This document shows, piece by piece, positions 1-64,000 of a stretch of 64,000 bases of DNA; positions within the stretch are counted from its first letter, which is position 1; each line of letters starts with the position of its first letter. Where the stretch lies: assembly GCA_030604405.1 (NCBI GenBank), contig JAUVVY010000019.1, positions 1-64,000 of the forward strand. The letters are read 5' to 3'. The notes beneath the pieces were generated by a model, which did not search any database, was not told the origin of the DNA, and saw nothing but the letters and a program-made list of their open reading frames with translations. Made by a program: the position numbers and the translations under genes. The DNA is from a bacterium (GTDB taxonomy: Bacteria > Armatimonadota > Zipacnadia > Zipacnadales > UBA11051).

Positions 1-253
1 CCTTCTTCAGCGCCTCGATCAGTTCATCCACCGTGGCAACCCGGTAGTCGCCATCTGTCACGATCCGCTGATAGCCCGCTCCGCCACCGATCGGCCCGAC
101 CTCATTCGGCTTGGCCCCATAGATCTCGCCCTCGATCTCGATCCACGTTTGCCCTATCTCGGGCGGTGGCGCGTAATCAGGGCGGTCGTACTGCGCGCTT
201 GCTCCCACCACGAAACACATCGAGAGGACTACTGCTAGCGGAACTGCTTGCAT
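1..253 (-). CDS. secreted protein, 5' part only (possible right-handed beta-helix protein)
   Basis: The gene runs off the left edge, so only the first 84 codons are visible. I chose the ATG at 253 because an AAGGAGG lies 7 nt upstream; an in-frame ATG at 259 would sit on top of that site. The N-terminus (MQAVPLAVVLSMCFVVGASA) is a signal peptide, so the product is exported. The mature part continues with a Pro-rich stretch, a Gly-rich GPIGGGAGY segment and then a TVDELIEALKK segment. The last two resemble the entry to secreted pectate-lyase-like beta-helix proteins as I remember them. That family call is inference from a short fragment; the signal peptide and start are clear. Confidence 0.6.
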   Translation of the reverse strand, partial: MQAVPLAVVLSMCFVVGASAQYDRPDYAPPPEIGQTWIEIEGEIYGAKPNEVGPIGGGAGYQRIVTDGDYRVATVDELIEALKK

Positions 254-428
254 TTCCATCCCTCCTTATACTATGACCGTCGTAGGACGCCCGCCGTCCG
301 GGTGTATAGAGACCGTTGCGAAACGGTCTTGTTGGCTCTGAGAAATTGTGTCTGGCGAATTTCTGATGATACTTTCCAGTCGTACTATTCGCTCTTGCTT
401 GTGCTGAATCCTCCAAGCCGTATTATTC

Positions 429-592
429 ATGAATTCGTGGCTCGGCCTGACCTGCGCTCGGCGCAGGTCAGGTGAGAATGCGACAGCATTCCCAGCTTCC
501 ACAAAACGCGTGGCTCGGCCTGACCTGCGCTCGGCGCAGGTCAGGTGAGAATGCGACAGCGTTCTCAGCTTCCAGCCCGAGGTCGTTGCATA
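429..592. repeat. two tandem copies of a nested-palindrome repeat
   Basis: Two near-identical units lie 73 bp apart in the 520-bp gap before ilvE. Each has an invariant 12-bp stem, CCTGACCTGCGC, a three-base loop (tcg) and the exact complement (446-472 and 519-545). A second hairpin follows: 476-491 in the first copy and 547-566 in the second, each with a 4-nt loop. The second unit ends in AGCTTCCAGCCCGAGGTCG. Diverged longer relatives lie at 53751-53951 and 60200-60437. Reading frames across this block are repeat artefacts. The rest of the gap (260-428, 593-660) shows nothing I recognise. Confidence 0.85.
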
Positions 593-666
593 ACAACCTC
601 CCAGAAGGATATCCCCGAGCCGCGAAGAATATAGCAAGAATTGCCGTCTGTCTGCCGTGGGGAAGT

Positions 667-694
667 TTGAGATCTGGCGTATTTGCTCTATAAT
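667..694 (+). promoter_or_regulatory. sigma-70-type promoter of ilvE
   Basis: TTGAGA (667-672) and a perfect TATAAT (689-694) are separated by 16 bp and lie about 85 bp before the ilvE start. This is the best match to the housekeeping consensus in the gap. Confidence 0.6.
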
Positions 695-779
695 CACTAC
701 ATCAGTATCAAGTTGGGCACCCGCGGACTGAAAGTATGCGCAAGATGCCAGAGCTTGTTATCTGTGAGGAGCGCTGAGT

Positions 780-1658
780 ATGGCGTTATTGATCTATCTG
801 GACGGGGAACTGGTACCTGAGGAGCAGGCGAAAATATCAGTTTTCGACCACGGCGTGCTATACGGCGATGGTATTTTCGAGGGCATTCGTGCCTACAATG
901 GGCGAGTTTTCCGCCTCGAGGCACACCTGGACCGGCTTTACGACGGCGCGCGGGCGCTGCAGTTGGACATCCCGCTGGACCGGACGCAGATGACTGAGGC
1001 CATTCTGGAGACGCTGCGGGCCAATCAACTGCGCGATGCTTATATCCGTCTGGTGGTCACCCGTGGCGTCGGCGATTTGGGCCTGGACCCCCAGAAATGC
1101 CTCAGGCCCACCGTCTTCATAATTGCTGACGCAATAGAGCTGTACCCGGAAGAGTTCTATGACAAAGGGCTGGAACTGATAACCTGTTCGACACGGCGCA
1201 ACGATCCGGCCGCCCTCGATGCCGGCATCAAGTCGCTCAACTATCTCAATAACATACTCGCGAAGATGGAGACCACCCAGGCCGGCGTACCCGAAGGCAT
1301 TATGCTTTCCTCCGAGGACTATGTGGCCGAGTGCACGGGCGTCAACATCTTCTTGGTCAGCAGCGGCAAGCTTATCACTCCGCCCCTGCACATCGGCAAT
1401 CTTGCTGGAATAACGCGGCAGGTGACTATCGAGCTTGCACAGCAGCAGGGCATCTCGGCGTCGGAGGAGCTTTTCCGCACTAAAGAGGTGTATTGTGCCG
1501 ACGAGTGCTTCCTCACAGGCACCGCTGCTGAGCTGATACCTGTCGTCACGGTGGACGGCCGCAGCATCGGCGACGGCAAGCCCGGACCGATCACCAAATC
1601 CCTGCGCGAGGCATTTGCCGATTTAACTCAGTCCGAAGGCACGCCGATATATGGCTAG
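780..1658 (+). CDS. ilvE: branched-chain amino acid aminotransferase (class IV PLP)
   Basis: The 292-residue product has the usual length of fold-type IV aminotransferases and should transfer amino groups between glutamate and branched-chain 2-oxoacids in the cytoplasm, the last step of Leu, Ile and Val synthesis. The N-terminal half carries the family pattern HGVLYGDGIFEGIR. The PLP lysine is predicted at Lys151 in GIKSLNYLNN, and AECTGVNIFLV gives the glutamate/Asn-Ile-Phe signature near residue 185. The ATG at 780 has a GAGGAG about 9 nt upstream. It appears to be a single-gene unit under the promoter at 667-694. D-amino acid aminotransferase and aminodeoxychorismate lyase share the fold, but this motif set fits IlvE best. 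Confidence 0.9.
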   Translation: MALLIYLDGELVPEEQAKISVFDHGVLYGDGIFEGIRAYNGRVFRLEAHLDRLYDGARALQLDIPLDRTQMTEAILETLRANQLRDAYIRLVVTRGVGDLGLDPQKCLRPTVFIIADAIELYPEEFYDKGLELITCSTRRNDPAALDAGIKSLNYLNNILAKMETTQAGVPEGIMLSSEDYVAECTGVNIFLVSSGKLITPPLHIGNLAGITRQVTIELAQQQGISASEELFRTKEVYCADECFLTGTAAELIPVVTVDGRSIGDGKPGPITKSLREAFADLTQSEGTPIYG

Positions 1659-1831
1659 CAGGAGGCGCTGCGGTTCGAGGGGAACTCGAGAGGCATTTTG
1701 CGCGTTTAAGCTAATGACAATTGCATTACGGGCCGGCGGATCGGGCGCGATGCGGCAGTCAGGCGTGTGAATTGCAGCCTGGGGCCTCCTTATCGCGTGG
1801 GTCAAGCTTGCCCGCAGGCCCTGCCGTGTGC

Positions 1832-1866
1832 GCCCTGAGCTTGTCGAAGGGAGCGAAGTCGAAGGG
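1832..1866. repeat. small palindromic repeat (CCCTGAGCTTGTCGAAGGG type)
   Basis: The 302-bp gap between ilvE and the Clp N-domain gene contains GCCCTGAGCTTGTCGAAGGG followed by GAGCGAAGTCGAAGGGC, an imperfect nested inverted repeat. A near copy (CCCTGAGCTTGCCGAAGGG) sits inside the loop of the larger repeat at about 53815-53834. I recall similar sequences being scattered through many bacterial genomes. Nothing else is recognisable in the gap. Confidence 0.6.
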
Positions 1867-1960
1867 CAGCCCGACGCCGTTGCCACACGACGTTCCTGGT
1901 CACAGAAAGATTAAAGGACGCTTTTCAGAACAAGGCGATTGTCAGGAGGAAGCTTTTCGT

Positions 1961-2410
1961 ATGGAGCTGTGGCAACGTTTCACGGACGACGCCCGGCGAT
2001 CGATACTTACTGCGCACGACGAGGCGCGAGGCATGGATGCGCCGATCATCTCCGCCGAGCACCTGCTGCTGGGACTGGTGACAACCCGCGACGCGGCAGC
2101 GGCCGAGGTGCTGGAAGCTCTGGGCCTTGACCTGGAACAGTTCGGGAACAAGCTGCGCGGGCAGATCGAGATTCAACCCAGCGGCCAGGCTACGCCCGAT
2201 GTATCGTTCACACCGGAGGCTCAGCGCGTGTTGCAGCGGGCCTACGCTGAAGCCAGGCAACCGGACGATTACCATATCGGCAGCGAACATATACTCATCG
2301 GCCTGCTGCACGAAAGTGCCGGCTTGGCCAGAGAACTGCTTTGCGCAGACGGTGCGCACCTGGCGGCTGTAACAGCCAAACTCGCGGAACTTGGCTCAAG
2401 TGCCGCATAA
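1961..2410 (+). CDS. stand-alone Clp N-domain protein (ClpC N-terminal paralogue)
   Basis: The 149-residue protein consists of the double Clp_N repeat alone ([20 protein letters not shown] onward), with no AAA+ module. The N domain of ClpC normally recruits substrates and adaptors to the chaperone-protease. The ATG at 1961 has AGGAGGA 10 nt upstream. The complete clpC follows 80 bp downstream. The two proteins match residue for residue over long stretches, and even their ribosome-binding regions (GGAGGAAG) are alike, so a tandem partial duplication is the simplest origin. ClpS is unrelated in fold. It could be a decoy, an adaptor or a regulator of ClpC; the role is inference. Confidence 0.85.
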   Translation: MELWQRFTDDARRSILTAHDEARGMDAPIISAEHLLLGLVTTRDAAAAEVLEALGLDLEQFGNKLRGQIEIQPSGQATPDVSFTPEAQRVLQRAYAEARQPDDYHIGSEHILIGLLHESAGLARELLCADGAHLAAVTAKLAELGSSAA

Positions 2411-2490
2411 TCTTTGCATACACTATTGATCGCGGAAAAATCAGAAAGCCTGTTCTAAGCTAAGATAATCACCGGGAGGAAGTCTTCTCA

Positions 2491-4968
2491 ATGGAATTAT
2501 GGCAGCGTTTTACCAGCCGTGCGCGACGCGCGGTGCTGATGGCTCATGACGAGGCACAGCGCATGGGGGTGCAGCTTATCTCCACCGAGCACCTGTTGCT
2601 GGGACTGATGCGACTGCGCGAGGGCGTAGCGGCCGAGGTCCTGGAAAGCCTTGGGCTGGACCTCGAGCGGCTGCGCAGCGAGTTGCGTAGGCAGATGGAA
2701 GTGGAGGCAACGGGTGAGGGCTCGGCCGATGTATCGTTCACACCGGAGGCCCAGCGCGTGTTACAGCGCGCCTACGCCGAAGCCAGACAACTGGGTGATT
2801 ACCATATCGGCACCGAGCACATACTCATCGGCCTGCTGCGAGAAGGACGAGGCGCGGCATATCGCCTGCTGCGCCGCCATGGCGCCGACCTGCCGATGGT
2901 GCGCCACGCCCTGCGCGAAGTCTCCGGCCGCTCTGATGAGCGCGGCGAGCAAGAGGGCGAAGGCAGCGAAACGCCAACTCTCGACTACTTCAGCCGCGAC
3001 CTGACGGAGTTGGCTCGCGAAGGCAAATTGGACCCCATTGTTGACCGTGAGACCGAGACCGAGCGCGTTATCCAGATACTCTGCCGGCGCACCAAGAACA
3101 ACCCCTGTCTGCTCGGGGAAGCCGGGGTAGGCAAGACCGCCATCGTCGAGGGCCTCGCTCAGAAAATCGTCAACGCCGAAGTGCCCCCGCTGCTTCGTGA
3201 TCGGCGCGTGGTGGCGCTCGACCTGGCCGGGCTCGTTGCCGGCACCAAATACCGCGGCGAGTTCGAGGACCGGATGAAGCGGGTGCTGGACGAGATCAGG
3301 GAAAGCGACGGCAAGATCATCGTCTTCCTTGACGAGCTCCAGACTATTGTCGGCACCGGCGCGGCCGAGGGCGCTATGGATGCCTCAAACATACTCAAGC
3401 CCGGCCTGGCACGCGGGGAGTTGCAGTGCGTCGGCGCCGCCACCATGGATGAATACCGCAAGTATATCGAGAAAACCCCGTCGCTGGAGCGCCGCTTCCA
3501 GGCGATCAAGGTCGAAGAGCCGAACGCCGAGCAGACCATAGAAGTCCTGCGCGGTGTCCGCGAGCGCTACGAGGAGTTCCACGGCGTGCAGCTTACCGAG
3601 GAGGCGCTGCAGGCTGCCGTTGACCTGTCGGTGCGCTACATCAGCGACCGCGCCCTGCCTGACAAGGCCATTGACCTCATAGATGAGGCCTGCTCCCGCG
3701 TCAAATTGCGCCACTTCAGTGACGAGCAGCCGGGAATTGACGATCTGACTGAAAAACGCGCCGATCTGGAACGCAGTATGGAGGCGGCCCTGTCGCCGGA
3801 GAATATGGATATCGAGGAAGCGCAAAGAGCTGACAGCCACCGCCGCCAGATTGATGCCGAAATCGCCCAACTCAAGCAAGAGTGTGAGCAAACCGAGGCA
3901 CCGGAGGTGCTGGCGGAAGATATTGCCGATATCGTCTCAATGTGGACCCACATCCCCGTCAGCTCCCTCACGCAGGCAGAATCCCGGCGTCTGCTCTGCA
4001 TGGAGGATGAGATACACGAGGATATGGTGGGGCAGGACGAGGCCATCGAGACAGTGGCCAAGGCCATCCGACGCGCCCGCGCCGGAGTAAAGGACCCGCG
4101 ACGGCCGATGGGCTCATTTATATTCCTCGGCCCAACCGGTGTAGGCAAGACGCTGCTGGCGCAGACACTGGCCAAGTTCCTGTTTGGCGACCGTGAGGCC
4201 CTGATCCGCATTGACATGTCCGAATACATGGAGAAGTTCGCGATATCGCGCCTGATTGGTGCGCCGCCCGGCTACGTGGGATATGAGGAAAGCGGCCAGC
4301 TTTCGGAAGCGGTCCGGCGCCGCCCCTATTCGGTAGTGCTATTCGACGAAATCGAGAAGGCACATCCGGAGGTCTTCAACATCCTCCTGCAGATCATGGA
4401 GGACGGGCGGCTGACCGATGCCCAGGGCCGCACGGTTGACTTCAAGAACGCCGTCATCATCATGACCTCCAACGCCGGCGCCCGCACCATCACCTCCGAC
4501 AAGCCGGTCGGCTTCAGCACCGAGGAGAGCGACCAGGTGACCCGCGACAGGCGCAAGGACTACATCAGGATGAAGAACAAGGTGACCGAGGAACTGCGCA
4601 AGACCTTCAGCCCCGAGTTCCTCAACCGCGTGGACGATGTGGTCGTATTCCACGCACTCGGCCGCGAGCAGATCGAGGCGATAGTGGATCTGGAGGTGCG
4701 CAATGTGCGCGACCAGTTGGCCGCCAAGGGGCTGAAGTTCGAGATCACCGAGCGGATGCGGCAGCATCTTTCCGAAGAAGGCTACAATCCCGACATGGGC
4801 GCTCGACCGCTGCGCAGAGCCGTCCGCGAGTTCATAGAAGATCCGGTGGCCCAACATCTGCTCGAGGAGGACAAAGAAGAATACACCGGCCTGCTGCGAG
4901 TGGACATGAGGGGCGACGGCGAAGTCATGGTCGAGATCGAGGAGGACCCCGTAGCCGTCAGAAACTGA
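2491..4968 (+). CDS. clpC: ATP-dependent Clp protease ATPase subunit ClpC
   Basis: The 825-residue HSP100 unfoldase feeds ClpP in protein quality control. Domain order: double Clp_N repeat (1-145), AAA-1 with Walker A GEAGVGKT (209-216), a short coiled middle domain (about 410-465) of ClpC rather than ClpB size, AAA-2 with Walker A GPTGVGKT (547-554), and a C-terminal small domain. The start has GGGAGGAAG about 8 nt upstream. No ctsR, mcsA or mcsB lies nearby, so the Firmicutes-type operon is not conserved here. It follows its N-domain paralogue and ends at an intrinsic terminator. The identification is secure; the ClpP partner is not in the window. Confidence 0.97.
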
Positions 4969-5006
4969 CCGCAGGTTCTTGCCCCGTAATCCATGAGATG
5001 AAATCG

Positions 5007-5039
5007 CCCGCCTCGACCATCGAGGCGGGTCGTTATTTT
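5007..5039 (+). terminator. intrinsic terminator of clpC
   Basis: A perfect 10-bp stem CCCGCCTCGA / TCGAGGCGGG with a CCA loop is followed by TCGTTATTTT. It lies 39 bp after the clpC stop. Confidence 0.8.
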
Positions 5040-5194
5040 CCCTCCCAACAAACCGACGGCGACCCAGATCATTGACGAATACCTGGCAAGAGGGTGTGCA
5101 ACTCCGGCGCTGCTCTATGTGAGCTAATTTCGCCGTAGCGCGATTCTTGCTCTGCCGAAAACGGCTTTTTCGGCTATATCCCCACAAGCAATGA

Positions 5195-5446
5195 AGCCCT
5201 GATGCAGCGGGCCTCCTGCGAATTCGAGGGGGTTGCTAGTACCACTGATAGGGGTTTGAAAAGGGGGAGGTCGAGGTTTTTGCTCATGGCTAGCAAAACT
5301 GCTTCGAAGCCAGGAGGCCCTGAAAACACGGGCCTCGTACTAGGTATGAGGTCCGTGTGTGGCAGTAACCGGAAGACGGTGCTGAGGGGGAGCAGCGTGA
5401 AGAAACTGTGACAAAGAGGCGCTCAGGCCCTGATACTGCGGGCTTC
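5195..5446. repeat. three degenerate copies of a 21-bp hairpin motif in a 490-bp gene-free gap
   Basis: Copies at 5195-5215, 5316-5336 and 5426-5446 fit the pattern (A/G)GCCCTGA, six variable bases, CGGGC(C/T)TC, and each can fold GCCC against GGGC. They are 121 and 110 bp apart, so the unit may be about 115 bp. The gap (5041-5531) also holds a GCCGAAAA/TTTTCGGC hairpin at 5154-5174. No convincing coding frame is present, and the function is unknown. Confidence 0.5.
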
Positions 5447-5531
5447 GTGCTCAGGGGCATGAACGTCCTATCGGTGTCATAGGGAGTCGCTGGATATACA
5501 ATCAATCAGAGCCATTCACGAGCACTCCGGG

Positions 5532-6383
5532 CTAGTCATAGACCAGTATCACATGGCTTAGTTTCCTGCGTGGCACTGTTACGAACATCCCGTTGGAGTA
5601 CAGTCCGGAGGACGAGCCGCCATCGAGATTGGCCGCATGGCGAGCTCCCAGCCGCAACATGATATGGGCCAGCTTGTTCAGCGTCACCGGCGTGTGAACC
5701 GTGACCAGGATGAGCTTTTCGCTGCAAGTCAGCCCCATGGCGCTGCGGCGGGCCTTGCCCAGCACCGCCGGGTCGGTGAAACCCTCCTCGCGCGGATGCA
5801 GGTAGAGAGCCGCGTCACGCACCAGAGTCGGCCCGGTACAGATGGCATGACGGCACTCGCTGAAGCTCAACTGCTCGGTCTCGTCGGGAAAGCGGAATCG
5901 GACCTCCCCATTGTCATGAAAGCAGATCGCCGTCCCGTAGCGGCCCTGGTAGAGGTACTGGCTGTAGCGAACGATGGTGCCGGTCGGCTGCCCATTCTGC
6001 AGGTGGAAGTACGTGCCGTTGATGGCGGCTCGCGGCTGGTAGCGGGCTACGATCCGGTAGAAACTCGCCCAGGGAAAATAACCTCGTTTCGGGTCCGCAT
6101 CGCGGGCGAACCCGGGCATTACACGCACGGTCGGGGCCGCGGTATTGACGGTCACCACGTTGACACCCACTCCGCCGATAAGGTGCCACGAGCGCCCCAC
6201 ATTCGCGGAGCGATCTGGGGTGGAGTTGCCAAACAGCGGCAGTGGCGCCACGGCGACAGCGGCTCCGTCACTGCACAATACCGGCCTGACGCCCGCCATA
6301 ACGCCCAAGTACAGCAACGTGGCCAGCAACGTAAGATGCCGGGGAGGACATGCCAGGATTGATAAGCCCCTACTCTTGCTCAT
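5532..6383 (-). CDS. exported phosphodiester glycosidase family protein (NAGPA/DUF2233-like)
   Basis: This protein of about 283 residues starts, by my choice, at the ATG at 6383, because that gives a clear signal peptide with a hydrophobic core (LTLLATLLYLGVMAGV). An upstream ATG at 6455 would add 24 residues; neither site has a strong ribosome-binding sequence. The C-terminal half carries the family hallmarks: INGTYFHLQNGQPTG in the middle and HAANLDGGSSSGLYSNG near residue 260. Members resemble the catalytic domain of the lysosomal uncovering enzyme and bacterial exopolysaccharide-associated proteins. The substrate is unknown. It is transcribed leftward and faces clpC across a repeat-rich gap. 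Confidence 0.8.
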   Translation of the reverse strand: MSKSRGLSILACPPRHLTLLATLLYLGVMAGVRPVLCSDGAAVAVAPLPLFGNSTPDRSANVGRSWHLIGGVGVNVVTVNTAAPTVRVMPGFARDADPKRGYFPWASFYRIVARYQPRAAINGTYFHLQNGQPTGTIVRYSQYLYQGRYGTAICFHDNGEVRFRFPDETEQLSFSECRHAICTGPTLVRDAALYLHPREEGFTDPAVLGKARRSAMGLTCSEKLILVTVHTPVTLNKLAHIMLRLGARHAANLDGGSSSGLYSNGMFVTVPRRKLSHVILVYD

Positions 6384-6648
6384 AGCTCGTCTGCTTGCCT
6401 TGCTGCAGTTTGTGTTCCAGATGCTGCGTGCGCCAGGCCTGTCCTGCATCATCACGATACGGCAGCGGTTGCCGGTAGAACTGTTGCCGCCATTCTAATT
6501 ATACCCATCCTGATTGCCTCTTAGTCTCTGGAGTTGGCAGGCGAGCGAGGCCATCCAGCGCCGGCGCAACGGCACACCGTAGCGATCTGAGAGGCAAGAC
6601 GAGCAGCGAAGGGGAAAGGTAACAGCGAACAGCGATGGCAGCGCTGTC

Positions 6649-6957
6649 TTAGTCCGTCGGGCCGTGGTCTTCCAAAAGCTCGACGATGTCTGTGTGGCCC
6701 GCACGCTCTGCCAGTTGCAGCGGAGTGTGGCCCTGGGGATCGTGCGCATTAAGGTCGGCGCCGTGTTCCAGCAGAAGTTCTACTACTTCGCGAGAGCTGC
6801 TCAGGACCGCGAAGTGCAGCGCAGAAGGCAGGCCTCCGCCTTTGATCTGAACGTTCGGGCTCGCCCCGTCGGCCAGCAGCCTCCTGACTTCTGCCGTACT
6901 TCCCTCCGCGCAGGCCTGAAGTAACTTGCCCGACAGAATGACTTGTCGCAAATCCAT
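6649..6957 (-). CDS. small ankyrin-repeat protein
   Basis: The 102-residue protein has about three ankyrin repeats, seen as SALHFAVLSSSREVVELLLEH and TPLQLAERAGHTDIVELLED. The ATG at 6957 is preceded by GGAGG with a 9-nt spacer, so the longer upstream reading is not used. No signal peptide is visible. It lies 138 bp after a second ankyrin gene on the same strand, with which it may be cotranscribed. Ankyrin repeats mediate protein-protein binding; no partner can be named from the sequence. Confidence 0.85.
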   Translation of the reverse strand: MDLRQVILSGKLLQACAEGSTAEVRRLLADGASPNVQIKGGGLPSALHFAVLSSSREVVELLLEHGADLNAHDPQGHTPLQLAERAGHTDIVELLEDHGPTD

Positions 6958-7094
6958 GATCGGTCGCCTCCATAGCTTCGGATGGCATGATGTTTCCGGC
7001 AGTTCGGTCGCCCGGTGTTCCTGCCAGCCGCTTTCGACATTGACGGGCCAGCCTGCCTCGACGTGGCGTAGGCTGTGATCGCCCCCGTGTGTGA

Positions 7095-7685
7095 TCACCT
7101 CCAGAACTGCCACCATTTGCCCGCCTGCTGACGCAGCAGCTCGACCATTTCGGAGGGCCCCTCGCTGCGCACCATACTCAGCGGAGTCCTCCCGTCAGAG
7201 TCCTTCACCCGTACTCGGGCTCCCCGCTGCAACAACAGCCTCGCCAGTTCGATGGAGCCACTGTAGGCCGCGTAGTGAAGCGGAGTCGTGCCTCCGGCCT
7301 TGGCCTTGACATTAGCGCCATGCTCTAATAGCACTCGCGCCACTTCGACGTAGCCTGGCTCTGCTGCATCGTGCAACGGCGTCCTGCCATGGACGTCTTT
7401 CGCGTTGGGGTCGGCGCCCTGCTGCAAGAGAAGCGTAGCTACCTCAGGGTGGCCACCATAGGCCGCAAAATGAAGCGGGGTCTGGTACATCGAGTTCGTG
7501 ACGTTGACAGCAGCGCCCGCCTCCAAGAGCACCTTCGCCACTTCAGTAGAGCCACTAAAGCCTGCCCCGTATAGCGCGGTCTGGCCCCGCTCGTCTCTGT
7601 CGTCCGGATCCGCTCCCTGGGCGAGCAGACGCGTGACCTCTTCTGCATCGCCCTTTGCAGCCGCACGCTGTAACTGCTGACTCAT
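7095..7685 (-). CDS. ankyrin-repeat protein with Trp-rich tail
   Basis: The 196-residue protein is almost entirely six consecutive ankyrin repeats (for example TPLHFAAYGGHPEVATLLLQQ and TPLHYAAYSGSIELARLLLQ). It ends in an unusual aromatic tail, KWWQFWR. GGAGG lies 8 nt before the ATG at 7685. No secretion signal is visible, so it is probably cytoplasmic. It is followed by a shorter ankyrin gene and preceded, on the same strand, by a lipoprotein gene. The tail could contact membrane or a protein partner, but that is a guess. Confidence 0.9.
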   Translation of the reverse strand: MSQQLQRAAAKGDAEEVTRLLAQGADPDDRDERGQTALYGAGFSGSTEVAKVLLEAGAAVNVTNSMYQTPLHFAAYGGHPEVATLLLQQGADPNAKDVHGRTPLHDAAEPGYVEVARVLLEHGANVKAKAGGTTPLHYAAYSGSIELARLLLQRGARVRVKDSDGRTPLSMVRSEGPSEMVELLRQQAGKWWQFWR

Positions 7686-7749
7686 TCGTCCTACCTCCCT
7701 TGCTTATGGCCTTACACGGCAATGGCACCAACCGGCGAACGGCAGCGGC

Positions 7750-7786
7750 CAAAGTGTAAAACGGCAAGACCACAAAGTGTAAAACG
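7750..7786. repeat. 14-bp exact direct repeat
   Basis: CAAAGTGTAAAACG occurs at 7750-7763 and 7773-7786, a 23-bp period. It lies just after the end of the lipoprotein gene and upstream of the ankyrin gene. It could be an operator pair or a chance duplication. Confidence 0.5.
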
Positions 7787-7788
7787 AC

Positions 7789-8664
7789 TCAAAGTCCGCC
7801 GGCACAACGAAAGCCACGCGTGTGGTCCCGAAACGCCGGGGGGAGGTCGTCGCGGTAAGGACAACGAAAGAGCCTGAGGTCGACGCCCCTCCAAGAGCCG
7901 CCCCGCAAGACCCGCTGGTGGTGCAAAGTCATCGGAGACAGAGATGCGATAACGTCGGCCTCACCCTCGGACGGGCCGTGGGGATCTACCTCCGGGCTCT
8001 TGGCGTAGTAATCCGCGGCAGACCAGTCCGAACACCACTCCGCGACATTGCCAGCCATGTCCAAAGCGCCGCACCAACTGGCGCCCTGCGGGAAGCTGCC
8101 CACCGCAAACGTCGTGCCGCCCGGCCCCTTGTTTTTCCTGTTACAGCACTTCTTGTCGTCCCACTCATCGCCCCAGGGATACTTGCGGCCCTCCGGCCCG
8201 GCCGCCGCGTACTCCCACTCCGCCTCCGTCGGCAGCCGCAGCCCATAGTGCTCACAATAAGCAACGGCATCTTCCCAGCTTACATATACTACCGGATGGT
8301 CATCTCCCTGGTCGCTTTCCGATGGGAATTCGCGGTCCGTCGCCTCGCAGAACTTGCGGTACTGGGCATTGGTCACCTCACACCTACCCAGCCAAAAGCC
8401 TTTGGTAATCTTCACCAGATGCGCAGGCTTCTCGTCATCTTCTGCATCATCATCGTCGCATCCCATCATGAATTCTCCCGGCGGCACCCATACCATCGTC
8501 CCGCCATCGGGGCCGATAATGTCTTCAGCGGCAGTCGTGCCGGGCCGCTGCCACGGATTGCCACTTTCCCCTGTCTCAGGGGCGATCTCCTGCACAGGTT
8601 GCCTTTGGCAAGATGTGATGCAAGACGCGAAGCCCACTGTCAGGCAAACCAGGATAGGTCTCAT
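7789..8664 (-). CDS. lipoprotein with sulfatase-modifying-factor (FGE-like) fold
   Basis: The 291-residue protein begins with a lipoprotein signal peptide ending ITSC (Cys19), so it should be anchored to a membrane outside the cytoplasm. Residues about 50-290 form an FGE-sulfatase domain: GTMVWVPPGEFMMG, PVVYVSWEDAVAYC, RLPTEAEWEYAA, GNVAEWCSDW, RGGSW and GFRCA. True formylglycine-generating enzymes carry two catalytic cysteines about 4 and 9 positions after RGGS. Here that stretch reads RGVDLRLFRC, with neither in register, so sulfatase activation is unlikely. An Asp-rich insert (CDDDDAEDDE) may bind cations. GGAGG lies 9 nt before the ATG. Confidence 0.85.
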   Translation of the reverse strand: MRPILVCLTVGFASCITSCQRQPVQEIAPETGESGNPWQRPGTTAAEDIIGPDGGTMVWVPPGEFMMGCDDDDAEDDEKPAHLVKITKGFWLGRCEVTNAQYRKFCEATDREFPSESDQGDDHPVVYVSWEDAVAYCEHYGLRLPTEAEWEYAAAGPEGRKYPWGDEWDDKKCCNRKNKGPGGTTFAVGSFPQGASWCGALDMAGNVAEWCSDWSAADYYAKSPEVDPHGPSEGEADVIASLSPMTLHHQRVLRGGSWRGVDLRLFRCPYRDDLPPAFRDHTRGFRCAGGL

Positions 8665-8911
8665 CTAGATCGCCTCCTGGATTGAATACGTTCGTCCGGC
8701 TAGATGATTTCTGCAAGAGCTATGGGATTACCTGCAATGTGGGGTGTTGGCAGCAAATCCGGGGCCGCGAGTAGGCCGGAACTATGATAGAACTTTTGCA
8801 ATAGAAATGAGCAGAAATGCGAAAAACGCAACTAAACAAGGATTCGGTTGAATGGGAGAAGAACAATAGGGCAACAAGTATTTTGCGGCTGGCAGTGAGG
8901 GGAAGTCACGT

Positions 8912-9844
8912 ATGCAAGCGCGCTGGGGGCGAAGCAGGTCTCCCGTGGAATCTGACCCGCTGTCGCGTGTTGTCACAGAGCGATGGCGTCGGCCCGGAAG
9001 CCTTATGGGGCTTTGCCTGTGGCGCGTTTTGCTCGTTGTCGGTATCTCAAGCGCGTTGCCGGTCTGGGCGCAAAACGGTTCCGGAGCCAGGCGGCCAAGC
9101 GGCGTAGTCCCCGACATGTTCAGGCTTTCTCCCGCCATTCCCGGAACCTCAGAATATGAAATGCGGCAGAGGGCCTCTGAGTTGGAGGCCGTGCTGGCCG
9201 ACCTGGATGCGATCGTCTCGGCGCGAGTAAGCCTGCGGCAGGCAACCGGTGAGGGCGAGGCACCTGCAGCCGCCGTGCAACTCGAACTTACCGCGGACGC
9301 AGCGTGGTCGGCGCAACTTTCGCAGACCGTTGTGGCCCTTGTCAGTCAGCTTGAGCCGGAACTAACCCTGGAAGCAATCCTCATCACAGACAGACAAGGG
9401 CGCGTTCTGTTTGACAAGGGCCGCATTGCCACGGCTCCCGATCCCGCGCCGCAACCCCAGCCGACGGCGCTGGTACAGACGCTATCGGGGCCGGTGGCAA
9501 TTGCCGTGGGCCTGGCACTGGGCCTGGTCGTCGTGCTTGGTTGGTGGTTGTTCGGAGCCAGGCCGGCTTTACGGGTGCGTGGACAGCCGTCGGCCCCGGA
9601 GGGCCCGTGGACATTCCTCGCCACTGTCGAACGCTCTAAGCTCAAGCGCGTGCTGAGGGCGCAGCGTCCCGAGCTTATCGGTGCGATCGCGGCTCAACTC
9701 GATGACCGCACCGCCGCACGCCTGCGGCCGGTGCTGAGAGCTCTTGACCATACGGCGATACCCGCGCCGGATCGGGCGATACACCCTGAAATAGCAGACG
9801 CCTTGGCAGTCAAAATCAGGCAGATGCTTGCGGAAGAGGAATAG
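8912..9844 (+). CDS. fliF: minimal FliF-like ring protein with FliG-like C-terminal segment
   Basis: The 310-residue protein opens the export cluster, where fliF and fliG normally stand. A hydrophobic segment lies at about 34-50. One ring-building (RBM2/YscJ-like) domain follows at about 81-170, with the FliF-type pattern ASELEAVLADLDAIVSARVSL. A second membrane segment lies at about 193-214. The cytoplasmic tail (232-275) contains VERSKLKRVLRAQRPELIG, which resembles the FliG pattern of a charged helix followed by HPQTIALIL. Normal FliF has about 530 residues with RBM1, RBM3 and a beta-collar, all absent here. Normal FliG has about 330 residues, with a torque domain that is also absent. The start with GAGGGG upstream was chosen; an ATG at 9005 is possible. 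The fusion is inferred by eye. Confidence 0.6.
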   Translation: MQARWGRSRSPVESDPLSRVVTERWRRPGSLMGLCLWRVLLVVGISSALPVWAQNGSGARRPSGVVPDMFRLSPAIPGTSEYEMRQRASELEAVLADLDAIVSARVSLRQATGEGEAPAAAVQLELTADAAWSAQLSQTVVALVSQLEPELTLEAILITDRQGRVLFDKGRIATAPDPAPQPQPTALVQTLSGPVAIAVGLALGLVVVLGWWLFGARPALRVRGQPSAPEGPWTFLATVERSKLKRVLRAQRPELIGAIAAQLDDRTAARLRPVLRALDHTAIPAPDRAIHPEIADALAVKIRQMLAEEE

Positions 9845-9868
9845 TAGGTAAGAAGAGGGGGGTTGCAA

Positions 9869-10480
9869 TTGCCTCGTGTTTTCAAGGCCGATGAACTACC
9901 CGAAGGCGGTCGCATCAGGCCCTTAGGAAAAACGTTGACGGAAGCGACCAAGGAGCCGGAAGCGAGAACGCAAGCGGAGCCGCAGCCTGCCGAGCCGGCA
10001 GTAGAAGCGGCACGAGTAGAGCCACATCCCCCGCAGGTGTCGGCGGATAGCCTCGAGCGCGTCCAGCGCCTCCTACACGAAGTTGTCGCCAGCTTCGGCC
10101 GGCAGCGTAATCAACTGCTCCAGCAGCTCAAACCTGGGCTGGCGAAGCTGGTAATCGCCGTGGCGCGGCAGATCGTAGGGCGCGAACTGAGCGCCGATGA
10201 AGACGCGATCAAGCGGGTGATGGACACTGCGCTTGCGGAGCTGGGTCGCTCGGGCCGCGTCGTCGCCCGGGTCAGCCCGGAAGATGCGCCGGTTCTGCGC
10301 GAAGCGATCGAGCAGGATCAGTGGGCGCCGCCGCCGATGGTCGAACTCGAAATCGTCGCCGATGCCTCCGTGACCAGAGGCGGGTGTGTGCTGGAAAGCG
10401 ATTACGGGCAGGTTGATGCGACTATTGAGACGCAGATCGCTGAACTGGCCAGGCTTTTGGACAATAGCGAAAACCAATAG
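9869..10480 (+). CDS. fliH: flagellar-type export stator protein FliH
   Basis: This 203-residue protein starts at the TTG at 9869, 6 nt after AGGGGGG; a TTG at 9863 would abut that site. The first 60 residues are low-complexity and rich in Glu, Pro and Ala, followed by a helical region. The C-terminal domain has the FliH/SctL signature: VVARVSPEDAPVLREAI and then LEIVADASVTRGGCVLES with a QVDATIETQI end. FliH dimers tether the FliI ATPase to the C-ring and regulate it. It sits 24 bp after the fliF-like gene and 15 bp before fliI, as in classical flagellar operons. Confidence 0.85.
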   Translation: MPRVFKADELPEGGRIRPLGKTLTEATKEPEARTQAEPQPAEPAVEAARVEPHPPQVSADSLERVQRLLHEVVASFGRQRNQLLQQLKPGLAKLVIAVARQIVGRELSADEDAIKRVMDTALAELGRSGRVVARVSPEDAPVLREAIEQDQWAPPPMVELEIVADASVTRGGCVLESDYGQVDATIETQIAELARLLDNSENQ

Positions 10481-10495
10481 ACTTAGGGGATCAAG

Positions 10496-11866
10496 TTGAG
10501 CGCGCGGCGCGACACGACAGTTGAGATTGACTTCGGCAACTGGCTGGCGGAGCGGACGGCCAAGGTGCAACAGGGCCGGCACTTTCGCAGGCTGGGCACC
10601 GTGCAGGAGATCGTCGGCTTGACCATGGTCTCTCAGGGGCCACCGGCGCAGGTGGGGGAGACCTGCTATATCAAGCCGGCGATGGACCGGCCCACCGTCT
10701 GCGCGCAGGTGGTCGGGTTCCGCGACAGCCGGGTGCTGCTAATGCCGTTGGGCGACACCCGTGGCATCCAGCCCGGCTGCGAGGTAGTGGCAAGCGGCGA
10801 GCAGCTCTCCGTGCCGGTCGGGCCGGAGTTGCTGGGCCGCGTCATCGACGGGTTTGGCGCACCGCTGGACGGACGTGGTCCGCTGGATGCCGCGCGTCGC
10901 CGCAGGATATATGCCGATGCGCCGCGGCCGATGGAGAGGACCAGGATGACGCAGCCGATGTATCTTGGCGTCCGCGCCATTGATGCTTTGCTGACCTGCG
11001 CCAAGGGCCAGCGGGTGGGTATCTTTGCGGGCAGCGGCCTGGGCAAGAGCGTGCTGCTGGGGATGATCGCGCGCAACAGCAGCGCCGATGTCAATGTTAT
11101 CGCGCTGGTGGGCGAACGCGGCCGGGAGGTGCTGGACTTCGTCGAAGATAAAATGGGCCCGGCGCTGGAGCGTTCGGTCGTAGTGGTCGCGACCGCCGAC
11201 GAGCCCGCTCTGATCCGCTTGCAGGCCGGTTTTGCCGCCACAACAATAGCCGAGGAATTCCGCGACCAGGGCGCTCATGTGATGCTGATGATGGATTCTA
11301 TTACCCGGCTGGCGCGGGCGCAGCGGGAAGTGGGGCTGGCCGCGGGCGAGGTTCCGGCCAATCGCGGCTTCCCGCCTTCGGTTTACGCGATGATACCGAC
11401 CCTGGTGGAGCGGGCCGGGCCGTCAGCAGACGGGACCATCACAGGCATGTACACGGTGCTGGTCGAGGGCGATGACATGCTTGAGCCGGTGGCTGATACG
11501 GTGCGCGCCACTCTCGACGGCCATATCGTGCTGTCGCGGGACCTGGCTGAAAAGGGCCGGTATCCTGCCATAGATGTCAATGCGAGCATCTCGCGCTCGA
11601 TGGTGCAGGTGGTGGACGAAGCGCACTGGGAGCTGAGTGAAACGGCGCGCCGGCTGCTGCGGACATACGCCGACATCGAGGACCTGGTTGCCGTCGGCGC
11701 CTACGAGGCAGGCGGCGACCCCTGGGTGGATGTGGCCGTGGCCATCAACCCGCAGATGCGGGAATTCCTGAGCCAGGGCATTGAGGAACAGGCTGACCCG
11801 GTTGATGCGCTGACGCGTCTGCAGCAACTGATTAGGGCCGCCGAAGAAATTATCGGCGGCAGGTGA
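10496..11866 (+). CDS. fliI: flagellar-type export ATPase FliI
   Basis: The 456-residue protein is full length for the family. It is a hexameric F1-beta-like ATPase that energises substrate unfolding at the type III export gate. The Walker A loop is GSGLGKSV at 179-186, and the Walker B region is HVMLMMDSITRLARAQREV. The downstream AAGEVPANRGFPPSVYA stretch matches the FliI/SctN family. Leu replaces the more usual Val in the P-loop. It starts with TTG at 10496 after an AGGGGA. It lies between fliH and fliJ with short spacings, consistent with one operon. This is the most conserved member of the cluster. Confidence 0.96.
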   Translation: MSARRDTTVEIDFGNWLAERTAKVQQGRHFRRLGTVQEIVGLTMVSQGPPAQVGETCYIKPAMDRPTVCAQVVGFRDSRVLLMPLGDTRGIQPGCEVVASGEQLSVPVGPELLGRVIDGFGAPLDGRGPLDAARRRRIYADAPRPMERTRMTQPMYLGVRAIDALLTCAKGQRVGIFAGSGLGKSVLLGMIARNSSADVNVIALVGERGREVLDFVEDKMGPALERSVVVVATADEPALIRLQAGFAATTIAEEFRDQGAHVMLMMDSITRLARAQREVGLAAGEVPANRGFPPSVYAMIPTLVERAGPSADGTITGMYTVLVEGDDMLEPVADTVRATLDGHIVLSRDLAEKGRYPAIDVNASISRSMVQVVDEAHWELSETARRLLRTYADIEDLVAVGAYEAGGDPWVDVAVAINPQMREFLSQGIEEQADPVDALTRLQQLIRAAEEIIGGR

Positions 11867-11873
11867 TGAGCTC

Positions 11874-12314
11874 TTGAAAGAAGCCAGCAGGCTTGCGCGT
11901 CTGGCCAGACACTTCGCGATGGAGCACAAGCGGCTTGAGCTCGCAAAGCGGGCCTCTGAGACGGCCATGCGCCGGGTACAAGCGCGTCAGAGACGCTTGG
12001 CCGCCGAGCAGACCACGGCTGCGGAGGCCGAGCCGCCGCGCAGAAACGCCGTGGCATGGATTAGGTGGCGCGGAGCCTACCTGGACAGGACAGGCAATCA
12101 GAGCAAACGGCTTGCCGCCAGCCAGGAGCAGCTCAGGATCGCCCTGGCGCTGCAGAACAGACGCCTGGTGCGAAGCTCGGGCCGCCAGCGCGGAATAGAA
12201 AAGCTGCTGGCTGCTGCGCACAGCGCCGAGCAAGGACGCGTCGAAAGTATGCAGCAGGCTGAGGCCGACCAGCGCGCCGGCATATCGCGCCTCGGAAGAG
12301 ACGATGTGATATGA
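11874..12314 (+). CDS. fliJ: flagellar-type export chaperone/stalk FliJ-like
   Basis: The 146-residue product is almost wholly predicted helical and rich in Arg, Ala, Gln and Glu, as expected for the coiled-coil FliJ that inserts into the FliI hexamer and contacts FlhA. Primary sequence similarity is low, as usual for FliJ; the call rests on size, composition and position directly after fliI. It starts with TTG at 11874, 7 bp after the fliI stop, and its TGA overlaps the ATG of the fliM-like gene (ATGA). A Trp-containing central stretch (VAWIRWRGAYLD) is unusual for the family. Confidence 0.65.
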   Translation: MKEASRLARLARHFAMEHKRLELAKRASETAMRRVQARQRRLAAEQTTAAEAEPPRRNAVAWIRWRGAYLDRTGNQSKRLAASQEQLRIALALQNRRLVRSSGRQRGIEKLLAAAHSAEQGRVESMQQAEADQRAGISRLGRDDVI

Positions 12315-13174
12315 AACAGACAACTGAGACTGTGCGGCCGCTTGCGATGCCACGCGCCGACGCGCCCGGACATCTGGACCGGCTAGTTCTGCAGCGCTGG
12401 GCCGAGCGCATGGCCGCAGCATGTGGGCCCGAGCTTGCACAAAGAGCCGCCCTTCCCGCCCGCCAAATCAACTGCACAGCCAGCGTCCTGCCCAGCGGCG
12501 AGCAGTGGCAGCACCCGCCCGACGCAGCATGGCTGGCGGTGCAGTGGGGTCCGGTTCCCGGCCGGATCGCCATCCCAATGCCACTGGCGGTCTCTCTGGT
12601 GGCGCGGTGCCTGGGATATGATAGCTGCTCTGAACAGCCGCTTGCTGCCCTCGATTACGAGGTGCTCATCGTGTGGCTGCGGCCGGTGCTGAACTGGATG
12701 CAGGAGACGGCCAACCTGCGTGACCGCGCGACACTGAGCGCTGCCGAAGCCGACCTCGAAACACTTGGCAGCGGGCCGGCGGTGCTGTTGAGCATTTCCA
12801 TGACCGTGGGAGCCGTCCGGGGGACGTGGCAGTTGGTAGTGCCGTGGGAGGCACTGCGCGAGCAACTGCGCGTCGAGGCCGCGCTGCGTGGAGGTCGGGT
12901 GAGAGCGGAGGTGGCGGCTCTGGGCGGCCTGCCAGTGACTGTCGAGGCGATCATCAGCGGCGGCACGCTGGCGCTTCGTGAGAGCTTTGAACTGGAAGTG
13001 GGTGATGTGATAGCTCTCGATTGTGACCTGACCACCGCCGTAGAACTGCGGGTCGGCAGTCAAGCCGTGGCGGTGGGCAGACTGGGAAGCCATGAGGCGC
13101 AATGGGCCGTGCGTATAAGCGAGATGCAATGGCGTACAAGTGCCCGGAGCACTGAGGAGGCAAGCAATGACTGA
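12311..13174 (+). CDS. fliM: FliM-like C-ring protein, lacking the CheY-binding N-terminus
   Basis: The 287-residue protein is shorter than typical FliM (about 330). The middle (about 60-190) is a degenerate CheC/FliM-type domain. The end (about 200-275) is a SPOA domain (VTVEAIISGGTLALRESFEL, LEVGDVIAL). The N-terminal motif that binds phospho-CheY in motile bacteria (LSQ-EIDALL type) is absent: the protein begins MKQTTETVRPLAMPRADAPG. It overlaps fliJ by 4 bp and fliN by 8 bp. The organisation resembles a secretion-system SctQ cytoplasmic platform as much as a rotary switch. The assignment rests on the SPOA domain plus order. Confidence 0.7.
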   Translation: MKQTTETVRPLAMPRADAPGHLDRLVLQRWAERMAAACGPELAQRAALPARQINCTASVLPSGEQWQHPPDAAWLAVQWGPVPGRIAIPMPLAVSLVARCLGYDSCSEQPLAALDYEVLIVWLRPVLNWMQETANLRDRATLSAAEADLETLGSGPAVLLSISMTVGAVRGTWQLVVPWEALREQLRVEAALRGGRVRAEVAALGGLPVTVEAIISGGTLALRESFELEVGDVIALDCDLTTAVELRVGSQAVAVGRLGSHEAQWAVRISEMQWRTSARSTEEASND

Positions 13175-13496
13175 CGAAAACGATCCCAACGAGGGAGCGA
13201 GTGGCAGTGAGGGTGCCGACAGTGAAAGCAGTGCGCTGAGTTCTGTGGTGCTGGCGGCTCTGGGCGATATGTCGCTTGCGGTGGAGGTGCGCGTAGGTAG
13301 TGCGAAGATCAGCCTGCGGGAGCTCCTGGACTGCACGCCGGGGACAGTCCTGGCGCTTGACGCTCCCGTCGGGGGACTGGTTGACCTGCTGGTTGGCGGT
13401 CAGCTTGTGGCACGCGGCGAGTTGGTCGCAATCGACTCGCAGGTTGGGCTGCGGATCGTAGAGATCGTCACGGAGGGCGGCAGCAATGAGGCCTAA
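13167..13496 (+). CDS. fliN: FliN-like SPOA-domain protein
   Basis: The 109-residue protein starts at the ATG at 13167, 6 nt after GAGGAGG, and overlaps the fliM-like stop. An acidic, Ser-rich N-terminus (about 30 residues) precedes a SPOA domain. Within it, AVEVRVGSAKISLRELLD, PGTVLALD and RGELVAIDSQVGLRIVEIV follow the FliN/SctQ-C pattern. FliN forms the lower C-ring and docks FliH-FliI. It ends inside the start of fliO (11-bp overlap), supporting translational coupling. Confidence 0.85.
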   Translation: MTDENDPNEGASGSEGADSESSALSSVVLAALGDMSLAVEVRVGSAKISLRELLDCTPGTVLALDAPVGGLVDLLVGGQLVARGELVAIDSQVGLRIVEIVTEGGSNEA

Positions 13497-13857
13497 AACC
13501 CACACAGTCATCATTTTGCTGCTCAGTGCAGCGCCCGCCTGGTGCCAAGTTGACACGCCGCTGTCCGCCCACGAGCCGACCTACCATCTGCTCCGCGCGC
13601 TGGCCAGTCTGCTGATCGTCATCGTCTTGATTCTTCTCACCTACTATGCTCTGAAGAAGCTGTCGTGGCCTGCGCCCGGCGCGCTCACCGAAGGGCCGCT
13701 TGAACTGCTGCAGGTTTTGCCCGTGGGGCCGGGCCGGCGCATCTATCTAATCGGCCTGAAGGGGCGCGCCTACGTCATCGCATGGTCACAGGAAAGTGTC
13801 GCGCTTATAGGCGAATTGGAAAGGTCAGAGGTTGATGAGCAGCTCCCTGACGGCTAA
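13486..13857 (+). CDS. fliO: export apparatus assembly protein FliO
   Basis: The 123-residue protein has a signal-like N-terminus (VIILLLSAAPAWC), one strong membrane segment (about 37-56) and a small cytoplasmic domain with GPLELLQVLPVGPGRRIYLI and YVIAWSQES. This is the usual FliO pattern (LELLERLPLGPKRSLLLV type). FliO helps assemble the FliP ring and is absent from injectisomes, so its presence argues that the cluster is flagellar in ancestry. The ATG overlaps the fliN stop, and the gene overlaps fliP downstream. Confidence 0.85.
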   Translation: MRPKTHTVIILLLSAAPAWCQVDTPLSAHEPTYHLLRALASLLIVIVLILLTYYALKKLSWPAPGALTEGPLELLQVLPVGPGRRIYLIGLKGRAYVIAWSQESVALIGELERSEVDEQLPDG

Positions 13858-14578
13858 GGCGCGGGTGCTACAGGGCGCACTTCTGACTGCGGCCTGTGGG
13901 CTGCTTGCCCAGCCAGTAGCGGCCCAGGAAGGGATCAGCATTGATTTCGGGTCCGGGGAGTCGGGAAGCTACGCGCGACTGCTCTTGCTGTTTGCCGCCA
14001 TCGCGCTGGCCCCGGCGGTGCTGGCCGTCGTCACCAGCTTCGCCCGCATCGCGATCGTCCTTTTCTTTATGCGCGCCGGCCTCGGGGCCAACGACATCCC
14101 GCCGACCGTGGTGATTATTGGCCTGGCCATTTTCCTCACCGTCTTCACCATGGCTCCGCAGATGGAGCAAGCCTATTCCAAGGCGATCGCCCCTTATCTG
14201 GCCGGCGAGTTGGAGCTGGATGGGGCCAGCAGCATCTTTGTGGAAGAACTGCGGGGGTACATGGGCGCGCACACTCGCCCGGCTGATTTGGCCGTGTTCG
14301 AGGAATTCAGGCCGGAGCGGGCTGCGGATCAGGCAGTGCCGATGGGCACGCTCGTGCCCGCCTTCATCATCAGCGAGCTACGCGCCGCCTTCCTGATCGG
14401 CTTTATCATCTACCTGCCGTTTCTGGTCATAGACCTGGTGGTGGGCAGCACGCTGGCGTCAGTGGGATTGGTCAGCTTGCCCGCGCCGGCCATCGCTTTG
14501 CCGTTCAAGGTGCTGCTTTTCGTGATGGTGGACGGCTGGGCGCTGCTGACGCAGTCGCTGCTGGCGACGATACTCTAG
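13835..14578 (+). CDS. fliP: export gate protein FliP
   Basis: The protein has 247 residues from the ATG at 13835; a TTG at 13832 is in frame immediately before. It carries a cleavable signal peptide, four membrane segments and the family signatures VVTSFARIAIVLFFMRAGLG and VPAFIISELRAAFLIGF. FliP forms the core of the FliP5-FliQ4-FliR1 export channel. It overlaps fliO by 23 bp. Downstream, where fliQ is expected, the coding strand flips: the stop TAG shares bases with the stop of an antisense lipoprotein gene, and fliQ only resumes about 1 kb later. Confidence 0.95.
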   Translation: MSSSLTAKARVLQGALLTAACGLLAQPVAAQEGISIDFGSGESGSYARLLLLFAAIALAPAVLAVVTSFARIAIVLFFMRAGLGANDIPPTVVIIGLAIFLTVFTMAPQMEQAYSKAIAPYLAGELELDGASSIFVEELRGYMGAHTRPADLAVFEEFRPERAADQAVPMGTLVPAFIISELRAAFLIGFIIYLPFLVIDLVVGSTLASVGLVSLPAPAIALPFKVLLFVMVDGWALLTQSLLATIL

Positions 14579-15411
14579 GGTATGTAGTCCATGACAATGT
14601 GGAATCGCAGCAGGCTACCGGCCAGCCGGAATTCGAGGTCTATATCTTTCATGACCGGCCCATGATTCGCGGCCACATCGGTATTGACTGTCCCAGTGCA
14701 TGCGCCCTGTTCGCCCTGAAAGTTAATCGTGGCCTGCATAGTCTGTACGCAGGTCACCCACTCAACGTCCGTACCGGTGCCTGCAATGTTTTCAGGGAGC
14801 CGGTACTGTACCTTGAAGTTTGTCGTAGTGCCACTGAGCGTGTCGTTGTTGGAGTAAAACGGTATCGTGGTCAGCGGCACGGAATGAGTCGCTGCACGGC
14901 CGGTAATTACGGGATTGCGCAAGAATGGTCGGTTGTCGGACACCGGTGTGGGTATGGCCGTGGGCGGGCCTGAGGCTGTTCGTACTGTGTGGTTGGCAAT
15001 GCCGTCGCCATCAGTGTCATAGGAAGCGAAGTATTCGTTCCAATCGCGTAGGCCGCCTTGAGTAGATGAGAACAGATAACCGAGGTATTGACCCAGCCGA
15101 GAGGCGGGGTCCAAGCCAACATCCGGCACCGCAATTTCGGGGAAGTCGTCTGTTATGGTCGCGATCTGGATCAGACTGCCGCCGGTGCCCGGAACGACAT
15201 CAGTCACCTGGCGGGTGGATTGCTCGCTCGCGGTGACAGTCTGGTTCCCATAGTAAGTCGTGACATCCATTTGATAATTCCATCGGGTGCCTAGTGCCGT
15301 CGGCAAGAAATCGCCCTCCAGGCTGTGGTATGGAATGCCCCGTCCGCCACAGCCGCTAAGTGCAACTATTGCAATGATGGCACACAAGATCAAAATGGTC
15401 GCAGCACGCAT
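14575..15411 (-). CDS. lipoprotein of unknown function inserted between fliP and fliQ
   Basis: The 278-residue protein has a lipoprotein signal peptide ending ALSGC, so it should be membrane-anchored outside the cytoplasm. GGAGG lies 6 nt before the ATG. The mature part starts with FLPTALGTRWNYQMDVTTYYG, a beginning typical of secreted beta-rich proteins of unknown role, and contains a calcium-loop-like segment DTDGDGIANH near residue 133. I recognise no catalytic motif. It is the only gene on the minus strand within the export cluster, and it overlaps the fliP stop convergently by 4 bp. It has its own predicted promoter (15464-15492). Confidence 0.85.
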   Translation of the reverse strand: MRAATILILCAIIAIVALSGCGGRGIPYHSLEGDFLPTALGTRWNYQMDVTTYYGNQTVTASEQSTRQVTDVVPGTGGSLIQIATITDDFPEIAVPDVGLDPASRLGQYLGYLFSSTQGGLRDWNEYFASYDTDGDGIANHTVRTASGPPTAIPTPVSDNRPFLRNPVITGRAATHSVPLTTIPFYSNNDTLSGTTTNFKVQYRLPENIAGTGTDVEWVTCVQTMQATINFQGEQGACTGTVNTDVAANHGPVMKDIDLEFRLAGSLLRFHIVMDYIP

Positions 15412-15435
15412 GGCGACCTCCTAATAAGAAACAAG

Positions 15436-15465
15436 TTGCTGCCCACTGGTGGTGACTGTTACAAT
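15436..15465 (+). promoter_or_regulatory. possible promoter of fliQ-fliR-flhB-flhA-fliA
   Basis: TTGCTG (15436-15441) and TACAAT (15460-15465) have an 18-bp spacer. Because the antisense lipoprotein gene separates fliQ from fliP, a promoter is expected here. The match is moderate. Confidence 0.4.
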
Positions 15466-15492
15466 TATGGCACATGGGGGAATAATCGTCAA
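15464..15492 (-). promoter_or_regulatory. promoter of the inserted lipoprotein gene
   Basis: On the minus strand TTGACG (15492-15487) and CATAAT (15469-15464) are separated by 17 bp, each matching five of six consensus bases. Its -10 box overlaps the -10 box of the plus-strand candidate, so the two promoters would exclude each other. Confidence 0.5.
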
Positions 15493-15575
15493 CTTGCATG
15501 ACCCGTGTCGGCCCATATCCCGGCAGCATTTCGGGAGGGAGTTGATGCGTCACGAACGCTACCGAAGCGGTTGAG

Positions 15576-15821
15576 TTGTTGCGCCACGTGTTGTTGATCG
15601 GGCTCTATCTGTCTTTGCCGCCTATGGTGGCGGCGGCGCTGGCGGGATTTGCCGTGGGACTGCTGCAGTCGGCTACCGGTCAAAACGACCAGGCCGTGTC
15701 TTTCGTTCCGCGCATCCTGGCCGCCGGTGCCGCTGTCATGGTCTTCGGTATGTGGTTAATCTCTCTGGCTACCGACTTCTGGTACAGATTGTGGACCAGC
15801 CTGCCTGAACTGGTGCGATAG
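15576..15821 (+). CDS. fliQ: export gate protein FliQ (start uncertain)
   Basis: The protein has at least 81 residues, with two membrane segments and the FliQ pattern LPPMVAAALAGFAVGLLQSAT followed by SFVPRILAAG. It is part of the FliP-FliQ-FliR channel. The only standard start is the TTG at 15576. However, the frame stays open back to 15546 and encodes VTNATEAVELL directly before LRHVLL. That matches the usual FliQ N-terminus, and a GGGAGGGAG lies about 8 nt before a GTC codon at 15549. Either the N-terminus is shortened, or the start is a mutated GTG or a sequence error. The ATG at 15545 is out of frame. Confidence 0.85.
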   Translation: MLRHVLLIGLYLSLPPMVAAALAGFAVGLLQSATGQNDQAVSFVPRILAAGAAVMVFGMWLISLATDFWYRLWTSLPELVR

Positions 15822-15833
15822 GGCTAATTCGCT

Positions 15834-16571
15834 ATGCCACAGCTATTTGACGCAGTGCCACTTTGGGGACTTGTATTTGCCCGCGTCGCCGGCATCGCCC
15901 TGTTGGTCCCACCGATCGGCTTGCAGCATGTGCCGATTACTATCAGGATTGCCGCCGCCGGCATCATATCCGTGCCGCTCTACTACACCGCGGGCGGCTT
16001 GGAGGCAGCCGTCCCGGGCTTGGGCACCTACACGCTATGGGTGGCAAAGAACCTGGCAGTCGGTCTGATAATCGGCGGGGCGGTAGCTTTGGTCTTGTGG
16101 GCCGCCGTGATGGCCGGCACGTATCTGGAGAGGCTGGCCGGCTGGTCGTCGCCAACGCCCCAGGCAGGCATCGCCAGCTCACTGTTGTATCTGCTCTGCG
16201 CGGTTCTTTTTGTGCTAATAGACGGCCACCACGCCGTATTTCGGGTCGTGGCAGCCTCATTTGAGAGCGTCCCACCCGGGCCGGGGTCATGGGCCGCATT
16301 GGCCGAGCGAGCCCTGCTGCTGTTGCCTGCGAGGATGTTCCTCGTGTCATTGATGATCGCCGCGCCAGCGTTGCTAGCCGCCTTGTTGGCGATGACGCTG
16401 CTAGCCGCGGCGGAGCGGGTGTCGCTGGAGCTGGCGGCGAGCGGAATCAGCCGCATCACAGCGCCGCTGTTGGTAACCGTCGCGCTGATCGCCGCTCTGC
16501 CGGCAGTAGCTTATGTCGCGCTCTGGCAACTGCAGGTGATGTTGAATCAGGTCGCGGCCCTGCTGGGTTAG
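15834..16571 (+). CDS. fliR: export gate protein FliR
   Basis: The 245-residue polytopic protein has about six membrane segments and FliR-type landmarks: an N-terminal FARVAGIALLVPPIG, a central AGTYLERLAGWSSPTPQAG plug-like stretch and LLPARMFLVSLMIAAPALLA. It forms the single FliR subunit of the export gate. It begins 12 bp after fliQ. Sequence divergence is noticeable, but topology and order leave little doubt. Confidence 0.9.
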   Translation: MPQLFDAVPLWGLVFARVAGIALLVPPIGLQHVPITIRIAAAGIISVPLYYTAGGLEAAVPGLGTYTLWVAKNLAVGLIIGGAVALVLWAAVMAGTYLERLAGWSSPTPQAGIASSLLYLLCAVLFVLIDGHHAVFRVVAASFESVPPGPGSWAALAERALLLLPARMFLVSLMIAAPALLAALLAMTLLAAAERVSLELAASGISRITAPLLVTVALIAALPAVAYVALWQLQVMLNQVAALLG

Positions 16572-16644
16572 CAGGGCGGCCGTGTGTGGTGCGGTCGGCG
16601 TTGCAGGCCGAACACTTTCGTCGCACTTCGTAACGAGGCCGATT

Positions 16645-17373
16645 ATGGCCGAACAATGGCCCAAGCGCTACGATCCCAGCGACCGCAAGTTAGAATACCT
16701 GCGCAGGCGGGGCAGCCATCCGTCCAGCCCAATGGCCTCGGCGCTACTGGCCCTTGCCTGTGGCCTGGGAGCCGTGCTGCTTGTTGGTCAGCGGGCCATG
16801 CTAGAGCCGCTTTCGGAATTGGTCGGTCTCAGCCTGGGTTCCCCTCAGATGCCCGCCGAGGCGCTATTGCAGCACACGGCAAAGGCTCTTAGCGTAGCCG
16901 GCCTCGCGATCCTGCCGGTGGGGCTGGCGACCCTGGCCGGGTGGCTGCTTGGCAACAGCCTGCAGACCGGCTTTGCGCTCAGGTGGCCGTGGTCATCCCC
17001 CTCAGGGCTGACTTACTACACGATCCCGCGCCGCCACAGTGCCGACACCGCGGTTCGCGGGATACTCGCCGCCCTGCTGCTAGCAGCCACCATCGTCACC
17101 GTAGCCGGTGTCTGCCAGGCCGCTGCGGAACTGCCACTAGACGCAGAGCTGGCCTTCAGCCGGATCTGTTACGCGTACCTGCGGCCCGTCCTGAGCACGT
17201 TCTTGCCGGCGCTTGTGGCGGTAGTGATCCTGGATGTGGTGTGGAGTCGGTACAGCTATGTGACCGCGGCGCGCATGACAGAGAGCGAACGGCGGCGGGA
17301 AGTTGAGGAAACTGGCATCGGCTGGCTGACAAAGCGACGCCGGGAAAGACTGCGGCGGCACGGAGGTAGATGA
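16645..17373 (+). CDS. flhB: FlhB membrane domain only, lacking the autocleavage domain
   Basis: This 242-residue protein starts, by my choice, at the ATG at 16645 (CGAGG upstream). It opens with a FlhB-like basic segment (DRKLEYLRRRGSHPSSP), has about four membrane segments, and ends with MTESERRREVEETG followed by KRRRERLRRHGGR. That tail is the equivalent of the linker helix after the membrane domain. Family members normally have 350-380 residues and continue into a cytoplasmic domain that cleaves itself at NPTH to switch export specificity. Here the stop comes just before that domain, and flhA starts within the stop codon (ATGA), so no room is left for it. Confidence 0.88.
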   Translation: MAEQWPKRYDPSDRKLEYLRRRGSHPSSPMASALLALACGLGAVLLVGQRAMLEPLSELVGLSLGSPQMPAEALLQHTAKALSVAGLAILPVGLATLAGWLLGNSLQTGFALRWPWSSPSGLTYYTIPRRHSADTAVRGILAALLLAATIVTVAGVCQAAAELPLDAELAFSRICYAYLRPVLSTFLPALVAVVILDVVWSRYSYVTAARMTESERRREVEETGIGWLTKRRRERLRRHGGR

Positions 17374-19382
17374 TGGACATCTTCCGACACATCTCCGCCC
17401 AGATGGTGGTCGCCCTGGCGGCCGCCCTGGCGATGTTGGCCCTGATTGTTCCACTTCCGGGCTGGGCGCTGGACCTGCTGTTGTCCGCCAATCTGGCGAT
17501 TTCGCTGGCCGTCTTCGCACTGGCGTTGCTGGTCAGGAGGCCGGTGCGGCTCAGCGGCCTGCCCGGCCTGATCGTGGTCTCAAGTCTGGGCCGTGTGGTC
17601 CTGGCTCTGGCCGTGGCTCGGAATATTCTACTGGGCGGCACCGGCGGCGAGGTGGTCTCGGCGCTTGGGGCCATCGGCGCGGGCGGCGGCTGGCTGGTCG
17701 GAATTGTGGTGGTGCTGATGGTGGCGCTGATAGACCTGCTGGTTATCGCCGTCGGCATGGTGCGGGTCTCTGAGGTCCTGGCCCGGTTTGCCCTCGACGC
17801 CTTGCCGGGACGACAGATGGGCGTTGATGCCGCCGTCGCCGATGGCCGTCTGACCGCCCAGGAAGCGAGCGATAAGCAGCAGCAGATTGACGACGAATGC
17901 GCTTTCTACGGGGCTATGGACGGGGCTGCTCGGTTTCTGCGTGGGGACTGCACTGCCACACTCGTCATTGTCGCTGCTACTCCACTCGTGGCGCTTCTGA
18001 TTGGCGAGTCGGCCGTTGCAACGACAGGTGGTGACCTGGCCAGTTACCTGCAGTTAGCGGCCGGGCACGGGCTGGTGATTCTGTTGCCGGCATTGCTGAT
18101 CGGCGGAGCCGGGGCGATGGTTCTGGCGCGCGCAGGCAGTGAAGAGACGTTTGGCTCAGAAATTGCAGGTGAACTGTTGGTGCAGCCGATGGCCCTGGGC
18201 GCCGCCGCCGTAGTGCTCTTGGTAATTGCCCTCATCTCGCCTACAGCGCGGCTCCCGCTGATCGTCATGGTACTGGTGATCGCAGGGGCAGCGGTGGCGT
18301 TCAGAAGACAGTCGGGTGGACCGCTGCGATCGGACGTGTCCGGGCAGCAACGTGACGGTGAGAACCGCATTGAGATCGGCCTGGGATTGATCCATCTTAT
18401 CCAACACGAAGAGTTTGAGACTATGCTCGCCGAGCTGCGACAACGAGTGCAACGACGAATCGGCTTGCCCGTGAAGCCTTTTGTCGCCACCGACAGCAGC
18501 GAGCTGGGCATGAATCAGGTTGCCCTGGTGGTCAACGGGCAGCTCACCGGCCAATGCACGGTTCGTCCCGGGCGGCTGCTTGCCGTTGGGACGTCAGCAG
18601 AAGATTTCGCCGGAGCCGATGAGGCCCGTTGTGGCGTGCGAAATGTCGGCGCGTGGATCGTTCCTGACGATGAAGAGACAGCCCGCCGCGATGGGATAGA
18701 GGTGGTCGAGCCGCTGCCGGCGCTACTGATGCTGGTGGAAGATAGGCTGCTGGCCAGCGCCGACGAACTCTTCGACGCCCGGCGCGCTGCAGAGATGCTG
18801 GGTGAAATGGCAACAACGCATCCGGAGCTGGTCGAGGCAGCGCAGGCTCAGGGGCTGGACGCGGTACTGCTGCGCCGAATTGGGACGGCGCTGCTGGCCG
18901 ATGGCGTTAGCTTGCAGAACTCTCCGGGCATCCTTGAAGGCGCCGTTGAGGCCCTGCGCGCGGGCAGTGACGAAGATGGCGTGATCGAGGCAGTGCGCAA
19001 ACGACTTAGTCGGAGCATCTGCCAGGCCGCCGGCCCTGACGGGACTATCCTGGCCATTGAGTTGGCGCCGGCGGTGGCCGAAGAGCTGGCTGTCAGCTAT
19101 GCCAACGGTCAACTGGCGATCCCACCACAACGCGCTGAGCGGTGGCTGCGACTGCTTGCCGAACATGGCCGGGAGACGTTGCGCAGAAAACACCCAATTG
19201 CCGTGCTCTGCGACGCGCAACTACGCCCCGCGCTAAGTAAGCTGATTGCTGAGAGCGGACAGAAGCTGATGGCGATTGCATTTGACGAACTGGCACCTGA
19301 TTACTCGGTCGAGCGGCTGGGAATCATTACTGAGGCTGAGATATCCGGCCAGGAGCAGGTTGCCAAGCGGGCCGAGGAGTGA
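17370..19382 (+). CDS. flhA: export gate protein FlhA
   Basis: The 670-residue protein is near normal length. The N-terminal half has about eight membrane segments and the FHIPEP-family signature RVSEVLARFALDALPGRQMG (about 130-150), followed by DGRLTAQEAS. The C-terminal cytoplasmic half (from about 335) forms the nonameric ring that receives chaperone-substrate complexes; it is more diverged than the membrane part. It overlaps flhB by 4 bp and the sigma-factor gene by 4 bp (GTGA), so the three are probably translationally coupled. Confidence 0.95.
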   Translation: MMDIFRHISAQMVVALAAALAMLALIVPLPGWALDLLLSANLAISLAVFALALLVRRPVRLSGLPGLIVVSSLGRVVLALAVARNILLGGTGGEVVSALGAIGAGGGWLVGIVVVLMVALIDLLVIAVGMVRVSEVLARFALDALPGRQMGVDAAVADGRLTAQEASDKQQQIDDECAFYGAMDGAARFLRGDCTATLVIVAATPLVALLIGESAVATTGGDLASYLQLAAGHGLVILLPALLIGGAGAMVLARAGSEETFGSEIAGELLVQPMALGAAAVVLLVIALISPTARLPLIVMVLVIAGAAVAFRRQSGGPLRSDVSGQQRDGENRIEIGLGLIHLIQHEEFETMLAELRQRVQRRIGLPVKPFVATDSSELGMNQVALVVNGQLTGQCTVRPGRLLAVGTSAEDFAGADEARCGVRNVGAWIVPDDEETARRDGIEVVEPLPALLMLVEDRLLASADELFDARRAAEMLGEMATTHPELVEAAQAQGLDAVLLRRIGTALLADGVSLQNSPGILEGAVEALRAGSDEDGVIEAVRKRLSRSICQAAGPDGTILAIELAPAVAEELAVSYANGQLAIPPQRAERWLRLLAEHGRETLRRKHPIAVLCDAQLRPALSKLIAESGQKLMAIAFDELAPDYSVERLGIITEAEISGQEQVAKRAEE

Positions 19383-20146
19383 TAGGACTGCGACCCGAAC
19401 AAGCCGGCGTGCGAACCGGTCATAAAGGCCCCAGTGCCGCTCGGCAGCGGCTGATAACCGACAACGTTGACCTGGTACACTACATCGTGAGCCGAATCGC
19501 GATCCACCTGCCGGACAGAGTGGACAGAGACGACTTGGTCAGCGCCGGTCTTATCGGGCTTGTCAAGGCGTCCGACCGCTTTGACGAAAAGCGGGGTATC
19601 AAGTTCCGCACGTACGCGAGCAGTGTCATTCGTGGCGAAGTGATGGAGTCGTTGCGTGCCAAGGACTGGGCGCCCCGCAGCGTCCGGCGCAAGGCCCGTC
19701 AACTGGCGGGCGCTGTGGGGGAGCTGGAGGGGCGTCTGGGCCGGCCGGCCACGGACGCCGAAATCGCCGACAATCTCGATATTAGCATTGACGAATACTA
19801 TGACCTGCTGTCCGAGACCAGCGGCGCTAACTTAGTGTCGCTGGACGAACTCCTGGACGAATGGCAGCTAGACGCCGGCGACGGCATGGCTCAACCGGCC
19901 GCCGACGACAGCGCCAACCCCGCCGAAGTGCTGGAGCACGAGGCCCTGCTTGAAGTGGTGGCCGTAGCAGTGGAGCGCCTGCCCGAACGCGAGCGGCTGG
20001 TCGTGGGGCTGTACTACCAGGAAGAACTCACGCTCCAGGAAATCGGCCAGATTCTGGGTGTCACTGAATCGCGCGTCTGCCAGATTCACACCCAGGCCGT
20101 GACCCGTCTGCGGGCCACTTTGCACCGTGAACTGGGCCTGCCGTAG
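19379..20146 (+). CDS. fliA: sigma-28 family RNA polymerase sigma factor (FliA/WhiG/SigD)
   Basis: The 255-residue protein has region 2 (DRDDLVSAGLIGLVKASDRFD, then GIKFRTYASSVIRGEVMESLR), region 3 (RPATDAEIADNLDISIDEYY) and region 4 (LPERERLVVGLYYQEELTLQ and a VTESRVCQIHTQA helix). This is the SigD/FliA layout. It starts with GTG overlapping the flhA stop. In flagellated bacteria such a factor drives late genes such as flagellin; none is in this window. No adjacent anti-sigma factor gene (flgM) is visible. Confidence 0.93.
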   Translation: MIGLRPEQAGVRTGHKGPSAARQRLITDNVDLVHYIVSRIAIHLPDRVDRDDLVSAGLIGLVKASDRFDEKRGIKFRTYASSVIRGEVMESLRAKDWAPRSVRRKARQLAGAVGELEGRLGRPATDAEIADNLDISIDEYYDLLSETSGANLVSLDELLDEWQLDAGDGMAQPAADDSANPAEVLEHEALLEVVAVAVERLPERERLVVGLYYQEELTLQEIGQILGVTESRVCQIHTQAVTRLRATLHRELGLP

Positions 20147-20186
20147 GCATCTCCGATGTATCCCGCGAGTGTTGTGAATTCCGCCT

Positions 20187-20215
20187 TTCACTTTCATCCC
20201 CTTGTATGCTATAAT
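20187..20215 (+). promoter_or_regulatory. extended -10 promoter of the foldase gene
   Basis: TGCTATAAT (20207-20215) is a perfect extended -10 element. A weak -35 (TTCACT, 20187-20192) lies 17 bp upstream. It begins the prsA-mazG-rqcP series. Confidence 0.55.
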
Positions 20216-20280
20216 CACAAGCAGTTTCGTGTATGTGGGCGTCATTATCCTAACCGAAAGTGTAAAGGAGTTGCTGTTCC

Positions 20281-21339
20281 TTGCGGAAATCCACAGTCCT
20301 AATTGCAGTCTGTTTGAGCGTCATCGTAGTCGTATTGTTCGCGGTTTTAGGCGGCTGCGGCAGCCAGCCAATGGCAGTGGTCAACGGAATTAAAGTCACC
20401 CGCGCCGAATTCAACAAGCGGCTTGAGCAAACTCAGGGCAGGCAGGTTCTGGGCGACCTGATTCTGCGGGCGCTAGTCGAGGACGCCTTCGCTAAATCCG
20501 GCCTTACGCTGACTGACGAGGAGCTTGAGGGCGAGGTCGAACAGGCCAAGTCCTCCGCCCCGGATGAGGCCGCCTGGCAGCAGTTGCTGGCCGCACAGGG
20601 GATAGATGAGCTGGAATTGCGGGACTATTTCGCCTTCCGGATAAAGGTCAGGAAGCTGGCGACCAAGGACGTCAAGGTCACGGAGCAGGCGCTCGAGAAG
20701 TTCTTTGAGGAGAATAGACAGTTCTTCGACGAGCCTGCGACGGTTGAGTTCTCCGAAATTGTCTTGAGTCAGGAGGCCGAGGCCGAAAAACTTGCCCAGC
20801 AACTGAAAGATAGCCCCGAGACTTTCGGGGACCTCGCGCGGCAACATTCGCTTTCGCCAACACGCGACCGAGGTGGGCGCCGGGGCAAGGTACCTGTCGA
20901 ACGCATTATCCCGGTTGCAGTCCGGACCGCCATCGAGAAAATGGCGGTCGGAAAGATCACTGGGCCGCTCAGTGCCGAGGGCAACTGGTACCTGGTCAAG
21001 CTGGATGCGCGCCACGAGGCGAAGCACGCGACGCTTGAGGAAGTCAAGGGCGATGTCGAGGAGCAATACACACTCCGGCAGGCCAAGTCCGAGCAGGAAC
21101 TGATGAACGAGCTGCGCAAGAACGCGCAGGTGACCGTAATTGATCCGGAGTACCAGATGCTGAACGACTACTTCCGGCCCGAACCCACCAGTCTGCCGAC
21201 CTTTGGCGCCGGGGAAGAGCCCAGGCCCGAGCAAGAGCCGGCCAGGGAGAAACCCAAGCCTGACGAGGCCTCCGAGAAAGACAAACAGGCCGAGAAGGCG
21301 CACCAGGAGCCGGCAGACAAGCAGCCTGAGACGCAGTAG
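20281..21339 (+). CDS. parvulin-type foldase lipoprotein (PrsA/SurA-like)
   Basis: The 352-residue protein starts with TTG at 20281, 10 nt after AGGAG. A lipoprotein signal peptide ends VLGGC. A SurA-N-like helical region (about 30-140) is followed by a parvulin domain (about 150-250: FSEIVLSQEAEAEKLAQQL, FGDLARQHSLSPTRDRGGRR and a GPLSAEGNWYLVKL end). The last 50 residues are a charged Pro/Glu/Lys-rich tail. Such proteins assist folding after export and isomerise prolyl bonds. It lies upstream of mazG on the same strand with 77 bp between. Confidence 0.88.
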   Translation: MRKSTVLIAVCLSVIVVVLFAVLGGCGSQPMAVVNGIKVTRAEFNKRLEQTQGRQVLGDLILRALVEDAFAKSGLTLTDEELEGEVEQAKSSAPDEAAWQQLLAAQGIDELELRDYFAFRIKVRKLATKDVKVTEQALEKFFEENRQFFDEPATVEFSEIVLSQEAEAEKLAQQLKDSPETFGDLARQHSLSPTRDRGGRRGKVPVERIIPVAVRTAIEKMAVGKITGPLSAEGNWYLVKLDARHEAKHATLEEVKGDVEEQYTLRQAKSEQELMNELRKNAQVTVIDPEYQMLNDYFRPEPTSLPTFGAGEEPRPEQEPAREKPKPDEASEKDKQAEKAHQEPADKQPETQ

Positions 21340-21416
21340 TATGTCGCTTGACCCGGACAACAGTACAAGCAGGCGGCCACTGGCGGTGGCCGCTTGTGAG
21401 TGCGTGCAAGCCAGCG

Positions 21417-22193
21417 ATGAGTGAATTTGAGCGCCTCACACAGATTATAGCCAAACTGCGACAGCAGGGAGGCTGCCCCTGGGACCAGCAGCAAAACCAC
21501 CGCAGCCTGCGGCCCTACCTGCTGGAAGAAGCCTACGAAGTCATCGAAGCTCTGGACCGCGGCGATGCGGAGGCTTTGCGGTCTGAACTCGGCGATCTGC
21601 TACTGCAAATCGTGTTCCACGCGCAGATCGCTGCGGAAAACGACCAGTTTGACATCGAGGACGTCGCCCGCAGTATCAACGAAAAGCTCGTCCACCGTCA
21701 CCCGCATGTGTTCGGAGATGCAGAGGTCACCGGCGCCTCTGAGGTCGTGGCCAACTGGGAAAAGCTGAAGTCAGAGGAGCAAGCGAACTCACAACGTGGC
21801 TCTGCGCTTGACGGAATTCCCGCCGGCCTGCCGGCGCTGCACCGTGCCACGAAGGTACAGAAGAAAGCCGCGAGGGTCGGGTTTGATTGGGACGACGCCT
21901 CCGGGCCTATGGCCAAAATCGCCGAAGAGCTCGCGGAACTACGGGAAGCATTTGAGAGTGAAGATGCGGAGGCTACGGAACGCGAGCTCGGAGATTTGCT
22001 ATTCGCCATCTGCAACCTGACGCGCTTCCTCAGAATTGACAGTGAGAGCGCCCTACGTGAAGCCGTCAGTCGCTTTGAGACGCGCTTTGCGGCAATGGAA
22101 CAAGCCGCCTGCGAGCAGGGCAAGTGCATCGCCGAGATGAGCTTGGACGAACTGGAGGAGCTCTGGCAGCAGGCCAAGGCCGAGGAACAGTAA
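21417..22193 (+). CDS. mazG: nucleoside triphosphate pyrophosphohydrolase MazG
   Basis: The 258-residue protein has two MazG domains. The first contains GGCPWDQQQNHRSLRPYLLE with EEAYEVIEALDRGD and ELGDLLLQIVFHAQ. The second contains KVQKKAARVGFDWDD, then EELAELREAF and ERELGDLLFAICNL. It hydrolyses NTPs, including non-canonical ones, to NMP and pyrophosphate. I use the ATG at 21417, since the upstream extension lacks family similarity. It is followed after 3 bp by an S4-domain gene, the same pairing as yabN-yabO in Bacillus. Confidence 0.95.
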   Translation: MSEFERLTQIIAKLRQQGGCPWDQQQNHRSLRPYLLEEAYEVIEALDRGDAEALRSELGDLLLQIVFHAQIAAENDQFDIEDVARSINEKLVHRHPHVFGDAEVTGASEVVANWEKLKSEEQANSQRGSALDGIPAGLPALHRATKVQKKAARVGFDWDDASGPMAKIAEELAELREAFESEDAEATERELGDLLFAICNLTRFLRIDSESALREAVSRFETRFAAMEQAACEQGKCIAEMSLDELEELWQQAKAEEQ

Positions 22194-22196
22194 GCT

Positions 22197-22469
22197 ATGC
22201 GACTCGACATCTTCCTGCGCAATGCCGGCATTATCCCTCGGCGCAGCAGAGCCAAGGAGGCCTGTGAAGAAGGCCTGGTGACAATTGACGGCAAGATCGC
22301 CAAACCAAGCGCCGAAGTCAGACCAGGCCAGAAGCTCAAAGTCGAGTTGGACATGCAAGTGAGAGAGTACGAGGTATTAGACCTGCCACGGGTGCCAGTT
22401 GCCAAGAAGCAGCGGGAAGATTATGCGAAGTTGTTGATGCAAAGCCGTGTGGATATTGACGAATGGTAG
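22197..22469 (+). CDS. rqcP: S4-domain ribosome quality-control protein RqcP-like
   Basis: The 90-residue protein has an S4 RNA-binding domain at 1-65 (MRLDIFLRNAGIIPRRS, ACEEGLVTIDGKIAKPS, VRPGQKLKVEL). Size and the mazG neighbour match RqcP (YabO), which stabilises the peptidyl-tRNA during alanine tailing of stalled nascent chains. Hsp15 (HslR) has the same domain, but gene order favours RqcP. The gene starts 3 bp after mazG. Confidence 0.85.
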   Translation: MRLDIFLRNAGIIPRRSRAKEACEEGLVTIDGKIAKPSAEVRPGQKLKVELDMQVREYEVLDLPRVPVAKKQREDYAKLLMQSRVDIDEW

Positions 22470-22556
22470 AACACACAACGCAGGTCGGCTCGTGAGCGCC
22501 TGCCACATATAGATGATAGCGGGAAACGGCCCGCGACAGCCTCAGGAGGCGTGTGA

Positions 22557-25259
22557 ATGTCGAAATACGATCAAGTGTATATGTTCAATTGCGATACTGA
22601 AGCACTGGCGACTCGACTGCAGGAAGAGGGACGCGAGCTTAAGGAGTTATTGGGTGGCAAGGGTTCCAACCTGTGCCTGATGACGAGCAGTGGCGTCCCG
22701 GTGCCACAGGGCTTCATCGTCACCACCGACGTCTGCAACGAGTACGTCTCTCTGGGACATAAGCTCCCCGATGGCGTTGAAGAAGCTGTCCATGCGGCCA
22801 TGGCCAAGCTCGAAGAAACGACCGGTAAGAGCTTCGGCGACCCCGCCAACCCGCTGTTGGTTTCGGTCCGCTCCGGCTCGAAGTTCTCAATGCCGGGCAT
22901 GATGGACACCGTTCTCAACCTCGGCATGAACGACGAGGTCGTCGCGGGCATGGTCAAGCTGTTCGGCGACGAACGTTTCGTCTATGACGCTTACCGGCGC
23001 CTGATCACGATGTTCGGTGATGTCGTAATGGGTGTTGAGCGCACCAACTTCGACGCATGCCTCGACCAGGTGAAAAAGGCAGAAGGCGTCAAGGCCGACA
23101 CAGATGTTTCCGCCGAGGGCCTCAAGAAAGTCGTCGAGCTGCAAAAGGAAGTATATAGGGCCGAACTCGGCGAGGACTTCCCGACCGACGGCAGGGCGCA
23201 GTTGATGGCCGGCGTGCGCGCGGTGTTCGGCTCCTGGGACAACCCCCGCGCCACCTCGTACCGCAACATCAACAAGATCCCCCATGACCTGGGCACCGCC
23301 GTCAACGTGCAGATGATGGTGTTCGGCAACAGGGGCGAGGACTGCGGCACCGGGGTTGCCTTCACCCGCGACCCGGCGACCGGCGAGAAGGTCATATACG
23401 GTGACTATTTGGTCAACGCCCAGGGCGAAGATGTTGTGGCCGGCATTCGCACGCCGGTGCCCATTGCCACGCTGGCCGACACTATGCCAGAGGTCTATGA
23501 GCAGTTCGCCGAGATCTGCGAAGATCTCGAAGATTTCTACCGCAATATGCAGGATGTGGAGTTCACCGTCGAAGAGGGCAAGCTGTGGATGCTACAGACC
23601 CGTGACGGCAAGCGCACTGCGATTGCGGCAATCAAGATTGCCAGTGACATGGTTGCCGAAGGCCTGATTGACGAGCGGCGCGCGATCGAGATTATGGATG
23701 CGCAGGCGCTCGACCAACTCCTGCACCCGCAATTCGATGCCGAGAAGAAGCCGGAAGCGGTGGGCACGGGCGTAGCCGCATCTCCGGGTGCAGCGGCCGG
23801 CAAGGTCGTCTTCACCGCTGAACAGGCGGTGGAAGCTGCCGAGAACAAGGAGCGCGTCGTGCTGGTACGGCATGAAACCTCGCCTGAGGACATCGCCGGT
23901 ATGGCCGCGGCCCAGGGCATCCTGACCGTATTCGGAGGCAAGACCTCGCACGCCGCCGTCGTCGGCCGCCAGATGGGTAAGCCCTGTGTGGTCGGCTGTG
24001 CCGCTATCGAGCTGGACGGGGAGAACGGCGCCTTCACCATCACCGGCAACACTGTCAAAGGAGGCGACTTCATCTCGATTGATGGCGGCACCGGTGAAGT
24101 GATGCTAGGCGATGTGGAGACCGCCGACAGCGATGTCATCGCCGTGCTGAAGGGCGATATGAAGCCGGAGGATTCTGAGCTGTACAGCGAGTTCGCCAAG
24201 CTGATGGAGTGGGCCGATGAAATTCGCACTATGGGCGTGCGCACCAACGCCGACACGCCCGAGGACGCCGCGCTGGCCGTGGCGCTGGGCGCCGAGGGCA
24301 TCGGCCTTACCCGCACCGAGCACATGTTCTTCGGCGAGGAGCGCATCCTCAACTTCCAGCGCATGATCATCTCCGATAGCGACGAGGAGATGCAGGCCGC
24401 CGCCGACGTGCTTGAGCAATACCAGAAAGAAGACTTCTACGGCATTCTCAAGGCGATGGATGGGATGCCGGTGATCATTCGACTGCTGGACCCGCCGCTG
24501 CACGAGTTCCTGCCGGCCGATGCCGAGGACCAGGCCGAGCTGGCCGAGCTGACGGGCGAGACCCCGCAACGGATTGCCGACATCGTGGAGGCGCTGCACG
24601 AGACCAACCCGATGCTGGGCCATCGCGGCTGTCGCCTGGGCGTGACTTTTCCGATCATCTACAAGATGCAGGTTAAGGCGATCTTCGAAGCCGCCTGCCA
24701 GCTCAAGAAAGAGGGCTTCAACCCGATCCCCGAGGTCATGATTCCGCTGGTGGGTCTGGAGGGCGAGCTGGCCATCTGCAAACGCTACACGGAAGAAGTC
24801 GCCGGCCAGGTGCTGGGCGCGGCCGGTATCGAACTGGACTACATGATCGGCACCATGATCGAACTGCCGAGAGCCTGCCTGGTTGCCGATAAGATCGCCG
24901 AGATGACTGAGTTCTTCTCCTTCGGCACCAACGATCTCACACAGACCGCCTTCGGCTTCAGCCGGGACGACGTCGAGGGCAAGTTCATCCCCACCTACAT
25001 CTCGCAGGGCATCATCCAGGTCAGCCCGTTCGAGACGATTGACGAGGCCGGCGTCGGGAAGCTTGTGCAGATGGGCGTTGACCTGGGCCGTGAGGCCAAT
25101 CCGGAGCTCGAGATCGGCATCTGCGGCGAGCACGGTGGCGAGGCCAAATCTGTCGAGTTCTGCCACAATGCCGGGATCGATTACGTAAGCTGCGCGCCGC
25201 TGCGAGTGCCGATTGCGCGGCTGGCGGCGGCCCAGGCTCAGATTGCAAACCCGCGCTAA
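22557..25259 (+). CDS. ppdK: pyruvate, phosphate dikinase
   Basis: The 900-residue protein has the full PPDK architecture: an N-terminal ATP-grasp domain, a swivelling phosphohistidine domain with GGKTSHAAVVGRQMGKPCV (His465), and a C-terminal PEP/pyruvate TIM barrel ending with EIGICGEHGGE. It interconverts pyruvate + ATP + Pi and PEP + AMP + PPi. Next to enolase, and with a ferredoxin-linked oxidoreductase elsewhere in the window, it could run in either the glycolytic or the gluconeogenic direction. The ATG has AGGAGG about 7 nt upstream. Confidence 0.97.
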   Translation: MSKYDQVYMFNCDTEALATRLQEEGRELKELLGGKGSNLCLMTSSGVPVPQGFIVTTDVCNEYVSLGHKLPDGVEEAVHAAMAKLEETTGKSFGDPANPLLVSVRSGSKFSMPGMMDTVLNLGMNDEVVAGMVKLFGDERFVYDAYRRLITMFGDVVMGVERTNFDACLDQVKKAEGVKADTDVSAEGLKKVVELQKEVYRAELGEDFPTDGRAQLMAGVRAVFGSWDNPRATSYRNINKIPHDLGTAVNVQMMVFGNRGEDCGTGVAFTRDPATGEKVIYGDYLVNAQGEDVVAGIRTPVPIATLADTMPEVYEQFAEICEDLEDFYRNMQDVEFTVEEGKLWMLQTRDGKRTAIAAIKIASDMVAEGLIDERRAIEIMDAQALDQLLHPQFDAEKKPEAVGTGVAASPGAAAGKVVFTAEQAVEAAENKERVVLVRHETSPEDIAGMAAAQGILTVFGGKTSHAAVVGRQMGKPCVVGCAAIELDGENGAFTITGNTVKGGDFISIDGGTGEVMLGDVETADSDVIAVLKGDMKPEDSELYSEFAKLMEWADEIRTMGVRTNADTPEDAALAVALGAEGIGLTRTEHMFFGEERILNFQRMIISDSDEEMQAAADVLEQYQKEDFYGILKAMDGMPVIIRLLDPPLHEFLPADAEDQAELAELTGETPQRIADIVEALHETNPMLGHRGCRLGVTFPIIYKMQVKAIFEAACQLKKEGFNPIPEVMIPLVGLEGELAICKRYTEEVAGQVLGAAGIELDYMIGTMIELPRACLVADKIAEMTEFFSFGTNDLTQTAFGFSRDDVEGKFIPTYISQGIIQVSPFETIDEAGVGKLVQMGVDLGREANPELEIGICGEHGGEAKSVEFCHNAGIDYVSCAPLRVPIARLAAAQAQIANPR

Positions 25260-25314
25260 GTAGCGACAAGGAAAAAGCGGCTGGGCAAGCTGACTGCGCA
25301 ACCGTTGCCATTGA

Positions 25315-26619
<1,305 letters not shown>

Positions 26620-26746
26620 ATTTGACTTGCGGCAGACATGAAAATGTGGTAAAGATATAAGTTACGCTTGGTCAGGCAACAGGCGCCGACCCGCAAATCG
26701 CAGCACAGGGACGCAATATATCGGGAAGGATGCCGGTGGCAGGACA

Positions 26747-27226
26747 ATGAGAAGGCGCATCAAGGGCAAGTACTCTGACGTGGATTGGGAGTTTTGGGCC
26801 AAGGTAGCTTGTCTGGCAGTGGTGGTGGTGTGGGTTGTGACAAGTGGGATCAAGCCAGTCGTAGAAAGCGTGCGCAAGGCTCGTGAAGTCGTCTATAAGA
26901 CCCGCGAGTACAAGCGACTGGCAGAGGAGAATCGCCGCGCAGAAGCCGAGCTCGAGTTCCTGAACACAGTAGAGGGCAAGGCATGGGCGGTGCGCAGTGA
27001 GCTGCGTTACATAGACGAAGGCGAGAAAGTCCTGGAGTTGTCCGAGGAACAGCCCTCGGCATTGTGCAGAAGGCTCGGAGACCATGTACGCGCACGGCTC
27101 GGTGGAGTGGAAACAGGCATCAGGCGTTGGGGCCGCGATGCCATTGACATCGGGGCCTGTCTGCTGGGGCTGTGGGAACCGGTGATGCCCGAAGAGCACA
27201 GCCTCCGGGCCGGCCAAGGCACGTAA
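26747..27226 (+). CDS. septum formation initiator family protein (DivIC/FtsB-like)
   Basis: The 159-residue protein has a short basic N-terminus, one membrane segment (about 17-34), a coiled coil (about 40-80: EYKRLAEENRRAEAELEFL) and the family end motif AVRSELRYIDEGEKVLEL. These proteins link divisome subunits FtsL and FtsQ/DivIB. The position just after eno is typical of FtsB/DivIC genes. About 65 additional C-terminal residues beyond the usual end are specific to this protein. The ribosome-binding site is weak. Confidence 0.85.
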   Translation: MRRRIKGKYSDVDWEFWAKVACLAVVVVWVVTSGIKPVVESVRKAREVVYKTREYKRLAEENRRAEAELEFLNTVEGKAWAVRSELRYIDEGEKVLELSEEQPSALCRRLGDHVRARLGGVETGIRRWGRDAIDIGACLLGLWEPVMPEEHSLRAGQGT

Positions 27227-27252
27227 CGCGATCTGCCCGCCAAGAAATAGAC

Positions 27253-27282
27253 AAGGGAACGCCGCCGCGGCGTTCCCTTTTT
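27253..27282 (+). terminator. intrinsic terminator after the divIC-like gene
   Basis: A 12-bp perfect stem AAGGGAACGCCG / CGGCGTTCCCTT with loop CCG is followed by further T. It also sits at the convergent end of the minus-strand dehydrogenase gene. Confidence 0.85.
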
Positions 27283-27301
27283 CCTTGGATTGGCTTGATG
27301 C

Positions 27302-28495
27302 TCACAAGGGCACTGCGAGGCGGCGGCCCTCCTCGGCTGAAACGTAGGCAGCATAGATCACTGCGACAACATCGTGCGCCAGCAGCCAGCCTGATAGCGG
27401 TTCGCGGTCCTCGGCGATGACCTCCATGAAATCCTGCATCTCCTGAGGGTACCCGCTGGCCCAGTGCTCGTCGGGTGATGCAAAGTTCCAACCTCGGCGC
27501 GTTGAGATTTTCTCGGCCAGGTACTCATCGCCGAAGCTGTTGTCTGCCGGCCCGTAGGCCACCACCTGGTCGTTGGGGTTGATATGGCAGCGGATGCGTC
27601 CGTTGGAGCAGAACAGTTCCATGTAGTTGTAGATGCCGCCCAGCACAACATCGGAAGAGATCACCTCGGCCACCGAGCCGTCCTCGAAGGTTATCAACGC
27701 CGCGCCCCAGTCCTCGCAATCAACCAGATCGTGCCTGAGGTATTTTGGCTCCTCAGCCAGGAAGCTTTCCATCTTCGTCAAATTGCCTATCTCCGCGACG
27801 ACGGAGACGGGCCGAATCGGCTTGCCATGCTTGTGCAGGCCCTCGAATTGTTTCATGTGCAAGACTGCGCCCACTGGATGCGAGCCGGTGCGCAGAAGCG
27901 AGCCGCCGCCGGCCAGCGACCAGTGTGTGACATAGGAGGCGTGTGAGCCGGAGTGTGATTCTTCGGCGTGCAGTCGCATGATCGTGCCGCCGCCCGACGC
28001 GATGAGGTTGCGGGCCTTTGCAACCGCCGGCGCATAGACCCAATTCTCCGCGTACATGAACTTCACGCCGCTTGCCTCCAGCGCCTGCTCCAGCTCATCC
28101 ATTCGTGCCAGCGTATGGTCGAGCATCTGCTGGCGCGGCACCGTATCGCCGATGAGTTCGTCCCGGTCATGGCCGGCAGCGGCGGTGTAGCCGGTAAGCG
28201 GCTTTTCCAGGATGACATGCTTGCCCGCCTCGGCAGCCTGCAGCGCCATCGGCAGATGCAGATTGGTCGGCACGCACAGGTCCACCACATCAATCTGCTC
28301 GTCAGCGAGGAGTTGATCGTAGGTCTCGTATTTCGCTGGGATATTGTGTTCTTGTGCGAACCTGATGGCATTGTCGAAGTGCCCGGACGCGACCGCCACG
28401 ACCTCGGCTTGCATGCCGACTAGCTTGCGGACGACCTCTGTGTGAAAGCTCGCCGCGAACCCGGTGCCTACCATTCCGATGTTGACTTGTTTCAT
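27302..28495 (-). CDS. Gfo/Idh/MocA family oxidoreductase
   Basis: The 397-residue NAD(P)-dependent sugar or inositol dehydrogenase-like protein has an N-terminal Rossmann fold with IGMVGTGFAASFH, the VDLCVPTNLHLPMAL stretch, and the signature EKPLTG (Lys near 100). A C-terminal beta-sheet domain contains GGSLLRTGSHPVGAVLHMK. An insertion after EKPLTG (AAAGHDRDELIGD and onward) is longer than usual. GGGAG lies 8 nt before the ATG. The substrate cannot be read from sequence. It is convergent with the divIC-like gene and not obviously in an operon. Confidence 0.9.
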   Translation of the reverse strand: MKQVNIGMVGTGFAASFHTEVVRKLVGMQAEVVAVASGHFDNAIRFAQEHNIPAKYETYDQLLADEQIDVVDLCVPTNLHLPMALQAAEAGKHVILEKPLTGYTAAAGHDRDELIGDTVPRQQMLDHTLARMDELEQALEASGVKFMYAENWVYAPAVAKARNLIASGGGTIMRLHAEESHSGSHASYVTHWSLAGGGSLLRTGSHPVGAVLHMKQFEGLHKHGKPIRPVSVVAEIGNLTKMESFLAEEPKYLRHDLVDCEDWGAALITFEDGSVAEVISSDVVLGGIYNYMELFCSNGRIRCHINPNDQVVAYGPADNSFGDEYLAEKISTRRGWNFASPDEHWASGYPQEMQDFMEVIAEDREPLSGWLLAHDVVAVIYAAYVSAEEGRRLAVPL

Positions 28496-28537
28496 ATCTT
28501 TTCTCCCTGACTCCGTTCAGCGCCGTGGGCCAGTCTC

Positions 28538-28624
28538 AGGTGCGTTCGGCGCAGCCGAACGCACCTTCGGCAGGCCCCGCCAAGGGCTACAACAACGGCA
28601 AGGGAGTCGGGCTGGAAGCCCGAC
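28538..28624. repeat. two triloop hairpins in a 550-bp intergenic region
   Basis: The first is a 13-bp perfect stem AGGTGCGTTCGGC with loop gca (28538-28566). The second is an 8-bp stem GTCGGGCT with loop gga (28606-28624). The second has a close relative at 43243-43263. No coding capacity is convincing in 28496-29046, and neither hairpin has a T-run, so they are not standard terminators. Confidence 0.65.
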
Positions 28625-29046
28625 CCACGGGAATAAACTCGGGATGCCCGACAGGCTCCTCCATTACGACTAAGGACGCCACACCGTTGGTGTACAGCTT
28701 GAGTCGCCCAATACTTGCATAAATAGAGCTCCAGCCCGACATTAGCTATTGTGAGTTATGGTGCCTACATCTCGGTGATCTGCGTGCTCCAGCAGGGCGT
28801 GATCAGAACTGTGTCCTGCCCCCGGTCTTTGAGGGTAACGTTTTCACGGCCGGCATTCGCTGCGCCTTGTGGGCGCGTAGGGTTTTCTTCCGCAGGCCGA
28901 CGCGGCAATCCTGCCCAAAGAGACAACCGGCGGCACAATTTGTCTGTCTTTAGCAGGTGTAATGTGGTCTGACGGCTAAATATGCGACTGTCCACGCAGA
29001 AGTAGATGGGTGCCGAGCCAGGCGGAGACCGATCGAAGGAGTAGCG

Positions 29047-29904
29047 ATGCTTGTAGAATTTCTCAGTCGGGCGATGTGGGCAGTTATTGGTATCCCGGCG
29101 CTGTTGATATTGGCCTATATGGGCGGCTGGTGGCTGTTTGTGCCTCTGGCGTTGCTGATTGTCGTTGGGCTGGCCGAGTACTACTCCGGGGCAATGGCAG
29201 GCGGCTATCGGCCGGCGGTGGGGCTTGGGTTCGCCGTGGGGGTCGGGGTGCTGGCAGCCACTATCTTCGCCCCGGGCAGCGCAACCGAGATCACCGTAGT
29301 GTTACTGGTAGCTTTGGCAGCCGGCTCGCTGGTGTCGGTGTTGCGCCCTGGATTCAAACACACGGCTGTGGCGAGTTCGGCGATTACCGTCTTCGGCGTC
29401 GTTTATGTGGCCGTGATGATGTCTTTCCTGGCGCGGCTATGTCAGGTGGATTTGCCGGCTGCAATCGGAGTAGAAGGCCTCGGTGAGTTCTGGCACCGCC
29501 TGGGCGCACTTGTGGTGGTGGTGATACCGGTCTGGTTCTGTGACACTTTCGCGTTCGTTGCGGGCAAGACCTGGGGGCAGCGGCGGCTGGCCCCGAATAT
29601 CAGCCCGAATAAGAGCGTCGAAGGGGCGATCGCCGGTTTTCTGGCCGCATTGTTGTCCGCCTTGGCGATCACCATGTGGATGGGGATGCCGTGGTACCAT
29701 AGTGTGATATTGGGGGTGCTGATCGGAAGTGTGACGCAGGTGGGCGACCTGTCAAGCTCAATATTGAAACGTAACCTCGAGATAGACGATTTCGGGACGA
29801 TTTTCGGCGCCCACGGCGGGTTCCTCGATCGTTTTGATGGCCTGCTTTTTAACATGCCGCTGGTTTACTATTACCTGTTATTCTTTTTCGTGATCCTGAA
29901 ATAG
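29047..29904 (+). CDS. cdsA: phosphatidate cytidylyltransferase
   Basis: The 285-residue polytopic membrane enzyme makes CDP-diacylglycerol from phosphatidate and CTP, the branch point of phospholipid synthesis. The C-terminal signature is clear: NISPNKSVEGAIAGF, then QVGDLSSSILKRNLEIDDFG and GAHGGFLDRFDGLLF. About eight hydrophobic segments are visible. AAGGAG lies about 6 nt before the ATG. The usual neighbours (uppS, dxr, frr) are absent. Confidence 0.95.
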   Translation: MLVEFLSRAMWAVIGIPALLILAYMGGWWLFVPLALLIVVGLAEYYSGAMAGGYRPAVGLGFAVGVGVLAATIFAPGSATEITVVLLVALAAGSLVSVLRPGFKHTAVASSAITVFGVVYVAVMMSFLARLCQVDLPAAIGVEGLGEFWHRLGALVVVVIPVWFCDTFAFVAGKTWGQRRLAPNISPNKSVEGAIAGFLAALLSALAITMWMGMPWYHSVILGVLIGSVTQVGDLSSSILKRNLEIDDFGTIFGAHGGFLDRFDGLLFNMPLVYYYLLFFFVILK

Positions 29905-30232
29905 GCTGTAGGCGGCGCCCGGGGCTGGAACCCTAGTCATGCAGATTCTGCTCAACTCAAGTTGTAGGCCGTTTCGGTGTGCAGGTCTCGCCACTATAGC
30001 GTCGTGCGTGGGCCGGCCTCCTTGCGGTCGTCGGAGACGACCGCAACTCGACGCGGCCCTTCCAACAGATGGGCAATGTGCAATGGGAGGCCCTTGCAGG
30101 GCTCTAAACTCCTTTTACGATTAGAAATCTGTAGAGCTACAGTGGAAGCCCGAGCTACGCGACATACTTAGCCAATACTAAGTAGCGCGCACTAAGTCTA
30201 TCAATGACTGGTTGCGTCAGGCTGAGAACCCA
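29905..30232. other. 328-bp intergenic region with a strong triloop hairpin
   Basis: A perfect 11-bp stem TTGCGGTCGTC with loop gga lies at 30022-30046. No T-run follows and no recognisable RNA family is present. The rest shows no promoter match that I trust. Confidence 0.6.
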
Positions 30233-31120
30233 ATGCTGGTGATAGCAAATCCGACAGCAAGATTGGTCGGCAGGACAGTACGGGTCGGCGATGTGGTGCA
30301 ACGTCTGCTGGAGGCTGGGGCGAGCCCGCAAGTAGCACTGACCCGACAGAAGGGCGATGCGCGCAGACTTGCAGCAACTGCCGCCGAGGCCGGTCACGAG
30401 CGCATTGTAGTTGCCGGCGGCGATGGCACCGTGAATGAGGTCATCCAGGAGATAGCCTCAACGCCGATGGAGTTGGCCGTGATTCCCCTGGGAACAGGCA
30501 ACATCTTAGGGAGATACCTGGGGCTGCGGGCCGGCGAACTGGCCAAAGCCAGCCGTTTGGCAGTCCATGGCCAGGCCAGTCCCATAGATCTGGGCGTCAT
30601 GGGTGGGCACAATTTTGTAGGCATGGCCGGTGCAGGCTTGGACGCAGAGATAGTAGATAAGATCAGCAAGCCGTGGAAGGAGATCGTCGGCTGGCTGGCG
30701 TTTGCCGGCCAGGCTGTGCAGGCGATACTTACTGAGGAGCCGAAGCACCTGGAATTGACGTTCGAAGAACAGAGCTTTGCCGGTTCTATGTGGGGCGTTT
30801 TCGTAGCAAATCTGCCAGGCTATGGTTACCGGGTGGAGCTTTCCAGGAATGCCCAGTGCGACGATGGGCTGCTGGACTTTGTCATTCTGCACGACAGAGG
30901 CCAGGCCGACCTGCTCAACTTCGGGTTAGATACCTTCGTGTGGGGTGCGCCCGCCGACGATCACCATGCGGCCACGGTTGTGCAGGGCAGATACCTGAAA
31001 ATAGAAGCCGAAAAGCCGGTGAAATGGCAAACCGATGGGGAGATAATGGGGGAGACGCCGGTGGAATGTACCATCGAGCCGGGCGCTTTGCAGCTTGTGA
31101 GCAAACTGCCAGATGAGTGA
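30233..31120 (+). CDS. diacylglycerol/lipid kinase (DagK/YegS family)
   Basis: The product has 295 residues from the ATG at 30233; a TTG at 30212 would add seven. The nucleotide-binding signature GGDGTVNEVI starts at residue 62. IPLGTGNILGRYLG replaces the usual GTANDFAR-type loop, and a beta-rich C-terminal domain contains DGLLDFVILHD and WQTDGE. It should phosphorylate diacylglycerol or a related lipid at the membrane. It lies after cdsA on the same strand, a sensible lipid-metabolism pairing although 328 bp apart. Confidence 0.9.
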   Translation: MLVIANPTARLVGRTVRVGDVVQRLLEAGASPQVALTRQKGDARRLAATAAEAGHERIVVAGGDGTVNEVIQEIASTPMELAVIPLGTGNILGRYLGLRAGELAKASRLAVHGQASPIDLGVMGGHNFVGMAGAGLDAEIVDKISKPWKEIVGWLAFAGQAVQAILTEEPKHLELTFEEQSFAGSMWGVFVANLPGYGYRVELSRNAQCDDGLLDFVILHDRGQADLLNFGLDTFVWGAPADDHHAATVVQGRYLKIEAEKPVKWQTDGEIMGETPVECTIEPGALQLVSKLPDE

Positions 31121-31180
31121 CTGCATCGCAAGATCAGCCGCTAAGAGGCACCATAGTTATAAGGACTCGGGAGGTCATAG

Positions 31181-32275
31181 ATGATCATCGGAGTACCGAC
31201 GGAGATTAAGGAGGGAGAATACCGGGTGGCTGTCACACCCGCCGGCACGCATGCGCTGGTGGCTGACGGCCATCAGGTACTCGTCCAACAAGGAGCAGGG
31301 GAAGGCAGCAGCATCAGTGATGAAGAGTACAGCGGTACCGGTGCGGGGTTGGTGTCGGGGCCGGAAGATGTCTTCGGACGCGCCGAGATGATAATGAAGG
31401 TCAAGGAGCCGGTAGCGTCCGAGTATGGAATGCTCAAGAAAGGCCAGACGCTGTTCACCTATCTGCACCTGGCGTCTTCGGAGGAACTGACCAAGGCGCT
31501 ACTCGACGCAGCAATAGTTGGTGTCGCCTACGAGACGGTACAGAGAGATGACGGGCACCTGCCACTGCTCGAGCCGATGAGCGAGGTGGCGGGAAAGATG
31601 GCCGCCGAGGTGGCCGCGCAATGCCTGCAGAAGCACTCCGGCGGTCGCGGCGTATTGATGGGAGGTGTGACCGGTGTGGCGCCGGCCGAGGTGGTAGTCC
31701 TCGGATGCGGCACAGTTGGGGCCTGCGCCATCAAGGTCGCAGCCGGCATGGGAGCGCACGTGTCCGCCTTCGACATTAACACGCAGCGGCTTGCCTACCT
31801 TGACGATATCTACGGAGCCGCGGTTACGACCCTGTACAGCAGCCCACTGGCTGTGGCCGAGGCCGTCGAGCAGGCCGATGTGGTAATCGGCGCAGTGCTG
31901 ATACCCGGAGCGCGTGCCCCGCATGTGGTGACACAAGACATGATAAAGGCCATGAGGCCAGGCGCGGTCATCGTTGACGTGTCAATTGACCAGGGCGGCT
32001 GTGTGGAAAACATAAGGCCCACCAGCCACGCAGAGCCTATATACGTTGAATACGGTGTCGTCCACTATGCGGTGACCAATATCCCCGCAGCAGTGCCGCG
32101 GACCTCAACATACGCCCTGACCAACGCCACACTGCCCTATGCTCGTAAGATCGGCGACCTGGGCATTGTGAGGGCGATGGAGGAGGATGCAGCTCTGGCC
32201 CGCGGGCTGAATGTAGCTGACGGCGAGATCAAATGCCCCGGTGTCAGGGAGGCGTTCCCGCACCTGGTCAGCTAA
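31181..32275 (+). CDS. ald: alanine dehydrogenase
   Basis: The 364-residue protein should interconvert L-alanine and pyruvate with NAD. Landmarks: IGVPTEIKEGEYRVAVTP at the start, catalytic Lys75 (KVKEP) and His96 (YLHLAS), NAD-binding loop VVLGCGTVGACAIKVA, and the substrate segment VSIDQGGCVENIRPTSHAEP. The ATG has GGGAGG about 8 nt upstream. It has its own terminator and appears monocistronic. It links amino-acid nitrogen to the pyruvate pool used by PpdK and the 2-oxoacid:ferredoxin oxidoreductase. Confidence 0.96.
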   Translation: MIIGVPTEIKEGEYRVAVTPAGTHALVADGHQVLVQQGAGEGSSISDEEYSGTGAGLVSGPEDVFGRAEMIMKVKEPVASEYGMLKKGQTLFTYLHLASSEELTKALLDAAIVGVAYETVQRDDGHLPLLEPMSEVAGKMAAEVAAQCLQKHSGGRGVLMGGVTGVAPAEVVVLGCGTVGACAIKVAAGMGAHVSAFDINTQRLAYLDDIYGAAVTTLYSSPLAVAEAVEQADVVIGAVLIPGARAPHVVTQDMIKAMRPGAVIVDVSIDQGGCVENIRPTSHAEPIYVEYGVVHYAVTNIPAAVPRTSTYALTNATLPYARKIGDLGIVRAMEEDAALARGLNVADGEIKCPGVREAFPHLVS

Positions 32276-32297
32276 ATCCGAAGCCGCAAAAAGCAGG

Positions 32298-32334
32298 GCG
32301 CGCAACTGTATTCGAGTTGCGCGCTTTATTCTTT
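32298..32334 (+). terminator. intrinsic terminator of ald
   Basis: A 10-bp stem GCGCGCAACT / AGTTGCGCGC with a 7-nt loop is followed by TTTATTCTTTT. It lies between the convergent ald and cstA genes. Confidence 0.85.
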
Positions 32335-32370
32335 TGGGTGGTCTCATATTGTGAGAGACGTAGGTCCTTC

Positions 32371-34062
32371 CTATTTGGCCGCAGTCTGGTTATGTTCCGC
32401 AACCCGGCGCAGGCGCGGCAATGCCTCGCTGAAGACGTAAATCGCCAGCGCGATCAGTACCACGCAAATGCTGCCAAGCAGATAGTTGGGTGAGTCGCCG
32501 AAAAACAGCGCGTATCCCTGGTACATCAGGGCCGCCACTGTGGTAATCAGGATGAAGATGCCGGGCACGATCACGTACACGCTGGGCTTGCCCACGCCGA
32601 TCAGATAAATGGCAACGACCAGTAGGGCGAGGGCGGCGATCAACTGGTTAGCGGCACCGAAGACAGGCCAGAGGAACTTGCCGGTGCCGGAGAGGCCGAG
32701 ATAGGCTGCGGGTATTACCGTGATGATGCTGGCGAGCCAGCGGTTCTGCAGCGGCTTGATGCGATCGCCGAAAGTCTCGCTCAGCACGAACCGCCCCAGA
32801 CGAGTGCAGGTATCGAGAGTGTCCAGAAGCGTCGCGTTGAGAACGATAGCGGCTACCAGTACCCCGGCCTGGAAGGTGATGAATGGCAGGCCCATGTGGG
32901 TCAGGTTCGCAAAGCCTCGGATGAACGCAACCGCTGGCCCACCGCCTTCGGGGTCCTCCATGAGGTCCAAGAGCACCAGGGACTTGCCGTCAGGCCCGAA
33001 ATGGGAGCCGGCCCAGTACAGGCCCGCTCCCACCAGGAAGACGACCGATACGGCCTGTGCGGCTTCGAACACCATGCTGCCATAGGCGATCGGGAGGCCC
33101 TGCTTTTCATTGCCGAGTTGCTTGACTGTAGTGCCGCCGGCGACCAGAGCGTGGAAGCCGGAGGCCGCACCACACGCGACCAAGATGAACAGCATCGGCC
33201 AGATCGGGCCCTGCTTGGCCACAACTGCTACATGAGCCGGCGCCTCCAGCGGGGCATTGGCCGCGAAGATAGCGACAAAACCAAGGCCGATGCCGACGAC
33301 CATCAGCATGGAGCTCAAATAATCGCGGGGCTGTTCCAGGAACCAGATGGGCAGGACCGATGCGAGCAGACAATACACCATCAAAACGCCGAACCAGACG
33401 ACGAACGGGTCGCCCATTGACGTGGGAAGCTCCAGAGGCCATACGTAACCCGCCCACAGCAACAACCCGAGCAGCACCGCCCCGATTAGAGTCACCACCC
33501 ACAGCGGCTGGCGCCACTTGTAGATGGCCAGGCCGATGACCATGGCCGCCACAAGCAGGCCGGCGTTGGGAATAACAACGCTGGGTGCGGTGATGAGTGT
33601 CTTGGCGGCCAGTATCCCGAACATCGCAACGATGAGTATCAGGGCGAGCCACAAGAACATTCCCATCACGACACTAGCACGCTTGCCGACGAGGCGGCCG
33701 GCGATGTCAGAGATGCTCTTGCCCTCATTGCGTGCGGACATCATCAGGGACAGGTAGTCGTGCACGCCGCCGATAAAGATGGTGCCGAGGACAATCCAGC
33801 CGAGTGTCGCCGCCCAGCCGAAATACGCCACGGCGATTACAGGGCCGACGATAGGGCCGGCGCCGGCGATGTTGGTGAAGTGGTGGCCGAACAGCATCAG
33901 CGGCCGAGCCGGCTCGTAGTCTATTCCGTCCCGCAGCGCGAAGGCCGGGGTCTCGGCGTCCGGGTCGGGCTCGACGATCCGGCGCTCGACAAAACGGCCG
34001 TAGAAGTAATAACCCAGCGCCAGCAGAATCAACGCCCCCACCGTCAGAAGTGCACTGCTCAT
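32371..34062 (-). CDS. cstA: carbon starvation protein CstA family transporter
   Basis: The 563-residue membrane protein has about 15 hydrophobic segments and the CstA signatures FGHHFTNIAGAGPIVGPVIA near the N-terminus, SGFHALVAGGTTVKQL in the middle and WPVFGAANQLIAALAL near the end. Characterised members import peptides or pyruvate under carbon limitation. The start at 34062 has GGAGG about 10 nt upstream. Given the pyruvate-centred genes in the window, pyruvate uptake is a reasonable inference. It is convergent with ald. Confidence 0.95.
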   Translation of the reverse strand: MSSALLTVGALILLALGYYFYGRFVERRIVEPDPDAETPAFALRDGIDYEPARPLMLFGHHFTNIAGAGPIVGPVIAVAYFGWAATLGWIVLGTIFIGGVHDYLSLMMSARNEGKSISDIAGRLVGKRASVVMGMFLWLALILIVAMFGILAAKTLITAPSVVIPNAGLLVAAMVIGLAIYKWRQPLWVVTLIGAVLLGLLLWAGYVWPLELPTSMGDPFVVWFGVLMVYCLLASVLPIWFLEQPRDYLSSMLMVVGIGLGFVAIFAANAPLEAPAHVAVVAKQGPIWPMLFILVACGAASGFHALVAGGTTVKQLGNEKQGLPIAYGSMVFEAAQAVSVVFLVGAGLYWAGSHFGPDGKSLVLLDLMEDPEGGGPAVAFIRGFANLTHMGLPFITFQAGVLVAAIVLNATLLDTLDTCTRLGRFVLSETFGDRIKPLQNRWLASIITVIPAAYLGLSGTGKFLWPVFGAANQLIAALALLVVAIYLIGVGKPSVYVIVPGIFILITTVAALMYQGYALFFGDSPNYLLGSICVVLIALAIYVFSEALPRLRRVAEHNQTAAK

Positions 34063-34112
34063 GAGTGCAAGCCTCCAGTCCCAGCATGTTAACACGTTCA
34101 CTTACGATCAGC

Positions 34113-34131
34113 CCCGGCTTAGCAAGCCGGG
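34113..34131. other. triloop hairpin between the U32-like gene and cstA
   Basis: CCCGGCTT / AAGCCGGG with loop agc. The T-rich side (CTTTGTTGT) faces plus-strand transcripts, but both neighbouring genes are on the minus strand. A terminator for the upstream operon is therefore uncertain. Confidence 0.45.
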
Positions 34132-34176
34132 CTTTGTTGTCATTTCTATCCTATGAGCCTTCTGCAAACTGATGAA

Positions 34177-35223
34177 TTATCCGGGTTGGGACGGAACGCT
34201 CACGCCCTGCAATACGAGAACTTGGTCGAGCACGGAGGCATAATAGTCATCGCTCCGGCAACGCTCGTAGCGCGCCGTGGTGCGCTCAAACCAGTCGGCA
34301 GGGAAGCGCGAGTTGTCAATAATGTGGGGCGCAATCAGCGGGCCGTGACTGGGTTCGAAGAGGTCAAGCAAATTGCCGCGATAGTGCGCGCGACAATACG
34401 CCTCGATTACGCGGCGCGGATTTGCGTGCATCCTGCTGGCCAACTTGGCGACTGAGAAATAGCCCTCATAGTGGTGTATGTCCTCAGGCCTGATCCAGGA
34501 GTTCTGCAGCAGAGAAACCCAATGCTCTCGGTCTGCGTAATAGTTCCAGCAGAGACTCGGATTCCAGCCGCCGACGTTGATCGTGTCAGCGATCTCGGCC
34601 TCGTGCGCCACCAAATTGTCATGAAAGACCTGCCCCGAGCAGAAGCTCATGCAGCCACTATTGACCAGGAAGTACAGGTCCTTGGCATTGGCGTCGGTCC
34701 ACGCCTTGATTTGCTTGATTCGCTGCAAGTCGCGATTGTACTCGCGCTGGAGATAGAAGCTGTCGAAGAACTCGGCCACATATTCCATCGCTTTGACCGT
34801 GCCGATGCGCATATTGACCGACGCGCGAACGTCAATTTGGGGGAAGTATTGCTGGACGGTGCGGGCGACCATCAATGATGTGGTCGTGATTGCGTGCAGG
34901 CCTGTGGTTTCAAGCAAGTGTTCAATGATTGAACAGACGCGGTTGGCGAGGGCTTGCGAGAGGCTGTGGCCGCCGTAGCAATTGGCGTTGAACAGCAGGT
35001 CGAGTTTGATCCCCATGTCCCTAAAGACACGCAAATCATCTTCGAGTCTGCTCTGCCCATCCCAGTCAACGAACCCGCTGCGACTGGTCATTGGCGAGCG
35101 GCCGCTGGGCATGTCAAGCCAGGGGAAGTACACTTCGTCAATCTGCCGGGGAAGGTCCGCCACGATCCGCGTAAGCGGCTCTTCGTCCTGTTCGGGCAAT
35201 TGGTAGCCGACGGCGAACTTCAT
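34177..35223 (-). CDS. U32 peptidase-like TIM-barrel protein
   Basis: The 348-residue protein resembles the U32 (collagenase-like) family, whose studied bacterial members are mostly RNA- or ubiquinone-hydroxylation factors with Fe-S clusters rather than proteases. Matching features are FNANCYGGHSL, ITTTSLMVARTVQQYFP, RASVNMRIGTVKAMEYV and YLQREYNRDLQRIKQI. A cysteine segment, VNSGCMSFCSGQVFHDNLV, is followed by a further Cys at SLCWNYY. It starts 6 bp after the Fe-S QueG-like gene, so the two are coupled. The substrate is unknown, and family membership rests on pattern recognition. Confidence 0.65.
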   Translation of the reverse strand: MKFAVGYQLPEQDEEPLTRIVADLPRQIDEVYFPWLDMPSGRSPMTSRSGFVDWDGQSRLEDDLRVFRDMGIKLDLLFNANCYGGHSLSQALANRVCSIIEHLLETTGLHAITTTSLMVARTVQQYFPQIDVRASVNMRIGTVKAMEYVAEFFDSFYLQREYNRDLQRIKQIKAWTDANAKDLYFLVNSGCMSFCSGQVFHDNLVAHEAEIADTINVGGWNPSLCWNYYADREHWVSLLQNSWIRPEDIHHYEGYFSVAKLASRMHANPRRVIEAYCRAHYRGNLLDLFEPSHGPLIAPHIIDNSRFPADWFERTTARYERCRSDDYYASVLDQVLVLQGVSVPSQPG

Positions 35224-35229
35224 GGTACG

Positions 35230-36189
35230 TCACAGTCTCCAGGGCTTTCTTCTGCAGAACGGTTGCTTGAACTTGTTCTCGAGTTTCTCCTGTTCCTCGA
35301 GATGCATCATGCAGGCGCGAATACACCCGCGCGCGCCTTCGAGGGCCCTGCCGTACACGTACATGGGAGGCACTTTGTAGCGCTGTCCCTGGCCTACGGG
35401 CTGGGCGAAGCCTTCTTCATCTTCAGGACAAGTCATGAACGGATTGTATTCTTTGCTTGCACCGCAGAAGTAGCGACTGCACTTGTGATAGTCTATCTCT
35501 CCCCATTCCAGGTCCCTGCCGGCCACCGTAACTTTCACCGTATTGGTGGTGCTTATCGCCTGTCCGGTGCATTGTTCGGCACAGAGCATGCACCTGTCGC
35601 AAAGCTGGGGGCCATCATAGAGAGGGTCAGGCTCAAGCGGGGCGTCGGTGATAACGGCTGCGAGTCTTTGCCTGGGGCCGAACTGCGGGCTGAGAAACAT
35701 CTTGCTGTAGCCGATCTCGCCCAGTCCGGCACAGAAAGCGGCAATGCGCATGTGGATGAAGACGTCGGGAGCGGGCCTGTCCGGAGATACGGGGCGGCTC
35801 CAGGTCTCGCGCAATTGTCCGGTCAGTTCCGGGTTCTGGCCGCTGATGTCCGTATTCGTCCAGGGGAAGTTGTTGGGTATCGGAACCGCCTCGTAGCCCT
35901 CGTCTTCGAGTAGCTTGCAGAAGTTCCAGAGGACCACAGGCTGATAGACAAAGTTTATTGCGGCGTAGCCCATGCCTGAGTAAGCCACAAAGAATGTCCC
36001 CTCCTCGATGCCGCGCAGGGCGCCCCGCAAGATGCGAAAGCCCATCACAATCATCGCTTTTGCATCGGGGAAAATGTAGCGCGGGTCCATCTGCTTCGGC
36101 GCACCTTCGAAGCGATCCATGGAGGTAATGCCGACAATATCGGCACCACATTCCTTGGCGTAGGCTTTCACTTGCTCTGAAGTGACCAT
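35230..36189 (-). CDS. QueG-like 4Fe-4S protein (epoxyqueuosine reductase-related)
   Basis: This 319-residue protein starts, by my choice, at the ATG at 36189 with GGAGG 7 nt upstream. The N-terminal two thirds follow the QueG/reductive-dehalogenase-related layout (ECGADIVGITSMDRF, FPDAKAMIVMGFRI, AAFCAGLGEIGYSKMFLSPQ with FGPRQRL). A 4Fe-4S motif CDRCMLCAEQC is followed by three cysteines in KCSRYFC and FMTC, not the second complete ferredoxin motif of true QueG. It is therefore unlikely to be a standard epoxyqueuosine reductase. It lies 93 bp downstream of porB on the same strand and directly upstream of the U32-like gene. Confidence 0.75.
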   Translation of the reverse strand: MVTSEQVKAYAKECGADIVGITSMDRFEGAPKQMDPRYIFPDAKAMIVMGFRILRGALRGIEEGTFFVAYSGMGYAAINFVYQPVVLWNFCKLLEDEGYEAVPIPNNFPWTNTDISGQNPELTGQLRETWSRPVSPDRPAPDVFIHMRIAAFCAGLGEIGYSKMFLSPQFGPRQRLAAVITDAPLEPDPLYDGPQLCDRCMLCAEQCTGQAISTTNTVKVTVAGRDLEWGEIDYHKCSRYFCGASKEYNPFMTCPEDEEGFAQPVGQGQRYKVPPMYVYGRALEGARGCIRACMMHLEEQEKLENKFKQPFCRRKPWRL

Positions 36190-36282
36190 GCTATTACCTC
36201 CATGTCCTGTTGCTCTCTTTATTGGAGGAGCTTGGGAGCCGAGACGCCTACGCAAGTTGGTGCTTGTACGCAGCTTCTGTGT

Positions 36283-37218
36283 CTAGCTTTCGCCACAGCG
36301 GTCGAGCAACTGCTCCCATTTGTAGTCAACGCGCTCCTGGATCTGCCTGCGGACCTCCTCGCCCTGGTCGCCCTTGAACAGATGGCGGAAGCGGCCCTGC
36401 TTGCTGAGGAATTCGTCAACAGGCACCTTCTCCTTCGGCCTGTAATTAAGCTTCCACTCGCCGTGATCCACTTCGTAAAGCGGCCAGAAGCAAGTATCGG
36501 CGGCGAGCTGGGAGATGGATACGGTCTCTTCAGGAGCACAGCGCCAGCCGAGTGGGCATGGTGTCAATACATTGATGAACGAAGGCCCATCAATCTCGAA
36601 GGCGCGCTCGGCCTTGCGGGTAATGTCGCGCCAACGGCCTGGGATGGTCTGGGCCGCATAAGGCATATCATGGGCCGCCATGCACGCCGTGAGGTCCTTC
36701 TGGTACTTGGTCTTGCCCGGGATGAGTTTGCCGGCGGGACTGGTGGTGGTGTTCGCTCCCAGCGGGCTTGCAGATGAGCGTTGGATACCTGTATTCATGT
36801 AAGCCTGGTTGTTGAGACAGACGTACAGGAGTTTGTGCCCGCGCTCCACAGCCCCGGACAAAGCCTGAAAGCCGATATCGTAGGTACCACCGTCACCGGC
36901 GAAGGCCACGAAGTTGTAATTAGTATCAGCATCAATCTTGCCCTGGTTCTTGAGCGACTGGTACATGGCCTCCATACCGGCCGCCACAGCAGCGGCATTT
37001 TCAAAGGCGATGTGAAGCCACGGGATAGTCCAGGCGGTGTAGGGGAAGATGGTGGTCGAGACTTCCAGACAGCCGGTGGCGTTAGCGGCAATGACCGGGT
37101 CGTCACTGGCGGCCAGAATCTGCTTGACGACTATAGGCTCACCGCAGCCCGGGCAGAGGCGATGACCGGCGGTTAAACGCACAGGGCTTTCGGAAAGCTG
37201 CTTCAAGTTCTTTGGCAT
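36283..37218 (-). CDS. porB: 2-oxoacid:ferredoxin oxidoreductase beta subunit (PorB)
   Basis: The 311-residue thiamine-diphosphate subunit has N-terminal CPGCGEP with further cysteines for a 4Fe-4S cluster, and the ThDP/Mg motif GDGGTYDIGFQALSGAVERG ending in NNQAYMNTGIQRS. The latter pattern is typical of pyruvate-specific PorB. With the alpha, gamma and delta subunits upstream it should oxidise pyruvate and CoA to acetyl-CoA and CO2 while reducing ferredoxin, or run in reverse. GGAGG lies just before the ATG. The substrate could also be another 2-oxoacid. Confidence 0.93.
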   Translation of the reverse strand: MPKNLKQLSESPVRLTAGHRLCPGCGEPIVVKQILAASDDPVIAANATGCLEVSTTIFPYTAWTIPWLHIAFENAAAVAAGMEAMYQSLKNQGKIDADTNYNFVAFAGDGGTYDIGFQALSGAVERGHKLLYVCLNNQAYMNTGIQRSSASPLGANTTTSPAGKLIPGKTKYQKDLTACMAAHDMPYAAQTIPGRWRDITRKAERAFEIDGPSFINVLTPCPLGWRCAPEETVSISQLAADTCFWPLYEVDHGEWKLNYRPKEKVPVDEFLSKQGRFRHLFKGDQGEEVRRQIQERVDYKWEQLLDRCGES

Positions 37219-37287
37219 TGTAACCCTCCTATGGAAATCCGACGCGGTTGAGTTTCTTTCAGCGGCTGCGAAGGCTTGCGCGCGCAG

Positions 37288-38469
37288 CTATTCGCGGACA
37301 CTCAACCACGTGCAGACTTGTTCTACTTTGCCTGTATCAGCGATCTCCATCAGCCCGCGATAGACAGACTCGATGTCCGCGGGCTTGACCGTACGGCCGC
37401 CGAGGCCGTAGATGACGTTGTTTATCGGCACTGTCTGGCCGCCCGTGTACATGGCGGCTGCGATTTCGTGGAAAAGCGGCCCGCTACCGGCCCCGAAGGA
37501 AGCAGCGCGGTCCATCACACATACGGCCTTGCAGCCGGCCAATGCCGCAGCGATCTCCTCGCCGGGGAACGGCCGGAAGCAACGCAGTTTCAGCAGCCCG
37601 GCCTTGACGCCCTCGTCACGCAGCTTGTCCACCACGTCCTTTGCGGTTCCCGCCGCCGAACTCATCGCCACCACGGCGATGTCTGCATCGTCGAGGCCCA
37701 GAGTTTCCATCAGGCCGTACTCGCGGCCGAATGTCTCGCCGAAGCGCTTGCCCTCCTCAATGACGGCCTGTTTGGCCGCCGGATAGGCTTGCCACTGGCT
37801 GTATTTGTGCTCGATGTAGTAGTCGTAGAGGTCGATCGGGCCCATAGTGTAAGGGTTTTCGACATCCAGCAGCGGCTCATTGGGCTTATACGGGCCGATC
37901 CACTCGCGCACCGCCTCGTCGTCCTCGACCTCCAGCATCTCATAGGAGTGGCTTACCAGGAAGCCGTCGAGGCAGCTCATAACCGGCAGCCGGACATCCA
38001 TCCGCTCGCCGATGGCAACAGCCTGGATCAGGTTGTCGTAGCACTCCTGAACGTTTTCGGAGTAAAGCTGAATCCAGCCGGCGTCCCTGGTGCCCATGGT
38101 GTCGGAATGGTCGCAGTGGATGTTGATGTTGCCGGAAAGGGCGCGGTTGACGACGGTGAGGATGACCGGCTGGCGGAACGACGCGGTGATGTAAAGGATC
38201 TCCCACATCAGGGCCAGACCGTTGGCCGATGTTACGTTCATCACCCTGCCGCCGGCGGCAGCCGCAGCGGTACATGCGCTCATCGCAGAGTGCTCGGATT
38301 CGACGGCTACGTAGTTGGTATCAACTTCACCGTCGGCGACGAAATTGGCGAAGGTCTGTACTATCTCGGTGGAGGGCGTAATCGGATACGCGGCTACCAC
38401 GTCCGGGTTGATCTGGCGCATGGCTTCAGCGACAGCCAGGTTGCCCTCCAGCGGCTGTAATTGTCCCAC
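37288..38469 (-). CDS. porA: 2-oxoacid:ferredoxin oxidoreductase alpha subunit (PorA)
   Basis: The 393-residue protein starts with GTG at 38469 after AAGGAGG. It has the pyrimidine-binding domain (AAYPITPSTEIVQTFANFV, VESEHSAMSACTAAAAAGGR, TSANGLALMWEILY) and the transketolase C-terminal-like domain (GLLKLRCFRPFPGEEI). It is the third gene of the C-D-A-B order characteristic of four-subunit pyruvate:ferredoxin oxidoreductases of anaerobes and archaea. Confidence 0.93.
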   Translation of the reverse strand: MGQLQPLEGNLAVAEAMRQINPDVVAAYPITPSTEIVQTFANFVADGEVDTNYVAVESEHSAMSACTAAAAAGGRVMNVTSANGLALMWEILYITASFRQPVILTVVNRALSGNINIHCDHSDTMGTRDAGWIQLYSENVQECYDNLIQAVAIGERMDVRLPVMSCLDGFLVSHSYEMLEVEDDEAVREWIGPYKPNEPLLDVENPYTMGPIDLYDYYIEHKYSQWQAYPAAKQAVIEEGKRFGETFGREYGLMETLGLDDADIAVVAMSSAAGTAKDVVDKLRDEGVKAGLLKLRCFRPFPGEEIAAALAGCKAVCVMDRAASFGAGSGPLFHEIAAAMYTGGQTVPINNVIYGLGGRTVKPADIESVYRGLMEIADTGKVEQVCTWLSVRE

Positions 38470-38532
38470 AGGTGTGACCTCCTTGTGTCAGCTTGCAGGC
38501 TCTGGAGTCTCAGGCCAGAGCTATTGGTGGCC

Positions 38533-38847
38533 TTATTTGTCTTCCTCTTCGGGCATATCTCCGCCGGGCTGCATGGTGATGCAGTCTTTCGGGCAGACCT
38601 GAGCGCAGATGCCGCAGCCCTTGCAGTGCTTGGGGTCAAGAGCGACAACCTTCTGATCCTTGACGAGAACGGAATTGTCAGGGCAGTAGATCCAGCAGAA
38701 GAGACACTGGATGCAGCATTCATCATCGCGCACCGGGTGGGCGCTGCGCCACCCGCTGACGTCGTATTCTTCGGCGTTCCCCGCTTGAGGGATGACACCG
38801 CCGTCGGCCATTTCATGCCATTTCGCGTCCGGTGGGTAAACTCTCAT
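38533..38847 (-). CDS. porD: 2-oxoacid:ferredoxin oxidoreductase delta subunit (PorD, 2[4Fe-4S])
   Basis: The 104-residue ferredoxin-like subunit has two cluster motifs, CIQCLFCWIYCP and CKGCGICAQVCP. A 40-residue N-terminal segment precedes them, as in PorD. It conveys electrons from the catalytic subunits to soluble ferredoxin. The ATG overlaps the porC stop by 4 bp, with GGAGG upstream. Confidence 0.93.
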   Translation of the reverse strand: MRVYPPDAKWHEMADGGVIPQAGNAEEYDVSGWRSAHPVRDDECCIQCLFCWIYCPDNSVLVKDQKVVALDPKHCKGCGICAQVCPKDCITMQPGGDMPEEEDK

Positions 38848-39416
38848 GCTACCTGCACCTCCTCGTAAGCGCGCTGGATAGCTTGCTTGTTGCCTTCGAC
38901 GACGGCGGGCGGGAGTTTTTCAGAGAGCTGTTTCTCGACGGCTTTGAGGGTGGTTTCGAGGTCGAGCACATCACTGACCTTTGCCAGAGCGCCGAGCATG
39001 GGTGTGTTGGGCATCTCGCGCCCGATCGTGTCCACCGAGATGGCGCTTGCATCCACAGTGCACAGCTCGACATTGGGGTTTGCAAGCTCCTGCCTGATTT
39101 CGTCGGGGCTCTTGTCAGTGTTGATGATGATCAGGCCGCCATCAGCTAAGCCGTCGGTGACGTTTTCGGTCTCCAGCAGGCTCGAGTCGAGAACGACTAC
39201 GATATCGGGGTTGTCAATGCTCGAGCGTAGTCTGATTGGCGCGTCCGAAATCCGGACGTAAGAGCGCATCGGCGCACCACGCCGTTCCGCCCCGTATTCA
39301 GGGAAGGCTTGCACATTCCAGCCTTGCCCGGCGGCGGCGATTGCCAGCACATAGCCGGCAGTCTTGGCGCCTTGTCCGCCGCGGCCATGCCAGCGGACTT
39401 CCGTCAAATTCGCCAT
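38844..39416 (-). CDS. porC: 2-oxoacid:ferredoxin oxidoreductase gamma subunit (PorC)
   Basis: The 190-residue protein has RWHGRGGQGAKTAGYVLA at the start and FPEYGAERRGAPMRSYVRI, the hallmarks of the gamma domain. I chose the ATG at 39416, where AAGGAGG lies at proper distance; the longer frame from 39443 has no such site. It is the first gene of the por operon and is preceded by a 170-nt leader containing a hairpin. Confidence 0.93.
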   Translation of the reverse strand: MANLTEVRWHGRGGQGAKTAGYVLAIAAAGQGWNVQAFPEYGAERRGAPMRSYVRISDAPIRLRSSIDNPDIVVVLDSSLLETENVTDGLADGGLIIINTDKSPDEIRQELANPNVELCTVDASAISVDTIGREMPNTPMLGALAKVSDVLDLETTLKAVEKQLSEKLPPAVVEGNKQAIQRAYEEVQVA

Positions 39417-39529
39417 GGTAGTCCTCCTTGAGGGTGGGTGCATGTAGGTCTGCTACAAGCTGCTGGAGACAGGCCACAAGGCCTGCCGTTGTTGGAATCT
39501 GTGTGAGCTTTCCGGCGCGACAGCGAAAA

Positions 39530-39566
39530 CCGCCCGGCGGTCTCCGAACAGTTTAAGACCGGGCGG
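39530..39566 (-). terminator. hairpin with T-run in the por leader (attenuator or recR terminator)
   Basis: Read on the minus strand, CCGCCCGGTCT pairs with AGACC-GGGCGG (a 3-nt bulge) and is followed by TTTTCGC. It lies between recR and porC, downstream of the predicted por promoter. It could therefore end recR transcripts or attenuate por. Confidence 0.55.
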
Positions 39567-39596
39567 ATCCAAAGTGCCTGGGCACTGCCACACAAT

Positions 39597-39625
39597 AGTC
39601 TATCACCAATTGCTTTCTCTGACAA
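39597..39625 (-). promoter_or_regulatory. predicted promoter of the por operon
   Basis: On the minus strand TTGTCA (39625-39620) and TAGACT (39602-39597) are separated by 17 bp. The -35 matches five of six and the -10 four of six consensus bases. Confidence 0.4.
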
Positions 39626-39642
39626 CCGCTGAAGAAACTGAG

Positions 39643-40248
39643 TTACTGCATTTCACGACGCCCGCTTAGCGCCCTGGCAATAGTCACCTGATCCTGGTAA
39701 TCCAGGTCGGCTCCGACGGGCAGGCCGAGCGCGATGCGGGTGACGACGACACCCGGATATTGCTGCAATAACTGCCGGATATGCTCGGCAGTGGCATCGC
39801 CCTCCACCGAAGGGCTGGTGGCGAGGATCACCTCGCGGATACCATCCTGAGACACGCGGTCGAGCAGGCTATCAATGTTGAGATCACCTGGGCCGATGCC
39901 CTCCAGCGGGGAAAGCACCCCGGCCAGGACGTGGTAGCTGCCTCGGTACTCGCCGGAGCGCTCCAGGGCCATCAGATCGGATACTTCAGCCACGACGCAG
40001 ATTGTGGTCCGATCGCGGGCCGGATCGTCGCAGATCGGGCACAGTTCGCCTTCGGTGTAGTTGTGGCAGACCTGGCAGCGGCCGATGCCATTAGGCAGGG
40101 AGCCGATCGCCTCCCCGAGCGCACGGGCGGCCTCTGGCCCGCTGCGCAGGATGTAAAAGGCCAGTCGCTGGGCGCTCTTTGGGCCGATGCCAGGAAGTCG
40201 CTGCAACTCTTCGATAACTCTTTGTAACGGCCGGGCGTATTGCAACAT
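39643..40248 (-). CDS. recR: recombination protein RecR
   Basis: The 201-residue protein has an HhH segment (LQRLPGIGPKSAQRLAFYIL), a zinc finger (CQVCHNYTEGELCPIC) and a Toprim domain (ICVVAEVSDLMALERSG, then GRYHVLAG-like GSYHVLAGVLSPLEGIGP). With RecO and RecF it loads RecA at gaps. I chose the ATG at 40248, matching the family N-terminus MLQYA. It follows ybaB at close spacing in the widespread dnaX-ybaB-recR order. Confidence 0.96.
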   Translation of the reverse strand: MLQYARPLQRVIEELQRLPGIGPKSAQRLAFYILRSGPEAARALGEAIGSLPNGIGRCQVCHNYTEGELCPICDDPARDRTTICVVAEVSDLMALERSGEYRGSYHVLAGVLSPLEGIGPGDLNIDSLLDRVSQDGIREVILATSPSVEGDATAEHIRQLLQQYPGVVVTRIALGLPVGADLDYQDQVTIARALSGRREMQ

Positions 40249-40264
40249 GATTATCGGGTCTCTG

Positions 40265-40594
40265 CTAGAACCAGTCAGGTATTCCAATGCCCATCTGGCC
40301 CAGCGGAGTTGCCTGGATAATCCTCTCTTTCTTGAGCGCCATCGCTTTGCTCATAACTTCGCGCACCGCGGCGGTAACCAGGTCCTGCAGCAGCTCTATG
40401 TCTTCGGGGTCAACAACGGCCGGGTCAATAACCACCTCAATAAGCTCGCCGTTGCCGGTCGCCCTGGCGGTCACCACGCCGCCGCCGGCAGTGGCCTCGA
40501 CGGTAGTTGCAGCCAACTCCGCCAGGGCCTGCTGCATCTTCTCCCGCATCCCGCCTAGTTGCGCCTCGATCAGCTTCTGGAAGGGATTCAACAT
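40265..40594 (-). CDS. ybaB: nucleoid-associated protein YbaB/EbfC family
   Basis: The 109-residue protein starts at the ATG at 40594 (GGGGAG 8 nt upstream). It has the family pattern EKMQQALAELAATTVEATAG followed by GGVVTARATGNGELIEVVID and DLVTAAVREVMSKA. It forms a DNA-binding dimer. It lies 25 bp after dnaX and 16 bp before recR. The C-terminus ends MGIGIPDWF. Confidence 0.95.
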   Translation of the reverse strand: MLNPFQKLIEAQLGGMREKMQQALAELAATTVEATAGGGVVTARATGNGELIEVVIDPAVVDPEDIELLQDLVTAAVREVMSKAMALKKERIIQATPLGQMGIGIPDWF

Positions 40595-40619
40595 TTTGCT
40601 TACTCCCCAATGTGGCTTT

Positions 40620-42353
40620 CTATTGGTCGGGCTCTTGCTGATCGGTGACTTCTTCACTGCCCGCAAACAGGCTCAGGGTCTGTGCCACGGCCTGCTCAGG
40701 CGTCATGGGCGCTTGTTCATCAGCCTGGGGCTTCTCTTGCGTATCTGCCTGCTGCGGTTCAACCGGTGTGGGCGACTCCGGCTCCTGCGTCTGGGCGGCC
40801 GGCTCATCGGCAGCGGGACCGGGTTCGGGCGCAGGTGGTACAGAGCCTGTCCGAGCCGCCTCGACCTGGCGCTTTAACTCGTCAGGGTCGTCGAAAAGAC
40901 GGCACTCTATGCTCAGCTTGCGGCCGCAGAGACGACCGGCGGCTTCCTCAACCGCGCTCTTGTAATCGTCTTCGATCTTCCTGTAGTGGAATTGGGCGTG
41001 AAAGCCGATGGTGAGTATGTCGTTTTCAAATGCAACCGGGCTGCCTTCACGCAAAATGGCGCCAACCGGCATGTGGCCCATCCGCTTGAGTTCATCGGGC
41101 ATGCGATCCCAAATCTGGACAATCAGTGGCAAACTGAGTTCCTGGCCCTCGGCGACCACAGGATGAGCTGCCGGTGGCTCAGGCGGGGCGGGAGGCTGGG
41201 CCTCCGCCTGCGTAGGACGTGCGGCGGGCTGCTGCTGGCTGGGCTGCGCAGATGGTTGGACAAGCTCCGGGGGGCGGGTGAGCTGGGCCAGGCCCACCTC
41301 CACCAGCAACGCATGCTGGGAACTGCGCTTGAGCTGGGTCTGCAACTCGGCCAGCGTCTTGACCGCATCCAGCAGCTTGTCCTCGCCCAGTGCCTCAGCC
41401 TGAGTCTGCATCTGCTCGGTCGCCTCGGCGGACATGCGCAGCCCCTCGGCCGCATCACCGGCGATCCGCAACCGCAGCAGATCGCGCAGGTAGATAGTAA
41501 GATCCTCTACCAGCCGCACCAGGTCCTTGCCTTCTGCGATGGCCTGGTCCACAGAGGCGAAGCAGGCTGCGACATCGCCACTGATGATCTCGTTGGTGAT
41601 GCGGCTGAGCAGCTCGCGGTCGGTGACGCCGAGCACCTCGTTCACCACATCGAGGCTGATGGGGCCGTCGGCATAGGCGACGACCTGGTCGAATATGCTC
41701 TGGGCGTCACGTATGGCGCCGTCGGCGGCATGAGCTATTGCCCTCAGCGCGGCGTCATCGGCCTCGACTTGCTCCTGGTCGGCGATTATGCGCAGCGACG
41801 CGATGATGTCGGCCAGTGTAATAGAGCGGAACTCAAAATGCTGGCAGCGGGAAAGGATCGTCGGAATTATCTTGTTCGCCTCAGTGGTCAGCAACATGAA
41901 TACTACGTGGTCGGGCGGCTCTTCGAGCGTCTTGAGTAGCGCGTTGTTGGCTTCGGGTGTTAGCTGGTGGGCCTCATCGAGAATGTAGATCTTGTAGCGC
42001 CCCTCGGCAGGAGCAAACTTTACCTTCTCGCGAAGGTCGCGGATATCGTCAATGCCCCGGTTCGATGCCGCGTCCATTTCGATTGTGTCCATGGCATTGC
42101 CGGCAATAATGGCCTTGCACATGTCACATTCGCCGCAGGGCTCGGGAGTAGGGCCTTTTTCGCAGTTGAGCGCGGCAGCCAGAATGCGAGCGGTGGAGGT
42201 CTTACCGGTGCCCCGGGGGCCGGTGAAAAGGTACGCGTGGGCGACACGGTCGCTGGCCAGAGCGTTCTTCAGGGTCTTGGCGATGTGCTGTTGGCCGATG
42301 ACGTCGTCAAAGCGCTTGGGGCGATACTTGAGACTGAAAGAGACGTAGGGCAT
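40620..42353 (-). CDS. dnaX: DNA polymerase III subunits gamma and tau
   Basis: The 577-residue clamp-loader ATPase has Walker A GPRGTGKT at 45-52, a four-cysteine zinc module (CEKGPTPEPCGECDMC) and DEAH-like ILDEAHQLTPEA. A Pro/Gln/Ala-rich linker at about 355-405 leads to a DnaX C-terminal domain and a second Pro/Glu-rich tail. The start at 42353 (MPYVSFSLKYRP) matches the family. I see no A-rich slippery site for a gamma frameshift. SRP RNA lies directly upstream. Confidence 0.95.
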   Translation of the reverse strand: MPYVSFSLKYRPKRFDDVIGQQHIAKTLKNALASDRVAHAYLFTGPRGTGKTSTARILAAALNCEKGPTPEPCGECDMCKAIIAGNAMDTIEMDAASNRGIDDIRDLREKVKFAPAEGRYKIYILDEAHQLTPEANNALLKTLEEPPDHVVFMLLTTEANKIIPTILSRCQHFEFRSITLADIIASLRIIADQEQVEADDAALRAIAHAADGAIRDAQSIFDQVVAYADGPISLDVVNEVLGVTDRELLSRITNEIISGDVAACFASVDQAIAEGKDLVRLVEDLTIYLRDLLRLRIAGDAAEGLRMSAEATEQMQTQAEALGEDKLLDAVKTLAELQTQLKRSSQHALLVEVGLAQLTRPPELVQPSAQPSQQQPAARPTQAEAQPPAPPEPPAAHPVVAEGQELSLPLIVQIWDRMPDELKRMGHMPVGAILREGSPVAFENDILTIGFHAQFHYRKIEDDYKSAVEEAAGRLCGRKLSIECRLFDDPDELKRQVEAARTGSVPPAPEPGPAADEPAAQTQEPESPTPVEPQQADTQEKPQADEQAPMTPEQAVAQTLSLFAGSEEVTDQQEPDQ

Positions 42354-42457
42354 ATATGAACGCTCCACTGTTTGCTCGTCTGGCCCGAATCCGACAATTA
42401 CAGGACATCGTCGAGCGATTCGGAGTACGCGACAGGCAAAGGGATGGTTTGCTTAAT

Positions 42458-42725
42458 GGCCGCGCACCCACCTTCGATAGCGCAGGCCAGGCGTTACTCA
42501 GGTGGCTTGCTCCGGCCAGGCGGTCCGCGGCACAACAAGCTTACTGCCTACCGCTGCTTCCTTTCGGACCTGACGGAGTTCAGCAGGGCTCGTTTGCGCG
42601 GGGCCCGGCCTTCAACACCGCCCGCCTGAGGCAGACCCTAGACTGCGAAACCTCTAGTGGGAATTGTACCCCTCTATGGCGGATTGAGGGTTCAGGATAC
42701 CGCCAGCCTCCCGTCTAGCGCGGCC
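42458..42725 (-). ncRNA. ffs: signal recognition particle RNA, long (Alu-containing) bacterial type
   Basis: The minus strand holds the conserved apical domain GTCAGGTCCGAAAGGAAGCA (about 42553-42572), where GAAA forms the tetraloop. Ends are set by an 8-bp terminal pairing, GGCCGCGC (42725-42718) with GCGCGGCC (42465-42458), giving about 268 nt. The 5' part (ACGGGAGGCTGGCGG, then CCTGAACCCTCAATCCGCC) and the 3' part (GAGTAACGCCTGGCC) match the Bacillus-type 6S SRP RNA rather than the short 4.5S form. The tRNA-Ser / SRP RNA / dnaX order is also known from Firmicutes. Confidence 0.93.
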
Positions 42726-42731
42726 AAAATC

Positions 42732-42759
42732 AATATCGCGTCAAAGATCACCTGATCAA
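42732..42759 (-). promoter_or_regulatory. predicted promoter of the SRP RNA
   Basis: On the minus strand TTGATC (42759-42754) and GATATT (42737-42732) have a 16-bp spacer. The predicted first nucleotide falls 7 nt further on, exactly at the SRP RNA 5' end derived from terminal pairing. Confidence 0.5.
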
Positions 42760-42839
42760 GCATTACACAATGCCTCATTGCACAGTACGAGCATTCGGCG
42801 TCAGAGTGCTGATACCTCTAGTCGGCTGTGAAAGTTGTG

Positions 42840-42929
42840 TGGCGGAGAGGGTGGGATTCGAACCCACGTGCCCCTTGCGGGACAACGCGCTCTCCAGGCG
42901 CGCACCTTCGGCCGCTCGGTCACCTCTCC
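42840..42929 (-). tRNA. tRNA-Ser (anticodon GGA)
   Basis: A 90-nt class II tRNA including an encoded CCA. The acceptor GGAGAGG pairs with CCTCTCC, the anticodon loop is CTGGAGA, there is a long variable arm, and the T loop is TTCGAAT. It reads UCC and UCU. Confidence 0.95.
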
Positions 42930-42988
42930 GGCAGTCTGCGACTTCGCCGCAGTCACGACTCAGGACTGCATGCCCGTTGCAAATCTTG

Positions 42989-43080
42989 TGGCGGAGAGGG
43001 TGGGATTCGAACCCACGAACGGGGGTGAACCCGTTACACGATTTCGAGTCGTGCGCATTCATCCGCTCTGCCACCTCTCC
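42989..43080 (-). tRNA. tRNA-Ser (anticodon CGA)
   Basis: A 92-nt class II tRNA with an encoded CCA, the same acceptor stem as its neighbour, an anticodon loop centred on CGA and a long variable arm (AACGGGTTCACCCCCGTT). It reads UCG. Confidence 0.95.
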
Positions 43081-43093
43081 GCAAACTTTGTGC

Positions 43094-43170
43094 TGGCGCC
43101 CCCGGCCTGATTCGAACAGGCGGCCTTCAACTTAGGAGGTTGCTGCTCTATCCAGCTGAGCTACGGGGGC
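43094..43170 (-). tRNA. tRNA-Arg (anticodon CCT)
   Basis: A 77-nt tRNA with an encoded CCA. The acceptor GCCCCCG pairs with CGGGGGC, the anticodon loop is CTCCTAA and the T stem is GCCTG/CAGGC. The outermost anticodon-stem pair appears mismatched (G27-A43). It reads AGG. Confidence 0.93.
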
Positions 43171-43242
43171 GCACCAACCTCGGATTGCCCTTACGCTTTC
43201 TGGAACCTTGACCTACCCGAAAGGTGTATCAAGAAGAACACG

Positions 43243-43263
43243 AGTCGGGCTGCAAGCCCGACT
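43243..43263. repeat. triloop hairpin AGTCGGGCT-gca-AGCCCGACT
   Basis: A perfect 9-bp stem with a 3-nt loop lies between two tRNA genes. It is nearly identical to the hairpin at 28606-28624. No T-run follows. Confidence 0.65.
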
Positions 43264-43325
43264 TGTGGTGCAAAGCGTGAAATATGGCGTTTCGGTCGCT
43301 AGCAGACCATGTCAGCATTTTGTAA

Positions 43326-43401
43326 TGGCGCGCCCGCCGTGATTCGAACACGGGACTTCTGCCTCCGCAGGGCAGCGCTCTATCCACTGAGCTACGGACG
43401 C
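43326..43401 (-). tRNA. tRNA-Arg (anticodon GCG)
   Basis: A 76-nt tRNA with an encoded CCA. The acceptor GCGTCCG pairs with CGGGCGC (one G-U). The anticodon stem CTGCC/GGCAG encloses CTGCGGA, giving G34-C35-G36. Most bacteria read CGU/CGC with an ACG anticodon edited to inosine, so GCG is notable. Confidence 0.93.
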
Positions 43402-43479
43402 GCTACTTTGCACACAACGGTTCTGGCACTTCGTCGCCTGGCGGTCAAGACCCGCTGCCGAACCGAAGAGGCTTGCTGC

Positions 43480-43555
43480 TGGTACGCCCGCCGTGATTCG
43501 AACACGGGACTTCTTGCTCCGGAGGCAAGCGCTCTATCCACTGAGCTACGGGCGC
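43480..43555 (-). tRNA. tRNA-Arg (anticodon CCG)
   Basis: A 76-nt tRNA with an encoded CCA. The anticodon stem CTTGC/GCAAG encloses CTCCGGA. The D arm and T arm are identical to those of the GCG neighbour, suggesting duplication. It reads CGG. Confidence 0.94.
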
Positions 43556-43613
43556 ACTGAAAAGTAGTTCTGCGCAATTGGCCATCAGACAACTCAAAGA
43601 GCTTTCTTTCCAG

Positions 43614-43707
43614 TGGCGGAGAGGGCGGGATTCGAACCCGCGATGGAGCTATAAACCCCATAGTCGCTTAGCAGGCGACCGCCTTAAGCCATCTCGGCCA
43701 CCTCTCC
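43614..43707 (-). tRNA. tRNA-Ser (anticodon GCT)
   Basis: A 94-nt class II tRNA with an encoded CCA. The anticodon loop is CTGCTAA, the long variable arm is TATGGGGTTTATAGCTCCAT, and the acceptor GGAGAGG is shared with the other serine tRNAs. It reads AGC and AGU. Confidence 0.95.
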
Positions 43708-43873
43708 GCGCAGGACATCAGTCTATCATAAAACCACGGCCAATTCAAGCACTGGATGATGCAAGCCGTGTACAGTCTGCCTGCAAGTTACATGCCGCGC
43801 GGCCCACGGCAACAGTGCTGTTGGGCGTGGGGGGGCTGAAGATGAGTGGCTCGGGCCTTGGCGGCTCTGAAGG

Positions 43874-44887
43874 CTATGGCAGGAGCCTGCGCAAGTGGGT
43901 ACGAGCTTCGTCGCAGTGGTGGCAGAGCTCGAGGCCGTCAAGGCGGCCGCTTCTCAACTGCTCCCGAAGCCTGTGGAGCGGCTCTGAGTTCCAGATCTCC
44001 TCCAAAGTTTGCTCTGGCACTTTGCCCAGCCGCATGGTGCAGTCCATGTCATAGCAACAGGGCGCAACCTGCCCATCGGAGCACACCACAAGCGTCCGCC
44101 AGGGCCAAGCGCACGGGGTAGTGAAATACCAGGGGTCGGCGGCCGGCCTGTCAATCTGGCCCGCCCAGTTAGTGAATGGCTTGATGACGATTTGCACGTT
44201 CTGCGCGGAGTTGGTGTAACGCTCCCAGCGGGCCCGGAATGTCTCGATCTCCGCTGCAGTGTCGGCGGTCCGAATTATTTGCAGCCCGATGGTGGGCAAG
44301 TGCCTGGGTCGCGCGGCGTTGGCTTCCAGAAGGCACTCAACATTGTGCACCAGCATGTCCCACCTCTTACTGCCGTGCATGCTTCGGTAGATCATTTCGC
44401 TTGTCGCGTCCATCGCTATCCCCAGCCAGGTGAGCTTTGAGTCCAGCAGGGCCTCTACCTTGTCCTCGTCCAACAGCAGAGCATTGGTGCTGGTCGAGAG
44501 GCCACGCATGGGGTCACGCTGCTCGCCCAGCTTGCGCAGATTTGGCACGCGGCTGCCAATCTGTTCGATCATATCTATGATACGCGGGTGCATGAGCGGG
44601 TCCCCAAAGAAGTGTAAGATGACCAGCTCCAGCTCTTCCCGCTCGTCATGCCTGGCGAGTTCCTCAACCACCGGCTCGAATATCTCCGGTGGCATATCGC
44701 CCGCTTGACGCTTCATCTTGTCGCGGGGGCAGATGGGACAGCGCAGGTTGCAGCGGCTGGTAGTCTCCACAATGACAACCCGGGGGAAGCTGTCGGGCTT
44801 GAGCTTCTTCAGCCAGGTATAACCGCGCGCAGTCAGTGGAGCCAGGAGGCGACATATCGCGTTCTGCTGTTGCATATCGCCCGGCAT
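43874..44887 (-). CDS. radical SAM/SPASM domain protein
   Basis: This 337-residue protein starts, by my choice, at the ATG at 44887 with GGAGGA 8 nt upstream; the much longer open frame upstream is antisense noise over the next gene. The radical SAM cluster motif is CNLRCPIC (Cys46, 50, 53). A SPASM-type region near the C-terminus has PCCYDMDCTMRLGKVPEQ and a closing CHHCDEA. These proteins cleave S-adenosylmethionine to generate a radical and often modify peptides or sugars. No precursor peptide gene is evident next to it. It ends the minus-strand series from 48866. Confidence 0.88.
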   Translation of the reverse strand: MPGDMQQQNAICRLLAPLTARGYTWLKKLKPDSFPRVVIVETTSRCNLRCPICPRDKMKRQAGDMPPEIFEPVVEELARHDEREELELVILHFFGDPLMHPRIIDMIEQIGSRVPNLRKLGEQRDPMRGLSTSTNALLLDEDKVEALLDSKLTWLGIAMDATSEMIYRSMHGSKRWDMLVHNVECLLEANAARPRHLPTIGLQIIRTADTAAEIETFRARWERYTNSAQNVQIVIKPFTNWAGQIDRPAADPWYFTTPCAWPWRTLVVCSDGQVAPCCYDMDCTMRLGKVPEQTLEEIWNSEPLHRLREQLRSGRLDGLELCHHCDEARTHLRRLLP

Positions 44888-44987
44888 TGGTATGTTCCTC
44901 CGTCTTGCCGATGCCAGAGAGTTACCTACCACTGACATGCGTAGGTAACTGGGAGGCCGTGTGCCGGCGTGCGGTTGAGCAGATGCC

Positions 44988-46181
44988 TTACTCAGGGACA
45001 GTGACCTGCGGCGGGAAAATCCAGTCCAGGTATTTGCCAGCCACGTCGGCGGCCACAGTGTCATCTTCGTGGACATACAGGCGGAAGCGGAAACACAGCG
45101 AATGGCCTGCAGGCAGTGCATAGTCGCCGCGTTTGGCGGGGTCATCGGTGAAGTCGTGCAGGCCCCACTGGTTGGCGGTGAAAAGCCCGTATGAGCGCAC
45201 GTGCCAGGTAGTCGGATAGCGCAGATTGGTCGGATGGTCCATGATCGTGACGCCGCAGACCCGGCCCTCGACGGGGCCGTAGTAGTCAACCCATGGCGCC
45301 GACTTGCCCCAGTTTTCTGCCTCACCAATTGCGCCAAAGGCATTCTGGATGCTGCCGCCTTCGCGCTCCTCCATGCTTTCCTTAAGCCTAATCGAAACCG
45401 TGCCGGCTTCCTTTGTATCGCCGAAGAACACGCCGCCCTCAGTCGCGCTCCAGACCGTTGTGAAATCAAAAATGCGGGCGGTATCGGGCGTGTTGTAAAC
45501 CCTGATGAACGTGTGTTCTTCCAGGATCTTGGCACCTTTGTTGTCAACCCAGTCATTGGCGGCGTGGAGCTGAGCGAAGAGCGGCCCCTGGCTTTCGACG
45601 GTCAGCTCGCGGTTGACCGTGCGGCCATGGCCCTTTTCTTCGGACCAGTTATCTGTGCCGTTGACATCCCCCTGCGCCACCCAGATGCCCTTGTGGTGGA
45701 CATGGTCAGTGTCCTCTTTGGGCGGGAAGCTGACCTCGCGCGCAATGTCGAACCCGCCCGGGCCGATGACCGGGTAGCAAAACGGTCTGGCGATGCCCTC
45801 CCTGACAACATAGCTGGTAAACAGATCATTGCCCACGCAAATGTCCGCTTGCTCGTTTGCCTTGACGTTGACAGCAACACCGGCAGCCTCGCTCGCTTCC
45901 TCAGCGGCGCCGATGGCAAAAACAGCGGTTTCACCCGCGTCAAGATGCTCTATCTGCCATACCAGTTCTCCGGCGGATCCATCTGCGGTGGGCAGGGCGG
46001 AAGTGAGGCACTGGCTGGGGATTACTCCGCCCTCATTGCCATTCTCGTCAACCGGGCGCACAGTATGGGCGGACGTACAGCCGGCCAGATGGCATGGCAA
46101 GGACACAAACACATTGTTGCGCTGATGCGGGCCGGCGTTGACCTGAACGATATGCTTGCTGCAACCACAATCGCGGCACAT
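44988..46181 (-). CDS. DUF6807 (PmoA-like) family protein
   Basis: The product has 397 residues from the ATG at 46181 (GGAGG 7 nt upstream). A Cys-rich start, MCRDCGCSKHIVQVNAG, precedes the family body. That body includes FCYPVIGPGG, then DTDHVHHKGIWVAQGDVNG with TDNWSEEKGHG, and DHPTNLRYPTTWHVRSYGLF. The HVHHKG and WHVR histidine segments look like an active or metal site. These proteins occur in polysaccharide- and glycoside-degrading bacteria; the biochemical role is not established to my knowledge. It lies 100 bp upstream of the radical SAM gene. Confidence 0.82.
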   Translation of the reverse strand: MCRDCGCSKHIVQVNAGPHQRNNVFVSLPCHLAGCTSAHTVRPVDENGNEGGVIPSQCLTSALPTADGSAGELVWQIEHLDAGETAVFAIGAAEEASEAAGVAVNVKANEQADICVGNDLFTSYVVREGIARPFCYPVIGPGGFDIAREVSFPPKEDTDHVHHKGIWVAQGDVNGTDNWSEEKGHGRTVNRELTVESQGPLFAQLHAANDWVDNKGAKILEEHTFIRVYNTPDTARIFDFTTVWSATEGGVFFGDTKEAGTVSIRLKESMEEREGGSIQNAFGAIGEAENWGKSAPWVDYYGPVEGRVCGVTIMDHPTNLRYPTTWHVRSYGLFTANQWGLHDFTDDPAKRGDYALPAGHSLCFRFRLYVHEDDTVAADVAGKYLDWIFPPQVTVPE

Positions 46182-46314
46182 TTGTAGGCCTCCTGAACGG
46201 CGCGTATTCATGAATTATCTACGGCAAAGCGAAATCCGCAGACCGCTGCCCTATGCTATTCTCGGTGATGAGCGTGAGCACCTTCGTACAAGCGATGACG
46301 GCATTGCAGCAAAC

Positions 46315-47037
46315 TCAGGCCGGCCGTAAGAGCCGCATGATGTTATCGCGTGTCACTTTGGCGTAGTCGCTTTCGCTGAGCTTGCAGACCTGGATCTTGG
46401 CCAGCTCGATGGCGGGGTGTATCAACGGCCCATCGGAGCCGAATACTACGCGGTCGGCCCCAAGGCGCTGTATGGCTTCAGGTATTTTCCATGGCCGGTG
46501 ACAGTACGAAGAGTCAAGGCAAACAGCAGGATACGCCTCGGCCAGGATAATGAATTGCTCGGCGAGATCCTCATCATTGGGTGAGCCCAAGTGGGCGATG
46601 ATGAACTTAAGCTCACGGAAGTTTTCGGCGATTTCGCGCGCCAGCTTCAGGTTGAGAGCCATGTCTATGAGCACCGGAGCTTGGCGGTCAATGCACATCT
46701 CCAATAGCGGCGCCAGCAGCTCGACGGAGGGCTCCTGCATCTCCCCGCAGTGTAGCTTCAGCCCGCGCATGCCATCTTCGTCAAAACACCGCTGAAGTTC
46801 ATCCAGTGCCCCCTGACCTTCCTCAGGGATTACATGGGCGAACGGTATGAAACGGTCCGGCGCGGCTTCGTAGCAGTCCATTGTCAGTTCGTTCGATGGA
46901 CGAGAGGGCAGGCATATCGAAAAGATCACCGACTTGTCAATGCCCGCCTCCTCCATGCACTGGATGATTTGACTTGGGCGGAATTCTCGCATATATTTGT
47001 CTCCACCCTTGACGTGCACATGACAATCAACGATCAT
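46315..47037 (-). CDS. amidohydrolase-family TIM-barrel hydrolase
   Basis: The 240-residue protein is a small amidohydrolase_2-type enzyme. Metal-ligand motif VDCHVHV (His6, His8) is followed by GMRGLKLHCGE, FIIAHLGSP and VVFGSDGPL at the positions expected for the remaining His and Asp ligands. The family includes decarboxylases and lactonases acting on small carboxylates. The neighbours (DUF6807, DUF2079, radical SAM on the same strand) do not define the substrate. The ATG at 47037 has only a weak GGCGGTG upstream. Confidence 0.88.
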   Translation of the reverse strand: MIVDCHVHVKGGDKYMREFRPSQIIQCMEEAGIDKSVIFSICLPSRPSNELTMDCYEAAPDRFIPFAHVIPEEGQGALDELQRCFDEDGMRGLKLHCGEMQEPSVELLAPLLEMCIDRQAPVLIDMALNLKLAREIAENFRELKFIIAHLGSPNDEDLAEQFIILAEAYPAVCLDSSYCHRPWKIPEAIQRLGADRVVFGSDGPLIHPAIELAKIQVCKLSESDYAKVTRDNIMRLLRPA

Positions 47038-47135
47038 GATTCACCGCCCTTGAGTTCGGCCGACAGCTTGCCTCGCCGACCAATGTCGCATATATTTATT
47101 GTTTTGTGGGTGCCGCATGCTCGGCCACCGGAGAG

Positions 47136-48866
47136 TTATTCGGACTTGGAGTGTGTCCGTCCTTGATGGACGGCAGGGCCCATGCGCGCCACGTACACAC
47201 CGTCCCTGGCGAAGATAAGCTGGTAGCCGTAAGGTTCTTCTCCGGCCAAGAGTGCCCTTATGACTCCATCCCAATGCCGCAGATGGTGTCTGCTGCGGCT
47301 GGTGCCATCATTGAGCAAGTGCTGCCGGATCTGGTTGTCCCATAGTATCAACAGGTATTCCGAATATGGCTGCTCGTCAGCGTGCCAGAACGGTGCCGGC
47401 CGCAGGGCCTCTCGCTTGTACACATGGCTCATCAGGTTCGCACTGACTGTAAGCGGGACCTCGTCCGGCACCAGCTCGATAGCCTGTTTGATCGTGTCGA
47501 GGTTGGCCGGCTTTTGAAAACTGGCCGGGTGCAACCACACAGGGCACGCACCCAGGCCAAGACATAAAGCCAGCGCTGCCATCTGTATGGGCAAAGCCCG
47601 GGACCGCTGTCCCGAACGGCGCAGGAGCATATCTTGGAAACGCCGGATGCCATGGGCTGCGGCCAGCGCAAGCACCGGTCCGAATAGACTGGCATCCCAC
47701 AAGTGCAATGTGAAGCGATTCTCCATCACCAACAGGAGCGCCAGGTGCGGAACTGCAAGCAGGCTGTAGGCGCTTAGGAGCGGCAGTACGCCACCCCATG
47801 TCAGCAGCATGAGATAGACATGGGCCAGTTGTTTGATACCGATATGACGGGCCACAACCAGCGGATGGGTGAACATATAGCCAACAGCGGCGCCGATTGT
47901 TTCTTGGCCGAAAAGTACGTGGACGATCTCCGTGGAGCTGCCAGTCGAGAAGTGCGGAATAACAGCCTTCAGGGAAAGTATGCCCCAGCCCACTGCTACG
48001 ATGGCCGGTATCGCCACCCACGACCACCGCCGGCGTGAGAATAGGGCTGCCGCCGCCAGCACGAAGCAGGTAATCGCCATCGACTCCTTTATCGTGAGTA
48101 GCACGATGAACCATAGTATGTAGAGGCCGAAGCGTTGACGCAAAAAGTAATGAAGCGTCAGAGCCAGCGGCAGGGGCGCGAGGTTCATCTCATGGAACTC
48201 CGGCGTCGCCTGCGACATGACCACCGGATTGAATAGATATGCGGCGGTTATGACCACTGACGGCCCCGGCTCCAGCCAATTTCGAGCAATTTGATAAACG
48301 ACAAATGCCGAGGCGGCAATGCAGACGATGACCAGGACAATCATGGGCCAGTAGCCGGGCACCAGCAGATAGATCAGATACGACACAAACAATATGGGTG
48401 AGTTGTGCATGGAGAAATGTGAGCCGAGTTCGCGGGCATTGTAGAAGAAACGGCCATGCTCGGTATTATATAGCGAATTCAGAAAGACGCCTGTGTCTAT
48501 TGCCAGGCCGCCCAGGTAGCGTACCTGCAGCCAAGCCACAAATACCATTGCCACGACAAAACCGGCCATTAGAAGCCATACAAATCGCCGTGCCCGGTGT
48601 TCAGACATCTCTCGCAGAGTGCCGAGCCAGTATAATAACGGCACTGCCAGGGCAACACTCACAAGCAAACCGATGCGGATCAAGTGCAGTACCGGGTGGG
48701 CAGTTGGCGTCACGAGAAACGGTAGGCTCATAATCAGCCCGAGTAACGGCAATGCTATATGCCAGCGGCCGCTCAACGCACTTGCCATTGCTGTGGTAAG
48801 CCTCCCACATAGCTGCTTGCTGGCTACAGAATTCCTTGGTCGCTGCATCAGTTCCTGCTTGCGCAT
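47136..48866 (-). CDS. DUF2079 polytopic membrane protein
   Basis: The 576-residue protein has about 12 membrane segments and the DUF2079 pattern: AIDTGVFLNSLYNTEHGRFF, SHFSMHNSPILF and PEFHEMNLAPL. A soluble C-terminal part follows. The first part resembles GT-C glycosyltransferases, in which acidic residues in the first outer loop are catalytic, but activity is unproven. It is the first gene of the minus-strand run ending at the radical SAM gene. It is divergent from the toroid protein gene with 224 bp between. Confidence 0.82.
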   Translation of the reverse strand: MRKQELMQRPRNSVASKQLCGRLTTAMASALSGRWHIALPLLGLIMSLPFLVTPTAHPVLHLIRIGLLVSVALAVPLLYWLGTLREMSEHRARRFVWLLMAGFVVAMVFVAWLQVRYLGGLAIDTGVFLNSLYNTEHGRFFYNARELGSHFSMHNSPILFVSYLIYLLVPGYWPMIVLVIVCIAASAFVVYQIARNWLEPGPSVVITAAYLFNPVVMSQATPEFHEMNLAPLPLALTLHYFLRQRFGLYILWFIVLLTIKESMAITCFVLAAAALFSRRRWSWVAIPAIVAVGWGILSLKAVIPHFSTGSSTEIVHVLFGQETIGAAVGYMFTHPLVVARHIGIKQLAHVYLMLLTWGGVLPLLSAYSLLAVPHLALLLVMENRFTLHLWDASLFGPVLALAAAHGIRRFQDMLLRRSGQRSRALPIQMAALALCLGLGACPVWLHPASFQKPANLDTIKQAIELVPDEVPLTVSANLMSHVYKREALRPAPFWHADEQPYSEYLLILWDNQIRQHLLNDGTSRSRHHLRHWDGVIRALLAGEEPYGYQLIFARDGVYVARMGPAVHQGRTHSKSE

Positions 48867-49090
48867 GATGTTTGTCGGCGAGCACCAGCGACTTGAAGCA
48901 GAATATCTGCCAGCTCTTGCGAAGGAGATTCACAGGTGCACAGAGAATATGGTGGGCGAGTGCGGAACTGATATTGATAAGCGCAGACGTTATGGTCTCG
49001 GTGACATAGGCTGCTTTGGCTGTGGCTGGATGCCTGCAGCCAGTCAGCGGGCGGAAATGCGCCGTGGGATGTGCCAACAGGAGATAGATC

Positions 49091-50092
49091 ATGGATCTAC
49101 GTCAGTGTCGGCAAGCGATTGTCGGCGGGCTAAAGTGGATTATCGGTCAGCAGAGTCCCGACGGGACATTCCGGCCCGTGGAGTTCGGACTGTGCGGATA
49201 TCACAAGACAATCTATATGCTGTCGCTTGTGGCGCAGACGGAGCGGGCCACGCGGCTGTGTGCATGGATTGAAGCGAATGTACTGGACGATGACGGCGAT
49301 TTTGCGGACCCCCACGGCCGGCAGGGACCGATGAAGACTTTCTATAGCTACCCCAACGCATGGCTGGCGATGGGCGCACATCGGCTTGAGCTGTACAACA
49401 TATCATATCGGGCACTGGATTTCTTGACCTCACTCCAGCACCCTGCAACCGGAGGCTTCTTGAGCGCCGGCCCAGCGGCCGGCCTCGAGGACCGGCAGGA
49501 TATGGTGACCACAGCAACCGCCGGTCTGGCCTGCCTGCAGCTCGGCGCGCTCGATGCCGCGCAGCGGGCCGGGGCGTTTCTCGTCAATGTGTTTGAGGCC
49601 CAGCCACGGGCCCAGACAAAACTGTACTTCTACGTGGAGAAAACCAACCAGTTTGTTACCGAATACGAGGACGAAGAGGCGGCTGCGCACGCCCTGACGC
49701 TCAACCGTCCCGGCCAGTGGTACTTCGTGCCCGGACTGGCCGCATGTTTTCTGACCAAGCTGTATGAAGCCAGCGGCGAGGACACGTTCTTGACCGCGGC
49801 GCAAAGCTACGTGCAATTCGCTGACTCCTCAGGCGAAGACAGGTATGGCGAGGCCCGCAGCGGATTCCTCGGTCTGGCCGCTGCGCTGCTTTACTCCGCC
49901 ACCGATGTCAACAACTATGCCAACATAGCCGAGACGGTCGCAGACAATATCATCGCCGCCCAGATGGGCAACGGGAGCTGGGCCGAGGCCTCGATGGGTT
50001 ACGAGCCGCCGGCGCCGATACTTGATGCCACCGCTGAGAATGTGATCCTGCTAACCGGCCTCCTGCAAGCTCTGGGCGGCCAGGAGTATTAG
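49091..50092 (+). CDS. alpha/alpha-toroid (prenyltransferase/terpene cyclase-like) protein
   Basis: The 333-residue protein is built from repeated helical pairs (for example WIIGQQSPDGTFRPVEFG, ALDFLTSLQHPATGGFLSAG and IIAAQMGNGSWAEAS). These Q-x-G-F/W repeats are typical of squalene-cyclase-like or glycan-processing toroids. The DxDD catalytic motif of class II terpene cyclases is not obvious. A role in carbohydrate handling is as likely, since the neighbours are a sugar dehydrogenase and hydrolases. The start has CAGGAG about 8 nt upstream, and no signal peptide is seen. Confidence 0.7.
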   Translation: MDLRQCRQAIVGGLKWIIGQQSPDGTFRPVEFGLCGYHKTIYMLSLVAQTERATRLCAWIEANVLDDDGDFADPHGRQGPMKTFYSYPNAWLAMGAHRLELYNISYRALDFLTSLQHPATGGFLSAGPAAGLEDRQDMVTTATAGLACLQLGALDAAQRAGAFLVNVFEAQPRAQTKLYFYVEKTNQFVTEYEDEEAAAHALTLNRPGQWYFVPGLAACFLTKLYEASGEDTFLTAAQSYVQFADSSGEDRYGEARSGFLGLAAALLYSATDVNNYANIAETVADNIIAAQMGNGSWAEASMGYEPPAPILDATAENVILLTGLLQALGGQEY

Positions 50093-50210
50093 GCCCGGTA
50101 GAGTAACTCGCCGTGCACAGCGTCTGATGACCGCGAAGGATTTTGCATGACGCATGTAGAAAATATGAGCGCAGCAATAAGATGATTTTTGTCCGAAGGG
50201 AGTCTTTGCG

Positions 50211-51323
50211 ATGGGAACCGCCAAGAACGAAATAGTAGGATGGGGGATAATCGGCTGCGGGGTCATCGGCCCCTGGCATGCTAAGGCTGTCCAGCTAGTC
50301 GAGGGGGCCAGGATGGTGGCCTGCTGTGACGTGATACGCGAAATGGCCGAGAAATGTGCTGAAGAATTTGGTGACGGCGATACGGCTGTCTATACAGATT
50401 TGGAAAAGATGTTGGCCGATTCTAATGTGGATGCTGTCTCGATCTGCACTCCCAGCGGCATGCACGCCGATAACGGCATTATTGCCGCACAAGCCGGCAA
50501 GCATATTCTGTGCGAAAAGCCGATGGACGTGACGCTGCAAAAGATTGATGCACTCATCGAGGCCTGCGAGGAAAACAACGTGAAGCTGGCCGGAGTATTT
50601 CAGCGCAGAACCTACGAGACATCCAAGCAAGTACGTGAGGCAGTGCAAAGCGGGAAACTGGGCAAGCTCGTGGTCGGCGACTCGTATCAGAAATACTTCC
50701 GCTCGCACGAATACTACGCCAGCGGCGATTGGCGCGCGACCTGGGAACTCGACGGCGGCGGCGCCTTGATGAACCAGGGCGTGCATGGCATTGACCTGCT
50801 GCTTTACATTATGGGCGACATCCGTCGGCTCAACGCCCGCTGCCGCACACTGGTGCGTAACATTGCCGTCGAAGACACGGCCATCGCCACGGTGGAGTTC
50901 GTCAACGGTGCCCTCGGCGTAATCGAGGGGACCACCTCTGTCACCCCGGGCATGGGCGGCAAGATCGAGATCTCCGGTGATGACGGCACCATTGTTATGG
51001 ACGGGGATAAGATTGCAGTGTGGGATGTTCCGGGCGAAGCAGACGTGGAACAAACCGAGCAGGCGACGGACGTAGGCTCTGCACGCGACCCGGCAGCCGG
51101 TCTTGACGTGGCGGGACATGTGCGGCACATCGCCGACCTCGTGGACGCTATATGGAACGATAGAGGACCGCAAATCCCCGGCCGCGAGGCGCGTCGGGCG
51201 GTCGAGGTCATCAAGGCCATCTACTTGTCCTCCCGCGGAGGTGGCGAGACCGTTGAACTGCCGCTGTCCTACGAGGACGACGGGCCGGGCATTGACGATC
51301 GCGGTCGCGACTGGGATTGGTAA
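50211..51323 (+). CDS. Gfo/Idh/MocA family oxidoreductase (second copy)
   Basis: The 370-residue protein has a Rossmann domain (VGWGIIGCGVIGPWHAKAV, VDAVSICTPSGMHADN), the catalytic-lysine motif CEKPMDVT, and a C-terminal domain with GGGALMNQGVHGIDLLLYIM (His expected to be catalytic). This is the standard layout of the family. It differs clearly from the dehydrogenase at 27302-28495, so the two are not recent duplicates. It ends with an acidic GPGIDDRGRDWDW tail. GAAGGGAG precedes the ATG. The substrate is unknown. Confidence 0.92.
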   Translation: MGTAKNEIVGWGIIGCGVIGPWHAKAVQLVEGARMVACCDVIREMAEKCAEEFGDGDTAVYTDLEKMLADSNVDAVSICTPSGMHADNGIIAAQAGKHILCEKPMDVTLQKIDALIEACEENNVKLAGVFQRRTYETSKQVREAVQSGKLGKLVVGDSYQKYFRSHEYYASGDWRATWELDGGGALMNQGVHGIDLLLYIMGDIRRLNARCRTLVRNIAVEDTAIATVEFVNGALGVIEGTTSVTPGMGGKIEISGDDGTIVMDGDKIAVWDVPGEADVEQTEQATDVGSARDPAAGLDVAGHVRHIADLVDAIWNDRGPQIPGREARRAVEVIKAIYLSSRGGGETVELPLSYEDDGPGIDDRGRDWDW

Positions 51324-51352
51324 GATACAGGGCACTATCTGCGAAATGACCG

Positions 51353-51381
51353 AAGGCAGGCCGGCAAGGGTCTGCCTTTTT
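51353..51381 (+). terminator. intrinsic terminator after the Gfo/Idh gene
   Basis: AAGGCAG / CTGCCTT form a 7-bp stem with a partly paired 12-nt loop, followed by TTTTTC. It lies 30 bp after the stop codon. Confidence 0.75.
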
Positions 51382-51505
51382 CTATACTTACACTTATCCA
51401 CACACAGCACGACGGCATGCCCACAAACGCCCGCTGGCACGGGGCAGGTCACAGGGCGACAGATAGAGAAAACTGAGCAAGTCGAAGTGTTGAAGGATGG
51501 TGCTG

Positions 51506-52642
51506 ATGAGCCAAGTAATCGAACTGCTCAGAGCGATGGTAGCCACACCCAGCGTTAGCTGCGGCCTGTGTGGAGAGGCTGACGCCACACACGGTGAGAG
51601 CCGCATGGTGGAGTTGATTGCGGATTTCTGGGATCGCCATCACATAGATTACGAAATTCAGCCGGTTCAGCCAGACCGTGAGAACATCATCGCCCGTGTC
51701 GAGGGCGGAAGCGGGCCATCGCTGCTGCTGGAAGCGCACACCGATACCGTCGCAATCGAGAATATGGAGATCGCCCCCTTCGATCCCGTAGTGAAGGACG
51801 GGCGCGTCTATGGCCGCGGCTCGTGTGACGATAAGGCCTCCCTGGCGGCGATGATGATAGGTCTGAGCAACGCCGCGGAAAAGGACTTGGCCGGCACTGT
51901 GACCATGGCGGCAACGGCTGATGAAGAATATGGGTTCGGCGGCGCCCGCAAGCTTGTGGCATCGGGCTTCATGGCCGATGGGGCAGTAGTGGGCGAGCCG
52001 ACCTGTCTGCAGCTTGTGATCGCGCACAAAGGAGCATGTCGGCTCAAGGTATCCAGCTACGGCAGCGCCGCCCACAGCAGCCAGCCACATAAGGGCGAGA
52101 ATGCGATCTACGCGATGGCCGAAATAGTGCGGGTATTGCACGACTATGCCGACGCGCTTTATGAGCGGCCTGAGCATCCTCTGGTCGGCGGGCCAACTTG
52201 CTGCGTTGGGATGATCTGCGGCGGGCAAGCGCCCAATATCGTCCCCGACCGGTGTGAGATCTTCGTTGATCGGCGGATGATACCCGGCGAGGATGCGGCC
52301 ACCGTGAAAGAGGAGGTCACAAACGCCATCGCCGTGGCAGTCGCTGATGAGGTCAACTGGTGCATCGAGCTGTCGCTGGCAGGCTACCCCCTCGAGACCG
52401 ACCCGGAGTGCCGGATTGCATTGCGGGCACGCGAAGCAATCGCCGCAGTGACAGGAGATACGACTCTGGCAGGCGTACAGTACGGGACCGATGCCAGCGC
52501 GTTTTCCCTGAGCGGAATCCCCTCGGTTGTGGTGGGCCCAGGGAGCATCGAGCAGGCCCACACCGCCGTTGAATACGTGGATATTGACCAGGTCGAAAAA
52601 GCCGCCCTTATCTACGAGAAAATCTGCACATCTCTCGCGTAG
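51506..52642 (+). CDS. M20 family metallopeptidase/deacylase (ArgE/DapE type)
   Basis: The 378-residue dinuclear zinc hydrolase has metal motifs LLEAHTDTV, GRGSCDDKASLA, DEEYGFGGARK and the late QYGTDASAF plus EQAHTAVE. A dimerisation domain lies between (AAHSSQPHKGENAIYAM). ArgE, DapE and peptidase T-like enzymes share these features, so the substrate is an N-acyl amino acid or a peptide. I use the ATG at 51506, near GAAGGATGG; an ATG at 51497 lies in frame. It is convergent with nfo. Confidence 0.9.
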   Translation: MSQVIELLRAMVATPSVSCGLCGEADATHGESRMVELIADFWDRHHIDYEIQPVQPDRENIIARVEGGSGPSLLLEAHTDTVAIENMEIAPFDPVVKDGRVYGRGSCDDKASLAAMMIGLSNAAEKDLAGTVTMAATADEEYGFGGARKLVASGFMADGAVVGEPTCLQLVIAHKGACRLKVSSYGSAAHSSQPHKGENAIYAMAEIVRVLHDYADALYERPEHPLVGGPTCCVGMICGGQAPNIVPDRCEIFVDRRMIPGEDAATVKEEVTNAIAVAVADEVNWCIELSLAGYPLETDPECRIALRAREAIAAVTGDTTLAGVQYGTDASAFSLSGIPSVVVGPGSIEQAHTAVEYVDIDQVEKAALIYEKICTSLA

Positions 52643-52690
52643 GTCGGGCTGCGAACCTGGTTGTGATGGCTGGCCTGTAACAGCGTCGGG

Positions 52691-53605
52691 CTAGAAAGTT
52701 CGACCTACGGGTTGATGAATAATGCGGATCAGGAGCGGCGGCAGCGGCGGACGCAAATCCTTGGGGATGATCCGGCGGACGCGGCGCAGGTTGCTCAGGT
52801 CATCGGCCAGGTCGTCGCCCGGGATCTTAGGCGTCTCCATGATGAATGGCAGATGGCGGAGCCGAGGCTCGGAGAAGATGACCTGGAAGCCTTCGCGGCC
52901 GATGTGGCCCCTGCCGATGTCCTCGTGGCGGTCAACTCTGGAGCCGAGGGCGGATCTGGAGTCATTCAGATGAATCAGCTTGACGAGGTCGAGGCCGAAT
53001 GCGGACTCTGCCTCTTGTAGCATCTCGTCGAGGCCGTCAGGGGTGTTGATGGCATATCCGGCAGCGAAGGCGTGGGCGGTATCAAGGCAGACCCCGATGC
53101 GTTCGGGCGTGGCCTCGGCGATGATCTCTCCGATCTCCGCCATCGTGCGGCCGACCACGCTACCCTGACCGGCACAGTTTTCGAGAATGACCAGCGATGG
53201 GCCGTCGGTGCGGTCACGCGCCTGCCTGATGGCCTTGATGACGCGCTTTAGTCCCTTTACCGGGTCCTGCCCTCCGGCGCTGCCCAGATGTAATACTACA
53301 CCCAGGGCCTGCCAGCGGTTGGCGATATTGAGTTCCTGGGCCAGGACAGATACGCCTTTTTGCCAGAGGTTCCTGTCCGCCGAGGCAAGGTTCAGCAGGT
53401 AGGGAGCATGGGTGAACACCGGGCGGATATCTGCCTGCTGGCAGCCGGCAACGAAGGCGGCGTCTTCTTCGGGATTCGACTTACGACGCATCCATGTCGA
53501 GGGCGCGGCGGAGAACACCTGCATTGTCTGACAGCGTCGCTGTCGGGCTGCCTCAAGTGCTCTGTGCATCCCGCCGCCGATTGAGACGTGAAAACCTATC
53601 CGCAC
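52691..53605 (-). CDS. nfo: endonuclease IV
   Basis: The product has 304 residues from the GTG at 53605, where the family N-terminus (RIGFHVSIGGGM) begins. It is an AP endonuclease TIM barrel with three zinc ions. Landmarks: FTHAPYLLNLASAD, LVILENCAGQGS, IGVCLDTAHAFAAGY, LIHLNDSRSALGSRVDRHED with IGRGHIG, and FIMETP. A longer frame to 53695 exists but reads into low-similarity sequence. The ribosome-binding site (AGGAAGG) is rather far upstream. Confidence 0.95.
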   Translation of the reverse strand: MRIGFHVSIGGGMHRALEAARQRRCQTMQVFSAAPSTWMRRKSNPEEDAAFVAGCQQADIRPVFTHAPYLLNLASADRNLWQKGVSVLAQELNIANRWQALGVVLHLGSAGGQDPVKGLKRVIKAIRQARDRTDGPSLVILENCAGQGSVVGRTMAEIGEIIAEATPERIGVCLDTAHAFAAGYAINTPDGLDEMLQEAESAFGLDLVKLIHLNDSRSALGSRVDRHEDIGRGHIGREGFQVIFSEPRLRHLPFIMETPKIPGDDLADDLSNLRRVRRIIPKDLRPPLPPLLIRIIHQPVGRTF

Positions 53606-53750
53606 TGGCCGCGCCGACCTTCCTGTGCGTGGCTCAGAATCTGCTCGCAGTTCATCTCGCCGAGGCCCAGTGCTCGCGGCCCGCGCTGGGCCCACCTCCC
53701 AACACGGCTACGTGCTTGAGCGTCTTCACATGTTCACTCCTTGCCCAGAT

Positions 53751-53951
53751 AATTCACAAGACGCGTGGCTCGGCCTGACCTGCGCTTGGCGCAGGTCAGG
53801 TGAGAATGCAGCCTGCCCTGAGCTTGCCGAAGGGCAAGCATTCTCAGCTTCCAGCCCGAGGTCTTTGGGCCAATGACAGTGTGTGATTCTGCGCCCTGTC
53901 TGTCTAATCTTGCCGCCTCTCCCATTTCACTCACGAATAATCCGGCCTAGC
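53751..53951. repeat. modular nested-palindrome repeat, long copy C
   Basis: The invariant stem CCTGACCTGCGC-ttg-GCGCAGGTCAGG (53774-53800) is followed by GAGAATGC (53802-53809) pairing with GCATTCTC (53838-53845). The 28-nt loop itself holds TGCCCT/AGGGCA. After AGCTTCCAGCCCGAGGT, a tail of about 100 bp ending CCCATTTCACTCACGAATA is shared with the copy at 60200-60437. The gene-free stretch 53606-53962 consists largely of this element. Confidence 0.85.
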
Positions 53952-53962
53952 ACTTGCCCCGT

Positions 53963-54199
53963 TCACGCATCAGAATCGTCAGGGGGATTATCACGCAAAG
54001 CCTTGCGCCGCTTGCGGGCCAGGTACGGGTAGGAAAGCTTCCTGACCGCAAACCAGACGCCGATCCAGAGCACCAGCGTACCGAGGGCTGCCAGGATGGC
54101 CGCAGGCAAATAGGCATATAGCGGCCAGCCTTGGACATGCAGTGACCAACCTACCACGACAGCAGCTATGACGGCTGTGAAGATCTGGTGCACATTCAA
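53963..54199 (-). CDS. small two-segment membrane protein
   Basis: The 78-residue protein starts with TTG at 54199, about 10 nt after AAGGG; an in-frame GTG at 54193 is an alternative. Two hydrophobic segments (about 7-20 and 30-50) are followed by a basic and then acidic tail (ARKRRKALRDNPPDDSDA), so the C-terminus is probably cytoplasmic. It lies 21 bp after the heparinase-like gene on the same strand and is probably cotranscribed. I do not recognise a family. Confidence 0.6.
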   Translation of the reverse strand: MNVHQIFTAVIAAVVVGWSLHVQGWPLYAYLPAAILAALGTLVLWIGVWFAVRKLSYPYLARKRRKALRDNPPDDSDA

Positions 54200-54220
54200 G
54201 AGCGCTCGGCCCTTCGGTAA

Positions 54221-57200
54221 TCAGTCTGCGCTGAAGTCGGCCCGCGCCGGGATGGCGATCGTGTTGCCGGGGCCAATTGCCATGATGATAAAACGCTTGC
54301 GGCCATCCCCGTCCAGGTCCTTGAATGCCTCTTCGGGGACAGTCTTCTCCATCACACGCACGTCGTTTCTCTCCCGGGCAGCGAAATGCCCGACGACCTC
54401 ATAGCCCTCGTTGACTACGGTCATGCCCGGGTGAGCGAAGTAGATGAGACGGTCGCCTTGAATGACATTGCCGTCGGCGATGGCCAGAACGTTGCCGATG
54501 CCGCAGCGCAGATCCTGGTCGCCGATGGAGAACACATTCCTGTCAAGCACCTTGTCTATGCGCACTGCGTCCACATGCTGCCCGGTGTCAACCGTAACCC
54601 ACAGGCCGATGTGGGCATCGCGGAGCACCGGCTCGTCCAGAGTGACAGTATTCTTCTCGTAATCCATAGAGGCAATAGTGGCTGTGGCAACGCCCTCAGA
54701 AGTGACCTCCTGGCCCGCGCCTTTCAGCTTCGTGCCGTCGAACAGCCGCATCGCCGTTGGTGTGCCCTGGAGATCGAGCCGGATGCACGCTGCTCGCCCG
54801 GTCACGGTATAGCCGCCAAAGCTGTGCTCGGTCTCCGGGTGCGCGGTCCAGAAGATGATGTCAGTGCCGGCCGTGTGTGTGACGCTCACAGCGGCCGAAC
54901 CGTCGGGCGGCGAGACTGCCACAGCCTCCGCCTGCCGAATGTAGGGCGCGCTTTCATGGAATGGCTCGAACACGGTGGCGAATGTGGAGCTGAGATTATC
55001 ACCGGCGCGGCGGCGGATCACCCACTTGTGCATCTCCGGGAAGTTAGGGCGGCGCTGGGGGATGCCGTCGCAAGCGAACACAGTTTCCTCATCGCCCAGC
55101 AAATGCGCGCGCAGGCCGAGGCCCTCGGTCGGCTTATTCGGATACAGCTCGGGACCCCGGTTGAGGTCCCACCTGACCGTTCCGGTACCGTCGAGCGCGG
55201 CCTGCTGGACATTGAATAGCCACTGATAGGCGCTGCCCTTGTAGGGGTAGTAGCGCGTGCCTTGTTTGCCCTCGATCATCGTCGGATCGTCGTAGAATTG
55301 CCTGTAAGGCACATCCGGGCCGGCGAACGTGCCCTCAGCGCGCGGCTCGGAGAAGCCGATAGTCTCGGGGGAGAAGTCGGCCGGCGGCCCGTGGACGAGC
55401 CAGTCGTGCTGGCTCCCGCCGACGACGTGAAACAGGTCCACACAGTAGGCGGTGTCGTCGTCCACGTCAATGAGAAAAACCGCGCGGCGGAAGTCGCCCA
55501 GGTCAATGTCCGGATACGCGTTGAGGGCCCGAGCTTCAACCATCTGCGCCCAGCCGCCCGGATGGTAGGCAATCGGCTCGCCGTTGCCCCAGCTCTGACA
55601 AGTAGCGTCCACCATCACTGTGTTATGCACCGCGCTGTGCGACAGCCAGCCAAAGCGGCGCGGGTCGTAGGTATCAGCAGTCTCGGGATATCCGAAGTCG
55701 GGGATGAGTGTGTGGTCGTGTGAGAATATTTCCAGGTTCAGCCGCTCCATGTGCGCATGGGCCGTATAGTAGCCGTAGTGCAAAGCTATGGCGGTGCGGT
55801 TGTCTTCATTGCCGGTCTGCAGCGTGGCGTATCCCAGGCCCGGCAGCAGGCTGCTTTCCACGCCGACGGGTTTACCGTAGTCTGCAGCCATGCTCCTGAC
55901 CTCTTGCTCCATTGACTTCTCGAACAGGTCAGTGCGGAATTTCGAACCTGCCTCGGCCCGCTGGACCATTATTCCGGCCTGCCGGGGATCGCGCATCCGC
56001 TCAAAAGCGCGTTCCAGATATGTTGGCGAGACGCCCAGGGCTGCCGCGAACTGGTTATTGGAGTCACCCATCGGCTGGGTCATCGTGCCGCAGACCGTCA
56101 TCTTTATCGGTGCCAGATACATGGCCTGAAAACGCGGCGCCTCCCACATATTCACCCCGTTGAGCAGCAGCAAGTTCGCAACCTCCGCCAGATCGGTCAT
56201 CCAATGGCAGTTGTAACTTGGGGATTCGAAGGCTATGCCGTCGCGGTGAAAAAGGTTGACCAGCGCGTCAGGCAGCGGTGTGATGCCGTACGAATCGACG
56301 ATTTCAGGCCCCTTGACCACCCAGTCCACCATGTCGGCGGATGTCTGCTCACCCTCGTCGGTGTCGAGCACTAAAGCGATTCTCAGCAGAGCGGACTGGT
56401 GCATTCCATAGTTGCCACGGATGCGTCCGGAGCCGTCGGTGATGTCCTTGGCGGCCACGCGGAACATCCGGTTCTCAATATCGGCTTTGATCTCACTGGC
56501 GCTTTTGCTCGTCCACTCTTGCAACGCGGCGTCATTGTCGAGGGTCGGATATATCGCATCATACGCTAACGTGACATCCTGGATGGTGAAGCATTCCCAG
56601 GTGTGGTAGTTCAGCCGGCCGTAGTACCAGGACTGGAATTCCAGGCCGTAGCGGGACTGGGTTTCGTAGTTGTAGTCCGGGTAGTACTGGGCCAGTTGCC
56701 ACAGCAGCACCGCCGTCTTGTGCGCGTATTTTTCTTCGCCGGTCAACAGGTACGCCTGTGACATATTCTTGATTGCCGGCCGCAGCCAGCGATTGACCAT
56801 CTCTCCGGCGAAAAAGGCGGCGAACCAGAACTTCTTTTCGTGGCCGGGCAGCTTGCAGCCCCAGCCGTCGTCCACATACTCGCCGGTCAGTAATTCATTA
56901 TCTTTGCACCCGCCTTGCAGATAGGCCCAGAAGTCATTTGACGGATACTCTTCGCCGTCAACGGGGCATTGGACCTTATACATATTGTCGAACGACATCT
57001 TCCAGCCCCGCTTGCCCCCGGGGAACTTCATGATCTCCTCGCCGTGGACGGGGCAGCCACTGTTGTGGAGGCTGTTGCTGCGCGCGACCTCCAGCGGCGG
57101 CACCAGGTCCTTGATGCGGCCATCCTCGTAATCAACCCACTGGTCGGCCCAGGAGATGATCTTGTCTCTCTGCTCCTTGGCCCAGTCGTACTGCTCGATA

Positions 57201-57319
57201 TTTTCCTGCATCCAGCCCAGGCGCTCTTCGGTGTAATAAGTGCGGCCGGTCTTACCGAAAACCAGCGTGCAAACAGTCAGGAATACGGACGCGATTACGA
57301 TCAGTCGCAGGATACTCAT
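54221..57319 (-). CDS. large exported heparinase II/III-like protein
   Basis: The product has 1032 residues from the ATG at 57319 (AAGGAG about 10 nt upstream) and carries a signal peptide (LRLIVIASVFLTVCTLVFG). An alpha-helical toroid spans about 40-430. The heparinase II/III region begins with HYGYYTAHAHMERLNLEIFS and IPDFGYP, where His and Tyr are the expected lyase residues, and a beta-sandwich follows. Several paired cysteines in the first third (GCPVHGEE, VQCPVDGEE) look like a metal site typical of this subfamily. The last about 200 residues extend beyond usual members. It should depolymerise an acidic polysaccharide outside the cytoplasm; the substrate is unknown. Confidence 0.85.
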   Translation of the reverse strand: MSILRLIVIASVFLTVCTLVFGKTGRTYYTEERLGWMQENIEQYDWAKEQRDKIISWADQWVDYEDGRIKDLVPPLEVARSNSLHNSGCPVHGEEIMKFPGGKRGWKMSFDNMYKVQCPVDGEEYPSNDFWAYLQGGCKDNELLTGEYVDDGWGCKLPGHEKKFWFAAFFAGEMVNRWLRPAIKNMSQAYLLTGEEKYAHKTAVLLWQLAQYYPDYNYETQSRYGLEFQSWYYGRLNYHTWECFTIQDVTLAYDAIYPTLDNDAALQEWTSKSASEIKADIENRMFRVAAKDITDGSGRIRGNYGMHQSALLRIALVLDTDEGEQTSADMVDWVVKGPEIVDSYGITPLPDALVNLFHRDGIAFESPSYNCHWMTDLAEVANLLLLNGVNMWEAPRFQAMYLAPIKMTVCGTMTQPMGDSNNQFAAALGVSPTYLERAFERMRDPRQAGIMVQRAEAGSKFRTDLFEKSMEQEVRSMAADYGKPVGVESSLLPGLGYATLQTGNEDNRTAIALHYGYYTAHAHMERLNLEIFSHDHTLIPDFGYPETADTYDPRRFGWLSHSAVHNTVMVDATCQSWGNGEPIAYHPGGWAQMVEARALNAYPDIDLGDFRRAVFLIDVDDDTAYCVDLFHVVGGSQHDWLVHGPPADFSPETIGFSEPRAEGTFAGPDVPYRQFYDDPTMIEGKQGTRYYPYKGSAYQWLFNVQQAALDGTGTVRWDLNRGPELYPNKPTEGLGLRAHLLGDEETVFACDGIPQRRPNFPEMHKWVIRRRAGDNLSSTFATVFEPFHESAPYIRQAEAVAVSPPDGSAAVSVTHTAGTDIIFWTAHPETEHSFGGYTVTGRAACIRLDLQGTPTAMRLFDGTKLKGAGQEVTSEGVATATIASMDYEKNTVTLDEPVLRDAHIGLWVTVDTGQHVDAVRIDKVLDRNVFSIGDQDLRCGIGNVLAIADGNVIQGDRLIYFAHPGMTVVNEGYEVVGHFAARERNDVRVMEKTVPEEAFKDLDGDGRKRFIIMAIGPGNTIAIPARADFSAD

Positions 57320-57499
57320 ATTGAAATGTCTCCTTGAATGGCAGTCATTGGCATCATCGCTGCACCAACACAATACCTCCTTTCCCCACATTCACGCCAT
57401 GTTCCTCCTCGGGGCCAAGGCAGGTAACAGAGCCAGTCTGACGAAGATTCAGATGACGGAACGCGAATAATAGAGTCTTCGCGCACACGGAGTTCACGG

Positions 57500-58705
57500 A
57501 TGAAGATAGCATATCTGGATATATTCTTCGGTATCAGCGGTGACATGACGCTCGGGGCGCTGGTGGATGCCGGCGTTGATGCCGATGAGTTGATTGCCGA
57601 GCTGAAGAACCTCGACATTGAAGGCTGGGAGATCAGCTTCGAGAAGGTCAAAGTGTCCGGCCTGGGAGCGACGCGGGCGACAGTGTCAGCCGCACACGAG
57701 CATCACCGCGACGACCACGGCATGGATCCCGGTCAGCTAATTGAGATAATCGAGCGCGCCAGCCTCAACGATAGTGTCAAGCAAAGGGCCGTGGCGGTCA
57801 TCGAGCGCGTCGCCGAGGCTGAGGCTGAAGCCCACCGCGTGCCCATCACGGATGTGCATTTCCACGAACTGGGCGGCTTGGACACGATCATAGATGTGGC
57901 CGGGGCGATCATCGGCTTTGACCTGCTCGGCGTTGAGAGAGTTTACTCTTCACCAATCCCGGTCAGCCACGGCTTTGTAAACTGCGCTCATGGCCGGCTG
58001 CCTGTGCCAGTCCCGGCTGTGGTAAACCTGTTGAAAGGCGTGCCGACGATCCCGCTCGATGTCGCTGGCGAGACCGTCACACCCACGGGCGCAGCGATCG
58101 CTACGGTATTGTCCAGTGGCTTTGGGACCATGCCGGCGATGACACTGCTTTCCTCGGGCTTCGGCGCCGGGCATAAGGAATTCCCCGAAGCGGCGAACCT
58201 GCTCCGGATCATAGTCGGCGAAGCAGGCGAGGCCAGGGCAAGCGGCAGGTACGAAGCTGACGTGCAGATTCTCATCGAGGCCAACATAGATGATATGAAT
58301 CCCGAGCTTTATGAGGCGGCGCAGCAGGCAATTTTCGAGGCCGGCGCCGTGGACTGCTGGTTCACGCCGATCTTTATGAAGAAGAACCGGCCGGCGGTCA
58401 AGCTGTCGGCGCTGGCTGCTCCTGGCAATGCCGATGCAGTGGCCGACGCCATAATGACCAACACCACGACCTTCGGAGTGCGGCGACTTGAGACGCGACG
58501 AGACTGCCTGGCGCGGGAGACCAGACACGTGGACACCGCCTACGGTACCGTCGGCGTCAAGGTCGGAATGCGGGCCGGTGAGATTATCACCGTGTCCCCG
58601 GAATTTGCCGATTGCCGGCGACTGGCCGCCGAGCACGCCGTGGCGGTCAAGACCGTCTATCAGGCTGCAGTTGCGGCAGCCGCTGCACTGCTCAAGTCAC
58701 CCTAG
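57500..58705 (+). CDS. larC: nickel-pincer cofactor nickel chelatase LarC
   Basis: The 401-residue protein has the LarC start MKIAYLDIFFGISGDMTLGAL, a His-rich stretch AAHEHHRDDHG, DVHFHELGGLDTIIDV, TPTGAAIATVL and the C-terminal metal-binding region NIDDMNPELYEAAQQ. LarC inserts nickel into the pyridinium bis-thiocarboxylate cofactor of lactate racemase-type enzymes. In lactobacilli the gene needs a programmed frameshift; here it is one continuous frame. larA, larB and larE are not in the window. It is followed after 16 bp by an aldehyde dehydrogenase. Confidence 0.93.
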   Translation: MKIAYLDIFFGISGDMTLGALVDAGVDADELIAELKNLDIEGWEISFEKVKVSGLGATRATVSAAHEHHRDDHGMDPGQLIEIIERASLNDSVKQRAVAVIERVAEAEAEAHRVPITDVHFHELGGLDTIIDVAGAIIGFDLLGVERVYSSPIPVSHGFVNCAHGRLPVPVPAVVNLLKGVPTIPLDVAGETVTPTGAAIATVLSSGFGTMPAMTLLSSGFGAGHKEFPEAANLLRIIVGEAGEARASGRYEADVQILIEANIDDMNPELYEAAQQAIFEAGAVDCWFTPIFMKKNRPAVKLSALAAPGNADAVADAIMTNTTTFGVRRLETRRDCLARETRHVDTAYGTVGVKVGMRAGEIITVSPEFADCRRLAAEHAVAVKTVYQAAVAAAAALLKSP

Positions 58706-58721
58706 AGAGAGGGGCAACGGA

Positions 58722-60194
58722 ATGGAAAGCAAGCAGATGCTGATCGGAAAAGACTGGCTATCGGCGGCTGACGGCGGGGAGTTTGATAACATCAACCCCG
58801 CCAACGGCAAGCTGATATGCCGCATTGCCCGTGGCGGAGCCGAAGATGTTGACAGGGCAGTGCAAGCTGCGCAGGGGGCATACGACACAGCCTGGAGCAA
58901 GCTGGACGCCGCTGAGCGCGGACAACTCTTGCATCGCATGGCCGATATCATACAAGAGCGCACCGATGAGCTGGCCCTGATGGACACCGAAGATATGGGC
59001 AAGCCGCTTATCCAGACGACAACGGGCGATGTGGTCGGTGCGCAGGCGTTCCTGCGCTACTACGCGGGCCTGGCCGACAAGATCGAGGGCATAACCTATG
59101 CGACGCCGGATGGCTGTTTCGGCTATAGCACCCGCGAGCCGTACGGAGTGGTCGGCTGCATCGTGCCATTCAATTATCCGCTGGCCCTGGCCTGCATCAA
59201 GGTCGCTCCGGCTCTCGCAGCGGGCAACACAGTGATCCTCAAGCCCGCCTCGGTATCGCCGCGCACGGCCCTGGAACTGGGCCGAATCGCCCTCGATGCA
59301 GGCCTGCCGGCAGGCACGCTGAATGTTGTCACAGGCCTGGGCAATGAAGCCGGCGCAGCAATGGCCGTCCATGACGGCATCGAAAAGATCAGCTTCACCG
59401 GCAGCACCGCCGTGGGACGCAGCCTCGTGGAGGCGTCGGCCGGCAATTTCAAGAAGCTCACCCTGGAGCTAGGCGGCAAGACGGCCAACATAGTACTGCC
59501 CGACGCCGATCTCGACATGGCGCTACCAGCGGCCGCGCGAACAATTTTCCTGAATTCCGGCCAGATATGCACTGCCGGCTCGCGACTGCTTGTGCACCGT
59601 GACATGAAAGACGAGATACTCGCCAGACTTGTGCCGATTGCCGAGAGCCTCAAGGTCGGCGACCCACTGGCTCCTGATACCAAGCTGGGGCCGGTGGTCT
59701 CGAAAGAGCAGTTCGAGCAGGTGATGGGCTACATCGAGGCAGGCAAGCAGCAGGGCGCAGAGATAATAACTGGCGGCGGCAGGCCGGATGATCCGGAACT
59801 GGCCGACGGCTACTACATCGCTCCCACCATCTTCGACAATGTAGGCCCTGCTATGAAGATATGCCAGGAGGAAATCTTCGGCCCGGTCCTGTGCGTACAG
59901 ACCTACAGTGACGAAGAGGAAGCGATAGAACTGGCCAACGCAACCGGCTACGGGCTGGCCGCCGACTTGTGGACGCGCGATGTCAACAAGGCGCACAAGC
60001 TCGCGGCGCGGTTACAGGCGGGCATCATCTGGATCAACTGCACCAATGTCGTCGGCCCGTGGATGTCCTATGGCGGATACAAGGCAAGCGGCCTGGGCTT
60101 TGAAGGTGGCATTGAGTGCATACACGAACTCACTCGCCCCAAGAGCGTGGTTATTGACGTAACTGAGCAGCCGAATACCTGGGCGATAGACTGA
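58722..60194 (+). CDS. NAD(P)-dependent aldehyde dehydrogenase
   Basis: The product has 490 residues from the ATG at 58722 (GAGAGGGG upstream). It has the canonical ALDH fold: GCIVPFNYPLALACIKVAPAL, ISFTGSTAVGRSLVE, LELGGK with the general-base Glu249, and NSGQICTAGSR with the nucleophile Cys283. EEIFGPVL and the GLGFEGG end are also present. Together these fit betaine-aldehyde or short-chain aldehyde dehydrogenases. It is closely spaced with larC, suggesting cotranscription; whether the cofactor and the dehydrogenase share a pathway is unknown. Confidence 0.93.
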   Translation: MESKQMLIGKDWLSAADGGEFDNINPANGKLICRIARGGAEDVDRAVQAAQGAYDTAWSKLDAAERGQLLHRMADIIQERTDELALMDTEDMGKPLIQTTTGDVVGAQAFLRYYAGLADKIEGITYATPDGCFGYSTREPYGVVGCIVPFNYPLALACIKVAPALAAGNTVILKPASVSPRTALELGRIALDAGLPAGTLNVVTGLGNEAGAAMAVHDGIEKISFTGSTAVGRSLVEASAGNFKKLTLELGGKTANIVLPDADLDMALPAAARTIFLNSGQICTAGSRLLVHRDMKDEILARLVPIAESLKVGDPLAPDTKLGPVVSKEQFEQVMGYIEAGKQQGAEIITGGGRPDDPELADGYYIAPTIFDNVGPAMKICQEEIFGPVLCVQTYSDEEEAIELANATGYGLAADLWTRDVNKAHKLAARLQAGIIWINCTNVVGPWMSYGGYKASGLGFEGGIECIHELTRPKSVVIDVTEQPNTWAID

Positions 60195-60199
60195 CCTGC

Positions 60200-60437
60200 A
60201 TCATTCATAAACGCGTGGCTCGGCCTGACCTGCGCTAAGCGCAGGTCAGGTGAGAACGCGAGGGCACCCACGCCAGAGGCGTGGGTCAGCGTTCTCAGCT
60301 TCCAGCCCGAGGTCGTTGCGCTGATTACACTGTGCCATTTTGCGCCACTTAGCAAGAACCGCTCTACCTGCCCATGGACGGCCTGTCTGTCCAATCTTGC
60401 CAACCGTCCCATTTCACTCACGAATAGTCCAGGCTAA
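60200..60437. repeat. modular nested-palindrome repeat, long copy D
   Basis: CCTGACCTGCGC-taa-GCGCAGGTCAGG (60224-60250) is followed by GAGAACGC (60252-60259) pairing with GCGTTCTC (60289-60296). The 29-nt loop carries a separate perfect hairpin, ACCCACGCC-aga-GGCGTGGGT (60266-60286). The tail matches copy C apart from about 35 additional bases. It fills the gap between the aldehyde dehydrogenase and the next gene, whose start lies 21 bp after it. Confidence 0.85.
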
Positions 60438-60458
60438 TTCGGCACGCGGGAGCATGCG

Positions 60459-62519
60459 ATGGAGCAAGTTTCGGTCGTCACCATGTTGTGGACGCTGGCG
60501 CTGGCGTACATGGCTACTTACGGGCTGGGTGCGGCTGCGTGTGCGTTGGCGAAGATACGCCCCACCGGTGGGATCGGGCGCATCGGCGTATTCTGCGGCG
60601 TGGGAACGGTCATCGTCGGCTGGGTGGGATACATTTGTGCGGTCAACTCCTGGGAATTGCTGGCGCGGCTGGTGGTGTGGATTGCGGCCCTGACAGGCGC
60701 AGCGCTGATAGCATGGCATCGGCGGCAGGACCGGGACGAAGATGAGCCGATACCGGGACGGGCGCTACTTGTCCTCATGCTGGCGATAGTGATAGCCATC
60801 GGCTACCGGGCGGGGATTAGTTACGGTCAAGTGAGGCTGACTGATGAGGGCCTGTCTGCCCGCGGTCTATGGCCCGATCTGCTGTACCGCAACGCCATCG
60901 TCAAGGAGTTCATGACCTTTGACGGCCCGCCACAATGGCCGTGGCTGGCAGGCAAGCCGCTGAAGGGCACATCGGTGCTGCGGTTCTCGGCCACTGCGAC
61001 GTTGCTGTCGGCAGCAGGAGTTCGGCCGGACCAGTACCAACATGCCGCTTCGTGGCTGGGGCTGTACGGGATACCGGTGGCGGCGGGTGCGATCTTTGCC
61101 CTGCTGCGATTCGCCGGGGCAGCGCCGATGGTCGCAGCTCTGGCGGTGCTGATAACCGCCTTCTTCGGCAATCCGCGCTGGCTGATGGCGGAGCGCTTCG
61201 CGCACTCTCCGACCTTGGTGTGGGCGGGCGGCGATGTGTTCGCATTTGTTTTCCCGGCATTCTATGCGACCGTCGCAGTAGCTTTCGCGGTCGCGGGGCG
61301 GTTCATTTGGCCGGCGGCGATACTAGGCATCTTTATGCTTGGGAGCGTGACAGCTTTCGGACCATGGTTCGCGCTGGCTCTCACTTTCGGAATACTGCTA
61401 TGGCTGCTCTATTGCCTGGTAAGCCGCAGTTCCTGCAAGGCCGCGCTGGCGTTATCCATTGGCGCAGTGCTGGGGCTGGTGACGCTGAAGACGTTATGTG
61501 GCACAGGCGCTGGCGGCGGGAGCCTGTTGGCTATCCTGGGGCCGTCTCCGGTAATCCGCTCGATGCAGTGGGCGTTTCCGTTCCTGGCTGAGCCACTCGG
61601 CCCGCTGATCGCTGACATGTCGCCGCTAGCCATCGCCAAGCTGCTCAAGTTCGCCATTGCCTACGGCTGCGCGGCTATGTTCTTCATGCTGGGCAGCCTG
61701 TGGGTACGGGCGCTGTTCATTGCTGACTGGCGCCGCTGGGAATGGCGCAAGCTGGGCACTCCCGCCTACGCGCTGGGCGGAGGCATAGTTGTTGCCGGAT
61801 TCCTGCTGACAACATGCTGCGATTTCAGCAAGGTTGCCTATGACTATGCCGGTTACGACATGCTGCGGCTGCTGTGGCTGCCACTGCTCTTTGCCAACCT
61901 TGCGCTTGCCCAATACGCATACGAGCATCGCGCAAATTTGCGTCGCTGGTGGGCCATAGCTGTCGCCGTGATCGTCATCGGCCTGGGGGGATGGGAGTAC
62001 AGCTACTACGTGCTTGAGAAGCGCATGATCGAGCCACCTTACCATGTACGCGCCGCCGAGCTTGAGGTGATTTCCTACATCAATCAGCACGCCGATGCGG
62101 ACGATACGGTGCTAATCAATCCCCTGGTGGCGGCGGAGACCAAACCGGAGAAGGTGGGGCATGACTGGGGTTATTTCTCAGGGCTTTGCATTCCTGCGCT
62201 ATGGCTTGACAACCGCGACATGGCCTACAAGTTCGCTCAGCACCAGGAATGGGACCGGCGCGCGCTGCGTCTCAGAAGTGTGATGGCGCACAGTGACCCG
62301 ATGACTGTGCTCTGGTTCCTGGGGAGCGAGGACATTGGCTGGATCTATCTGCAGGGAGACGATGACTTTGAAGTCGGTCTTGGAGAACCGGACTTGGGGT
62401 TGGAGACAGCTTTCAGCAACGAGGCGGGACGGCTCTACCGCGTCGGCGCAACGGTCGATCAAACAGAATGGCGGTACATCGATCCGCTAAACGGACTGCA
62501 GGCCGTCGGCCGGCACTGA
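60459..62519 (+). CDS. polytopic membrane protein, GT-C glycosyltransferase-like
   Basis: The 686-residue protein has roughly 14 hydrophobic segments over the first 530 residues and a soluble C-terminal part (HVRAAELEVISYINQHADAD). The overall layout resembles uncharacterised GT-C-type glycosyltransferases. The long N-terminal loop containing LTDEGLSARGLWPDLLYRNA may correspond to the catalytic outer loop, but no diagnostic motif can be confirmed. It starts at the ATG at 60459 with GGGAG about 7 nt upstream. It ends directly against the stop codon of the convergent GT-B-like gene. Confidence 0.7.
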   Translation: MEQVSVVTMLWTLALAYMATYGLGAAACALAKIRPTGGIGRIGVFCGVGTVIVGWVGYICAVNSWELLARLVVWIAALTGAALIAWHRRQDRDEDEPIPGRALLVLMLAIVIAIGYRAGISYGQVRLTDEGLSARGLWPDLLYRNAIVKEFMTFDGPPQWPWLAGKPLKGTSVLRFSATATLLSAAGVRPDQYQHAASWLGLYGIPVAAGAIFALLRFAGAAPMVAALAVLITAFFGNPRWLMAERFAHSPTLVWAGGDVFAFVFPAFYATVAVAFAVAGRFIWPAAILGIFMLGSVTAFGPWFALALTFGILLWLLYCLVSRSSCKAALALSIGAVLGLVTLKTLCGTGAGGGSLLAILGPSPVIRSMQWAFPFLAEPLGPLIADMSPLAIAKLLKFAIAYGCAAMFFMLGSLWVRALFIADWRRWEWRKLGTPAYALGGGIVVAGFLLTTCCDFSKVAYDYAGYDMLRLLWLPLLFANLALAQYAYEHRANLRRWWAIAVAVIVIGLGGWEYSYYVLEKRMIEPPYHVRAAELEVISYINQHADADDTVLINPLVAAETKPEKVGHDWGYFSGLCIPALWLDNRDMAYKFAQHQEWDRRALRLRSVMAHSDPMTVLWFLGSEDIGWIYLQGDDDFEVGLGEPDLGLETAFSNEAGRLYRVGATVDQTEWRYIDPLNGLQAVGRH

Positions 62520-64000
62520 TCAGACTACGCCCCGCGCATATCGCGCCACAATGTCCGCAATCCGTTCGCAGGCTTTCCCGTCAGTGGGGCCGACCTGAGC
62601 GGCCAGGAATTCCTCGCGCTTTTGTGCCAGTTCCCTCCTGAAGCGCTCGTCGAACAGCAGCTTGCGCAGTTGCGGCAGGATGTCCTCGCGCTTGTAGATG
62701 CCGACAGCCCCGCCCAGCTTTGCATACGGGAACCAGTCGTCGCGTCCGGTCAGGTTGATCGTCACTGTCGGCGTGTCAAGCAGGTTGGCCTCAAATACCA
62801 CCGTTGAGTCGCGAGTAACCATCACATCACAGACGGCAAGCAGTTCGTTGAGCGAGTACTGGCCGTGTTCCGCGATGGTGACGGTGTCAGGATGAGCTTG
62901 AGCGGCCTGCTGGTAGAGCTGGTGGTTAGTGTCGGCCGGATGGAGCTTCAGGACTAGCGCGGCATCGAGTTCGGCGCATGCTTCCGCCACCGCCGCGATC
63001 CACCAGCTTGCGTAGTCTTCATAGAAGTGCTGCTCATTCGGCTGGGTGGCCAGCACTACCAGCGCCGCCTTGCCTTCGCCCAGAGCTGCGATCTCATCCG
63101 CGACGACCCTCTTTGTCGCGATGGCCGTGTCGTAGAGGCTGTGGCCGGTCTGCATGATCTGCGGGTCCGGCCCCAGCAGCCATCTGTGGACCTCTTCGGA
63201 GTGAGACCCCCACACCAGCGCCTCGTCGAATTGCTGGGCGCCCGCCACGTAATACCAGTCACTTACGAGGCCGTGCTGCACCAGCACGCGACCGATTCCC
63301 AACACACCCGCCTGACGCACCAGAGCGACTGCGGCCGGCGCGTACATGTGGTAAGTCACTACGACTCTAGGGGTGAGCTGTGCCAGTGCGTGCTCGCTGC
63401 CGGTCTTGCGCAGGAGCCACAGCGGCGTATGTCTCGCCAGGCTCATTTTCACGCGGTCGCTTATGGCTGTCTTCAGGCCGGGCGACAGTGCGTTGAACTC
63501 CGGCACGCTTTCGGCATTCGCGATAAAGTGGCGATACCACATCGGCCAGCGCGCCGCTTTCACTTTCAGCCCGCTCACATCGCGGCTGGTAAAGAACTGG
63601 CCGAGGTCGTAGCGGGGCAGGCCCTGGCGCTCGATGGCGCTGGTAAAGCGGTCATGGTGCAGATCAAGCACCGCACAGCGCAGGCCGTGAACTGTCGTCA
63701 GTGGCTCCCGGATGTTAGCGATGACCTGGGCCGTTGCTGCGCCGACACCGGTGAACAGCACATCGCAGCGCCGGATCTCCGCATCCGCTCCCTTTGTTCC
63801 TTGCTCACACTGGCGCAACTCCTCACGCAGCTCTCTGGCCCCGGTGAATCTTGCGCCCGCCGGCATAAGCAACTCGCGCAGCCAGTGGAGTATCTTTCCC
63901 GGCCTGGCGCTCCAGGGCACGCCGGCGGCATCGAGTATCTCGGCTGCCACGGGCAGCAAATGGGTCTTACCCGCCCACCAGCCCAGATCATTGGACCGCT
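62520..64000 (-). CDS. GT-B fold glycosyltransferase-like protein, 5' end outside window
   Basis: At least 493 residues are encoded; the frame stays open to the window edge (SNDLGWWAGKTHLLPVAAEI), so the true start lies beyond. The C-terminal half resembles the UDP-GlcNAc 2-epimerase / polysaccharide glycosyltransferase fold: GRVLVQHGLVSDWYYVAGA, VLKLHPADTNHQLYQ, then ELLAVCDVMVTRDSTVVFEA with NLLDTPTVTINL. Such proteins act on nucleotide sugars or polymerised glycans. A role in surface polysaccharide synthesis with the neighbouring membrane protein is plausible but inferred. Confidence 0.72.
   Translation of the reverse strand, partial: RSNDLGWWAGKTHLLPVAAEILDAAGVPWSARPGKILHWLRELLMPAGARFTGARELREELRQCEQGTKGADAEIRRCDVLFTGVGAATAQVIANIREPLTTVHGLRCAVLDLHHDRFTSAIERQGLPRYDLGQFFTSRDVSGLKVKAARWPMWYRHFIANAESVPEFNALSPGLKTAISDRVKMSLARHTPLWLLRKTGSEHALAQLTPRVVVTYHMYAPAAVALVRQAGVLGIGRVLVQHGLVSDWYYVAGAQQFDEALVWGSHSEEVHRWLLGPDPQIMQTGHSLYDTAIATKRVVADEIAALGEGKAALVVLATQPNEQHFYEDYASWWIAAVAEACAELDAALVLKLHPADTNHQLYQQAAQAHPDTVTIAEHGQYSLNELLAVCDVMVTRDSTVVFEANLLDTPTVTINLTGRDDWFPYAKLGGAVGIYKREDILPQLRKLLFDERFRRELAQKREEFLAAQVGPTDGKACERIADIVARYARGVV

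Follow-up and report, generated by a model that had tools for sequence, protein, structure and literature searches.

The type III systems closest to the locus analysed here are the export apparatus of the flagellum, composed of the FliPQR-FlhB-FlhA gate and of FliHIJ, and the injectisome (NF-T3SS, for example that of rhizobia). Proteins of the FlhB/SctU family (PF01312) start with a four-helix membrane domain followed by a linker helix; the injectisome member SctU has a C-domain, and in E. coli FlhB the NPTH site of the self-cleaving C-domain is at residue 268. The linker was observed to thread through FlhA and to act as the coupling element (PMC13308203, a preprint); the FlhB loop is required for secretion in the systems that PMC7064499 tested. 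In Salmonella the C-domain carries the docking site for hook protein; when it is deleted, the gate is locked late and hook protein is no longer exported (PMC13344023). In Salmonella devoid of rod-hook genes and of Flk, selection for export of FlgM, a late substrate, yielded FlhB C-domain mutations, one of them a stop at residue 258, and this laboratory gate worked only with overexpression (Chevance et al. 2026, PMC13344023); in the same organism sigma-28 acts as the chaperone for FlgM export (Aldridge 2006, as cited in PMC13344023). No description of a stable, flagellum-independent type III form lacking the FlhB C-domain was found in the open-paper literature, and the Zipacnadia paper names a T3SS solely in connection with ordinary flagella.

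The locus and the end of its flhB gene

The window, i.e. the whole stretch of 64,000 nucleotides that was analysed, belongs to a genome of 4.37 Mb (96.9% complete) from the Zipacnadia, a class of Armatimonadota whose bacteria are uncultured. Its type III cassette comprises the following features.

8912-9844, plus strand: short fliF; signal/TM segment, single RBM2 domain, TM segment and probable FliG-middle-like C-terminal domain (PF01514, AlphaFold model, Foldseek)
9863-10480, plus strand: fliH (PF02108, E 7e-24)
10496-11866, plus strand: fliI export ATPase (PF00006, PF18269, TIGR01026); Walker A, GER and arginine motifs intact
11874-12314, plus strand: probable fliJ, 146 residues, from position and length; no Pfam match
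12311-13174, plus strand: fliM/sctQ-like, one C-terminal SpoA domain (PF01052, E 7.5e-13); no FliM middle domain
13140-13496, plus strand: fliN, SpoA domain (PF01052, E 2.3e-19); true start uncertain
13486-13857, plus strand: fliO (PF04347)
13832-14578, plus strand: fliP (PF00813, E 2.6e-63)
14575-15411, minus strand: lipoprotein gene between fliP and fliQ, lipobox in the sequence
15576-15821, plus strand: fliQ (PF01313, E 3.2e-16)
15834-16571, plus strand: fliR (PF01311, E 1.1e-25)
16645-17373, plus strand: flhB without C-domain, here flhB(dC); its product has four TM helices and the linker helix and lacks NPTH and C-domain (PF01312, positions 3-235 of 335)
17370-19382, plus strand: flhA, full length (PF00771, E 4.8e-117)
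19379-20146, plus strand: sigma-28 (FliA/WhiG; TIGR02479 over the cut-off)
20281-21339, plus strand: PpiC-type periplasmic foldase lipoprotein (PF13145)

The preliminary description of this DNA had proposed that FlhB is truncated past the linker helix and before the NPTH site, and that flhA starts inside the flhB stop codon; both observations hold. The 242-residue product matches PF01312 (E 3.2e-15, over the cut-off) through the N-terminal four-helix membrane domain and the linker helix of the family, and in an alignment that took in 44 full-length FlhB rows it finishes as a basic tail after MTESERRREVEETG, corresponding to about E. coli residue 250 and lying about 18 residues upstream of NPTH. 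In agreement with this, a profile from 22 relatives covers the solved PDB FlhB chains at residues 7-250. The stop is overlapped by the flhA ATG at 17370 (ATGA; ...GGTAGATGATGG...). Upstream, the frame is open to a GTG at 16582, and the ATG at 16645 agrees with the relatives. The membrane helices are present in the predicted model; a fold search with it gave no match, the isolated chain being uninformative for a protein that folds on FliPQR.

FlhB(dC) retains G24, S29, Q110 and D207 together with the linker residues M221, E225 and E229, and keeps the linker that corresponds to the FlhA-threading element. The loop round the FliQ ring has roughly kept its length, and the motif conserved there in full-length FlhB is mostly gone (E. 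coli P129, G132, R135, S138, K147 and K151).

The comparison of flhB length among relatives that had been suggested revealed the same C-domain-less protein in 25 of the 46 genomes of the class examined, distributed over six families and extending beyond the order of the window. All these proteins stop about 10-22 residues past the conserved linker MTRxELxxExRETEG, most of them with a basic tail. The nearest relative, G001, has FlhA and FlhB 91% identical to those of the window; in this pair flhB has a dN/dS of 0.33, with 0.27 for its final 45 codons, and the neighbouring genes have values of 0.07-0.31, which indicates that the cassette is under purifying selection (0.07-0.33 overall). Since the same stop recurs across independent assemblies and flhB has this dN/dS, the shared end point is far beyond chance. 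A sequencing or assembly frameshift concealing a normal C-domain, the outcome that the preliminary description had itself named as fatal to its claim, is therefore already refuted by the independent assemblies and has virtually no probability left: nothing was found in its favour, 24 other genomes have the identical end, several families share the overlap of flhA with the stop, and no PF01312 C-domain occurs in any frame of the window genome.

The self-cleaving NPTH domain is absent from the gene, from every relative with the short form and from the rest of the window genome. It had been suggested that the domain could be separately encoded, and a divergent stand-alone or unrelated protein might provide it in trans; indeed, stand-alone C-domains (PF01312 about 261-335, most of about 107 residues) were found in six genomes of the phylum, and the window genome is 3% incomplete. 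However, they occur only where a full-length FlhB is present and the dC cassette is absent, and a PF01312 search of the window genome to E 10 detected neither a second FlhB nor a stand-alone C-domain, the sole extra match (E 1.4) being a transmembrane stretch. Supply in trans is thus very unlikely, and the full second flhB that would also have spoken against the truncation was not found in this genome. The stand-alone domains resemble FlhX/YlqH-like proteins, in which the two halves of FlhB are likewise parted; these add a second C-domain, whereas the dC form has none, and the two forms were not found in one genome. The idea that the export gate lacks a specificity switch is consequently supported, the C-domain being absent in 25 genomes with no trans replacement in that of the window.

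A PF01312 search of 291 genomes of the phylum gave no clear dC form outside the class among the matches listed, which include a few weak single ones, as in G232 (best E 1.5e-17). A match in an actinomycetotal sequence (L034) was discarded as chance similarity, since the protein fails to align as FlhB. In several full-length flagellar FlhB proteins of the phylum (L039, L030, L070, L072, L076, L020) the NPTH site reads NPVH, NPVE, NPTR, NPTE or NPQH.

The cassette compared with flagella and injectisomes

The gene order short fliF, fliH, fliI, fliJ-like, fliM/sctQ-like, fliN, fliO, fliP, fliQ, fliR, flhB(dC), flhA, sigma-28 is conserved over six families. In the genus g5 the cassette is found in three loci with every part present, and in G037, from a related genus, the stretch from fliF to fliP is unbroken. 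The lipoprotein gene splitting fliP from fliQ is confined to family f1, where five relatives, G001 among them, have it in the same place, while the PpiC-type gene is conserved next to the cassette in both f1 and f7. In L047 the match of the fliJ counterpart to FliJ is no better than E 0.057. An amidohydrolase-like gene is found between fliO and fliP in family f3 (L044:7994-8773), and two adjoining ankyrin-repeat-like genes lie near the cassette in the window, on the minus strand at 6649-7685.

The core of type III export is present, i.e. FliPQR, FlhA and FliHI with their catalytic and proton-path residues. In flagellar FlhA, a set of charged residues forms the proton path and a region around residues 456-490 the chaperone docking site. 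The cassette FlhA retains R85, R94, R147, R154, D158 and D199; K203 is replaced by R and D208 mostly by E, and D249 is not kept. Residues of about 456-490, including EPxF and T490, are not conserved, as in two rhizobial SctV proteins. The parts being homologous to known ones, the cassette is a variant of type III export.

FliF is more deeply changed. The cassette protein has about 260-370 residues across the relatives, and its model contains one periplasmic domain, placed by Foldseek on RBM2 of FliF, flanked by two membrane helices. For the cytoplasmic tail, profile comparison detects similarity to the FliG middle domain (E 8e-5, probability 62%), and the G041 tail matches FliG_M at E 1.1e-4, just below the cut-off. 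When whole genomes were searched with the profile, its tail part picked up a true FliG gene in G026 as well as probable FliG genes in G046 and G023 (E 3.7e-7 to 6.5e-4). The cassette FliF is thus probably a FliF-FliG fusion, and domain assignment shows it cut down to the gate-surrounding ring domain, to which a cytoplasmic domain, probably FliG-like, is joined. In known FliF-FliG fusion proteins the FliG part is likewise on the FliF C-terminus; the cassette protein differs in having only a middle-domain-like part, a one-RBM FliF and no motor proteins of its own.

The preliminary description regarded the gene as the organism's flagellar FlhB, an assignment that did not survive the comparison: its FlhB belongs instead to a type III lineage that is separate from and independent of the flagellum. 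In thirteen genomes the dC cassette is found together with a flagellum that has full-length FlhB; in nine others, that of the window included, it stands alone. Searches for the rod/hook domain (Flg_bbr_C) gave no match in these nine, and nothing over the cut-off was obtained in dC-only genomes for FliG_C, FliE, FliD_N or flagellin, while the same searches do detect all of them in flagellated relatives. In the FlhA tree all 21 sequences of the dC type fall on one side of a 100/100 branch, the other side holding the flagellar FlhA of the same genomes, those of Thermomicrobium and proteobacteria, and two rhizobial SctV; depending on the root, the clade may be sister to all the others or a fast-evolving offshoot. 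Gene content and phylogeny together show a cassette separate from the flagellum, which where it stands alone is accompanied by no genes for rod, hook, cap or filament.

Several genomes with this gene set alone and no filament genes, together with the degenerate FlhB loop, could be taken to mean that the cassette is the remnant of a decaying flagellum, whose genes persist by chance after loss of motility. Against this, relatives retain it beside an intact flagellum, the FlhA clade is deep and separate, dN/dS is 0.07-0.33, and gate parts, ATPase and proton path are all retained, so that decay is a highly improbable explanation.

Compared with the flagellar apparatus, the cassette has a homologous gate, ATPase, platform, sigma-28 and FlgM, and a flagellar gene order; it differs in lacking the FlhB C-domain and a rod, hook, cap, filament, FliE and separate FliG of its own, in having a FliF with one ring domain and a FliG-like tail, and in the separate clade of its FlhA. 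With the injectisome it has in common a small inner-ring protein, an SctQ-like platform protein with a single SpoA domain and the loss of the flagellar FlhA chaperone motif. However, SctU has a C-domain and the cassette FlhB has not, the cassette FlhA falls outside SctV, and RBM1 is missing. In the cassette loci examined no secretin or needle gene was recognised.

FlgM, sigma-28 and the proposed function

The sigma-28 gene directly follows the cassette flhA in every family with an intact region. FlgM is over the cut-off in every dC genome tested, so that these genomes have the sigma-28 and FlgM pair of the bacterial flagellum; G013, which is devoid of T3SS, gives sub-threshold matches only. 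Nearly all FlgM proteins begin with MxIDP, those of dC-only genomes included, and this motif is far from the sigma-binding part. FlgM lies outside the cassette in most genomes (in G042 it is 2.1 kb away), and in several families it follows a cluster coding for an HD/OB protein, an ECF sigma, a zinc-finger anti-sigma and an RseB/LolA-like protein (L118, L119, L121, L123, L127). A sigma-28-type promoter motif near the cassette genes is at or barely above chance.

In flagellum-less genomes a second FlgM-like gene lies beside an RpoN-like gene (L130:861-3380, L129:10066-11085). Small FlgN- or FliD_N-like genes close to it in family f3 (G008, G018) were considered as substrates and set aside, their similarity being too weak (E 0.01 or none).

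The dC-only genomes match the Salmonella combination, i.e. no rod and hook, an FlhB stop at about 250, sigma-28 and FlgM, and on this ground we infer a permanently single-mode exporter into the periplasm, with FlgM as its likely substrate. The reading that we favour, with moderate confidence, is that the gene encodes an FlhB which naturally has no C-domain and serves a dedicated type III exporter, independent of the flagellum, switchless and directed to the periplasm. FliPQR, FlhB(dC) and FlhA, together with FliHIJ and the FliM/N platform, would form an inner-membrane channel that draws its energy from FliI and from protons flowing through FlhA. With the FlhB C-domain missing, early substrates would have no docking site and there would be nothing to switch; the gate would be fixed in a single mode, exporting into the periplasm. 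FlgM would be the likeliest known substrate, with sigma-28 as its chaperone; once FlgM is exported, sigma-28 would be released and a regulon unrelated to motility activated. The "late mode" known from Salmonella may not apply here, because the FlhB loop and the FlhA docking motifs are lost.

The choice of FlgM is limited by the lack of a promoter signal and by G011, which has FlgM and a flagellum and no dC system. The same switchless exporter might instead serve other substrates, with FlgM and sigma-28 forming a separate circuit within the cytoplasm. In line with this alternative, FlgM is in most cases not linked to the cassette and frequently lies next to the ECF sigma/anti-sigma/RseB-like cluster, G011 has it in the absence of the dC system, and the flagellar docking motifs are gone from FlhA. 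The conservation of MxIDP at a distance from the sigma-binding part and the position of sigma-28 directly after flhA wherever the region is intact are points against it, and we regard it as possible, if rather doubtful. A complex that does not secrete at all, working as a membrane sensor or an ion channel controlling sigma-28, would agree with the proton-path residues retained and with the cassette loci, where neither an exit through the outer membrane nor an extracellular component could be recognised; FliI, FliH, FliPQR and FliO, kept with their motifs, are nevertheless hard to explain without translocation, which makes such a complex very unlikely.

Returning to the switchless FlgM exporter, a broader interpretation can be advanced tentatively: the cassette may represent a third type III lineage, neither flagellum nor injectisome, that works as a rodless, needleless and switchless inner-membrane exporter with a regulatory output. 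Passage of FlgM to the periplasm would couple the state of the envelope to non-motility sigma-28 genes, a link suggested by the frequent position of FlgM beside the ECF sigma/anti-sigma/RseB-like module.

The class thus offers a natural experiment on the role of the FlhB C-domain, in which the gate was kept and the domain dropped, and its evolutionary loss occurred in the same context as the laboratory selection in Salmonella, with the same FlhB region stopped, no rod or hook, and sigma-28 and FlgM present. The Salmonella deletion is laboratory-made and needs loss of Flk and overexpression (PMC13344023), whereas the dC form is stable throughout a class, with FlhB loop and FlhA further altered. 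It is equally a natural experiment on an appendage-less type III core, in which only the gate-surrounding part of the ring is left; should it indeed export, the cassette would approach the minimal working type III gate. Finally, the separate FlhA clade bears on the diversification of flagella and injectisomes.
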